This document shows positions 1 to 64,000 of a stretch of 64,000 nucleotides of DNA, piece by piece. The stretch comes from Omphalotus guepiniiformis (Eukaryota > Basidiomycota > Agaricomycetes > Agaricales > Omphalotaceae). The notes under the pieces were generated by a model. The model made no database searches, was not told the origin of the DNA, and was given only the letters and a program-made list of their open reading frames with translations. Made by a program: the position numbers and the translations under genes. Positions within the stretch are counted from its first letter, which is position 1; every line of letters begins with the position of its first letter. The DNA lies in assembly GCA_028554645.1 (NCBI GenBank), contig JAQOOI010000073.1:744001-808000 (forward strand), given 5' to 3'.

Positions 1-569
1 GCTTTCACTTCAGTCAAAATTTGATGCGTTATGATGGAGCAAAAGAAAGAGTTTTTCTCTGAGTCTTTCTTCGACGTTCGTTCACTACAGAAGAAAGAAA
101 GGAGGCCGTAATTCCGTTTGCGGTCGCCGGGTCCGGCCAAAAGGCTCCACCTAGTTTCATTCCTTCCAATTTTAGGACTTACTATGTTGCAACACGTATG
201 TCGTTCAAAGCTGATACCAAAGGGACCAGAAAGAGAAACGCCCTGTAAAGTAGGAATTGAAGCTTTAAAGTGTATACTCAACTCGCTGAATTGGTGTCTA
301 CTGTCTACCAACATGATCAGAGTTTGCGTTATACCTTGTAGCCGGCCTTGCACAGTACAGATTGACACCTTCAATGCACGAAACCCGGCACGGCGGCTGC
401 ACAAACGCAGGGCTCAAACATATCTCTCACCCTCACTGCCTTCTGATTCCGAGTTATGAAGATATGTCTTCCTGGACCATCACATCTGCCTCTATCTACT
501 GATACATGGCCGCATTCACCTCACTAGCATGTTCCTAAATTAGGTACTGTTCGTCACCTGGTACATCCC
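1..569. other. Intergenic left edge; no supported gene
   Basis: No reading frame with family character was found. From about position 510 the sequence resembles the DNA just downstream of the other two membrane-protein copies (around 3050 and 8540), so the tandem-repeat unit seems to begin here. Confidence 0.5.
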
Positions 570-2048
570 TCACATTTCTACAACATATTGGCCCTGCATC
601 TCCATGGATCTTTGTCCACTAGGACCACTACTCTCAGCAACTTGACCAAGTTCCTGTAGCTCAATTCCATCATCATCACCTGAATGAGGATCTCTTCTGT
701 TCAAAGAATCCTCATGGACATGTGAAGACACTGGTGTGGTACCCTCTACAAACTCCAATGCTGTGAGTGTAGAATTTGCAGCTGGCCTCCTATTGTTATC
801 CAAAGAGGACATCTCTGCCACAGAATCATTAATGAGAGATCTTCTAAATTCCACCAAGACTATGACTGCAAGAGGATACAATGCCTATGTGATTGGTAAG
901 TGAGCTGAGTCTGTGTTGAAAGAGGTGATGAATCCATACTGAAGAAGAATCAAAAATTCTAATTAGAATGCCTTGAGCAATGAAGAAAGCATCACTTTGA
1001 GATACAGACTCTGGCAATATATTTAGTATCAAGAGGAGTAGTACAGTAGTCATCTGAGCATGATATGAGCAGATGATAATGTGTCAAAATTGGAACACTT
1101 CACCTGTATGCAGCCATAGGCAAGTCCTGATTCAACAATGAGTCCAAGAATTCTTTGAATATCATCCTTCTTCTTTCTTCCAATCTCAGGAAGAGATTTC
1201 TGATATCGCCTAAGCCAACATGAGCACCTCTATAATTTTGAAAAAGGAAACCTTACCAAGTCTTGATGTAAATCAACCCTGTTCCTAATACATTGACCCC
1301 AAAGCTAATGGCTATGCTGGCTATGTTGACTCCACTGTTAGCTTCATTACTGTCATCATCAAGAATACTAGCACTAGCAATATTTACTCCTATTTATTTT
1401 TTGTGAGTTTTAGTCATGTAAGAAACTCAATCTTACCAATATTAGCTAGCATAGTAAGAACAAGGCCCAACCTAACATACTGATTCATAGGCCACAATGC
1501 CCAGGCTCTCCATGCAATAGTTATATCACCAAGAATCTTATCAGGTGAATTTGACCATGAGTATAATAGTTAAGCAAAATTGGCTCACATTGAAAGTGAA
1601 TATAAAGTTATCAATTAGTACGAGTGGTTGTATAAGGCTACTTGATCTGGCATGTCGATCATCCAGTGAAAGTGAGGGGTCTCCAATTAACCATTCTTTA
1701 TGTAAAAGAATGTTAATGGCAAGACTATTAGCAGTAATCATGCCAAAAAGAAGACACAAGAGCCATGTAAGGGCAAGAAGTGTCTTTGTTGGCATACTCT
1801 TTAGCCCTTTATGCCTGGTATAATTGTAGAGTCAGTCCTTCTTTCACAGAATCCATAGCTACTTACCATAGTTTCTTTGAAATGAGGCAAGCAAGAATAA
1901 TGACCAGGGCTATCAGAATAGTCATTATTTATAAAGAAGAAGATGTAAAATCCATACAAAATGAAAATGTATATATGCACACTTGTAAAGTGTCACTAAG
2001 TATACTGATACCAATGACTTGAAGAACAGCATCTTCATCTGGTGTCAT
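570..2048 (-). CDS. Seven-helix membrane protein, tandem copy A
   Basis: Role unknown. The start is the ATG at 2048 (protein begins MTPDEDAVLQ), chosen because copies B and C have an ATG at the same place followed by similar residues. Several short exons can be joined with GT-AG introns. Recognisable blocks, in order: a first helix ending in ILACLISKKLW; a second helix around LLALTWLLCLLF; a block AWRAWALWPMNQYVRLGLVL; NVLGTGLIYIKTW; RYQKSLPEIGRKK followed by ILGLIVESGLAYGCIQ; a late helix; LYPLAVIVLVEFRRS; then an acidic, Ser-rich tail. The xWRAW and YPxxIxVLV signatures occur in a large, poorly studied family of Agaricomycete multi-pass proteins. The frame looks intact. It lies head-to-tail with copies B and C. 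A distant receptor-like topology is possible but no ligand or partner can be inferred. Confidence 0.7.
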
Positions 2049-3111
2049 CTTGAGTTCTGGGTTGTTGTTGTGAAAGAAGTGGCAGTCAATACTATCTGTC
2101 TGTATCATCCTGCCCATTTTATTGACATCTTAAGAATTAACAATCTGAAGTAATCAGATAGCACAATCATTGAAACAGTGTCTTATTATAACATTTATAT
2201 GTGATCAAATAGATACCAAGTATGTTATGATCCATTTCACAATGGAATCACAAATCTGTGTTATTATCAACAAATCAGAATGGAAGAAAGCAAGATCCAT
2301 ATAAATATAGTATCTCAGTCTAGTTGATGGATGAGTTGAGAAGAGCTCTCAAGTGCCAAACAAATGAGGCTATGTCTGTCTATTTATTCACTGCCTGAGA
2401 AAGACATCTGAGAGTCAGATCATTCTGATTATATGTCCATATTATAAAGAAATATTTACACATATGCTTGGCTAGAAAAATAAAATGAGCATCCAATTAC
2501 CTTATGGATTGATTGATATGCCTGAATAACACAATTTGTATCAAACCTCACACTTTTTTCAATAAATTCTGCTCTCAAAAGAGCTGATTTTGGCAATATT
2601 TGTTATATAGTGTGGTTTGAGAAGTTTTATTGGTTGCAGTGATGGTCTTACTTTTGTCAAGATAATAAAGAATATGTCAGTGGCACTATTATGTCATGTA
2701 AGAGTTGAGATTTGTGCAGAAAAATAATGACTTTCAAGTTATAGAGCTTGTTTCAGTCAATGTTGGGTATAATATTAATAATTTGACTGTCAGTATAATT
2801 GCAGACCACCACTGGGTCAAGAGAAATAATTCACAACTTAGAAAGTCTTGTTTATAGCCTACTGAACTAAAATAAAGTCTACAGACTTAAATCAGGAAAA
2901 ACTCAGATTTGTGTAGTTGTTCAAGGCCAATTTCTTTAGAAAATCACCTAGATCTCAGCTGCATAATTCTATTTGCACATAGAATATGTTATATATAACT
3001 ATGTATAAATACATATCCTGCTGAACTACCATATCTGTTTCTACCTACTTATATGCATTAACCTCACTAGCATATTGCTCCTTGTAGTACTGGTTTACCC
3101 ACTGACATTCT
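2049..3111. repeat. Upstream spacer of copy A, duplicated upstream of copy B
   Basis: AT-rich, no gene. The stretch from about 2340 to 2930 aligns by eye with 5395-5945 (for example a shared block with CACTGCCTGAGAAAGACAT). The duplicated unit therefore includes the gene plus its promoter-side DNA, not only the coding part. Confidence 0.65.
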
Positions 3112-4605
3112 TCACACTTCTTCTGTATTAAGAACCTCCATCTCCATAGGTCTTTGTCCACTATTCTCAGCAACTTGACAAAGATCCTGCAGCTCAATTC
3201 CATCATCATCATCATCACCTGAATGAGGATCCCTTCTGACCAAGGAACCCTCATGAACATGTGAAGACACTGGTGTGGTACCCTCTACAAACTTCAATGT
3301 TGTGAGTGTGGAGTTTGCAACTGGCCTTTAACTGTTATCCAAGGAGAAAGAGGACATCTCTGTCACAGTATCATCAATTGGAGATCTTCTGAATTTCACC
3401 AAGGCAATGACTGCAAGAAGATATAGTACCTATGGAACTGATTAGCAAGGATCTGAATTGGAAGGAGTGATGAATTCATACTGAGGCAGAATCAAAAATT
3501 CTGACCAGAATGTCTTGAGCAAAGAAGGCAGCATCACTTTGAGATACAGACTCTGGTAATTGATTCAATATCAATAAAAGTAGTATATAAACCAGCTAAG
3601 CACGGTATAAGCAGACTGTGATGTGTGTAAATTGAAAAACTTTACCTGTATGCAGCCATAGGCAAGTCCTGATTCAACAAGAAGTCCTAGAATTCTCTGA
3701 ACATCACTCTTTTTCTTTCTTCCAATCCCAGAGAGAGATTTCTGATACTGCCTGAGCCAACATATAAGCACTTCTATATTTTTGAAAAAGGGAAACTTAC
3801 CAAGCCTTTACATAAATCAGTCCTGTTCCTAATACATTGACTCCAAAACTGATAGCTATGCTGGCTATGTTCAGTTTGTTATATGATTCACTTTCACTTC
3901 CACTTTGAAGCATACTAGCAGCAGCAATATTTACTCCTATTTATTTTTTGTTAGTTATTATCATGTAAGAAACATAATCTTACCAATATTAGCTAGCATG
4001 ATAAGAACAAGGCCTGATCTAATATACTGGTTCATGGGCCATACTACCCAGGCTCTCCAGACAATAGTCATATCACCAAAGAGAAGCTTGTTAGGTGAAT
4101 TAGATTGTAAATACAATAGTTAAGCCAAATTGGCTCACATTGAAAGTGACTATGAAGTTTTGACATAGTGTAAGTGATGGCAAAAGGCTTTGTGATTTGG
4201 CATATCTGTCATTGAGTGAAAGTGAGGTATTTCCAATCAACCATTCTTTATATAAGAGAGTGTCCATGACAAGATTATTAGCAATATCTGTGGAAAAAAG
4301 AAGACACAAAAGACATGTAAGGGCAAACAGTGTCTTCTGAGGCATACTCTTCAGTCCTTGATGCCTGTATGTGTTACATAGTTCAGTCATTAAGTTGCTT
4401 CACAGAGTCTACAACTACTTACCACAGAGTTCTTAAAATGAGGCAAGCAAGTATTATAAATGGACCTATTAGAACATGGTCAGAGTTAGAAAGAGCAAGA
4501 TGTAAACAATTTACCAAATAGAAGTGCATATATGCACATTTTAAAAGTGACACTAAGTATACTAATACCAATATCATGAAGAGCAGCATCTTCTTCGAGT
4601 GTCAT
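3112..4605 (-). CDS. Seven-helix membrane protein, tandem copy B
   Basis: Paralogue of copy A with the same exon order and the same landmarks: start at 4605 (MTLEEDAALHDIGISIL), first helix ending LACLILRTLW, KSMPQKTLFALTCLLCLLF, the block VWRAWVVWPMNQYIRSGLVL, NVLGTGLIYVKAW, RQYQKSLSGIGRKKK followed by ILGLLVESGLAYGCIQ, a Leu-rich late helix, and an acidic tail with an Asp run ending LNTEEV. No stop or frameshift is obvious when exons are joined by GT-AG introns. The upstream 1.3 kb is also shared with copy A apart from roughly 380 bases (about 5010-5395) that copy A lacks. Function unknown. Confidence 0.68.
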
Positions 4606-5945
4606 CTTGAGTATTGGAGGCTGTTGTGAAAAGAGTGGGTCTGTATCCTGCTCATCTTATAAGAATAAAACATCAAATTGAGCCATCCAAAAATACAATG
4701 ATCTGACAATAATCACACAGCACAATCACTGAAACAGAACATATCTTGTTGTAGCATTTTTAGATTCAAGTAAGTTTTCAAGTACATGATGTAAGTTTAT
4801 TTCCAATCAATAGCTTTTCAATGTTTCATTATCATCACTCAATCAGATGCTATGCCAAAAGCAGATACCAATTATCCAGACAATATATTTGTAATGATCC
4901 ATTCCATTAATCACATAACTGTATTTATCAATCTATTTGTACAAATCAAATACAAAACCAGTGCAATAGTGCCACAGTTGATGCACTGTGAGATGATCGG
5001 AAGAGCTCTCAAGTGCATCAGGATTAATTTTATTGGGAGCTAGGGCCTCCACTGCATGGGTAATCACAGTAAGTACAGTATATATCGAGAGATCCTGGCA
5101 GTAACTACTGTCAGTAGGGTTTTAAATTTTCAAAGTTTTGAACAGACCTTTGCTGTTGAAATTTGTACTTTGGCTTAGATGTAGAGAAAAACAATATCTA
5201 ATGGCAGACTATGTCTATGGCAATGGTTCTAATATCTGCACTTACATCAGTTTGATTTGATAGGAGGGAGAGGAGGATATCTTAATTGGTTCAGATCCAA
5301 ATGCTAAAACACTGGCTTAGTACCCAGATGCACTGTACAGTGCCACATATATAATTCTCAGGGTTTCACACTCACAAGCTTATGGATCACAGCCTTGAGG
5401 CTATGCCTGTGTATTCATTCACTGCCTGAGAAAGACATTTGAAAGCCACATTATTCTGATTATATGCCTATTTTATAAAGAAATATTTACACATAGGCTT
5501 GTCTAGAAAAATAGAATGAGCATTCAATTACCTTATGGATTGATTGATATGCCTGAATGGAACAATCTGTTTCAAACTTCACACTTTCTCCCATAAATCC
5601 TAATCTCAAGAAGAGCTGATTTCTGCAATGTTTGTCAATTAGTGTGGTTTAAGATATATTAGTAGCAGTGATTGTCTGACTTTTGTCAAGGTAATAAAGA
5701 ATGTGTCAGTAGCACTATTATGTCATGTAAAGGTTGAAGTTTGCACAGAAAAATAATGACTTTCAAATTATAGAGCTTGTTTCAGTCAATGTTGGGTATA
5801 ATATTCCATTACTCAACTGACAATATAATTGTAGGCCATCACTGGGTTAAGGAAAATGATATTCACAACTTTGAATATCTTGTTTATAGCCTATTAACCT
5901 AAAATACAGTCTATAGACTTAAAATAGGAAAAACTCAAACTTGTG
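4606..5945. repeat. Upstream spacer of copy B (duplicated spacer)
   Basis: No gene seen. Homologous to the spacer upstream of copy A; the match ends abruptly at about 5945, where unrelated DNA begins. Confidence 0.6.
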
Positions 5946-8370
5946 GAGGTGGGCCAGGTGGCGCTGGCAGGTTACAGATTCTAACCTTCAAAAATAGACT
6001 GCTTGCTTAGGGCTATTCCCCTTGCTTGCACTCTCCTAGGGTGTACATCATTGAGCATTATCTGCTATTCACACGCTCACTCTGTGCATAGTATCTACTG
6101 ATGTCTGACTGGTGTACACCCACAGAAAATCTTAGAGTATGTGAACTAAACAGCTGGACCTATGGATGAATTACCACCAGGAGTTGATGTTGTCACCTTC
6201 AACATAGTCACAGAGTATAATTTCCACAGTGACATTAAAGTTGAAGTCGGCTAATCACAGCTTGGCCTTTGTCCAGCCACTTATAGCCTGAGACGGGCAA
6301 AGCATACTGTCAATTCACAGTTCTAGAGCTGGGCATAGAGTGTCACTAATTAGGGAAGGGCAAATTAGGTGTTATAGTTAGGTTTCGTAACAATGTAAAA
6401 AATCACTTTTCTGGCCAAACAAGCAACAGCCTATGCAGATGGAGGTTCACAAATACAACCAGAAAAAGATATAGGGTTAGGGGTGAATAACTCTTTTATA
6501 GTAGTAATTTGAGCTGCCAAACTGTTCAAGAACAATGAATCCACATTGTTGTTGTGTCAAAAAGCCTTCTAAGAAAATGAAGTAGATACTGGATGTTCAA
6601 CCATTGGAAAATGAACATCAAGGACTAGAGTCACCCCAGACTGCTAGTTAAGACATGAAACACACTTGTATCCACAATGTCTAAGTGTAGTAATTGTTAC
6701 AGTACAGAATCTGGTACTTAGCAACTGTAACCAATGGATTATCCAAAGAGATACAAATTATGCCTCTCACTATGTGTTGGAATACCAGTGTTCCATACCA
6801 AATTGAGTTGGTCAGACCCACTCTCTAACAACTAGAGACTCTATCAAGTGTTGTTGACTGCAGTCCAAGGGATTGATGGACTTTCACTTCAATTAAACAA
6901 CTATCTAAGTCCTTTGGACTGACTATATAAGTTCCAGCTAGTCTTGCTAACTCAGTTTGGCACTTTAAGACTGCTGAGAATATGGACAATCTGAAGATTG
7001 TATTACCAGAGAAATATTGTACATTGAGTACTATGTGAACATAATGTCACAAAGATGAAATGTTGCAATTTGTGTAACTAAGAAGTAGATTCTAAGTTAC
7101 ATCTGAACAAAGAAGTTAGATACTCAGCCATCATGATGTATAGAGTTAGATACTGGGTTATGAGTATATCTCTTAAAATCAGTATCTCTCTGACTTGATG
7201 AAAGATAAATACACTCTAACTGGAGGTCATAGACAAAATGTGGGATAGAATACTGTCCTAGGAGTAGCTGGGAGCTATTCTAAACAAGAAATATAAGCTG
7301 AGTACAAATCTGACCAAAGGAGATGTATAGGGGGTATAACTTGAATTAAACAGTTACTGTACCTTACTGTGGCTGATAGAAACAATGAAGCATGGTCTAG
7401 AGAAGCTCTAGAGCTTCTACACAACTCCTAATGCTGCCCTAGTAGAGGAGAATGTGCCAATTTTGGAGAAACTTATAGAGGACCAGATTTGCAATGCACT
7501 GAGGAGAATGTCAACTGTCATGATTCTGGCTATTAGTTACAGGTTCTGGACCTTTATTTAGATACCCTGGATATGCCCTAAACCTCTAGAATGTGGACAA
7601 AGCAATATATTTCTAATTTTATACCAATTTTATATCCAAGTGCCTACTTTTGAGACTATCTAACTGGAAAATTACCTACAAAACTATCTAAAAAGAATCC
7701 AATTTCCTACTCAATTGATACTTACTTATATTGACTCATTTACTGTTCAAAACACTCTATTATTTTTGAGATATATGTTTTATTTTATGGTATAGTACAT
7801 ATAGTCTGCAGTGTATCTATGTAGATTTTCTTAAGCCAGTACTGCCCAAAGCTTCAGGCCAAAGCAGGAAAACCGTCTTAGACAAAATAAAGCCTGGCTC
7901 TTTAGAGTCAGTTTGAGAAATATCCAGTTGTAAAAACTTCTGTAAAGTCCCTTGTGGCAGATAAATTGAGAGAGATACTGAATCTGTTGCTGATACTGCT
8001 GTTCTGTCTGTGCTGTCCTGCCTGCTGAAACTGTCTCTGCTGCTTCTGAAACTGTTTCCTGTCCTGTCTAACCATTGAATTGAGTTTGAACATTGAGATT
8101 GATTAACCTGAATCCCTCCTGAAACCTAAAAACCCTGACTTGTGCTCTGTCTGAATTTTGTGTTTGAGATACCCTCTGCGATTTTTTGTTCAGATTGAAA
8201 GAAAGACACTTGTACCTTGCATCTCCAAGTTCATTTGTTGTGTCTTACTGTGCAGAATCTCTGACAACAACAGTCACATCTCATCTCCATCATTTTGATT
8301 TGAGTTAGATAGTGCTCATTGAGTATCTATCTTGCTTATTTCATGGTCACTACATCGTTATAATTCATAA
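5946..8370. mobile_element. Insertion between copies B and C, probably a decayed retroelement
   Basis: In copy A the spacer runs without a break from CTCAGATTTGTG into TAGTTGTTCAAGG (about 2910-2935). Here the same two halves are separated by about 2.4 kb: the left half stops at 5945 and the right half resumes near 8372. The left end begins with a GC-richer stretch starting TGTGGAGGTGGGCC. On the minus strand, 7908-8060 reads as a Gln-rich peptide (QRQFQQAGQHRQN), gag-like in composition only. No intact reverse transcriptase or transposase was found and no long terminal repeats were recognised by eye. The short flanks TTGTG and TTGTT could be remains of a target duplication. Confidence 0.5.
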
Positions 8371-8592
8371 TTTGTTTAGTTGTTCAAGGTCACTTTAGAA
8401 AAATCACCAAGATTCCAGCTGCTTAGTTCTATATTTGCACATATAATATGTTATGTATATGTCCACTTCTCACCACTATCTATGTATAGGTACATATCCT
8501 ACTGGACTACCATATTTGTTTCTACCTACTTATATGCATTAACATCACTAGCATATTGCTCCTTGTAGTACTGGTTTACCCACTGACATTCT

Positions 8593-10076
8593 TCACACAC
8601 CTATATTAAGATCCTCCATCTCCATAGGTCTTTGTCCACTACTCTCAGCAACTTGACCAAGATCTTGCAGCTCAATTCCATCATCATCATCACCTGAATG
8701 AGGACCCCTTCTGACCAAGGAATCCACATGAACATGTGAAGACACTGGTGTGGTACCCTCTACAAACTCCAATATTGTGAGTGTGGAGTTTGCAACTGGC
8801 CTTTGACTGCTATTCAAGGAGAAAGAGGACATCTCTGCCACAGTATCGTCAATTGGAGATTTTCTGAATTTCACCAATGCAATAACTGCAACAGGATACA
8901 GAATCTATGAGATTGATTAGTGAGTCTGTGTTTGAAGAAGTGAATAGATCCATACTGAGGAACGATCAAAAATTCTACCCAGGATTTCTGAAGCATAGAA
9001 AGCACTATCACTGTTAGATACAGACTCTGGCAATTGGTTCAATATTAATAAAAGTAGTATATAAACCAGCTAAGCACAGTATAAGCAGACTGTGATGTGT
9101 ATAAAATTATGATACTTCACCTGTATGCAGCCATAGGCAAGTCCTGATTCAATAATGAGCCTAAAAATTCTCTGAACCTTCTTCTTCTTCTTCCTCTTTC
9201 TTCCAATTTCAGAGAGGGATTTCTGATACTGCCTGAGCCAACATATAAGCACTTCTATCATTTAAGAAGAGGAAAACTTACCAAGCCTTTACATAAATTA
9301 GTCCTGTTCCTAATACATTGACTCCAAAACTTATAGCTATGCTGGCTACATTGAGCCCATCATAGTTTTCACTGTTTTTGTTACTAGTAAGAATACTAGC
9401 ACTAGCAACGTTTACTCCTATTCATTCCTTGTGAGTCCTTATTATCTGAGAAACTCAATCTTACCAATATTAGCTAGCATAGTAAGAACAAGGCCCAACC
9501 TAACATACTGATTTCTAGGCCACACTACCCAAGCTCTCCATGCAATGGTCATATCACCAAGAAGAAGCTTGACCAATGAATTAGATTATGGGTACATAGT
9601 TAAGTATAATTGGCTTACATTGAAAGTGGCTATGAAGCTATTAAGTAGAATTGGTTGTTTAAGGTTGTTTAATCCGGCATATCTATCATCCAGTGAAGAT
9701 GAGGAGTTTCCAAAAAACCATTCTTTATAATAAAGAATGATAATGGCAAAAGCTTCAGCAATATCCATGGATATTAGAAGACACAAAAGACAAGTAAGGG
9801 CCAGGAGTGTCTTCTGTGGCTTAGTCTTCAGCCCTTGATGCCTGTATGTGTTACAGAGTTAATTATTACTTCACAGAGTCTATAGCTATGTACCACAGAG
9901 CCCTTAGAATAAGGCATGCCAGGACAAATATCAGAGCTATCAGAATAAGGTCAGACTAATAAGGAGCAAGGTGTAACACTCATACAAAATGAAAGTGCTT
10001 GTATGCAGAGACCCAAAGTGTGAGCAAGCATACTATTACCCATGTCTTGAAGAATAGCGTTGTCATCTGGTGTCAT
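8593..10076 (-). CDS. Seven-helix membrane protein, tandem copy C
   Basis: Third paralogue, same architecture: start at 10076 (MTPDDNAILQDMGNSML), first helix ending LACLILRALW, the block AWRAWVVWPRNQYVRLGLVL, NVLGTGLIYVKAW, a Lys-rich insertion in the YQKSLSEIGRKRKKKKK segment, LIIESGLAYGCIQ, and the Ser/Asp-rich tail ending MEDLNIGV. The lengthened lysine run and tail differences show the copies are diverging. Frames look intact. Function unknown. Confidence 0.68.
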
Positions 10077-11035
10077 CTTGAGTATTGGGGGTTGTGAAAA
10101 AAGTGGTGGTCAATACCGTCTGTCTGTATTCTGCCCATCTTATAAGAATGAGATATCAGATTGAACAGTTCCAAAATACAATGATCTGATAGTAACCATT
10201 ACAGCCATGAAACAGAACTTGTCTTGTTGTAGCATTTTTAGGAATCAAGTGAGCTCCCAAGTACATATTGATGATGATTCTATTTCTCAAATAGCTTTTC
10301 AAAGTTGGATTACCATTATTATACTGATATAGAATGAAAAATGCTATGCCAGGATCCAGACAATATGGGTGAATATATTTGTCATGCATTTATCTCATTC
10401 ACTATATAACTGTATCTGTCGAAGTATTTGTGCATCAAAATCGGAACTGCAATAGTATCTCAGTGCCATAGTTAATGCATGAGATGAGAAGCGAGACCCA
10501 GACGATGTCAACTCAGGAAGCCAACTCCTTCCTCAGGCTACCATACATCATATTGGAGGTGAGACACACAGTCAATATCACAAAATTCTCATTTCTTCGC
10601 AACCACTTGAACCCGAAAACCTTGTGCAAGAATAGATGTACATGTGTGTGCATAGGACTTCCTGGTCTCGTGAATATATGCATATGTATACCTGCACGCC
10701 TCACTACCCTTCTGATTCAAGTTCATGAACATATGCCGGACAATCGTGCGCACAATACTACATTTCCTTACCTACTTTACGTTCAAACATGCGTTCAGTA
10801 CCACGCGGTTCCTCTGTACACCCATCGCATTCTCTGTTCAAACCCCTCTATAAGCCCTCCAGCACGCTCAAATTCGAAACTTCTCTGTGTAGCCCACGTG
10901 CGTTCCATGGAATCTGATACATATTTTACATTGAGCTTGTCATGCGATTCCTCCGATGGATGGGTCTGGGTGGTTGTGTCATTGGTACATAAATGAAGAG
11001 TACGTCTCATCTCCAAGTTCATTGACCTACTCGCA
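10077..11035. other. Spacer and probable promoter of the downstream plus-strand gene
   Basis: The first 400 bases continue the repeat-unit upstream DNA. From about 10500 the base composition becomes more balanced and a 173-residue open frame runs on the plus strand, but its Cys/His/Thr-rich translation has no family character. A CACGTG palindrome lies at about 10898. Confidence 0.45.
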
Positions 11036-12447
11036 ATGGTGCTCAAGTTGTTCTTCGCGCAGGCACACCTCCTTCTAGCCTCAACACTCATCTCAATCCC
11101 AACATCTGTCAACGCAATGCGTTTCGCGACGTACAACCTCCGTTTCGATTCAATGCCAAACAATATCACAGTCCAGCAATCACTCGACGCTCTTCCTGAT
11201 CCGCTTGTTCAGCCCCGTTTTTTGAATGTAACGACGGAGCAACCGTGGAGTACGAGGAGGATCAGGGTGGCGGAGTATTTGTTGAGTGAGGGTGTTGAGG
11301 TTGCTGGTAAGCATTCAGAGGGTGTTCCTCGTTTGGAGAGTATTTCGAGATTGATGGGAATCGTCAAGGCTTCCAGGAAGCTCTTGTACGACAAGTTGAT
11401 GATCTAGCAGAACTGTTCGGCGATGACTGGGCTTGGGTATGTATAGTTCTCATCGCTTGACATCGCCCTGACGCATTATTGTATCAGATTGGTGTAGGAC
11501 GCGACGATGGTGTCGACGCAGGAGAATTTAGTCCGATCTTCTACAAGAAGTATGTTACCCTGGCAAGCGATCCATTTCAGGCTGACCATCACGGTGCTAT
11601 ACAGATCATCACTCACACACGTCTCGAATGACACATTCTGGACTTCGTAAGTCCTTCCTTCATCTCCTTCTCCCATCAACTCACATCCAACCCCTCCTCT
11701 ACAGAAACACCCCATTCGAACCCTCCAAATTCCCAGGCGCAGGTTCCTTCCGTCTCTGCACCGTAGCTCATTTCGTCACCACCGGCTCAACCCCACAAAA
11801 CTTCACTCTCCTCAACACACACATGGACGACCAATCCGATGATCAACGTAGATTAGCCGCCTCGTTGATTCTGACAAGGGCGAGATTCGAAGCTGTTAAT
11901 ACGAGTGGGCCAGTTCTCGTTTCTGGGGATTTCAATAGGTCAGTGTGTTGCAACGTGCGTTGAATCCAGTTTAAACTCACCTACTCTCTCTCTCTCTTCC
12001 CTTAGCGAATCAACAGGCTCTTCATCCGGCGCATATTTGATCATAACAGGCGCTCTACCACCCGTCTCAATCAACCAAACGTTCGCAGATAAGTTCGCCG
12101 TTGGATCCTCGCAACAACCCAATTTTACGATGATTGATCTACGTGGCCAAGCACCGAGGAGTTTGGTTTCACAGAACTACGCGACGTTTACGGGGTTCAC
12201 GCAGCCTGGTGATACGAGTGAGTGGACGAGGATTGATTTTTTGTTTGGGGGGAGTAATGGTGGTTGGTGAGTTGGTTCTTTGCTATTGTGAAGGTGTTCT
12301 GAGGTGTTGGCCTGACTATATGCTGATTGATATTTGATTATTTTTATTCATAGGACGGCGGACGCATATAAAGTGGGAACTTCGTTGTCTGACGATGGGA
12401 CGCTAGCGAGTGATCATCGACCTGTGTTCGTGGATATTTCGTTTTGA
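11036..12447 (+). CDS. Secreted endonuclease/exonuclease/phosphatase-fold protein
   Basis: A hydrolase of the metal-dependent EEP superfamily (DNase I, sphingomyelinase and inositol-phosphatase relatives); substrate not predictable. Seven exons with canonical GT-AG introns give 343 residues: 11036-11306, 11369-11436, 11488-11549, 11605-11646, 11705-11938, 12006-12266, 12354-12447. Residues 1-27 form a signal peptide ending SVNA, so it is probably secreted. Superfamily motifs appear in order: RFATYNLRFD, GFQEALV (metal-binding Glu, split across intron 1), LLNTHMDDQS, VSGDFNS, and SDHRPVFVDISF at the C-terminus (catalytic Asp-His). Several N-glycosylation sequons fit secretion. It stands alone between the membrane-protein repeats and a minus-strand gene. 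Fungal homologues are usually annotated only by fold. Confidence 0.9.
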
Positions 12448-13352
12448 GCCGTCAAGTTCGAGTTCAAGTTCACCGTGTGGCGGTTGGAAGGTAACTTTCC
12501 TGTCAGATGCAAAGAAGGAAATGTAAGAAAAGTAACTCAAATTCGAAACTTTGTTGTACGATTTGCACTTACACTGTACAGCCTGAATAAGAATCTCGTA
12601 CAGTCCCCGACTGGTTTCTCCACTAATTTCCATAACGAAGTGTCCGCATTTCGAACGAACAACGCGGAGATGGGAAATATTTCCAATCACCTTTTCCATA
12701 GCTTTCTTGATTATAGGAGCACAGAACCTGGCTTTGATACGCAGGCTCGTACTTGCAAAAGGCGAGCCTGACTGGTTCGATATATGCGGGTACTCAAGAC
12801 CCCAGAGTCTCCCGAGGGCGAGCTGAGAGGAGTACGTCAATGGTTGGGTGGGTGAAGAGGATGCACTTCGAGGGCCGTAAACTTGAGCTTGAAGCCATGT
12901 CGGGGTACTAAAAATGTGCCTTTGTCGTGATGCTCGAGAAAGCAAAAAGTAGCCTTGGGGTAAGAGTAACAGAGAAATACTAAATAGTGTTGGTACATTG
13001 GTGTACGGATCCACGGCCCGGATATTTCATATTCCCACGCATACTACCGCCGGCGGCATCAGACGTGCTTTGAACTGCTTTGAAATTTGAATGTGCTTAC
13101 TGCTCGTTACACGCTTCAGCAATAATACACAAGTGGCATTGAACAACAAGAAATAATGCTCATGGCTTCAAGATAGTGCAATCTAAACAACAAGTAATAT
13201 ATTGATGAGTATACTACGTATACAAGAATTCAAGCAAATACCCAAATTTTTCAATTCCAAAAGTCCTCAAGTTCCTTCAAAAGAGTTCGCGTTCGGTTCA
13301 AAGTCGAGCCACCTCCGTAGGAAACCTTTCCAGATGTTCAAGTCCTTCCAGC
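12448..13352. other. Convergent 3' intergenic region
   Basis: Lies between the stop codons of a plus-strand and a minus-strand gene. A 203-residue open frame on the minus strand (12403-13014) overlaps the end of the EEP gene and has no family character. Nothing else was seen. Confidence 0.5.
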
Positions 13353-15584
13353 TCACTCACGCGGCTCACCTGCCAACGCATCCCTCTTCTGCATCCTCTT
13401 AACCAGCGCTCTCTTCGCGCTCTCTTCGCTCTCATCCAACTCAGTCACCACCGACCCACACGACCTCATTGATCTCAACGACTTCATCGTTGACCTCCTC
13501 GATACCGGCTTGAGCTCATTCGATCTAGAAGAACCCCTCCGAACAGTACTCGGTCTCCTCGACAAACTCAAACTCGAACTTCTCGAACAGGTTTTGTTCG
13601 TTACGACAAGAGGCCCCTCTGACCTGTGCTGTTCAACTACAGATCCGGAACTGGACCGCGAATCCATTCGTACGGAGCTTCCAGCTTCCAGATCCAACGT
13701 CAACCCTAGTCCAAGTGATATCCCGAGGCCCGAGCCAGCTTCACTGTCAGTAAACGGATTCGGTAGCATCGGCAACGATGATTGGCGGGACTCCTCGATA
13801 CACTGGTTTTCATCCTTCCCAGATACTTCTCGCTCCAATTCTGTCTCCTTCCCAACCAACTCCCCACCGAAATACTCCACACACTCGGTCTCCTTTAATT
13901 CCATCCTCGCCTTCCTCATACCTTCTTCCCTCTCCTTCTCCCTCTCCTTCCGTCGACTATCGCACCTAGTAGGTATCGCAGTGAGCCTATCATCACTCTC
14001 GTCTCCATACTCGAGCCTCACACGCCCCGACCCCGACCCTGCAGCGGCTTTCGCGACTGCATTGAACGCATTTATGAAATTGGCTTTGATCGATGCAGTC
14101 CACGTATCCTTCCCTCTCTCTCCTTCATGTAAAGACAGCGTCGGATACCTGCTAGTCTCCGCTGCATCTGCTTCCTGGTTCTCACCCAGAGCAGGCAAGG
14201 ACTGTATTATCGAAAGACTTTCATTGTCCTCCTCGTTCGCATCCTTCGCTTCTTCCCGCTCTTCCCGCTCTTCTACCTTACTATCCACCGACGAAAACTG
14301 ATCCGATGACGCATCAGCATCGCGACTAACACCGCCCAAAAGGCTTAAAAACCTCGGCCTCAGCATCGACTCCCTCGGCGTACCAAATTCTGGGTCTGAT
14401 GGAAACTGCAAGCGTACACCTTGCGTTGCGGCCCCGTCATAGTTCGTCACCGGGTGTCCAGGAAGTGGAGGTAATGTATGCGGTGTACCATACGCAACAG
14501 TATCCCGCATCATACCAGGTCCCATCGGGCCCATTGTCAAATGCGATATCGGACTCGCCGTCGACAACGAATCTTCATCATGTGACATTACCGACAGGTG
14601 CTGTGACGATGCCGGAGGCATATGAATCGGATTCTGAAGAAAAGGATATGCTGCCGGAGGCGGAGACGGGATCAATGGCAACATCCTCCTCTTCACAGGC
14701 GAGGTCAGGCTCTCCAGATAACTCGGCGTCCTCTTCGGTTCACCCGCATCTCTATCACCTCTCGGCTCCCACGTATATTGTCCAGCGTGCTCCAACCCCA
14801 ATCCTTTCTCTGGATCAGACCCAGAACTGAAATTGAAGGACATCGCTGAAACAGGGCGAGATCGCGCCCATGGCACGTCTATCGACCTCTTCCGTCGTCT
14901 ACTCTTTCTCAAACGAATCCACCACCCTATGAGCGCGGCGATACATGCGATTACAACGATCGTTCCGAGGACGATGCCGACGTAGATTGGAGCAGTGTGG
15001 GAGATGAGGTTGGTTGTTGAAGACGCTGTATTCGCAGAGGTTGGGGAAGTTGGGGTGCTAGGAGAAGTCGAAGTCGAGGATGTGAGGGTTGGGGCTGAGA
15101 TGTATGTGGATTCAGGCAATGATGAAGAGAAGGTGGAGGAATATATGCTACTGTCGGAGTCGGAGATCGTTGTAGTCGTGGTGGAAACTGAAATAGCGCT
15201 GGGTGCGCTTGTAGCAGACGAAGAAGTGGACACATCAGTGGGCGCAAAATTCGAGCTATTGAGCGTTGAGGTAGTAGTTGGAACTGCCTGAGAAGTAATA
15301 CCCAGGGACGACGTGGAAGAACTGCCAGACGTTGGCGCCAGCGACGATGACACGCTCAGATCCGTTGTCCCAACAAAAATGGGTTGATTAATGAGCGTAG
15401 CCGTTACCGGGTCATATTCCTGCGGGGCAAGTAACGCTGCTTGATTTTGAATACCAGAATCAACGGCGAGATTAGACCCAATATTATTCCCGGAACCAGC
15501 AGCAGACTCGGTAGACATAAACGTCTGTGCGTGAACGTGATTATCTCGGCGATGAATAGCGTGTTGTATAGGGAGATGGGTCAT
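13353..15584 (-). CDS. Single-pass membrane protein with Ser/Thr-rich ectodomain
   Basis: Unknown function; the layout resembles mucin-like surface sensors of fungi. About 743 residues in one exon from the ATG at 15584 (begins MTHLPIQHAIHRR); the frame stays open upstream to 15809 but that part has no protein character. The order is a Ser/Thr-rich, probably O-glycosylated region, one transmembrane helix (IYVGIVLGTIVVIACIAALI), a basic stop-transfer segment (RLRKSRRRKR), the motif DVPWARSRP, then a long cytoplasmic tail with EPKRTPSYLESLTSP and a Glu/Lys-rich part. The DPEKGLG...PSYLE juxtamembrane module recurs in Agaricomycete proteins. There is no classical signal peptide at this start, so either the helix acts as a signal anchor or a 5' exon is missing. 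Confidence 0.72.
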   Translation of the reverse strand: MTHLPIQHAIHRRDNHVHAQTFMSTESAAGSGNNIGSNLAVDSGIQNQAALLAPQEYDPVTATLINQPIFVGTTDLSVSSSLAPTSGSSSTSSLGITSQAVPTTTSTLNSSNFAPTDVSTSSSATSAPSAISVSTTTTTISDSDSSIYSSTFSSSLPESTYISAPTLTSSTSTSPSTPTSPTSANTASSTTNLISHTAPIYVGIVLGTIVVIACIAALIGWWIRLRKSRRRKRSIDVPWARSRPVSAMSFNFSSGSDPEKGLGLEHAGQYTWEPRGDRDAGEPKRTPSYLESLTSPVKRRMLPLIPSPPPAAYPFLQNPIHMPPASSQHLSVMSHDEDSLSTASPISHLTMGPMGPGMMRDTVAYGTPHTLPPLPGHPVTNYDGAATQGVRLQFPSDPEFGTPRESMLRPRFLSLLGGVSRDADASSDQFSSVDSKVEEREEREEAKDANEEDNESLSIIQSLPALGENQEADAAETSRYPTLSLHEGERGKDTWTASIKANFINAFNAVAKAAAGSGSGRVRLEYGDESDDRLTAIPTRCDSRRKEREKEREEGMRKARMELKETECVEYFGGELVGKETELEREVSGKDENQCIEESRQSSLPMLPNPFTDSEAGSGLGISLGLGLTLDLEAGSSVRMDSRSSSGSVVEQHRSEGPLVVTNKTCSRSSSLSLSRRPSTVRRGSSRSNELKPVSRRSTMKSLRSMRSCGSVVTELDESEESAKRALVKRMQKRDALAGEPRE

Positions 15585-16094
15585 GAATATATAATGAATA
15601 TTTGAATGTTTTTGTCTAGGACTAGGAATGTACTGAAAGGAAGTGAAATAGAATGAAGAAAGGGCTTCCAGAGCAAGTATGCAGACTCGGCCGGCGAAGT
15701 GAGAGTTGGGAAGAAAGTACGAAAATGGCAGGTCGTCGTGATTTATACTGCTTTGACCGACGCGATCACGCGCTTTGCCATCTGCCAACTCACACGAGCA
15801 ATATATCAAATTTCTCTCGACTTTTGGAGAATGCTACAGCTCTTATGAAGACCTTGTATCGATAAAGTACTTCGAAAATATTAATCTTTCTACACATCAA
15901 ATCATACATTCTCTTACACAAAAGTGTGCAATGAATCAATCTACTGCAAACACCTATTCGCACCTTCAATTATTAGTACTACGTGATCTGAATGAGTATC
16001 CGCATTGCAACATCTGCAACATGGATCTCTTATTACTTTTAAAACAACCACGGGCCTACTACAACAGACAGAAAGTCAATTAGTCTACAACTTT
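15585..16094. other. Intergenic spacer
   Basis: 5' flank of the membrane-protein gene and 3' flank of aspartate kinase. AT-rich; no gene or clear element seen. Confidence 0.5.
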
Positions 16095-18338
16095 TTAAAA
16101 AGGGGGAAATTCACAATACTCACATCTCCCTCGCGGCGGAATCTGCAAACAACTCTGATGAATCAAATTCAACGCCTTGACCGCATCCCTCCCATCTATA
16201 ACACACGAAATATTAATCTCGCTCGCTCCCTGCGATATCATCTCGATATTGACATTCCCGTCACCTAGCGTGGTGAACATACGTCCAGCAATACCAACGA
16301 GATGACGCATTTGTTGTCCAACAAGAGATAGAATCGCCATATTCCTATGTACTGTCACCTGAAAGACAAAAGACAAATGCACATGCATGAGCTATGAATT
16401 CCGCGACAAGCAACTGAGCCAACTTGAAGGGGGCTAGCTCACCTCGCCGCTCTTCTTCAACTCCCTGACGAGTCTATCTAGCACTTTCTGCCCTAACCCA
16501 TCCTCAATCGCCATACTCACATGCACCTCACTCGTGCTAATCAAATCTACTACGACCCCAAAGCGATCCAAGCACCCGAATATACCAGCGAGGAACCCAT
16601 GTGAGACCGATTTGCGGTTCGAATTGACATTCACCACGAGGATACCTTCCTTGATGGTAACAGCAGTAGGAAGTTTCTTATGGTAAACGCTGCTGGCGTT
16701 GGGATTAAGGGAAGGTGATGACATAGCGTAGGACTGTGAAGGTACGATTGGTTGCTGCAGAGAGCCATTGGACGTTCCCTGCGTCTGTGATGCTTCATCG
16801 TCGTTGACAGGATCAGGATCAGGGAATATTACAGTCCCTTGTCCTGAGGGATTCTCAACATTCTTGATACGGATAGGCACCTTCTTGCGAATAGCCTATA
16901 GAGAAGTAATCAGTACCCCGAATGTCTATTCCCTACAAGGAATACCACAAGGGACATGAACACGACATAGCCTGCTCCATAGTGAACGGATGCACAACCT
17001 CGCTTCCATAATACGTCAACTCCGCTGCTTCGTCTGGGGTGATAATCGGCAACACTCTCGCGGTGGGCACCTTCCTTGGGTCGGCGGTGAATATTCCATC
17101 AACCTCTTTCCATATCTGCAATTCAGATGCTTCTAGACCAACGGCAAGGAGGGCAGATAGCAGGTCGGTGTAGCCGCGGCCGACTTGCATCAGAAGTGAA
17201 CCGGGGATTGGACCGAAGAAACCAGTGTTTAATGCGAAAACGAAGGATGGAATGAATTAATGTCATATGGAAACAAGGAGGAATAGAAGTGAGATGCTGA
17301 CCAGTGACCACGGGCACTCTACGACCACATTGCTTCACTCTCTCTGCGACGGCTTCTGCCACTTTGTCGTAGAAACTCTGATCCAGACTTCCATTGAGAT
17401 GACCTTCATCGTCCACATCCGGTACGATGTTCTCCAATGACACATATTCTGCGTCGATTCCCTAGATGTAAACCGAGGAATGTTAGAAAACATGAATAGA
17501 AGTTAGAGCTGAAAAGAACGACCACTACCCACCTGATCTCTCAGAACGGCCGTCATGAATTTACACGCCAGCTTCTCTCCAAGCCCAATAATGCTATCTT
17601 TCGAGCGCGCCGATACCTCATCAATAACCTGCGAAGCGAACAGGAAACTCCTCAACCAATCGCAATCCCTGTCAATCTCCTCCTCAAGCTCCTGCCGTAG
17701 CTCATCACACTGTATACACTCTTTCGCCGCATTGAAATGTTCCTGCCGGATGAGGTCGACGGTAACATTGAACGACGGATGGGACTGCCCACGTTGAGGG
17801 ACAGTCAGTGGTGTCAATGGCAAAGCGCCGCCGTTGGCATATTTCTCACCGGAGGATGACCTGCTACGGCCTGGTGTAAGTGGGGGAGATTGTGGAAGGT
17901 CTTTGATTTGTCCGAAGAGACCTAAAGAGAGAGGAGTGACTGTTCCTTCGACAGGCGAAGCTGAGGAAGATGCTGAGACAACTGGTTTGGGTCGTCGCAT
18001 GAGGGCTTCAGCAGCGGATCGCAGGAGAAGATTGGTTGTGCCAAGTGCCTTTGTAGATCCTGAACGAGCCGAACATACGATAGCAACTTTGTTCGAGTCG
18101 ATATAATTTCTGTTCAAGAGATTATCTTCGTTAATTCTTCGATACATATGTAACATACGACTCACGCTACAACATCTCTTGCAATCTGAACGGCAAATTT
18201 TCCAACACTCGTTCCGCCAAACTTTTGAACGAGCCACCCTGCAGAGGGGTCGATACAATTTTGATGAAGATTTGGAGGTGTTCTAGGGGGTGAAGACTCT
18301 GGAGAAGATGCAGATGAAGATGAAGATGAAATAGACAT
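16095..18338 (-). CDS. HOM3: Aspartate kinase (Hom3-type)
   Basis: Phosphorylates L-aspartate, the first step towards Thr, Met and (in plants/bacteria) Lys; cytosolic. Six exons give 625 residues: 18166-18338, 17533-18109, 17302-17461, 16972-17222, 16443-16895, 16095-16358. Motifs: KFGGTSVGK near residue 39, CSARSG, GEKLA, the GFFGP...LLMQVGRGYTD substrate loop, EVDGIFTADPR, SEVVHPFTMEQ, IRKKVPIRIKN, then two ACT-type regulatory segments near VTIKEGILVVNVN and MAILSLVGQQM. Longer than the 527-residue yeast enzyme because of Ser/Pro-rich inserts. Exon 4 ends at CAG with a GC donor (16971). The intron before exon 4 has a GT donor but ends in TG, not AG, just before the conserved GFFGP segment. 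Two TGACTC sites lie upstream. Confidence 0.93.
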
Positions 18339-18431
18339 GGTAGATGATAACTAAGAAAAGAAAGTTGCGTTATAATGGATGTGTCGTGGATCTCATACAA
18401 AATTATATATGTTTGAAGAAAGTGGGATGGG

Positions 18432-18437
18432 GAGTCA
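18432..18437 (-). promoter_or_regulatory. Gcn4/Cpc1-type TGACTC site, proximal
   Basis: GAGTCA on the plus strand is TGACTC towards aspartate kinase, about 95 bases upstream of its ATG. TGACTC is the core of the general amino-acid control site; amino-acid biosynthetic genes are typical targets. Inferred from sequence only. Confidence 0.45.
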
Positions 18438-18483
18438 CAAGTCGTGAATTTAATTTTATATGTAGCACCGGTAAATTTCCTTC

Positions 18484-18489
18484 GAGTCA
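18484..18489 (-). promoter_or_regulatory. Gcn4/Cpc1-type TGACTC site, distal
   Basis: Second copy, read as ATGACTC towards aspartate kinase, about 150 bases upstream of its ATG. The pair within about 55 bases strengthens the inference of cross-pathway control. Confidence 0.45.
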
Positions 18490-18952
18490 TGCCTTCATAT
18501 TCGCACGTGGCTCATTCAATCCTTCTGCCGCGGTCGACCGGCCCCAGAAGCAGCGGAGAGTCGAGGAAAGTCGGAAAGTCGGAAAGGTGGAGTAGGATGG
18601 TGAACGGAAGCCTAGATGAGTCGTAGGCGGCCACAGGAAAATTGGCTGGGCGCTACAATAATACACTTCCTTCCTTCATCGCTCGCCCTTCAGCACTCAG
18701 TACTAGTTCAGCAGATGATACAGTGCCCAGTCAATTCTATATAGCTTAAACGTTAGATATTCACTGTCTTTCAATTCCAGGTCAGCATTCGAGCATGCAG
18801 TAGTACATCTCTAGACCGGACCAAGACCGCGCGCTGAGCTGAATCCCCAAATCACTACATATGATGCATTTATAGTACAAGTTGATGATATATTCAATGC
18901 ACGTCACGATACCCATCCTATAATAATAGCATCCCATGTATTGCTACAAGTA

Positions 18953-21900
18953 TCATCTCAACAGCCCTCGAACAGATATTCCAGTAGATCCTGACGCACG
19001 ATGCTCATCGAGTTCACGTCCATCGTCGTCCCCTAAATCGCGGGTGGAGTCAGTGTCAACAGCAGCAAGCTCCCGTTCTTTTCTTGCACGATCATCTTCA
19101 CGTAAAGCAAGAACAAGGTCCCGTTCTTCGAGCGACTCTACCGCATCCTCTGCTGCTTCGATCATCTTTCGTAAAGCCTCTGAGGTATTAACAGAAGGGA
19201 CAGTCAGTAAGCCGTTATTAAGACCAATATTAGAACCACTGACTTTCAATACTAAGCGTAAACAACGTCTACATCAAGCAATCAGCCTCCTTACACCCAG
19301 AAACCAAACGAACTAAAAACAACTCACATATCTTGCGTCCGCATCCTGTAATATCTCATGCTGTATCCTCTCCCCAAACTTCGTAGCACCCGAAATATCA
19401 TCCAACAAGCTCCTCAAGCTCTCCGGCATCTTCTCTTTCGCTGATTCCGTAGGCGCGCCCGATATACCACTCACCCCTACATTCCCAGGCCCAACAAAGT
19501 ACTCCATACTTTCATGAAACGTGCGTGCGTGATACAGGATCTGCCGCGGAAGCTCCTCGAGCCGCTGCTTAAGCCGACTCTGCACCTCCTGGACGATTAT
19601 CTCACGTTCCTCGTCAGATACAGGAGGACTAAATGCATGTTTGCTGTCACCGACAAAAGACTCGCGCGGTCCAGGAGGTGACAACCCTGCACCAACGGAA
19701 GCGACAGATCTCTTCTTCTTGGGGGTGGAAGTTAAAGCTTTTTGTTTGGCTTTGTATTTGCTCACTGCTCTGTCGAACGTTTTGGTAGACTGGAGGGCCG
19801 TCTTGTAGCGAGAAGAGTAGGCTTCGGATATAACTATATTTCCAAGTCAGCATACCTTTGAACCAAGGAAAAGCTGGAACTGTATAACTGATATCAAGAT
19901 AGTCATCGTAGCAACGCCCAAAAGGGCCCATACCACGAAGAAAGAGCGACCTGCAGGGGTCTTTGGTGCAAAGTCACCTTAAAAGACGACGTTTCATCAG
20001 AGCCCTTGACTATGAAGGAACAGATTTATACCTAGACCCAAAGTTGTAAAAGAAACGACACCTGGAGAAAAAATCAGTTTCCTATCCGGCATTTTAATGT
20101 CCAAACGACACCTACAAAAATACAACGCATTTCCAAAACTCCAATGTTCCGTCGCCGTAAATACTCCTGAACCAAGCTGGAAACTGTCAATGAAATCTAT
20201 TTATGAATACGGAGCATGGCCTACCATCCAAAAGACAAGGAACAACATCCACACAACAGCCAGCCGTGCATAGAATGCCTTCTTTTCTTCACTCTCCATG
20301 CCCTGCCGATGAGCATCTTGTTTCTGCGAAAGCGACACCCTATATCTCGGTGTAGCAGTCTGACCTTGACCATCTCCTCTACCTTGATTGGAACCTTTAG
20401 GCTGTTTCTTCTGCTTCCAAGGGATATCCCCGTTCAACCATCCCGATTTATCAACCGCGAATGCGAAATTCCCTAACATAGCGACCATCCTACCCAACCG
20501 CGCATGAGTGAGCGGTATATCCTCCGGGTCACCTTCCTTCTGCGGATCCCGCACTGAACCAGGCAACCCAAAATAAGGACCGGAACCTGGTTCTCGCTCC
20601 CGTTCTTCCGGTCTAGTATCAGACATCCGTTGCTTCGCCCTCCACCGCCTCGAAAATCCAGGAGGTAATAAGTCATCCAATGGAACACCAGCTTCCATCG
20701 CTGCTGCCTTCAGCTGTGTCCCCGTCAGCCCCTCGAGGTTCAAGTGCATCCCACGCGGATGAGCTACCGCACCTAACCTCTTCGACTGAGTCCAAGGTAA
20801 AACCGTTTTCCCAAAATTGATCAACCACTCGAAATGAACCCAACCATCGAGCTCATCATGCCTCCAAATTGGCTGGCCTGCATCTCGGAGCCGCCATTCT
20901 ACAGCTTCGCGCCAGCGAGCAGCCACGCGCCGCATCCACCGCTGGCGTTTGCGTCGCTGACGTACATCGTTCACTCGTTTTAAGTATCCCACTTCGAGAG
21001 CTTCGAGGACGGTTTCGCGCGTCAGGCTCACTGCCAGAGCTAGGTTTAAGATGCCGAAGACAGTATAGAAACATGTAAAGACTTTGGACCCCGTCGAGTC
21101 AGGAACGATGTCTCCGAAGCCTGGCAATAGGAATTAAGTGGGTGTCTGAAAAGGGCTGGTTTTCTGCCGCTCACCGACTGTTTCAATCAAGCATACCGTG
21201 AAGTAGAGCGCGTCAATGAACCTCAATTGAAGCATCACGGCCTGTACCAAGGCTCCGAGTGCGATGTACAACAGAAGAATAATGACTATGATAATAAGAG
21301 ACCGCTGTCTGCGCGTCAACCCGCTGCCTAATAGAGTCGTCAGCAGGAATAACCTCAGTGTCCAGGATGGTGACTAACCACTGCTGGCAAAATCAGGAGT
21401 CCGAATGAGATCCACAACTAATGACCCGTTTGTTATTGAGGAGACTATCGTTGAACATACAGTCATCCAGAAGGATTGACCATATGTGAAACCATCATCG
21501 AAGCGATGCTCGACGCCAAAGACGATGACTGCGACAATATTGATCAAGTCTAGCAGAAAGGTCAGCAACGGGCGATCACGAGACGACGAGGTTTCCAAGC
21601 CAACTCACCGTGGATGGTAAGGAACACCACGCACGCAATTGTCATTAGCTTGACTTTCCTCTCCAGGAAACGCGCGATCAATGCAATATTGGCCAGTAGT
21701 GCAAAGGCAATACTAAATCCCAACCCAAAATCCAGAATGAAAGTATTAGGCCGGTTTTCAACAATCTTGTCATCCTCCGTGCGGATGTACCAGTGTTGAG
21801 TGAGACCCGGTATCTCTAGTAAGATAGAGAAGGGAATGAGGACGCCAGATAGGATAGGTGTATAACGATAATTTGGAACAAAGGTTTTTCTATCGGAGTC

Positions 21901-22242
21901 CGAGTCTGGAGGATACAAGAACGTTTTGAATTTTTGCCACCATTGGGGCAGTTTAGCACGAAGAGAAGTATCTGCAAAGAACGAAGACAAGGTTTCGGCA
22001 TGCATGAGTCGTCGCCGTGAGGAATACTGCGGTTTATCGTCATCAATATCCTGCTCATAATCGCTGTCGTCTTGTTCTTGGTCCGGTGAGGCCTCAGTCC
22101 AAGAAGACCCAGAGGGTGTCGTAGCATCTCGTGTTCCTTCGTGACTCTGTTCGTTAATGGCCTTCTCTACGTCCTTATCTTTCCCGTTCCCTGAATTCAA
22201 AGAGAAAGGATGAGCCAAGACGCCGAGTATTTGCCTGGACAT
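18953..22242 (-). CDS. TOK1: TOK-type two-pore-domain outward-rectifier K+ channel
   Basis: Forms a plasma-membrane K+ channel with two pore loops per subunit. Ten exons give about 934 residues: 21609-22242, 21379-21549, 21175-21327, 20225-21120, 20116-20176, 20032-20061, 19864-19977, 19328-19821, 19244-19268, 18953-19179. An acidic cytosolic N-terminus precedes hydrophobic helices from about residue 130. The selectivity filters are ETVGFGDIVP (split across an intron) and TTLGLGDFAP. A long hydrophilic loop of about 260 residues separates the third and fourth exon helices from the second pore; the C-terminus is a Glu/Lys/Arg-rich coiled-coil-like tail. Eight helices with 2 pores is the fungal TOK plan. 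The junction near 19822-19863 needs an unusually short 42-nt intron and is the least certain. Confidence 0.9.
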
Positions 22243-23667
22243 TGCTTGACCGGGTCTTGTGTAATGAAGTGAGCGTTAAAGTGCGTGAAAGTTGTGGGTG
22301 AGAGAGTACAGATGAATATGAAGATTGGAAGAGATGAATTGGGACAATCTATCCTCCAACGTTCCACATTTGTTGCGGGAGTAAGGATGATAAAATGTAA
22401 TGTCGATGCATATTTGCAAAGTCCAAATGGCCCGCCCGGCGCCAGTTGCTGAAAGTGGCATAGACGCACGTGGAGGCGCTCACCCAAAGTAGTTACTCCA
22501 CGAATTACTGGGGTTCTTTTCTCATTTCCTCCTCGTTTTCTCTTCAATATCTTATCTACAATGTCAATTGGCTAGCGGGCCTTGGATTGGGTTATATGAT
22601 TTACAGATTATACGTGCGCTGTTTGGATTCATTCACTGCGGAACTATCATCGCCATTTCGCATTGAAGATCAAACGAATCATGGCTGCTTTGTTCAGCCT
22701 TTGGCGCGATGAGAGTAAATACTAGCATATCTTGCTCTGCGAAGCGACAATGGTGATCGTCGGACGAGAAGGTGGACTACACTGACCGCACGTTTACGGT
22801 TTCATCGATTAAGATTTATGGTTTATGAAGAATGATAACGCACAGAGTCAGGAGGTACTGTCAGCGGCATACAAATATGAGATTCGGGAACGAGGCAAGT
22901 TATCGTATATCCTTTATCGCACACCTCTGTCTGACAGTGACTGCTTTGTCCTCTATACAGATAATGGATAGATAATCGTAGGACATGTTTGTCCTTTTCA
23001 AACACAAGGGCCGTGGCAGAATCACAGTTGGCTTCATCTTCGTGCGATTAGAAGGTTGAGCATCATATTCCTTCTCTGCATGTCCCTGAATTGATCGGCC
23101 ATCTATGTACAGGTCGACACGAAAGATATTGAGGATGAATCCAGTAGTGTAGTAACCTTGAATGTTGCTACAATTTCAGACGAAACCTTTGACGGACAAC
23201 ACAGTCACTCCTTTGGCCAAGCCTCAAAGCAATGTCTATGCTTTTATAAATCCTATGTAATAACAGTAATTCCCACCAGTACTTCAACTTCTCAGTGGCC
23301 TCGTTTTGGGTGAGCTTTTGTAATGCTCTCGGCATTCTGTACAAAATTACTGATCATGATGCCCCGACCCTGCATTTCAGCATCGAATCTTATTTCCATG
23401 GGGCGTGAAAGGTTGTACTGTGGACATCTTTTGCCTCTTCATCCTCGCGATATACACCCACCTGTTAGGCTGCTTTGGTGTGTGGGCCAGCAGTGGGTCC
23501 TGGGCTCTGTGGGATTAGGATTCATGTCCGGATCCTCGCTGCTTGGCCTCGTGTTTAGCCAAAATATAATTGATATCGAGGATCATTCATATATTCTCAG
23601 GGTCAAAATGATATAAAGGGCGAAAACACCCATTCTCCTTCTCTCAACCATCCGTTTATCCTCAACC
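22243..23667. other. Divergent intergenic region
   Basis: Lies between the divergently transcribed K+ channel and the helicase. Short open frames only (for example 22470-22712, plus), none with family features. CT-rich stretches just before 23668 fit a helicase promoter. Confidence 0.5.
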
Positions 23668-26600
23668 ATGACAGACGCTCGCGCCTGTCCCAATGTTCTT
23701 GCCCATGGCACTTGCAATGATTCCTCATGCAAGTATGAACATAATGTGTACAATTGCGAGCTTTGTACTATGGTTTTTGATAACCGAAGCGGGTACGATG
23801 CTCACGTTGCGTCTCGGCAACATGTCAATCGAACCAGGGGCGAGCCTGGTATACTTTTGTTCTGTCCTCTTTGTCGAAAGTACATTCCTGGAATGAAGAA
23901 CTGGAGTGCTCATACAAGTGGCAACCAACATATTACACGAGCCACTCGACAAGGAGTTTCTCCCGATATCCAACCTGAGGAGCCTGAGGTTGTCCCCGGA
24001 CACCAATTCTGCGTTACGTGCAACCGACACATCTTAGACAGGTACTGGGCAAACCACCCCAGTTCACCTGCGCACAAAAATCGGGAGCAATTCGTCTCTT
24101 TTAGCTCTGCGCTAGAGGAAGCTGAAATGGATAAGAATGGTGTGAGTGTAGCCGGGAGTTTCGATTTCAAGATTATCGATCCTACTGTTGCGTCCACTGG
24201 TCTCATGCTCCGCGCGACGATTCAGACAAGTGTACCCTCGTCACGAATCGCTCTTGTCGAGTTCAAGCTAGCATCGTCAAAAGGAAGGCGGACCGCATCT
24301 CCGTGAGTTTCTTTTTCCAATCGCAGCCTGTTCTTCTGTCTATCAAACGTATTCTGATTCTTCCTACAGGTTCACGGTCTCAGTCGAGGGCGCCAGTCAA
24401 ATCCTCACGTACCGTTCGCCGTTACGGCTGTCGGTGACGATGCGTCAAGCATACTTTGGTCGAAGCGTAGACCGTCTTGAACTTCTGTTTGAGGATCTGC
24501 AGCTTAAAAAACGATTCATGATATCGCGAACTCTTGAGGTCATCGTTGGCAGCAAAGAGGATCACGATTTGCTAAAGCCTCGGGCTCCTTATGTCCCACG
24601 TAAACGAACAACACGTCAGGAAGAGAAGGATATAGTGGAGGGTGAATTCCCGCCATCGACCAAGGCGATTCCCTACGTCGACCGCTTACCACATTCCTTT
24701 ATGCCGAAGCATCTTATCACGACTCTAGAGAATGGCTCGACGAAGGACAAGTTGGCTCGGCTCAAGAGACTCTATCTTCCAAGAGTTGTGAATAGCGAAA
24801 CGTATGCTAAACATTTCAAACACCTTCTGTGGGCGGAAGAATTTCAGATGGAGTAAGGGTTTTGATAAATCACTTCGTTCCAGTGTCTCATTAGTTTCGT
24901 ATCCAGTCGTGACTTGGAGTATTATGACATACCAAGCGCACAACTCAAGAAATTCAACAACTACTACTAGTAAGGCTCCTCTGTGATCTTCTCTGCCTTT
25001 GTATTTGCTGATCATTACCTTGGTGTTTAGTCTCGATGTTCCGGGTCTTGCTGAGAAGAGGCCGAGCGTGCTAGTTGGTCAGTTATACCACTCGGTCGCT
25101 CGCTGATAACGTTGAACATCGTTGACAGGTGATCGCATCCTGGTACACCGACAGGGTACTGCTGAAGGGCATTGGTATGAGGGTGGCGTCCATGTCGTAC
25201 GCAAGGAAGAAGTTGGACTTAGATTCAACCGGTCGTTTGTTGCTTCGCCAAGTGACCGGTCCCTAGTTCGTTTCAAGCTAAACCGGTACCCTATGCGTCG
25301 CCAACACCAGGCGATGGACTACGCCTTCTCGCAAGACCGGGCCCTGTTTCCGGTTGGCCTACATCTTCCAGGAACGCCATACCCGAGGGCGACTACATCT
25401 AGAATGAGATTGCGAAATCAGCTAATCGGAGGCAACATTCCCCAACTTCAGGCGGTCGTCTCTATTGCGCGACAACCACCGGGATCTGTTCCATTCGTCA
25501 TTTTTGGCCCGTAAGTCCTTGAGTATGTGCAGTTCCGCTTGTATTCTTACTATTTGTTTCTCCTAGGCCCGGAACGGGAAAGACTGTCACCATGGTTGAG
25601 GCCATTTTCCAAGTCCTCGACTCTAGTCCTACAGCACGCGTCTTAGCTTGTGCTCCGTCGAATTCCGCCGCTGATCTGATCACGTCGAGGCTCAAATCCT
25701 TGTCAGTGGATGAGCTCTTCCGTGCTTATGCGCCCTCGCGAAACAAGGAGCAGGTACCCATCGATGTGCTGCCTTTCACATACCAAAATAGTGATGGGCA
25801 CTTCTCAGTGCCTTTGCTGACAAGAATGAAGCGTTTCCGAGTCATCGTCACTACGTGTGTCTCAGCTAACATCGTATCAGGCATCGGTATTACTCGAGGT
25901 CACTACTCTCATATATTTGTCGATGAAGCTGGGCAGGCTACAGAGCCTGAGGCTATGATTGCCATCAAGACCATGGCGGACAACAAGACCAACATCATAC
26001 TCTCTGGTGATCCCAAGCAACTTGGGCCTATTATCCGGTCAGGCATTGCACGAGAGCTGGGCTTAGAGACATCGTACCTCGAGAGGCTCATGAAGCGGGA
26101 TATATACGATGAAGTCGCTGGGTATGGAAAATGGTGCGTTAGAATCTTTGTCGGTAGACTTTTATGTGAATCTGATAGTAGTCCGTAGCGTCGTGAAGCT
26201 TGTGAAGAACTTCCGTTCTCACAATGCCATTCTCAAGTTCCCGAACGAACGTTTCTACCGTGGCGATCTGCAGGCTTGTGGTGACGCCAAAGTCATCAAT
26301 TCTTACCTCGATTCTCCACATGTCATCTCGAAGAAATTCCCTATCGTCTTTCATGCTATTTCAGGCAAAGATGACCGAGAGGCTTCATCTCCTTCGTTCT
26401 TCAATATCGATGAGGTGACTTTGGTCAAGTCCTTGATTCAAAAGCTGCGTTCGGACCGCAAGATACGCATTAGTACGTTGGTTGTGTTGTCTTCAAAACT
26501 ATTTATTGACTCTATTTTACAGCTGACAATGATATCGGTGTTATTGCCCCGTATCATGCACAAGTTTTGAAGCTTCGAAATGCTCTCCGAAGTGTGGCTG

Positions 26601-27183
26601 ATGCAGTCAAGGTTGGGAGTGTTGAGGAGTTCCAAGGCCAAGTAAGCGTGTTTATCATGTCATATAGTCTTTTGGGTGTTAGTTGATGAAATCATGCAGG
26701 AACGACGCGTGATCATTGTTTCCACCGTTAGGAGTAGCAAGGAGTTCGTCGAGTACGATCTAAAGCATACCCTTGGGTTTGTTGCCAACCCTCGGCGATT
26801 CAATGGTGAGCTCGCACTTTTTCCGTTCCATGGCAATTCAAGTATTGACTATCCTACTTTGTATAGTCGCTGTCACGCGTGCACAGGCTCTCCTATACAT
26901 CGTCGGTGACCCTTCCGTATTGTCGCTAGATCCATTGTGGCGCTCTTTACTCAATTACATACATGAAAATGGCGGGTGGACTGGTCAGCCACCGACTTGG
27001 GATACATCCGCGTCGGTGGAAGAGACTGGAGGGTATGACTCTGTCATACGTGAGGCTGCACGAGATGACATGAATGAGTTCACGCGGTTGATGGAATCCT
27101 TGACGTTGAACGGTGTCGAGGCAGCGGCAGATGATGACGGTGATGCCGCGAATATAGACCGCCCATGGAACGAAATGGAGTAG
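23668..27183 (+). CDS. Zinc-finger SF1 RNA helicase, MOV10/SDE3-like
   Basis: Upf1-family superfamily 1 helicase; MOV10/SDE3 relatives act with Argonaute in RNA silencing and transposon control, so a silencing or RNA-surveillance role is inferred. Ten exons with canonical introns give 1000 residues: 23668-24302, 24370-24852, 24907-24969, 25031-25077, 25129-25510, 25567-26133, 26189-26472, 26523-26641, 26700-26805, 26867-27183. The N-terminus has a CCCH finger (C-x8-C-x4-C-x3-H) followed by Cys2-His2-type fingers (CELC...H...H, CPLC...H...H, and a third CVTC). Then come a beta-barrel-like linker, Walker A GPPGTGKT near residue 537, [12 protein letters not shown] near 654, [21 protein letters not shown], and VAVTRAQ near 896. 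The C-terminus is acidic. The N-terminal fingers distinguish it from plain Upf1. Confidence 0.92.
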
Positions 27184-27828
27184 TGTCTACATTTTCTTGC
27201 TTTTGTATATCCTGATTATCGTGTCATGTTGAACGAATATTATGGAGGAGGTCCGGTCCGGTCTAGTTGTGCGAGTCCGCGCCACACAGCTCAAAACGTT
27301 CACCAGCACTATAAAGATACGATTTCCCAACGAGTTCCAGCTGACTTCATGTACGAAGAACGTTGCGCTACGAGTGTCCTCAAAACTGAAGTAGTGTGTA
27401 GATTCAAAAGGTGCGAATTGTGTCTTGTTAAATGGATTGGCTCCCAAGAATATTGATTTTTAGTATATGGCTCGCTCTCAGGCTCTGATGGTTGCTCCAC
27501 CAGCGAAGTCTCTTTTTGGATGATCCTTGAGTCAGCGGATTACCCAAGCCTTCACAGGAAACGGCGGCCTCTCCCACTCGGGATTCTCCAGGGGGGACTA
27601 TGAATACTTCAATGGCTGGGAGGGAAATGTATCTGGAAGCGTGTCTAACGACACCTGATATGCAAAAGTGCGTACCATGGTCGAAAGATTTGACCCAAAA
27701 ACCCACCTTTTGCGTATGACCAGAATGGTTTTTCTTTCCCTTGTCCTTGACTCAGCTGCTGGTCAGGAGCTATGCGACCAGTCTCATAAGATGACTTGTT
27801 ACTCAATTTTGGTACCTTGAATGCCATC
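27184..27828. other. Intergenic region upstream of aldehyde dehydrogenase
   Basis: No gene seen; helicase 3' flank and ALDH promoter. Confidence 0.5.
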
Positions 27829-29625
<1,797 letters not shown>

Positions 29626-30209
29626 AGGAGTATAAATGCCATGGAGGAGCTCATCTCCTACTGCAACAGTTGTGCATGCATAGTCTAATTTTGATACGGA
29701 CACATTGATTGTGTTTTACATCTATACCTGCGTCTCCTGCATGTAAGACACTTCTGGGATCGGCGTTATTATCGTGCCTGAGCGGTGGCGGTAGGACTTG
29801 ACCGGAGTCAATTCGATATCCTAAAAGCATATATGTGCGACTGTATAGAAATGTAACAGAGGTTCTAGTACATACCTTGCGAGAGTCTGAAATTGTTGAT
29901 CGCCGGGTAGGAGTGGATCGATTCACGCTAACTTGGAGCTAAACGTTCCGTATCAGCGACGGAACTGGCAGTGAGGTGAAAAAGTGCACTACCTCCATGC
30001 CAGAAGCAGTACGAGACCTCGTGCGGGAAATAGATGAACCTGAACTTTCGTTGTTCACATGTACTAAACCGATTTTGCGCCGATGAGATGGTCTGGAGTT
30101 CAAACTGGGATGATTGTGAGCGGCGTTCTTTCAGTCTCCAGTATTGCCAAATCACCTCGCCAATAATGAATTGGAGTATACTATGGACAACGCAATTAGT
30201 AAGGTATCA
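29626..30209. other. Convergent 3' intergenic region
   Basis: Between the ALDH stop and the end of the minus-strand DUF6534 gene. Open frames on the minus strand (29928-30155 and 29651-29926) could be further C-terminal exons of that gene but show no domain. Confidence 0.4.
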
Positions 30210-31409
30210 TCATGACCCTGAAGAAATCCTAGCTACATTTCGCCAGCGAAAGATATACAGCAAACCAGACATCTTCAATTGCGAAATCATTAGTAAAGTG
30301 GAAGAGTCTTCGACACAGATGGGAACCCACGCACAATTGAACTTCATCGTCTGAAACTAATGCGCCGAGGATCAGAGTGTGATGGACCTCCATTTGATAG
30401 AAGAACTTACACAGATGAGAACAGTAACTGATGTGATGCTAGTTTCATCATGATACAGCGTTGAATGAAAATGCACAGTTCACATGTTTTGAAAATTACC
30501 TGGTCACTAATCCTGTTTCTGGGATAGGATTCTGGTCAAATAGCGACACCAGGCTGTAGACAAGGAACTTACCAATAACCCATAAAAGTAGCCGGTTCAG
30601 AAGCTGCGTCGAGCTACAAATATGGTAAGAATCAGAGAAGAGACATCGTCTGAGATGGCATAGACGTACGTCTGCAGCGTCACGGGCGTAGCGAACCGTT
30701 TCAAGTAGTAGCAGAGAGTTGCGGCGATCAGTATATCCACCGTAGCGCCTAGCGCCAAACACGCAGTGAGCAACCAGCCCCAATTTCGTTGAAAGTCAAA
30801 GTTATTCGGTTCTCGAGGGACATCTAGGAAACTTTCATAGCTGAGGACAAGCCCGGCTAATAGATGTAAGGCGGTGAGGGCCCATCCTGCTATAGCGAGG
30901 TATACCTTGCCACTGAGTCTGCGTATCTGCTCCACGTAATAACCCTTGATTGTGCCTCTCAGTTTCTAGACGATGATAATTATATGGCAAACGAACCTGG
31001 ACTACAGTGGTGATGACTGTTTCAAGTAGGCTGCAAATTGATATAGGATAAGAATTGCCAGGTTTATCCAGAAGGTCAGCGTTTGTGATCGTGGCCTCAT
31101 ACACTGACTGTACAGCGCTGATGGCATGACCAAACTCGAGGCACCTGCGACTCCGCAATACTGGTGAGCTCCAGCACAATGGTCAAACCAATAGACTGAC
31201 AAAATAAATAGAACCTACGAAAGTCAGCATTTAAGAAAGTCAGCTAGAGAACAAATGCTCACAAGTAGCACAAGAAAAATTGAATCATTTTCGCAATTTT
31301 TGAAATAGAGATGTCCCTGCATCACAACGACACCGAACATGAAGATACTCAAGAAGGCGCCAATTTCCAGGGCACCGAGTAAATCTGGAGACGCGAAGCC
31401 TGGAGGCAT
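30210..31409 (-). CDS. DUF6534-type seven-helix membrane protein
   Basis: Integral membrane protein of a family expanded in Agaricomycetes; function unknown. The start at 31409 gives MPPGFASPDLLGALEIGAFL, matching the family N-terminus that leads into a first helix (SIFMFGVVVMQGHLYF). Further pieces joined by GT-AG introns: VLFILCLEFGHAISAVQSVY, then TVVQ joined to IRRLSGKVYLAIAGWALTA, a helix pair ending GATVDILIAATLCYYLKR, TSTQLLNRLLLWVIETGLVT, and ITSVTVLIC. These follow the family order, including the RLSG and DxLIAxxLCYYL motifs. The last exon (STLLMISQLKM, stop at 30210) is poorly conserved, so the C-terminus is uncertain. It is not closely related to the three copies at the left edge although both are multi-pass. 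Confidence 0.75.
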
Positions 31410-33611
31410 AGGGAAGATGTAAGTATGTGGAACAGGACGGAAGCGAAGAAAAAGAAAGTAGGCACCTTGACATCAGCACCAAGTCGAAGTATCTTATACT
31501 TTATGATCGATGTGGTTGTCCTGGGCCTCTTCCCAGTGATGATCGCGAACACAGCGACATATCAACCAGTTCGCTGGAAATGAATGCAACTTTTAATACA
31601 TAGAGTATCAGCAAATGATGCGTTTCTCGACATAACAGCAATTGATAGAAAGTTGAAACCTATGCCGTTCTAAGGAAGTGAGATGTAAATCCCACAATGT
31701 CGAGTCTTCGAAGTACCCAGTCTCATCAACAATGATGTACTCGGAGCCGTTGTTGTAGTCGTATCACAGAGACAGGTGATGATCATGATACCCATATACA
31801 CAATTGTAAGAGAAAATATTGAATTCTTCGCAACATAAATAATACATTGTGCGGGTACATTACCATCTGAGAAGGAAACAGTAAGTACATTTGCAGTCAG
31901 AAATAACTGGAAGGTGATGAGAGTATCAGAGAAGCCGTGATTTTCTTTTTCCTTGCTAGCACAAAGCCTCGGAATCGGTGACATTACACCAGAACGGCGC
32001 AACGCACACGCCTTCCATAGGGAAGGGATGCACGAGGCTAGGTGACAGACAAGGACTCAAAGAATGGATGAACTTGTTTTCATCCGGAGGGGCGGTGCGA
32101 AATAGCAGACTTACAATAACCGTATCTAGCCCGTTCAATGATTAAGACAACGAGCCGACAACCTGAAGTAGATATGGTCAGCGAACGAAGAAAGTAAAAC
32201 CGAATGAAGGTAAAGAAAGTCAGAGAAGAGTTTTGGTATGAGGTATCCACAAGAGATTGATTATTCTCGTTCGGAAGCAGAACTGAATAAGTGTTCATCA
32301 CAATGCGCAGGTTGCGCATGCGAAAAAAGAATCATGAACTCACCACAAGAGACCGTTGAAGGGAAACAGAAAGCCAGGAAGAAAGCAGACGAAAGACATG
32401 AAAGAAAGGCTGATTCTTTTTGTGACTGTACAGTTGCTTTAGAACTCCGATGACGGAGAATGAATGTGACCCTTGCATAAAGGTCACGCATGGTCATACA
32501 TAATTTCTTCCTCTCTCTCGCTCTTCTGGTGTCTCTCAGCTTTCTTTCTTCCTCTGCGCAAAATTTACTTACATGGAATAGGTGAGAACTGGCTCTATTT
32601 ATGTTCGATGATGATTCTTTCCATCTCCGAGTTGGTGAAGTTCATTCAAATGATCCTTTCTCGTAACATGCATCACCAACTGAAATTTCAACATTTTCCC
32701 TCCTTGCTTCTACCTTTGATTTTACATTGTACTGATCCTTTCTTTTCCCTCCTTGCTCTCAGGTTAGTAGTTGTCATCACTTGATGCTCGGCTTGTGACG
32801 AAGTTTGTTGGCGGGCGACGAAACAAACTATGGGCCCAATGCTGACACACACCACCCGCTGAAGCAATAATGATGGTTCTGTATAGCTGCTGAATCGCTT
32901 TGCTTATACTCCGCATCGACAGGGTGATACTTTTTTGTTTGACATTGGAACCCGGAAGGTGAGCATTTTTGGACTTTTTTCTTTTTTCTTTTATGATGTT
33001 TCCAAATTATATACAAGCATATGTCCGACATTCATGAAGGATAATGTTCTATGTCTGAATTCTGTTCTGACTTACTTCCGTGGATCATATGTATTGACGC
33101 TTTTCAATAGGGCCTCCCCGCTTCTTCCAGCTTGTCTAAAACTTGTGTAGTTGTAGCTGTGCATATGAACCACTAATAGAATATATGCATGGTACCCTAC
33201 GTATGTCGGAGCTACATCCTGAGCCACCCATGATATGAGTGCCGCTGAAATGCTTGCCCACAAACCACAGCCCCTCGAGGAGCACTGTGTTGACAGTCTC
33301 GAGTTACATGCATTTCGGCTTTAAAGTTTAAATAAGTGCTAGCCGTCACTTAAAAGCTCAAATCTTTGAAGTTTGAAGGGACATGTATTGTCACGTCTCT
33401 TCCAACGAACTAAAACATACAGCGAAAGAAGAAAAGAAAATCCAGGTCCGAAAGATATAGATCCAAAAAAAAAGTAATACGGAAAGGGGAACACTGCAGC
33501 AGGAAAGCTATGAAATTAAAGAAGACCTCTCGAGCCAATCCGTCAGCTGGTATTCCAAACCATGAAAAGAGGGCCAAAGGGTGATTGACGTCCACAGAAA
33601 GGCTACTATCC
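31410..33611. other. Gene-poor intergenic region
   Basis: Only short open frames. On the minus strand, 31670-32002 contains a hydrophobic stretch and, in another frame, a run ending DETGYFEDSTLWDLHL that looks coding-like; a small unrecognised multi-exon gene between about 31650 and 32450 is possible but I cannot build a model. 33300-33611 is the calcineurin 3' flank. Confidence 0.35.
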
Positions 33612-36143
<2,532 letters not shown>

Positions 36144-38902
36144 CGAGGATATTATTTGCGGTCGTCGTCGTCACCGTGATAGAGGGCAGAAATGAAGGTA
36201 GACGACAGGAAAAGATGAATCGCGATCGTCTCTCCATCTCTCCGGAGGGCTGTGCGGCCGGCGTCTGTTTCTTTCGACTGCTGTAAACCTCAATAGCTTT
36301 ATTGTGTGCTTCTACTGCGGTCATGGTAGATAATACAAGAATGAGTAGCTCAGTTCAAACAACGCCACGATTCTATTTCACGGAAAATAGAGGGAGAAAA
36401 ACGTTTGAAAGACGGGGATCAATCTACGATATATGTACTGCATATGTTCGTTCTTACCGAGCCACCGAGCCGAAATTAGGAATTAGAAAGCAGAGTGGCT
36501 CATTAGAACCGACGAAGATAAGCATTTAACAATGTAAAAGAGCATTGGGCAAGGAAACAGTCAGAAGCACAGATGAATGCGCCTATTCTGGAACTTCGAA
36601 GGAAGGAATGCAACAATGATGACAGAATTTAATCCGACATTTGGCGTCTGTAGCAATCTATGTATTTGCTTTTGCGAAACTGCCTGCCCTGGACGTCCAT
36701 TCGAATTCGAGGTTATAACGAAAAGTCAGGAGGTCAGCGGTGGTGAAAGCCGACGGCCGCCGCCTACGTGGGTTCCACCTGGTCTCCACAGGGGTGCCAG
36801 GTTTGCTTCGAAGTTGAGGATTTTTTCACCTGCTACACAGATCCATTTTTTGATGCTGCATGACGCCGCACAAGTTGAAGACTTGAGGCCTGGCTCGAGT
36901 CTGGCCCAAGCAGTCTCCAGTGAGAAGATTGGTGGCAGAACGGGTTTCAATGCACGTCTCCTACGAATAGCTCGGTCGCCATCTACCAGATTGCATCCTT
37001 GTAAGCTGTATAGCTACCACCGTTGCTGCCATTGGTGAAGAATTGAAATTAGTATAATCACCTCGCCTTGCTATAATACTGGCCTCCAGGTATCTGAGCA
37101 CTTGAAATTGGGGAATGTGGAAGAATACAGTGTGACGTTGGGAGTAGATGCCCGTGGGAACATTTGATGAATCTGCCTATACTACTTTTAGGGGTCTGAT
37201 CACGTTGAAGTCGCCCTACTTACAACGACGACAAATCTTCTCGAGATGCTTAACGTCTATGAGCGTCTCAAAGTCGCGTGCAGTCAAGAGCGCGGAGTTG
37301 TGCTGACTGGCTAGCTAAGTGTAGGTCCGCTGCTTCATGGCTCACCTATTTACCTCTCATCTGCGATAGGTAAATCCACTGCAACTCGCCTAGTTCTTGC
37401 TCGAACACTTGGCGGATCCTACACATCTTCAGTACATGTGTACAGTCTCAATAACACTGGTTCTTGGGACGATTCACAGCCCAATGGAAAGCAGGATTGA
37501 AGCGCTATCTGACTCTGAGCTGCCGTGATCTCTCATCATGCGGAAAGGCTTCCCCTCAATTCTGCTTTGACTAGCCACCCCGTGTTTGCAATCCATGCTG
37601 ACCCCCCACACGGAGCAATTGTGTACTTGTATGGATTATGCGGCCTTGGTCTTGGTGAGGGTCAGGAAGCGACTTTCTCAATTGGTATGATAAATGACAC
37701 GATTTACAATGCGTTGACTAACTCTTCTACATAGCCTCAGCCTACACCCAGAATTCCGGCTCCTTTCGGCTTTCGGACACTGACAAGTTGCAATGAGTTG
37801 AAGATGCACAACAGTTCTGTGCCCCATGTCCTCGCGATGTTGTCAAGTATCTTACACCAGCCAAATTCCTTGTAGAAACGGTAGCAGGTTTCTTTCGACT
37901 CAGTCTCCACCTTGACACCTTCGAGAGGATACTCGCGCTTCTTCATTTCTCAAGGACTTGGATGAATCATCGGGCACACTCGTTCTCTTGCGCAGGATCG
38001 CCGCCCGCGACGGTTCCGACCAGGTTATCCTCGACGTCAAGTCTCCTCTTATCAATGAGGTGTTTCTGAGATCTACTCTGTTTGAAAGGGCTGGTGGATT
38101 GTTTAGGGTTTCCTCGGGCATCCCAGAAGTCAGCACCTTAGACGGGTGGACCTTCGAATCTGTCGCTATTCGCTTGACCAGTCTCATGGCCCGTTCAAGC
38201 AGATGTTACTCGAACGAGGCATAGAGGATACGGACACGTATCACGATTCCACTTTCGCGGGCTCCGGCGAATGTGTCGTCATTCACGACTCGAGAAAGGG
38301 AGTCCTCGCCATGAAGCGGGGACAGAGACGATCTTACATCCACAATCTCTTCTCATTTGAGTGTCGGTGATTTTCTCTGAGCGCCGAGTCGTCCTTTATT
38401 CGGACATCGATAATTCTGTGCTTTCCGTCAACAGCGACATCCCTTGGATCTTACTATGTTCCTTGGATGAAGATGAGGAATGACCAGGCAAGTTTGTCAG
38501 GGTCAATTATGTTCTCATATCACCACATAGGGAGTGTAGGTGGTTTGGAGGGTGCCGAGCTGGTAAAGGGTGATGTGTTCGTGCAGTATCTTGACATCAA
38601 GGTTGCAAAATGCATATCATTGGTCTTCAATTAGAACTCCAGCTTCTATTTCACTTCATGTATCGATATATGTAGCGCTTGTGCTGAATATACTACTAGT
38701 ACCTGTTTTGCTAAAACCTGAGTCCGCTGAGAAGGCATGATGGCCGTGGGAAGTTGTGGTGGGCTGTCCTGCAGCAGTGAGGCAAAGCATCTTCAACAAC
38801 TCTTGAATACTTGATTTTCTCTAATTTCTCTGCTTCGTTTCTCGGGCAGCTTTCAACCTGGCTTTTCGTCGACCTCGACCTTGGGTGCAAATTGATGCCA
38901 GC
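36144..38902. other. Gene-poor stretch with decayed coding fragments
   Basis: About 2.7 kb without a gene I can model. 36577-37038 (plus) and its complement are open in both strands but show no domain. The stretch 37500-38650 contains frame fragments described separately. Confidence 0.4.
37958..38370 (+). pseudogene. Frameshifted coding fragment, unrecognised
   Basis: Two overlapping open frames read like one protein with a shift near 38180: the first holds GTLVLLRRIAARDGSDQVIL and FRVSSGIPEVSTLDG; the second continues SHGPFKQMLLERGIEDTDTY and SGECVVIHDSRKGVLAMKRG before a stop. Composition and lack of low complexity suggest real former coding sequence. I do not recognise the family. An unnoticed intron is an alternative to a frameshift. 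Confidence 0.3.
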
Positions 38903-40034
38903 ATGGACCTTCCATCGTATTCTGGACACCAAAATCGCTCGCCAGTCGCCATTTCTCATCATGTTCCAGTCATTTTTCGAAGACTTCATAGGTTCAAGCA
39001 AATGGTCTGTGGAACGCCTAAAGGTCATCCTTGAGAATCCTCTACTGACGCCCTGGTCGTTGGCTCGTAGGACTTCGAACAAGCGCTATGGCAGTTGACG
39101 TATTTATGTCTGGCGCCACGGAGAGTGTGAGTGTGAGTGTTTTTATGAATAGTGCCTGTCAGGTTGAATTGAAATGGTGCCAGCTATCGAAATGTTTATT
39201 TTCACAAGCGTAGGTTATATTGAATGTGAGACTGGTCGCAATTAATGGACATTTCTTCAGAAACCAAAAACACCTGGGCTCGAGATGACCCTGCCATCCT
39301 TGTGCTCATAGTCGCATGCCTCTGTGGTATGTATTCGTGTCATGAAGTGCAAATATAGCTTTAACTTTGTATGGTGCCAGTTTCCGCGGTTTCATGGTCG
39401 GTCGTGTATTCGTATAGCTTTACGGAGGCAGTGAAGCTCGCCTTCTTCATGATCGTGCGAGATTACCTTCTCAGTGGAATAATTATAGCAACATTGCTGT
39501 GGTTTGTCTTTGTCCTGTTCCTCTGGTCACAAATTTTCATGTTGGTATTCCAGGTTTGTCTCCAATCGTTTGCTCATTTCTCCGCCTTCCCATTCGACGC
39601 CAGCGGATTCGTCCGTCGAATGGGCTTATGCATTTGATGTACACACAAACGCTTTTTTCCCGTTCTATCTGGCACTATACCTCGCGCAACTTTTCTTGCT
39701 GCCGATCGTTTTGAAGGATAACTGGGTCTGTCTATTTCTAGGCAATACACTGTACCTTGCAGCGTGCGTGGATTTCTTATTTACGTGCTTCTATCTCCTG
39801 CTGAAGAGCTTTTCTAGGTTTGCGCAGTATACTTATGGAATCTACCTGGGTTTGAGTGGTAAGTTCACAAGCAAATGCTGTAGTAAGCGCTAACATCTGG
39901 TCACAGCGCTTCCATTTTTGATTCGCTCCGAACTCTTGCTTTCTCCATTACTTCCGTTGTTCACCGCATATATCGTGTCTTTGCTAGGATTTAATGTGGC
40001 CAAGCATGTACTTGCCGTGTATTTCGGGTCGTGA
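38903..40034 (+). CDS. UNC-50/Gmh1 family Golgi membrane protein
   Basis: Inner-nuclear/Golgi membrane protein; yeast Gmh1 works with the Arf-GEF Gea1/2 and animal UNC-50 in receptor trafficking. Eight exons with canonical introns give 249 residues: 38903-39004, 39071-39126, 39184-39209, 39261-39326, 39381-39501, 39554-39763, 39818-39858, 39907-40034. Family landmarks are continuous: VIFRRLHRFKQMDFEQALWQ, APRRVYRNVYFHKQTKNTWARDDPA (split over three exons), IIIATLLWF, VEWAYAFDVHTNAFFPFYL, GNTLYLAAFAQYTY, ALPFLIRSEL, and YIVSLLGFNVAKHVL at the end. About five helices. The start at 38903 was chosen because the first exon supplies the conserved FRRL segment. The 26-base third exon makes this gene easy to mis-annotate. 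Confidence 0.93.
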
Positions 40035-40302
40035 CCCCAATCACGAAAGCTGCACTCAATAGAACAATATATAGCTCTTTCATGTATAGCATAACAAATG
40101 CTTCTATGCTCTATCTGCGTCCTACCGTAGCAAGGGATCTGAACTTTGAAGTGATGACGCCGTCGCAGATGGTATTATTTTTAATCGCCGCTTAAAACCA
40201 TGCTGCCCCCGCGTACAAAGAACTTCTTCACACTTGGCTTCTAATTTTTACCTTCCATCATTACCTTTTGTCTCGTATCTCTCTCTTTATCTCTTCTGGT
40301 TC

Positions 40303-43300
40303 ATGGAGGATGAAAACGACGTTCTTGACTGGGATGAAGATGAAGAACAAACCCATGGTGGTAATGGAGGACCTGTAGACGACGCAGACGGTGTCTCTTT
40401 GGGTTCTGACTCGGGAGATGAGAACGAAAGTGCAGTTGCTCCTTCAGCAGCTGGTGCCGCTCGTCGCTCTCCTGGCGTCCAGGGCATAAACGGTACTTCA
40501 AGACCCGTTAGTCCCAAGTCGACATCCCTTTCTGCGCCACCCATGGAACGCGAGGATTCTTCCAGCTCGCTAAATGCAAGGAAACGCAAAGATTCTCCTC
40601 CGCGCACATCGCCGAGACCACACAATCGACAAAGTCGCTCTCGGTCTAACAAGTCCATAACATCATCAAAATTGATTCATGGCTTACCACCGAAGCCAGT
40701 TGGCTTGAATGTACCATTCTTGCCTCCATCTCATCCTTCCTTGACAGAAGCGACGGCTATGTCGACTCGCGAGTCAGGTAAAGGTAAAAGTGGTGGCACC
40801 AATAACAAGAATAATCCTGTAGCGCCGAAATCAGTCTCGTCAGAGGGACGAGAATCATCGTTACCGCCGGACTGGCAAATACGCCATTCTCGAAGTGAAG
40901 CAAATTCAGTGTACTACTATAACATCAGGACTCATGAGTCGACATGGACACGACCTGTGAGCCCATTCTTTTCCCGTCCAAAACAGCGCCATATACACCA
41001 CGTTGTTGTACCCTCACTGACCATGATCATTCGATTCCCGCTTGCCCTTCTTCCTTGTATTCCGAGATCTGACCACCCATCCCTCTGTAACAGTCACCGC
41101 ACACTTCCTCACGTTCGGGGCAACACTCTGCTCGCGATGCCTCACTGGATACTAAGTACGCCGATAACTCTAGTCTTTCGTACGAAGACAGGCATTATCG
41201 TCCAGGTGGAGCACCTAGTGCCCTTGATGATATCCCTGCGCATGCTAGTAAACGAGACAGCTGGCACGGTTCTCCGGACTATGTTCATCAACATGGTCCA
41301 GATGAGTATCCTGCACCTGGGTCTCCTCAATCACGGAGGAACCGTTCGTTGTCCCCTGGCTCACCTCGGGGAAGGGACAGTGGACGACGAAATCGTGTTT
41401 CTCACCAACCCCCAGGCCGGGGACCACGTCATGCTGACAGAGACAGAGACAGAGACAGAGATGTGATCTATCCTCGCGATGCGGATTACGACCGACACTG
41501 GGATTCTCCCACTGACTTAGGGCATTCAAAGTCGAGGAGGCAAAATGCACGTCAGCCTCATGATTCGCAAAGTTATCCAGATGCAGCCGGGCCGTCTCCT
41601 CATGAACCCTACCTTGAAAGGGAGGAGCAGACGGGCAGACAGTCCAGTTACGGCAAACGCGGTGCTCACGATCGAGACGAGGGCCGAGACCAAGAGCCAC
41701 GGGATCAGAATCTCTTTCACAGTACGTTCATCAGCCTCCTTCCACTATCCATCCCCCCTCTTGTATCTATTGGCGCATGTGGTAGCATGAACCGCGTGCT
41801 TGCTCTCCGAACGTTGGCTCTGAGATGCCTCGTTGTCCTGGATGAGCCGTATTGCGCCTGATACTATATCGGCTCTCATTTTCCTCCTCTCCTCTACTGC
41901 TCGACTCATGGACGCTCATCATGGATTTGTGTTTCTTTTCTTTGTTTCATGTGTCTTTTGCATGTACATCCTTATGCTTGTTTCCATTTCACTCTCTTCC
42001 TGTTGCCTCCCCTTTTTCTGCTATAAATAGGGCATAGGTCACCCCCTCCGCACATGCACGCGCAGGAATTCACCGAACGAGTACCCGCATCTGCTGCGTC
42101 GGGAAAGCGAGAAAGGCCCTCGCGCTTTGCTCCTGCGCCAGCCTCTGTACCCGTCGGAGAAGAGGAAGATGCTTGGGTGCCGGACGAATTCAAACCTGAT
42201 GGCAACAGACAGCAAGTTAAGGAACAACGTCCTGAACAGCTCCCAGATGCAGATATTTCAAGAGCAAACAAGGCCGATCAACCATCTTCTCCCCAGCATG
42301 TTGCTGGTGCTCCAGATGCTTCAGATGCAAAATCCGCGCCACGTACGTGTTCACCTGCAATGCCCCCACATCTCTTATACCAACGGTTCTCCTTTGTGTT
42401 TACTCCTCCCTTTTTGTCGACTCGTTCACATGTGTTGCGATATCGTGCGTTGTCCACTGTGGTTTTCCCTATGGTCTCTGCTTTGTAGGTCGTCGCAAAA
42501 GGCAGCCTTTGCCCCCGCAGTCAATGCGTTTCCGCGAGGTATCCAAATCCAACAAGGACTCTGCTACTCCTATTCCAGGCGTCATCGTGGAGGCAGCACC
42601 GGCAACTTCAAGCGTTGTACAAGAACCGCAAATACAATCGATGCCTCCGCCGCCACGATCATTACCAGCACCTGCCGCTTCTCGCAGCCATTCAGCATCA
42701 ACAATGGCCAGGGATTCGCCGCCTCACCAGCGAGTGTCTAAGTTTGGTCCACCAAAGGCTGATGTCGATCTGCCTGCTGGACCAAGGTATCCCGATCACT
42801 CTCACAATGGCCGTCCAGGCGAAGAAGGTGGAAGTGATGACAGAGAAAGACGAGACGGCAGGCGCCCCCCAGGCGCGCCCGGCTACTATAGTTCATCGTC
42901 AGGTCCTCCCGAGTTTGCTGATAGCATGCCCTCTCCCCGCTCTTCCAGGTATCGTCGCAGCCCTAGTGCTGACAGTTCTGCGCGCGCGGGTGCTGGCGTT
43001 CACGTTGACAGGGAGATGATGAGTTTTAGTGACCGAGAGCGTGAAACCGTCGAGGATCCAGTACCGAGAGGTCCACGCGCTATGGGTTCTCAATCCTTGA
43101 TCAGCACTTCTTCTGTGAACATGTACCCCAACAGAACGAGGGAGCGCTCCCCTCCTAGCTTCGAGTCAGATGAGCAGTCCGGTACCCCAAGGTCAGACTT
43201 TGAGCCTGTGCGATCAGGACGAGAGCCAACCTTTGGAGGACACGGGCCACGGAGACGCCCGCCTCATCCCGTACGCGTCTACGCCTCCTCCTTTGTGCAT

Positions 43301-44717
43301 ACCTTTAATCTTTCACTGTCTTTCCTCCTGTCGCCAGGGCAAGGGACCAGCCGTGTCTCGCCAACCGGCCCCTCATCTGTCTGGTACCAACAATATTCCT
43401 GTCGGAAATCGCCATAGCGCAGACAATCTACCAAGCGGTCCATCAAAGACGTCAAGTAATCACTATTCGTTGCCACCACCTATGCCCCCACCTGGTATAA
43501 GTGGCGCGAACACCGTACCGTTGAAAAACAGCCGATATCCTGCCAACTCTAACCCTGATGTTCCGCCTTCCTCAGTACGTTAGTTGGATCGTACTCGTGA
43601 GATGATTGCTGACCGCACTTTTAGCGTTTGCCTAGTCCCCCGCCAAGGGCTTCGGGGTCAATGGTGCGTCGGGCCGCGTCCTACCATTACTTTCGCAGAC
43701 ACTTGATTCACGTTATGATTTTTACAAACAGGATACTTTCCGCAACACTGCAGAATTAGGCACTTCGGTAGGCTCACCTCATCACTCCTTTAGTGATGAA
43801 GTCTGATTTTCGTATAGCATCTCCTTCCACCACGCCCTGTGCCACTTTATGATACAATGAAGAGCAATCCCCGTGTAGCGACTCCTCCACCCTCCTCGCG
43901 AGAATCTTCAACAGCATCTCCTAACTGGGAACATCCTGGCTCGGAACGTGGACGGGTGCGTTCCAGTAATCCTCGTGGAAACCCGACTATGGATCGATAT
44001 ATCCCAAATGAGAACTTGGCTCCGTCAGTTGGGCGTAGTCGCAGTGCGGAAGGAGGGTTACACGAACGACTTGACCGCCCTCGCACCGGGAACGGTCATG
44101 TACCCCACGGTTTACCAATGAACCCCTCCCTTCGCATGCCTCCTCGATCTACAGCACCGGACGTTGGGCGACTCGAGCAGCCGGATGCTCGTCCCCGCGA
44201 TGAAGGCCGTAACAATCCTGCCCGCATGAGTAATGATAGACCGGTTGTACCTGTGGATTCGCGTCGCGACGCCGACCGCCGCTTACCAGACGCGCATCCA
44301 CTGCCTGTGAGACCCGACGTTACCCCTGCTCGTTCATCATCATCAAAGAATCGAAGGTCTTCAGTTTCTCAAGCACTCGGCACTGAACCCTTACCAATGA
44401 GAATGGATGTCGACCGGCGGGACCAAGGCGTCGACTCGGACGAGCACCGTCAGCGTCCAGCACCTACTCGACGCGGAGGATCTCTTCTGGATCGCATGTC
44501 GTTGGATGCTAGAGGCGACGAGGGTATGTCGGGGACTCCCTTGCGAGACCGAGTGCAAATTCCATCGAAGCGAGACCGTGATGATTTGCTTCGTTCTGAC
44601 GATCGCTTCGGCATGGATGTAGATGGTGATGATGGCGCAGTTGGGGATAGCAATCCAAAAAGGCGTAGGAGAAGTGGGAAACCTAGACGAAGCAGAAGAG
44701 GTGGTTCGTATAATTAA
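40303..44717 (+). CDS. WW-domain protein with RS/RD-rich disordered body
   Basis: Probable nuclear RNA-processing adaptor; role inferred only from composition. Eight exons give 1195 residues: 40303-40956, 41094-41721, 42031-42342, 42489-43270, 43338-43574, 43625-43663, 43732-43767, 43818-44717. The start is MEDENDVLDWDEDEE; an in-frame ATG at 40234 is an alternative. One WW domain spans about residues 187-218 (LPPDWQIRHSR...YYYN...STWTRP), with both tryptophans, the tyrosines and the Pro. The rest is Ser/Arg/Pro/Asp-rich, with a short RDRDRDRD tract (GACAGA repeats near 41440) and a basic C-terminus (KRRRRSGKPRRSRRGG) that could be a nuclear signal. Introns 1-3 are unusually long for the window (137, 309 and 146 bases). 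Confidence 0.85.
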
Positions 44718-45012
44718 AATTCTGGCTTTGTACTGTCTCTGGTTCCCTAGTTCGTAATATGCCGCTCTGTTACTCTTTGTTCATACCTTTTACATAATCG
44801 CCATTTTTCTCTGTTATCGGGATAGTATTCATGGACTAGTATTCATGGTCGAATAGAGCTCACGATTTTCAAAGCAGACTGAAACTTTTTGTGTCGTCTA
44901 CCAAAAAATGTATATAGCTACAATCGGCTTTCAACGAGCTCGCAATGTCTTCAAACCAGATTAAAGGCGTCAGTCTACATGTACACAGCTACGGCATGGG
45001 CATCATAATCAT
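44718..45012. other. Convergent 3' region
   Basis: Between the stops of the WW-protein and PIG-A genes; no gene seen. Confidence 0.5.
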
Positions 45013-46997
45013 CTACTCGTGGCTCTTTATGTCAGAATCCTCAGTCCGTTCTCGAGTAAGCTGTCGTAACGGCGTTAGCAATATCATCGCGTCAAAGGAT
45101 GAGCTTAGACGGACCTCAACAAAACGGCTTTGATTCCAATGGTGAGTGACGAAATCCATATCTTCCCTCGGCATCCACCACTCGAGAAACATGAAAAATA
45201 AACAATCTACAATCAAAATTATGGTATAAATAGGTCCAGCAAACGGACCCAATTGCATAGTCCTGAATGAACATAACATCAACATCAACTATCTAATGAA
45301 ACAGCAAGTGAAAACAACAATACCTTTGTATTCTCTGCCAAAGATCCCGTTGCTCAGACTTCATGACCGTATCATAGACCTTTTCTGTACGTTCAGCTAC
45401 CTGAACCCAGTCATAGAAAGTTTTAATACGTTCGTGAGCTCTCCAAGGGTCATGATTCCCTGCAGAAACAAATGATATGGCTTCTGATACCGCACGAAAT
45501 ACGTCTGAAGAGAAACACGGGGTCATGAAGTATGATGTTGATGAGTACATGGCGAAAAGAAAAGTTGAAATATTACGAACTTACCATCCTCATCTGGCTC
45601 GGCGAAGCTAATCATATCTTCAGGAAGAATCTCCGGTAATCCTCCTACTCGGGTAGAAACAACGTATAGACCTGCACATGCTGCTTCTAGAGTTGCGATG
45701 CCGAAGGATTCTGTCAGGGATGTGTTCATGAAGATTGAACCTTTAGTGAGGACCTGTTTTCAAGTGTCAATTCAACGATGGGCCTTGAGTTACAGGGGTT
45801 ACAAAGAGGAAATCCGATATGAAACTCACGGAACGAACGTCGTTGTGGCGGACACGACCGAGAAGTTCTATGCGGTCCTGAAGTAGATGTTTTTCGCGCA
45901 TTTGTAGAAGATCGATTAATTTGGGCCCATCGCCGCCTACGACGACCAAAGGGAAACTTTAGAAGGAGGTATATCCATCAACCTATGCACGTACCAACGA
46001 GAAACCTGACATTCGGAAAGGCAGCGCATATTCGGGGTGCAGTTGCTACGAGAAGGTCTATACCTTTTCGGTACGCAAATCGAGAGAGAAAGACGATGGT
46101 TACTGAAACAAAAATGCCACGTCAGCGTTTATTTCGCGTGGAGAAAATCTATAATCTATATACGAACTTATGCCATTCGATACTGGAGGATCTGGTTGAA
46201 AACGCTCGGCGATGAGAGAGTTGGGTATTACGTATACGTTGCTTGATACAGACAACTTTGGAGGAATATCATCGGATTGTTCATAGAGTTCTGCTCTGAG
46301 AACAGTGTTTTCTCGTCCTGTAATACAATACAATACACGGGGAATCCAAATGAGTGAATGAAGCAAACAAACGATGGATTAAATCAACTCACCCTGTATG
46401 CGAGACACAAATAACCGCATCGACGTTTCTAAGCGTTCCAGCGAGTAGCTTATTAGTGAGGATACTAGCTGCGTCCTCGAATCCAAATAGACTGTGGTCG
46501 GTAAAGACAGTACGAACGCCCATAAGATGGGAATGCAATATCCCTTCATGACCCAAAGAAGAAAGACTTGCGTGTGCATGTATAAGATGTATATGTTCTC
46601 GAAGTAGAATAGTTCTCAAATGTGGGAGAAATGTGAAGAAATTCGGTAGTGTGGCGCCCGATGCGATAGGAACGAATGGTAGGTAGTATACTTTGAGTGA
46701 AGGTAACATCCATCGAATACCTACGCGTCCTTGACGACTGTGTGTTATGACTATAACCTGTTGAAGAGAGATAGAGTGATTAGCAATAGCGAGAAAAGAT
46801 GAAAGAAGCAAAAGCAGACCAGCCTTATGTCCCCGTTTAATAAGATTGGCACTTAGCATAAAGATGTGGTTCTCGACTCCGCCAATATCAGGATAGAAGA
46901 AATCTGAAATCATACTAATTCGGTGAGCAACTCAACCTATGGTTCCTCTGGAAGTTGTATGAGAAAGACTAACTTACGCTATTGAAATTGGATCCAT
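45013..46997 (-). CDS. GPI3: PIG-A/Gpi3, GPI GlcNAc-transferase catalytic subunit
   Basis: Transfers GlcNAc from UDP-GlcNAc to phosphatidylinositol, the first step of GPI-anchor synthesis, at the cytosolic face of the ER. Nine exons, about 479 residues: 46978-46997, 46824-46914, 46393-46757, 46168-46317, 45995-46102, 45830-45936, 45585-45753, 45324-45504, 45013-45262. Landmarks: [114 protein letters not shown]-terminal helix ([18 protein letters not shown]) is the ER anchor. Exon 2 to exon 3 fits the family best with a GC-AG intron (donor at 46823). At the exon 3 to exon 4 junction a GGG run leaves one base too many for the GRENTV frame, so the gene is either frame-disrupted or has an assembly error. 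Confidence 0.9.
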
Positions 46998-48333
46998 TTT
47001 TTTCTTTGGTTTTCTTTGCTAATATGGGTCTGAGTCCGAATAGCTCAGACACGTATTCTACTTTGAATTCGTATAGCGAAAGCCGGGATGAGGTTTATGC
47101 ATTACATAGAGAGTTGGCCAGCATTCATCAGAGTAATAAGGAGAGGAGGCGGACCGTTTAGGGCCGGCTGTTACACTGCTCAACGTCTGAACTCTTTTCA
47201 ACTCTAACCAACTGCATTTCATGTAGACTTCCTTCAATCTCATTGTGTTCGCCACGACATGCTCTAGGCTGCTACTGGGGTTTGATGCAACAAGTATATC
47301 TCAAGATCAAGGCCAATATCGAGTACTCTGCAACATTTACTGTGGAGGTTCTAAGAGAAGCTTGTCGATTTGGAGAAAAGGTCGGAATGGGTTGGAGAGA
47401 CCTATGCTTTACTCCAGGTTTTCACGATGAGAATTGCACGTTACTCGTTTCCCTCCGAGTTATCATTTTGTCTAATGAAGTTGTCACCAATATTCTAGTG
47501 CACGAATGCGTCACAGCGTGAACGTATCTTAGCGTGCAGAGTCCCTACACTCGACATCCTATTTGGATTTTGTGCGTGCCAACTCGATTCATATCAGTTA
47601 CATTAAAGAGTTAATTCAGACCAGTGCAAGGTGATTATTGAAATGATCTATACACTCAGAAACGATGTTCTGTCAAATGCTTCATATCGTTCTTGGAGCT
47701 TGCGAGCATTGTATTCTCTACAGGTTCCATTCGCACTCACCTCACTGATTGACCTTCTTCACGTCAACACGGGCCAACCCGCAGTCAGTGCACCAACGAT
47801 GGCGATGAAGCGGATTCGATATGAGCCCATGTGATTCCAGTCTTCGCATGCGTAGTAAAGTCATCTGGTTGCTATTACTATAGCATTCTATGTGGCAGTT
47901 CTGAGTTACTTTTACATTCGCTGCGCATCGCCAGTTTTCAGCTAGCATATATTCTGGGCGATTGCGGGACTGGTCAGTGCATTGACGTCAAGAGAAGCCT
48001 AGATCCCTTAAAATCGATGTCTGAGGCACTGCTTGGACTGGGCATGCTTTTCAAATTGTCGCAGCTTCTAGCTCTAAGAATTAGTGTAGAATGCTGTATA
48101 CCGATGTTCTTACCTTCCAAACAATGAGCATACCAGGAGCATACTGAAGGGAACGAACGTGCACTTTGCAAAGTTCTTAGTTTTGGTAATCGTCAATGAT
48201 GCGAGTTGGTCCGTGCGCAGCCCGCATTGGATACTTCCTAATTGAATCAGAATAGAGCTCTTTGTGTAACAACCACTTATATTCTCCCTTTCAACCCTGC
48301 TTCTTCCTTCCTTCTTTCTCTTAACTATATCTA
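46998..48333. other. Intergenic region upstream of the OSBP gene
   Basis: About 1.3 kb between divergent PIG-A and OSBP starts. Several short open frames on both strands, none with domain features. The last 60 bases before 48334 are CT-rich. Confidence 0.5.
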
Positions 48334-50309
48334 ATGGCAACTAAGAACGAGCCTATAGATGAAATACCAGAAGTACACGACGAAGATGCTCCTGGTCCAC
48401 CTATATCTGTGCCCGACAATGGTGATGCCGGAGAGGGCGGAAAGCTGAAAATGATAGTTCAGCTACTCAAGAAATGCCTGGGAGTGAAGGATATCGCTGC
48501 AATGTATGTTCCAATCTTACTCCGACAGCGGCAACGTGGATATTGACAGCGAGCAGGCGACTTTCATTACCTGCATCATTGCTCGAGCCGATACCGAACT
48601 TGGAGTTCTCTCATTATCTCGATCGACCAGACGTATTCGCTGCGTGCGTGCTACTGTTTTCTATATTGATTTTTTGTCTGACGGTCATTGTAGGATCAAT
48701 GACTATGACGATCCCTTTGAACGGATGCTTGCTGTTATACGATTCACTCTCACGAAAGATCTCAAGTACATTGTAAGAGACATCCTCTTTCTTTTGTCTT
48801 TGGGCTAAACACCCTTGAAGCGTGGCAAAGTTTGCAAACCGTATAACTCTGTGCTCGGAGAGCACTTCCGATCCCATTGGGATGTTCCTCCACTCATCAT
48901 ATCGAATGAAACCGACGAGCCCCCTGTGCCACAAATTCACGTTACTGCTCCTACGCCTGGCTTGGTTCCACCAGAATCGACATCGGTCCCACTCAGTTCC
49001 GATACTGCTAGCGTTCGAAGCGCAAGGAGTGCTCGTAGCTCGAAGAGCTTCACCAGTTTCAACACTGGTTTCACCTCCAAAGTAGGAAAGAGCCCCTCTA
49101 CAGCTGCCACTTCCCCCCAACAACTTCCAGAAATCCAAGTCTCCGCCCAGATGTCACAACTCAGTCTCGGCGGTACGCCTGAGGAGAAACTGCGTGTTGT
49201 TTACCTCACAGAACAAGTTTCCCATCATCCTCCGATCTCGGCATTTTACGCCGCCTGCCCTGCACGATCGCTAGAAATGCTTGGCATTGACCAGATATCT
49301 GCAAAGGTCGCAGGGACGACGCTCAAGGTTGGACCGGGAAGTCACAATAAAGGCATATTCGTCAATATCACTGGTGGACCAGGAGAGGGCGAGAGGTACC
49401 AGATCACGCATCCGATTGCGTCTGTGAATGGTATCTTGCGCGGGAGCTTCTACATCACCGTGTCAGAGTCGACTATCATCACATGTACTGGAGGCCGGCA
49501 TGGGCAGAAATTCCGTGCAATCATAGAGTACAAGGAAGAGGTGAGCCTTGAGGTCTCTACAAATCCTTCTGTGATCTGATCAAGTTCGTATAGTCTTGGC
49601 TTGGCAAAGCCCATTACCTTCTGGAGGGTGTCGTTCACACTGTCTTTGAGGGCGAGACCCAGCATGAGGAATGGACCAAAGTCAAACATGTTCCTCCCTC
49701 TCGCGTCGTTGCCGTCTTTGATGGCTCCTGGCGAAGTCATGTTCGCTGGAAACGTGTCGGGACTGGCTCATATCATGCTGCTACTTCTTCCTCGGCATCA
49801 TCCCCTAATCCATCCCACATCGCTCTTCCCTCGCCCTCTAATCGTGCTGGAGCTTCCTCCAAATCGGACTTGACAGTAGCTGACAGTGATTATACCACTC
49901 TACTTGATCTCTCTACGCTTTGGGTTGTGCCTAAGCAAGTGCGTTCGCTGGAGAAGCAGCTGCCGCATGAGAGTAGGAAGTTGTGGGATACTGTGACTAG
50001 TCGGTTAGTCAGGAAGGAATATTCTGAAGCGACGAGGGAGAAGGTGGTTATTGAGCAGAAACAGAGGGATGATACTGCTGAACGCAAGAAGAAGGGCGTA
50101 GAGTTGGTTTCTTTCTCTTTTGCTTTGATTGCTAAGGTGCTGATCCCCTCGCCTTTCCTGTAGAGTTTACACCCAAGTACTTTGAGAAGGATCTCGAATC
50201 AGGGTTCTCGCTCCTTACGGAAGAAGGACGCAAGGCTATTGAAGAAGAGCTGAACGAGGAAGACCCTGTTTCGAATACTGCGGTCGATACAGACAGACTT
50301 GCGCCATAA
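48334..50309 (+). CDS. Oxysterol-binding protein homologue (Osh/Kes1-like)
   Basis: Lipid-exchange protein that moves sterol and phosphoinositide between ER and other membranes. Six exons, canonical introns, 570 residues: 48334-48503, 48557-48643, 48694-48772, 48821-49540, 49594-50106, 50166-50309. The ORD domain fills nearly the whole protein: MRLSLPASLLEPIPNLEFS lid, YDDPFERMLAVIRF, KPYNSVLGEHF, and the family fingerprint EQVSHHPPIS. It has no PH, ankyrin or FFAT segment, so it is a short Kes1/Osh4-like type. A Ser-rich insert of about 100 residues (residues about 140-240) separates the GEHF and EQVSHHPP motifs. The last intron ends at the second AG of TAGAG. Confidence 0.94.
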
Positions 50310-50931
50310 TGTGTGCAAGGGGTGGTGTTTTTGTTTTTGTTTTTTTCCCCCCCCAAAGTCGTAAGTACGCTTGGTCGTTTCTCTCACCATGGATATTTAG
50401 ACATACATGACCCTCTTCCTTGATGACTTCTTCCTTGATGACCTACCTATTTCTCTTTGTTCACCCTCACCTCACCTAATCATGTCATGCATCGTTTCCC
50501 TCCTCGCCCCCCTGGGCCCTTTGCTCGCAAGAACTTCAATAATTGATATGGTATCTGGTTTCTCTGTTTCCCGCTCTCTCTCTCTCTCTCGCGCGCGCTC
50601 TGTCTAGTATCGCTTAAATCCATATCCGAGTATTCGCATTACCATTTCTCTTTTTAAACTGCAATGCAAATCATCATCATCATTTTTTTTAGTTTGGGTG
50701 TGGTAATCAAATGCATAGTGATAGTGTACATGACAATGCACGGGACTCGAACAAATGCTGCACAGTGACACAGTGGCGAGTTGAGATTAGTTTGGAGCGA
50801 GATGGATGCGTATCGCGGGATCGAAAAACACTCTATCTGTGGCCATAGCTTCACTCTTGAGGGACCCCAACCTGAGATCAGTTTCATCCAAAATCACGCC
50901 CTCTCTCAGCGCCAGCCACGCTTGTTGAAGT
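50310..50931. other. Convergent 3' region with a CT microsatellite
   Basis: No gene. Holds an uninterrupted CT/CG dinucleotide run at about 50574-50600. Confidence 0.55.
50574..50600. repeat. CT then GC dinucleotide microsatellite
   Basis: About eight CT units run directly into GCGCGCG. Lies in the OSBP 3' flank. Confidence 0.8.
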
Positions 50932-51843
50932 TCAAGCACAAAAGAGTTCAATCGATATTCTATATCTTATTACTGTATCACAGTAGTGCGAACAAGTAAA
51001 TTGGTTACTCACACTTAACTTAAATAAAAGCCGGCCATCTGCACTATAAGCCATATATTCAATATTAAACCCACTTCGCAGGTACAACCCCACCGCTGAA
51101 AAGTTGTCCGTGGAAACTTGTATCCAGAGTTTGGCATTTGTCGGAAGGCGCGCACGTACTTCGTATAAAAGTCTTTTGGCCAATCCTTTTCCTCGAAATG
51201 GTTCTTGGATCTCTAGTCCGGTGATTAGGGCCAGAGAGTCGGATGTAATGAATTGGATATATCCAACCGGCAGAGGATTTTCGTCCTCTGAATCGCTGCT
51301 TTTAAATGTGATAGCAAGGGTGTTCTCTTTGTCGGCGAGTGTAGCTTTAGCTGGGAAACGATGGCGAAAGTAATCGGCGCCATTGATGATTTCTATGTGA
51401 TGATACCGTGACTTGTCATCATCGTCTAGATGCACCGTAGGAGGGACCTGAGATCCTTCTGAAAGGTTTGTACGACTATACTTCATGCAATAATAGCACT
51501 GTTCCTGAACTGATGAAAATATCTTGTTTGAGTTTCGGAAAGGACGAGGTAAGTCTATGAATCGGTATTTCATTGACTGTACGCTCTGAGAACCCGTCGG
51601 AAAGCCTCGTCGAAAGAACATAGCAAGAGCAGATTCGTCTGCATCGGATAAATCATTTAGTTTCCTGGAGATAATGACATGCGTCGCGTTTGTAAAGTGG
51701 TTTGGATATTGAGGATTACGCAGAATGAGGATGGAAGAAATGATATGAGTGAGGAAATCGGGGATAGAAGGTGTGGATACTTCTGGAGCAGAGTTCTTGT
51801 AGTGCTGGATTAAGATATCTGAGATGTCTGGGTTGGAAGACAT
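50932..51843 (-). CDS. GNAT-family N-acetyltransferase
   Basis: Acetyl-CoA dependent acyltransferase; substrate unknown. About 303 residues in one main exon from the ATG at 51843 (MSSNPDISDILIQHY). The frame is open upstream to 52056 but that part looks non-coding. The GNAT core is C-terminal: LALITGLEIQEPFRGKGLAK is beta-strand 4 plus the acetyl-CoA pyrophosphate loop (RGKGLA), WIQVSTDNFSAVGLYLRSGF is the conserved alpha/beta end (N...A..LY...GF). The N-terminal half is unfamiliar. Close to the stop a GTGAGT donor at about 51010 and TACAG/TAA acceptor would shorten the protein to end soon after LLFKLS; the C-terminus is therefore uncertain. Confidence 0.75.
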   Translation of the reverse strand: MSSNPDISDILIQHYKNSAPEVSTPSIPDFLTHIISSILILRNPQYPNHFTNATHVIISRKLNDLSDADESALAMFFRRGFPTGSQSVQSMKYRFIDLPRPFRNSNKIFSSVQEQCYYCMKYSRTNLSEGSQVPPTVHLDDDDKSRYHHIEIINGADYFRHRFPAKATLADKENTLAITFKSSDSEDENPLPVGYIQFITSDSLALITGLEIQEPFRGKGLAKRLLYEVRARLPTNAKLWIQVSTDNFSAVGLYLRSGFNIEYMAYSADGRLLFKLSVSNQFTCSHYCDTVIRYRISIELFCA

Positions 51844-52364
51844 GGTAGGATGGTGGTTGCTTGATAGTGGGTGTGTGCAGAATTTCCCACGGCGACAAGA
51901 ACGCCAGAGTTCCTCCAAATATGGACAATCATCGTTCTTGCTTTGACACCTCAGATACTGGACTCTGCTCATGGACGGACGCGTTTGGTTCAATCTTTGC
52001 GTTCTTATCGATATACTCGGCGAACGTCTACAGCTCTTGCTAGCGTAACTTGGCAATCGTTACGCACGATTGAAGCGCTTTGCTTCCTAGACACAGCGAC
52101 GAGATGGGATGTCGCTGGTCGGATTGCTACACAAAACTCCTCTTGCCTCATCGAACTATCTTACTACCGAAAACCGGGCTATTGCAATCGAAACAAATGT
52201 CCGTTGAGTGTAATTTTGTCCCCTTTGTGCTTGTCTCACTGCTGTATACGGTCTCCTCCAACTCATGAATTAAACAGATCATTATTGTCCTGCGAGTAAC
52301 CCCTGTAACGGCCCTGAAACGCCTGCCCCACCGACCATAGAATACTACGAAGAAAAGGGAAATA
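51844..52364. other. Intergenic region between two minus-strand genes
   Basis: 5' flank of the GNAT gene and 3' flank of the next gene; nothing else seen. Confidence 0.5.
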
Positions 52365-53659
52365 TCATATACCGTTCACGCTCTCATACCACTGTATCAC
52401 ACTTCCAATTAGGAACGCCCACCCTCCCCAGAAGGTAGAAAGAGAACTTTCATATGAAGCACCACTGCTGACATTCGCTGCATAACCAAGTGCACCGCAA
52501 AGTGTAAAGCCTATGGCACCAATTAGGTTCCAAACTAGAATAACGCGAGTCAGGCTCTGATTTAGCCAAAGAACCGTGATTAGGCTCTTACCTCCTATTT
52601 GCCATCCGAGAGATAGTGGAGCAGGTAGATACCATTTCTTTTGAACTTCGAGCATTAACAGTGTCCTGATATTGAATCTCAGTCAAATGGGAAGTGGGGA
52701 AGAAATACGGGGTACTGACGCGCTAAGTATGAATCCAGAGCCTCCGACGACCTGTGGGGTCCAGAAAACACCATCCAGTAGACCTGCATTTGATGATATG
52801 GCGTCCTGGATTTCAGGCAGCGCCGTAAACCTGTAAGAGTTTCTCATGATCAATTGAAGACATGCAATGGTAATGATCAAGGTGTACAGACCCACTGATC
52901 CAAAAGATTGTCGCGGCACACCATTGTACGAACGCGGCCAAGAATCCAAGCTCATGCCAGTATTTCCCATCCGTCGAGAACCATATCCATTTTCTCTTGG
53001 GGGAAGACTGGCCTTTCGACTCGGACGTAGCCAACGTGTACCCATTTTCATCATCTGTAGCATTGAGACGCCCACCGAGCGATCTTATCACTCCCAGACC
53101 AAAGTTAGCGGTATCTCCGCGGTTCCAAGCTTCCAACACGCCCAGGATGGAACCCAACTCAAAAACGGTAGCTCCTACCCATGCAGTCCAACCTATTCCT
53201 GATGCGGACTTGGCGACATGAGAATTACAGAACGGCAAGAAGCTGAGGAAGCCGTTTACTACCCAGACTAAGCTCCCGATGGTAAAAGCCTGTTCCGTAA
53301 GGAATGAAAGAACTGAACGTGTTTTGAAGATTAAGGAAACGTACCATAGCTAACCACCAGCTAACATTCCAATATTCAACCCTCCGCATATGGCCTATAC
53401 GTTCCCAAACGTTTGAACCGACGCGACTTCGCTTGGTATGCGGCGCGACATCTACGTGTCGATTTTTACGATGATTTCTCGAGCTCCAAGCAAAATCTTC
53501 ACCATTATCTCGAACAAGCGTAACGTGCGTCGGATGAACCAAAGTTCTGATTTGTTTTGGAAGACTGTTTCGTGCTGCCTCTCTATGGATGGAAGGGTGA
53601 AGTTCATGGTGCCATCTCGATAAAGGAGAGTCTTCGTGACTGACTCCTGGCTTTTCCAT
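52365..53659 (-). CDS. Fungal integral membrane protein with YrhK-like C-terminus
   Basis: Role unknown. Five exons joined by canonical introns give 355 residues from the ATG at 53659: 53345-53659, 52892-53289, 52720-52830, 52592-52665, 52365-52534. A hydrophilic N-terminus is followed by helices around WWLAMAFTIGSLVWVVNGFL, WTAWVGATVFELGSILGVLE, FLAAFVQWCAATIFWISG, and the C-terminal pair NLIGAIGFTLCGALGYAA and WGGWAFLIGSVIQWYESV. The last block is like the YrhK two-helix fold. The frame stays open and protein-like upstream of 53659 (VECHDVEW, then VDVLPVLAS) back to a stop near 53770, so a short 5' exon is probably missing and the true start lies upstream. Confidence 0.75.
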
Positions 53660-54210
53660 GGATGCCAGTACAGGGAGCACGTCGACGATGATATTCCATT
53701 CGACATCATGACACTCAACAAAGTCTCCACGGGGTGCCTGTACGGGTAGGCCCGACGAAATTCACACACTGGCAGCAGATGACATTGATGATTGTCATAT
53801 GAATTGCGGTTGGATACATAATCGACATCGGGTCATCAGGAGGCTTTGTAACCCCTCTGACTGTGACGGCCAACACTGACACGAAGATGAATGATCAAAA
53901 GTAGACCGCTCTTTGTCCACAGTCGCCCATGCATTCAAGAGTAGGAAACTTTTTCCTTTTGTCGATCTCCTTTGTTCATGACACGTTCATTGTTATGATG
54001 CTGAAGGTCCTCAAATTATCGCAACAAAGGAAGCTTATCACCTGATCGTAATACTAACAGAGCCACCGTATTTTACAGGATACTCGACTTACATCTACAC
54101 ATCCTAAAGGGCACACAACTCTACGTCTCTATCGTTCTCTCTTGCGTCGGACCTTCTCGGTAGTCGTCAATTCACTACTTCGTCACTAGATTTCGGTCGT
54201 ACGCAATAGG
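53660..54210. other. Divergent promoter region
   Basis: Between the YrhK-like gene and the F-box gene. The first 110 bases probably carry 5' coding sequence of the former. Confidence 0.5.
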
Positions 54211-55764
54211 ATGGCCGACATTCTACCCTTGCTGCGCACGCACGGGTCTATTCTTAATATCTCTGGAGGTTCCTTTCTACTACAGGAGCTCTTCCGTAGA
54301 GTCAACAGCGACGTTGCTGAAATCAACAAGCTCTCTGACGCCACTGCTATCATCCGCGGACGCCAGATACAGATCCACAGGCTTTCCCTTATCAGCAGTG
54401 CGCTGGCACCTATACGCAAGCTGCCAAACGAGATAATATCAGAGATCTTCGTGTTCTATCATGACAGTTGCGACGGAAGTGAAGAACTGCCACCCTATCG
54501 CCTGTTCACACAAGTGTGCTGGAGCTGGCGAGCTATTGCGCGCTCTACAGCTGGCCTTTGGACTAAATTCGTGTGGTGTCCTACTGCGTTAGGGCTGGTG
54601 GATTATCCGAGGTCAATTGGACCATGGTTCAAGAACGGATGCACTTTACCTATGGACGTTGCTATACGTGACATCAATCTGGGTGTACACTTTGTGAAAG
54701 CATCTCCTCCCGAGCTGCAAACAATTCTTCGCCCCATGATACCTTTTCTGTACCGATGTAGAGTGCTTGAACTCTCCATGCCATTATCAAGCCTACTCCC
54801 CCTGTTCACTCTCGATAAACCATTTCTTCCGAACCTTGAGCGTCTAGTCCTTGATATCACTGACGGATGCAAGGCTCTTGAATCACCCATCACTACGTTC
54901 GGAAACTCTCCACGTCTGCGAAACGTGGTTCTTCGCTCGGGTGTCGAGCCTGCGTTTGATTTATTGGAGCTCATAACTCTCCCGACGTCAAAGCTGACTC
55001 ACCTTGACATCCAACAAGGAGTTGCTCTGACTGTTACTTCTATCTTGGACATCATCACTGCGTGCAAATGTTTGAAAGTTGCATTCTTTTATCTACCCAA
55101 GGAGTATGATCAGGATTTGCTTTTGCCCGCGACCACAATAACACTACTCCAGCTGCATTTGTTGGTGCTCGATTTCGATGACCCTCGGACAGCAATGCAG
55201 GTGCTTGCGAGTGTTACACTTCCATTACTTTCAGAATTACATCTTTCTCAGAAGACTCCTTTCTCTCGTTTTTATTCAGTTGGCCGGTGTCTCATCGAAC
55301 TAAAGCGACGATCTGCGTTCGAGTTAACGCGTCTTCATATGCACGCTGTGAACAGTATATCTTGCGATGAACTGCTTCTGCTCTTGGGCGGGACGACGAG
55401 AAGGAGTGCTGTCGTGTCATTGGACATTGACCGGTGTCTCGGTATCGCAGTCAAGGAGTTTGCAGATGCTTTGCTGTATGAGAAGGATGCTGAAACGAAT
55501 ATGCTACCCCTTCTGACGAATCTGCGTTTTTTGTCGATGGTGGATTCGGAAATGGACGCTAGCGAACTCTGGGCCGCCGTAAAGTCGAGGTGGGGTGAAG
55601 ATCCCACTGAACCGTCATCTAAACTATTGGACGAGGGACATTTTTGTACGTTGAAGGAAGTGTGCATATTACTTCATGACTTGGTGAAGAGAAGAGACAT
55701 TCATCTTAATCTTCCGGATCCAAAGGGATCAACGTGGGGGTTGATATGCTTTGAAGATTGTTGA
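54211..55764 (+). CDS. F-box-like protein with leucine-rich repeats
   Basis: Probable substrate adaptor of an SCF ubiquitin ligase. Single exon, 517 residues. The N-terminal helix is followed by the Agaricomycete F-box form IRKLPNEIISEIFVFYHD at about residues 67-84, then LFTQVCWSWRAIARSTAGLWTKF (the second half of the F-box with its CWSWR). The remainder has irregular leucine-rich repeats (for example LPNLERLVLDI, LLSELHLSQ). This family is greatly expanded in mushroom genomes and is variable. No intron, unlike neighbours. Confidence 0.85.
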   Translation: MADILPLLRTHGSILNISGGSFLLQELFRRVNSDVAEINKLSDATAIIRGRQIQIHRLSLISSALAPIRKLPNEIISEIFVFYHDSCDGSEELPPYRLFTQVCWSWRAIARSTAGLWTKFVWCPTALGLVDYPRSIGPWFKNGCTLPMDVAIRDINLGVHFVKASPPELQTILRPMIPFLYRCRVLELSMPLSSLLPLFTLDKPFLPNLERLVLDITDGCKALESPITTFGNSPRLRNVVLRSGVEPAFDLLELITLPTSKLTHLDIQQGVALTVTSILDIITACKCLKVAFFYLPKEYDQDLLLPATTITLLQLHLLVLDFDDPRTAMQVLASVTLPLLSELHLSQKTPFSRFYSVGRCLIELKRRSAFELTRLHMHAVNSISCDELLLLLGGTTRRSAVVSLDIDRCLGIAVKEFADALLYEKDAETNMLPLLTNLRFLSMVDSEMDASELWAAVKSRWGEDPTEPSSKLLDEGHFCTLKEVCILLHDLVKRRDIHLNLPDPKGSTWGLICFEDC

Positions 55765-56060
55765 ATACTATCTGTCAAGTTGTTTCTACAATTTCTTGCT
55801 TTGATCATGAACAGTGGCCAGCAAGCATGCGTTTGTTGGCTATTAGAAGTAAAATCGAGAGTCTGGACATACTAGAGAATATTCAGAACAATCGTAGTGG
55901 ACACAATTCGTCGATGAATGCTAAAATTGTGTGCTTTCCTGTAGCACAAGGTACAGTAAGGTGATATATGCGTGTCGCGATAGATGGTTGCTATGTAGGT
56001 GCGGCAAGAACTTCAAGTACATAATACAGTATTCTCACCGTAACCTACATAGTTCCCAGA
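55765..56060. other. Short intergenic spacer
   Basis: No gene or element recognised. Confidence 0.5.
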
Positions 56061-56925
56061 ATGTCTTTGTCAGTCCCCATAGAAGATCTATGTCGCCTCC
56101 AAGTATCAGCTCGAATTTCACCTAAAGGACACCCAGTGATTTATCTCTCTTTGAAGCCTGATGCTCACTCTCAAGAGAGGTTGGCCTCTTCACCCGCTTC
56201 GCCTACTGGGATACACGTCAATATCCAAAGGGCGGTGGCAGAAGATGGGTCGGAATTCGCGTTGCACTTGACGACTTCGTTCCCCGAGTTGGAGCATATA
56301 TCGACAGCGTCGTCCAAGATGGATGTAACGTCTGAATTGGAGTGTGAAAGCAGAAAAGAGGCCTATTTCATGGGTTCTGTTCCACCAGGTGAGTTGACTG
56401 TTTCGATGTGTCTCGTTCTACTGATAAATATGTCAAGCACAGTGACTCTACCACCTGAACAGACAACGGTGACCCTTCCTGCGCATATATCTGGTTCTCC
56501 ATCCTCGTCGGATCCTTGGCTTCAAGCGACTTCGCAAAATAATCAGAGTTTGGTCGATGGTGGAAGCAATACGTCTAATGAATCCTCTGGCAGCCCATCT
56601 GGAATTCCCCTGCTTTCCGAACACGGTTATACACCTGAATCTGCGGTAGATTTAACAAGCCTTGCAGGTGACTACGACTCTTGTATGTGTTTTACTCGCT
56701 TTCTGTGCAAATACTTTGTCACTGAACACTATGGTATGTCTTATAGACGACGCAGAAGTTCGAGAACAAGAGCGGAATGCTTCATCTGACATGAACATGT
56801 TCCCCGATGTAACACAGTTCTTGCCGCCTTGTCCGCCTCTATCAGCGCCTATTCCCGGTATCAACGATTTCACCGGAGTAGGCATACGATTGGTACTACA
56901 GATTATATTAATTAATTTTAATTAA
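56061..56925 (+). CDS. Hypothetical protein with altered C-terminus
   Basis: Not recognised. Three exons with canonical introns (56061-56388, 56443-56682, 56747-56925) give 248 residues. The N-terminus (MSLSVPIEDLCRLQVSARIS) is compact; the middle is Ser/Thr/Pro-rich and probably disordered; the last exon is acidic then Pro-rich (FLPPCPPLSAPIPG). The final residues (after GIRLVLQI) come from an AT-rich insertion flanked by a 19-base direct repeat. Read across the second repeat copy instead, the frame would end IQEEK then a stop. The stop codon used here is therefore probably new. Confidence 0.6.
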
Positions 56926-57002
56926 TAATATTTATATAGTGCCTTGTCTTCTTGCGGTCTTCTGGTCCGATATCGAGTAATAGTACGATTGGTACTACAG
57001 AT
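56885..57002. repeat. 19-bp direct repeat flanking an 80-bp AT-rich insert
   Basis: The sequence TACGATTGGTACTACAGAT occurs at 56885-56903 and again at 56984-57002. Between them is a palindrome (ATTAATTAA, TT, TTAATTAAT) and about 45 bases of mixed sequence. The insert lies in the last codons of the preceding gene. Confidence 0.8.
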
Positions 57003-57875
57003 ACAAGAAGAGAAGTAAGGTACGGGTAAGGTACAACAGGATGTGTCAGAAGACGTCGGGAGCGACGAAGACGGGGAGGTAAAACGAAGGAACAAAAGTG
57101 CCAAGGAGCGGCGCAGCGGCCGGAAGTGTCCGGCATAGGGAGGGGGATTTTTCATGCCTTTTTGTTGACCTTTGTTCCTATATATCAGCCCAACGAATTG
57201 TGACTGTGACACCGCAATGTTCTCCTTATTGTCTTCCCTTCTTTTGAGGAATGAGAGCGCGAGGAGAACCCAGCGGCCCGTCCTGTCATTGCAAGCCTTC
57301 AAGACCCAATGTCGAGTGTCTTCTGTACTTATCAACTTTTGTATTGCAACAGCTCAAATTTCCGTCTAAATGAATTGCAAATCAGAATCAGTATGTGCAG
57401 TCACTTCCGTCAAGACTCCTTGCAACAATGCAAAAATGAGCTCTATATTCCATTTTGTCTGACAATTTCTTGTCTAGTTCAAGTCTTGTCACTCGTCTCA
57501 ACATCTTTCTTTGTCAACCTCCCCGTCTATGTATTGCAACAGTGCGTAAATGAGCTCTATCTTCCATTTTGTCTGATTATATCTTGACTAATTCAGGTCT
57601 TGTAGCTTGTTCCAACATCTTTTTTGGTTGACTTCCCTCGAACATCCCACAAGGTCCCCGCACATTGTTCAATATTCTACAATGAAGTTGTTCTGTGTGA
57701 TCCGCGGACCACAACACTGTTCTCATTCAGCGTTAGCTGTGGTGATTCAACCACTTCCAGTGGTTGAGGTTGTGGAGGATTCTGAGCTAAGGAAGATTGG
57801 TACGCTCATTGACTGATCCACTTTCAGTTGATATAACTTTCTCTCAGCTAGGAAACCAACTTGCTCCTCGCGAGA
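56926..57875. other. Left flank of the transposon-like module
   Basis: Contains the 19-bp repeat copy, a Lys/Arg-codon-poor stretch to about 57350, and two tandem repeats. A short ATG-led frame at 57682-57816 could be a 5' exon of the next gene but does not splice cleanly into it. Confidence 0.45.
57418..57650. repeat. Imperfect tandem repeat of about 115 bp, two units
   Basis: Both units begin TTGCAACA and contain AAATGAGCTCTAT, then CCATTTTGTCTGA, then CAACATCTTT and GTTGACTTCCC or GTCAACCTCCCC. Such subterminal direct repeats are common near the ends of DDE transposons. Confidence 0.75.
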
Positions 57876-60800
57876 ATGGATGTTTCTGCTTTGCTCAACC
57901 CAAGCAACCCCCCCGATAGTTCTACATTTGTACCCGATGCTTCACGTCCATTTGCTGTTCATTACGATGTTCCTCTGAATAAAGACACTGTTCTTGCCAG
58001 TCTTTCGCGGTACACTGCTGGATCCCTTGTTCCTTATCTAAGCACCAGTAGCAATCGAAAGCGACCCGAGGGACACCTATTCGAGATCGATCCTGCTGAG
58101 TGGCGAAATCCTGTGTTGGATGTAGCATATTCGTTAGGTGAACCTAAGGGCCAGAGGTCGGGAGTATATGTCAGTAGCTTAATGAATGAAGTGGGGGTAA
58201 AGGTGCCGTGCAAGAAGACAACATTGACTTGTATGTGAACCATTTTACTGCACCATGTATCATCTTTTCATGTGAATGATATTAGGTCAGGGTTGCAAAG
58301 TTTGTCCCTTCGTGAACATGGAATATGCTCAACGGCCTCACACACAAGCCGACCATGATTCTTTTCAGCTGTATTCCCAACAAGAGCGTAGCATTACCTC
58401 ATCCCCTCCTCTTTGTGATGTCTTAGAAGCAACACTGAGCTTATGGGCAAGCTTTCGAGACCAAGGGTGTTTTGGGCCTTTGGTGGAACCCACCTATTTC
58501 ACACCTTCAGAAACCAGGCGCCGTAAAGAAGTCCTTGCCACCCCACAAAAGGCCAAACGTGGTCATACTGTAAAACCCACTTGTCAAGGTCGCCTTCAGC
58601 TTCTCAAGTGCAACCAAGAGCTAAGAATTCAGTAGGTCATTGGTTAGCCGGCTGTCACTTCTCATGTAACAAGTTGCTGTACAGATGTGAACACTACCAT
58701 AACACAACATCAAGAACTCATACCAGTCGTATTATTTCTGCGAGCAAGTACGATGTGGAGTACTTTGAGGCCCTCTTCTACAACAACCACCCAGCCATTG
58801 AGCGCTTTGAAAACACAATGAAGGAGGCAGGCTGTGGCCCTCTAATGCCTTGTTGCACGGTGAAGAACTGCAGCTCAGTGTCAATAAAGTGTGGTATGTG
58901 TCTAATTGCAATCTGAGCCGTCAACAAAATACTTACCCAAATGTGAACAGATAATCACCATCGGTGCTCAGATGGGACACTGTATATGACGGAGCTCATA
59001 CGTCTAGAGTGTGCTTGCAAGTTCGAGATCTACCAGCCACTTGAGGAATATCGTACCCAGTGCCCACGAGTGTTGGTCATTTGCCGAGGTGCTCACACAC
59101 ATCCCATCCCGATCCTGAGCAAGACTCCCACCACCATCCGCTCAGAGATTGTGTCATTTCTTCAAACTATGAACGAGCTTCCCAATCTCACCTCTCGGCG
59201 CCTCATTCGGAGTGATTCTGCTAGGCTGTTTTTGCGAGATAAACTGCCACACATAGTAAACCCGACCTTCATCGACTTGCACTGTTCGTTGAACAACCGC
59301 GATCACCTACAAGCGATCATAGATATTGCACAAACCAAGCAATACCCTCACGGTACTGGATGGCAGGGTAGGTAAACGGCTCTTTCCCTAAAGTGGCCCC
59401 TGGTTAATGTTTGCCACTCAAAAGGATTGCAGCACCTCAAAGCTATAGAAGATTCACGTCTCCCACCACATCAGAGATATATTCGCTGGGTTGAAGAAAT
59501 CCAACTCGATGATGACAACGACTCTAAGTCAGAACCCTTTCGGTTGGTCATATGTATGAAGCAAGAAAACTCTACCCGCCTGGTTCGCGATGCTCGCCAT
59601 GTTCAAAGTGATATCAGCTTCAAGCGAGTTGTGGGTTGGTTGGAATTTGAGCTGGGGGGTTTTGATCGATGCAGTAGTACAAGTGAGTGTTGTCTTTCTC
59701 ACACCTAACCACATATTTTCGCTGACTGCTGCTCCAAGGTGTGTGCTATGTACGCGCCTATCTGAACCGGCAAACAGCAGAGGCACACCGGATACTTCTG
59801 CAGAGGGTTCACGCCATTGTCCTGGAAGATACTGGCCAACCACTTCGCTTCCGGCACTTGCATGCACTGAATAAAGACGATATCAACTTTGATGGGATAT
59901 GTTCGTGGACTGTTGATCAACATCTGGGTCAAGCCAAAGGTGAACCACAACAGCTTGCCACTGCTAGACTACTGCTGATTCACAAATTTTAGGTATTGGT
60001 GAATACTTGCAAAGCATATCTCCTCCATTGAAGCGCGATCTCTACGAATGTGACCGCCTTTTAACGGAATTAGACCCCTATGAACACCTTCGCCGTATCC
60101 TGCGCCTATGTTTGGCTCACTTCTACCGCAACATACAGGAGACACATTGCAATGCGGAGATACAAAATGCTATGCGAAGTCTAGCCTGCTTTCAACATTT
60201 CGATTGGGATCGTGCTTTGAAGATCATTGTCGAGCAGGGAAACAAGAAGGCAAAAGGTGAGATTATGTGCTGCTACTACACCTTTGCCCTACTAATTGAC
60301 TCGAAGATTGGCTTGAAGATAAACAGCGCTGCAGGTTTGCTTTTCCAGGCCTCTGTTGGGAGAAGAGCCTGATCCCTGCCCGGGTCTGGCAAGCTGTTGA
60401 TGGCACAAGCAACATTATTGAGTCGTTGCATCAAGACTCGTTAATAGAGGGGGGTCATTGTTCTCTAGTAGGAGGAATACTAAAGGCTGCAGTGTACGAT
60501 CATGTTCAGCTACAAACATATCAGGTAATGTGTTCTATTACTGCTGCTCGCGAGTGCTGAGACTGTGGCTCACGTTAACTTCTGCAATATCATAGACCAC
60601 ACAGAGTACTGGAATCCTCAGAAGATATCGAGCAAGAACTACCTCCTACCGCCAACGTGAAAGCCTACGCCGAGCTGGTAATGTTTTGGCTTTTGCCCTT
60701 GCCACCAGCATTCTTATAGTCACGCTTGCAGCGGATACTCGAAGCAAGCATCTAGGGGCACAAGATGACCTGATCCGGAAGCAAAATGAAATGCTACTCA

Positions 60801-61039
60801 AGGCACACAATGAACTACAAACAGCAAAGCGAAAGTTGTTGTATTCAAGAGAGCGATTGGCAATGGGTCGGGTTCAGGCAGTTGATGCGGTACAAAAGGC
60901 GACTCAGGTGCGAGACAGAGCTAAGGGCCGGTATACAAAAGCTTTACAGGCAAGCGAGAAGATGGTAGATGCACAGCTGGGGAGTGGGCGTGTTGAAATT
61001 GAGTTTTATGATACCGACTCAGAGGGTACTGCAGTATAG
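57876..61039 (+). CDS. MULE-like DDE transposase-related protein
   Basis: Probable transposase of an Agaricomycete mobile family, or a decayed copy. Multi-exon; starts MDVSALLNPSNPP at 57876. Joined exons show two Cys/His patches: GCKVCPF...H...H and, later, LECACKFEIY...CPRVLVICRGAHTHP, which is like the WRKY/FLYWCH-type fingers that precede Mutator-like (MULE) DDE domains. Then come FKRVVGWLEFELGGFDR, YLNRQTAEAH, FRHLHALN, WTVDQHLGQAKG, LCLAHFYRNI (the CxxH typical after the second Asp of MULEs), FAFPGLCWEKSLIP, and TSNIIESLHQD (candidate catalytic Glu). A coiled coil (ERLAMGRVQAVDAVQKATQ) ends the protein. Most junctions are GT-AG, but near 59680-59740 no GT-AG choice keeps the YLNRQ frame, suggesting decay. 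Confidence 0.6.
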
Positions 61040-61149
61040 TGGAGTTGACCATCGCTGTACATTCTGAGGTTACATAGCTTGTATAAGACTAGCGCCTCTT
61101 TGATTGATACTCTTTATCCCTTTAACCAACTTGAAAATAAAAGCCTGCA

Positions 61150-63427
61150 TTAAAGAAGATTGCAAACCACTTCCGTACATGCAGAATCAACACTCACATC
61201 TGCAGCTTCGAGCTTTTCCCTCAACTTTCTCAATTCATTCTTACACACCTCAATTGTGAGGAGTTGTGAACTGTAGAAGTTAAACAGCACCACAAGAATT
61301 GTCTCGAAATAATCATTCTGAGCCGTAAAAGTCCCAAGAAACAACACAATTTTATTTTTTGTATAAACAATTGTAATTGTGCAAGAAATACTCATTTTTT
61401 GGGCTACGCAGTATTCAACTACAAACTACTCGTGCAGTGATGTGATTCACCAACTGGAATAAAGAAAACTGCGCTACAGGGAATACATGTGTGGAATTGT
61501 TGGCGCCAGTCCAACCACTTATTGAGAGAAAGCCCTCCCTCGAAGGCAGCAGGATACAAAACCTCCAGGTGATCACGCAATAATGAAGCTAGGACAAAGT
61601 CTGGGCCTACAAGTCTGGTTAGCTGTATGAACAGGTGGACGGAGCAAAGTCGACACCTACGTTCTCGTCCTTTACCTTTCGGATCGACTGTGTTGGGTGC
61701 TTTGTGTGTGTGCTCATTGGTAGAAGAAACCTTGGGGGTAGATTCTCTGCGAACCCCAAAGAAATCTTCCCAAGCCTTTGGCTCTGTGAGTCGGCGTCGC
61801 TTGCTTGAGGCCCCCTCACCATCGTCTGAATGCACCAAACAGAATCAATAATTAGATCAACGTGAAAAGAAGATCAATGCACTTACTACTAACAAGGGCG
61901 CGCTTGCGAGCCCGTTCCCGTGCAGTATTCAGAGGCTTTGAGCTATTGGTGCCTCCTTCTCCCTCGTCATCTGACAGAGTGAGATCAATAACACCTAGGT
62001 GTTGCCGAATGGGTGGTTGGCGTGAATACGGTGGGGGAGCTGCACGACCAACTCTAGGCCGAGAGAGCGTGGGGCTCTCTCTAGGCTGAGTTGAAGGTGG
62101 AGGAGCACCTCGAGGCTGAGTTGAAGGTGGAGGCGCACCTCGAGGCTGAGTCGAAGGTGGAAGAATAACACCTCGAGATTGAGTCGAAGGTAGAGGAGCA
62201 GCACGGCGAGGCTGAGTTGAAGGGGGAGGAGCAGAGCGGCGAGGCTGAGTTGAAGGGGGAGGAGTGGGTGAAGGAAGAACAAATGGTCTAGGGCGGGGGG
62301 GTGTGGCAGGTGAGGCACTGGAAAGCGAGGGAGATCGATGCCAGTAGCCATTCCTAGACACTGTTGAAGCGACGACTGGGGTGATTGTAGTTTTCTGATC
62401 CTCATCAGAGTACGAATACACTGCACACAAAGGTGTAGCCTTGCTCAACAGAAAATCTGGAACAACTACAAGCACTCCGTCAGCAGAGCAGCAGTCTAGA
62501 AAGTTGTATGATGCCTACCTAGGTAGCCACAGGCCTTTGAATTTTTAGCACCACATCGGAATGCAAACCGATCACGCAGCGAGACACGAGCGGCTGTATG
62601 GCTGATCTGAAAGTATTGGGCAGGTACTTGGCACCAGCAGTGTGGCTGTTTTGCGTGAGGATTCTTCTTGAAATAATTTTGAAGCTCGTTAGGCGCCACG
62701 GCATATGTTCCTCCCATGGGAAGAGTTAAAGCAGGACTAATGATAGTGTTAGAACAAGGCACGTTGAAGCTAGAAATCAACTCACTAATAGTATGTTGAT
62801 ACTGCTTGAAAGTCTGTTGACCAGTGCAGCATCTCTCCGTCTTTGAGTGAAATACCAAGTCGCCTTAAATAACATGTTGAGATCACATTGAGAACAAAAG
62901 GGGAGAAAGTTAACCCACTGATTGTACTCTTTTTGCTCAGCTTCCTTGCTCTGCAGCTGCATAAGCTGCTCTTGCATACGCTCTGCTAAGGTAGACCCAA
63001 GAGAGATGGCTGTAGAAGGGCCTGCAATGGCAACAGCAGGAGTGGTTGTAGAAGGGCTCGCATCGGCAGTGGTTGTAGAACAGCCCACAACAGCAGGGTC
63101 ATCAGCAGAAACAGGAGGGTCCATACAATTTGCTTTTAGTGCCTCATCAAGAATAGCAGCGATAGCAGCATGACGACCTGGTGAAGGACTGGATGACTGG
63201 CGAGACGGCGAGTGCACCACCGCCATAGACCCTACCCGAAGACGAGCAAGAGCGCGTGGAGAAGGTGAGCTAGGCGGCAGAGTGGTCAGTGAAGAACTGA
63301 TACTTCGCTCCTCAATAGATGGAAGTGTGGGTTGGTGCTGCACAGAAGGATTATGGAGAGGAGTGGTTGCCTGCGTCAAAGGAGGCTGGGAAGATGCACG
63401 GGAGGAAGCTGCACGAGTAAGAACCAT
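61150..63427 (-). CDS. Companion protein of the transposon-like module
   Basis: Unknown function; converges on the transposase-like gene, with stop codons about 110 bases apart. Starts at 63427 (MVLTRAASSRASS). The first exon is Ser/Pro/Thr-rich and ends near CSQ; further GT-AG exons give YFQAVSTYYYPALTLPMGG, then a Cys/His patch (PHCWCQVPAQYFQ...RCGAKNSKACGYL) resembling a small GRF-type zinc finger, a Pro-rich block of tandem PPPSTQPRR/G units, the segment GVIDLTLSDDEGE that has the form of a SUMO-interaction motif, and a last domain with PDFVLASLLRDHLEVL. A final coiled-coil exon (KNELRKLREKLEAADV) is likely joined by a GT-AG intron ending near 61360. Both SIM-like motifs and zinc fingers occur in accessory proteins of fungal DNA transposons. 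Confidence 0.5.
62075..62275 (-). repeat. Proline-rich minisatellite, about 33-bp units
   Basis: Six or seven copies of GGCTGAGTTGAAGG-type units encode repeated PPPSTQPRG or PLPSTQSRG on the minus strand. Copies differ by a few bases and one in-frame size change, so the array is expanding or contracting by whole units. Confidence 0.8.
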
Positions 63428-64000
63428 TGCTAAAAGCTGCAGTGAGATGAGGGATTGAGGACTTTAAGTTGAGCGAGCTTCAAGTCTTAAGACACCTCCA
63501 TGCAGCTCATACTGGCATGGAACCATTCAGCGGGAGGAAATAATAAAATGTAATTGGCGGCGAACTCATTTACAAAGCTATGATAGATAAAAAATTAGGA
63601 TAGAAGTCTGGTAGAAGTTATGGAGAAGGAAAGTAAGAAGGAAGGAGAACTCACTCGCTCTATATAATTGTTGTCCATTCTAAACTCCATGAGTGATGTG
63701 ACTGTTACAAGCTGTTAAACGACAACGATGGTAATAGTAGTAATAACAATGTATCGGCAAACTCACTCAACAAAACAACTCATAACTGAGATTGAATGGT
63801 AGAAAGAAGAGAGAGTAAAGGCACAAAGCCGAATGTCTTACACAAGAATAAATGTTTGAGCAAGCTGTGAAAGTGACACGAAAACCATCCTTTTTCTGGA
63901 GGGCAAAGCTAACTGCCCTCCAAGAAAAGGACTGTTTACAGTTGTTGAATAAAACATGTGATGTTCAAATGATGGGGGTTTCAATGACCGAAACTCCCGA
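63428..64000. other. Right end of the module within the window
   Basis: Promoter side of the companion gene and possibly the right subterminal region of the element. Two inverted repeats lie close to the end (63889-63930 and 63974-63997). No further gene seen. Confidence 0.45.
63889..63930. repeat. Hairpin with a 17-bp arm
   Basis: CCTTTTTCTGGAGGGCA at 63889-63905 is nearly the reverse complement of TGCCCTCCAAGAAAAGG at 63914-63930, with an 8-base loop. Confidence 0.7.

Follow-up and report, generated by a model that had tools for sequence, protein, structure and literature searches.

Two genes face one another at the right-hand end of the window, the 64,000-nucleotide stretch of Omphalotus guepiniiformis DNA analysed here (C76:744001-808000; positions above 64000 continue the window numbering past its end), and they raise the question of whether they form a mobile element, to which class such an element belongs, and what the second gene does for it. 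An earlier note, made from the sequence alone, had taken 57003-64000 as a two-gene mobile module. The locus very probably holds an autonomous-looking DNA transposon of the Mutator-like (MULE) type, whose lineage is met in mushroom-forming fungi. The mobile DDE element of the note stands, with its plus-strand transposase and convergent minus-strand companion; its borders do not, the true ends being at 56975 and 64240 and the whole being nested in an inverted copy of itself.

Nested copies and insertion history

The genome (42.5 Mb in 80 contigs) was searched with three pieces of DNA, 57003-60000, 60001-63000 and 61800-64000, each of which matched a second, inverted copy, displayed as 100% identical, just past the end of the window; one long inverted repeat spans 56975 to 71417. 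Alignment of the copies resolves two 7,266-bp elements in the assembly, arranged as follows.

56701-56875 and 71418-72000: split host gene, encoding a C2H2 zinc-finger protein
56867-56875 and 71418-71426 (C76:815418-815426): perfect 9-bp target duplication of the outer copy, ATTTCACCG
56876-56974 and 64251-71417 (C76:808251-815417), minus strand: outer copy, 7,266 bp
56876-56974, minus strand: 99-bp companion-side end of the outer copy, whose remainder lies past the window
56965-56974 and 64241-64250: perfect 10-bp target duplication of the inner copy, GTCCGATATC
56975-64240, plus strand: inner copy, 7,266 bp, its last 240 bases past the window
56975-57002, plus strand: transposase-side terminal inverted repeat (TIR), GAGTAATAGTACGATTGGTACTACAGAT; at the companion side the inner copy has its TIR up to 64240
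57420-57513 and 57534-57626: pair of direct repeats, each about 94 bp long and alike at 83%, lying upstream of the transposase ATG

The inner copy lies in the opposite orientation to the outer and breaks it 99 bp from its companion-side end, so the outer insertion came earlier and the inner one later. When the flanks of the outer copy are joined with one ATTTCACCG, they give a continuous frame, PIPGINDFTASLTTDDIEALLS, running into C2H2 fingers, which shows that the outer insertion split a coding exon of a C2H2 zinc-finger gene. Such a mechanism is familiar, and the nested insertion and the duplications document it well at this locus. The sole difference between the copies is at position 63694 (T in the inner, C in the outer), upstream of the companion ATG at 63427, so that the protein pair encoded is identical in the two copies.

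Two inverted 7.2-kb arms differing at one base are also what an assembly or sequencing fold-back of a single element might look like, but this we regard as a very remote prospect. The left junction has 99 bp of the opposite element end together with a 10-bp duplication, the right arm stops at the 9-bp duplication, and the outer flanks, once joined, restore a gene; a fold-back would not create such junctions, and even if it had occurred there would remain one copy with its TIR pair and target duplication.

The ends of the element, GAGTAATAGTACGATTGGTACTACAGAT and GAGTAGGCATACGATTGGTACTACAGAT, are alike at 24 of 28 bases and start with GAG. A genome scan with the last 19 bases of the ends, allowing up to three mismatches, returned 11 rows: four exact (the four ends on C76), one with a single mismatch (on C42) and six with three. 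The reversed pattern, used as control, gave six rows, so the three-mismatch rows are at chance level; the scan gave no sign of many short derivatives with such ends.

The transposase and its class

The transposase is encoded by the following gene, with exons placed by eye and by homology.

57876-61039, plus strand: predicted transposase gene, ten exons, 885 amino acids

The model is uninterrupted and comprises an N-terminal Cys/His region, a DDE core (D505, D588 and E722, with C635 and H638) and a C-terminal coil. The CxxH motif, C635-L-A-H638, immediately precedes FYRNI, and E722 lies within TSNIIESLHQD; these features and the N-terminal Cys/His patches are as first described. The set of Cys/His residues at 290-354 recalls FLYWCH or WRKY-GCM1 fingers, a likeness of sequence without profile support. 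An earlier 903-residue model, which retained one unspliced intron, was used in the search for relatives, the Pfam and same-genome searches and the 24-sequence alignment.

Among 7,851 candidates from a search of 5.8 billion proteins, 46 relatives were found at E ≤0.001, in mushroom-forming fungi; the best, from Paramarasmius palmivorus, is 55% identical over 98%. Proteins VNI00_004412 of P. palmivorus, AAF712_015556 of Marasmius tenuissimus and V5O48_014558 of Marasmius crinis-equi are the nearest. For six of the species the taxonomy was consulted, and each falls in a different order of Agaricomycetes, so that the lineage occurs in at least six orders; the remaining genera among the 46 we take to be Agaricales. 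When the window protein is aligned with 23 of the 46, D505, D588 and E722 are invariant (24 of 24) and C635 and H638 are kept in at least 90%. With 39 of the 46, several rows being partial, only the second Asp stays invariant; conservation is at least 90% for the other two catalytic acids and below 90% for the CxxH pair.

At E 10 no Pfam family was matched by the window transposase, neither the MULE profile PF10551 nor Transposase_mut, although the definition of a MULE does not demand such a match; single exons gave none above cut-off, and none of the 46 relatives carries a precomputed Pfam domain. One relative of 39 matched Transposase_mut, at E 0.038. Elsewhere in the genome PF10551 was over cut-off at C60:317709-318029 and C19:1124847-1125056, and not at the window element; those two places are MULEs of the Pfam-visible kind. 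The profile of alignment A2 found no match in these two pieces, a weak comparison given that they are single fragments.

The best match for the predicted structure of a close relative (P0001), at ranks 1-3, was the IS256-family ISCth4 transposase, while Hermes scored some 2 Z units less; among the matches listed there was no P element or MULE-named chain, which does not speak against either. The P0001 model has an RNase H-like core with an all-helical insertion, of the IS256/MULE type. Sequence searches of the PDB with P0001, alignment A2 and companion exon 3 found no transposase; A2 gave 16 matches, mostly coiled coils, the best at E 0.031. Among viral structures, BFVD entry O92526 (Bracoviriform inaniti) was the sole match below E 0.001 to the transposase model (2.9e-13 over 545 columns), and may represent a MULE carried by a polydnavirus.

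Besides C76, the same genome holds the transposase at C42 and, in divergent form, at C74 and C19, which is a lower bound. At C42 there is 69% DNA identity over the transposase, and the transposase-side end is at position 56510; neither a second end nor a target duplication was found in the 30 kb examined, nor was a companion. Between the C42 and window transposases (785 codons), dN is 0.14, dS 2.3 and their ratio 0.06, where the dropping of stretches of less than 45% local identity has lowered dN and dS is near saturation. On C74 an element with both ends was located by a scan that matched once in the genuine sequence and never in 10 shuffled versions.

C74:413338-420329: C74 element, 6,992 bp; TIRs GAGGGTAGAGTCGATTGGTACTATTCGATC and GAGTACATAGTCGATTGGTACTATTCGATC; its 10-bp target duplication, GTTGACAACG, is perfect

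Its transposase matches include stops, some of them perhaps intronic. At C19 no TIRs were found in the 8 kb examined.

The class assignment rests on these features together. In the protein the second Asp of the DDE triad is followed by a CxxH, and there is, to judge from the model, an RNase H-like core with an all-helical insertion. The target duplications, 9 and 10 bp for the C76 pair and 10 bp for C74, fall within the 8-11 bp given for MULEs, which at times carry further genes (PMC6446971). TIRs are present in both the window and C74 elements, those of the window being short for a MULE but inside the 14-500 bp given as the range (PMC6446971). A helical insertion and a C/DxxH motif also occur in other DDE superfamilies (hAT, P, KDZ), and membership of one of these, rather than of the MULEs, is improbable though not negligible. 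Against it stand the duplications of 9, 10 and 10 bp in three insertions, where hAT and Zisupton usually have 8 (5-8 bp for hAT, PMC12730594), and the ranking of ISCth4 above Hermes. The suggested link to Kyakuja, Dileera and Zisupton found no support: the window transposase has no Pfam family at E 10, and Zisupton duplications are given as 8 bp (PMC12730594). In the Pfam results for 39 relatives, KDZ was absent among the best 25 of the 27 families. What holds is the reading of a MULE-type DDE element with TIRs, 9- and 10-bp duplications and a convergent second gene; neither of the outcomes named beforehand as contrary to it, a single-copy pair without TIRs or a missing RNase H-like core, arose.

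The companion gene and the palindrome

On the opposite strand the element carries a second predicted gene and, upstream of it, a palindrome.

61419-63427, minus strand: predicted companion gene, five exons, 596 amino acids, introns of 55, 49, 53 and 61 nt, convergent on the transposase
61963-61992, minus strand: VIDLTLSDDE in companion exon 4, a SUMO-interaction-like motif by pattern statistics
63882-63937: palindrome (hairpin), upstream of the companion ATG, RNA z -5.07

An earlier companion model of 606 residues was rejected, as it contained a 23-nt intron, improbably short; a 53-nt intron with the same donor replaces it at a cost of ten residues. The protein has the Cys/His patches HCWCQVP...FRCGAKNSKACGY and RRCRLC...HTCIPC...HHC, Pro-rich repeats and a KRRR patch, so that the minus-strand features reported earlier were all seen again, as were the direct repeats to the left and the hairpin to the right. 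The strict SUMO-interaction pattern occurred in none of 20,000 shuffles of the 606-residue model, and the loose pattern in 3.4%. We only infer a SUMO role for the companion, since the case for it is a single short motif, and the protein that bears it has no detected homolog.

No homolog was found among the 7,990 candidates listed for the full 606-residue model, a list probably crowded by low-complexity words, which is also the only search covering the last third of the protein; residues 151-310 of the same model gave none among 84 candidates. In this genome the companion was found only in the two C76 copies. Pfam gave nothing above cut-off (TF_AP-2 at E 0.11), and a single-sequence fold of the last exon was discarded at pLDDT 54.7. 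This absence of relatives, together with the frequent uptake of host DNA by MULEs (PMC6446971), would suit a carried fragment of the host, or no gene at all, rather than an accessory gene, and we think such an outcome quite possible, although not what we expect. It has to be set against 1.8 kb of open exons, whose splice sites are of the usual kind and whose introns measure 49-61 nt, and against codon scores trained on the transposase, by which the modelled frame was best in four of the five exons of the 606-residue model (the exception being the 78-nt exon 2). A gene is likewise placed opposite the transposase at C74 and C19.

~C74:417898-419243, minus strand: second gene of the C74 element, in its right half, opposite the transposase
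C19:1408366-1409014, plus strand: relative of the C74 second gene, 38 and 47% identical in two pieces, facing a minus-strand transposase

A convergent second gene is thus present at three of the four places with the transposase (C76, C74 and C19). The C74 and C19 genes share CxxC...H...C patches and the motif AWLxWN(S/T)R(I/A)G(V/I)PHD(V/A)W, and shorter relatives at 35-37% identity lie at C57:287592-287729 and C69:29075-29212, placed in no element. When the window companion was compared with that of C74 and C19 (12 comparisons, 1,000 shuffles each), the fractions ranged from 0.051 to 0.997 and none was convincing. Exchange of the companion and divergence beyond recognition would both fit this result. 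Within this genome the idea that the two genes always travel together, raised as a question in the earlier note, found no confirmation: the second gene is different at C74 and C19, and none was found at C42.

The palindrome, GGAGGGCA...TGCCCTCC with T-rich and A-rich outer arms, occurs at 16 places in the genome, both C76 copies included; the scan gave 24 rows against one for the reversed pattern, and a stricter form seven against none. Other places are C74:417467-417529, L016 (C63:1896244), L017 (C14:345044), L073, L074-L077 and L080. The DNA-fold z was -5.1 for the window, -12.0 for C74, -3.0 for C63 and -3.2 for L075; the value of +0.7 for L073 is for an excised piece that missed the second arm. 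A search of 56800-64000 against Rfam at gathering thresholds gave no matches, and so tied the hairpin to no known RNA. The neighbouring genes are presumably Plavaka-like on C63 and hAT-like on C14, and the palindrome may for that reason act as a signal common to unrelated transposons, if it is not itself a small palindromic element.

Known systems and the role of a second gene

Among described elements Mutyl of Yarrowia lipolytica comes closest, as likened by its description: it is 7,413 bp long, with imperfect 22-bp TIRs, target duplications of 9-10 bp, and a transposase gene accompanied by a second gene of unknown function (PMC5014426, PMC6446971), and is thus near to the window element in length, in its short and imperfect termini, in its duplications and in carrying two genes. 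Its host, however, is an ascomycete, and since PMC6446971 gives the second gene as same-sense in the text and antisense in a table, the convergent layout cannot be equated. Hop of Fusarium oxysporum is likewise a fungal MULE, with a 9-bp duplication and an 836-residue transposase, but its TIRs are perfect and 99 bp long, and the passages on it in PMC5014426 leave a second gene unmentioned. The bacterial insertion sequence ISCth4, of the IS256 family, differs in having a single gene and copy-out/paste-in transposition, and is only 8-10% identical. The maize element MuDR (mudrA/mudrB), from a plant and to that extent unlike ours, has a convergent gene layout and long TIRs. In addition to its transposase it has a second gene for which a role in integration is stated (PMC6446971). 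KDZ and Plavaka elements resemble the window element as fungal DNA transposons with partner genes, but differ in duplications of 8 bp (Zisupton) or 2-3 bp (Plavaka) (PMC12730594).

By analogy with the family, the N-terminal Cys/His region of the transposase would bind the repeat core CGATTGGTACTA of the window ends, and transposases would pair through the C-terminal coil; the DDE site would then cut, and the ends would be joined to a target opened 9-10 bp apart. The companion might, as mudrB and vanC suggest, be a nuclear accessory protein that aids integration or expression, its Cys/His patches perhaps contacting nucleic acid and VIDLTLSDDE perhaps SUMOylated host proteins.

What is new is a transposase lineage missed by Pfam profiles, in which one branch has an orphan as its second gene and another branch a different gene. 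The main text of PMC6446971 has a single instance of the stem Basidiomyc-, for a subgroup of its group 35, and no description of the lineage was found in open-licence PubMed Central, judged mostly by title and the start of the abstract; the window element may possibly represent an unnamed lineage. It is tempting to go further and suggest, tentatively and as something we think rather unlikely to hold in full, that this Pfam-unseen mushroom MULE lineage keeps its convergent second gene as an exchangeable module: Cys/His proteins not related to one another, among them one bearing a SUMO-interacting motif, would face the same transposase and help the element to withstand, or to work through, the chromatin control of the host.

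For the mushroom Marasmius oreades, the search for MULEs relied on PF10551 (PMC8290104), a profile that is blind to the lineage of the window. Because a single base, which lies in neither reading frame, distinguishes its two copies, the element is a fair candidate for an active one, and as such it would allow a direct test of the role of a MULE second gene, which is unclear even for mudrB.
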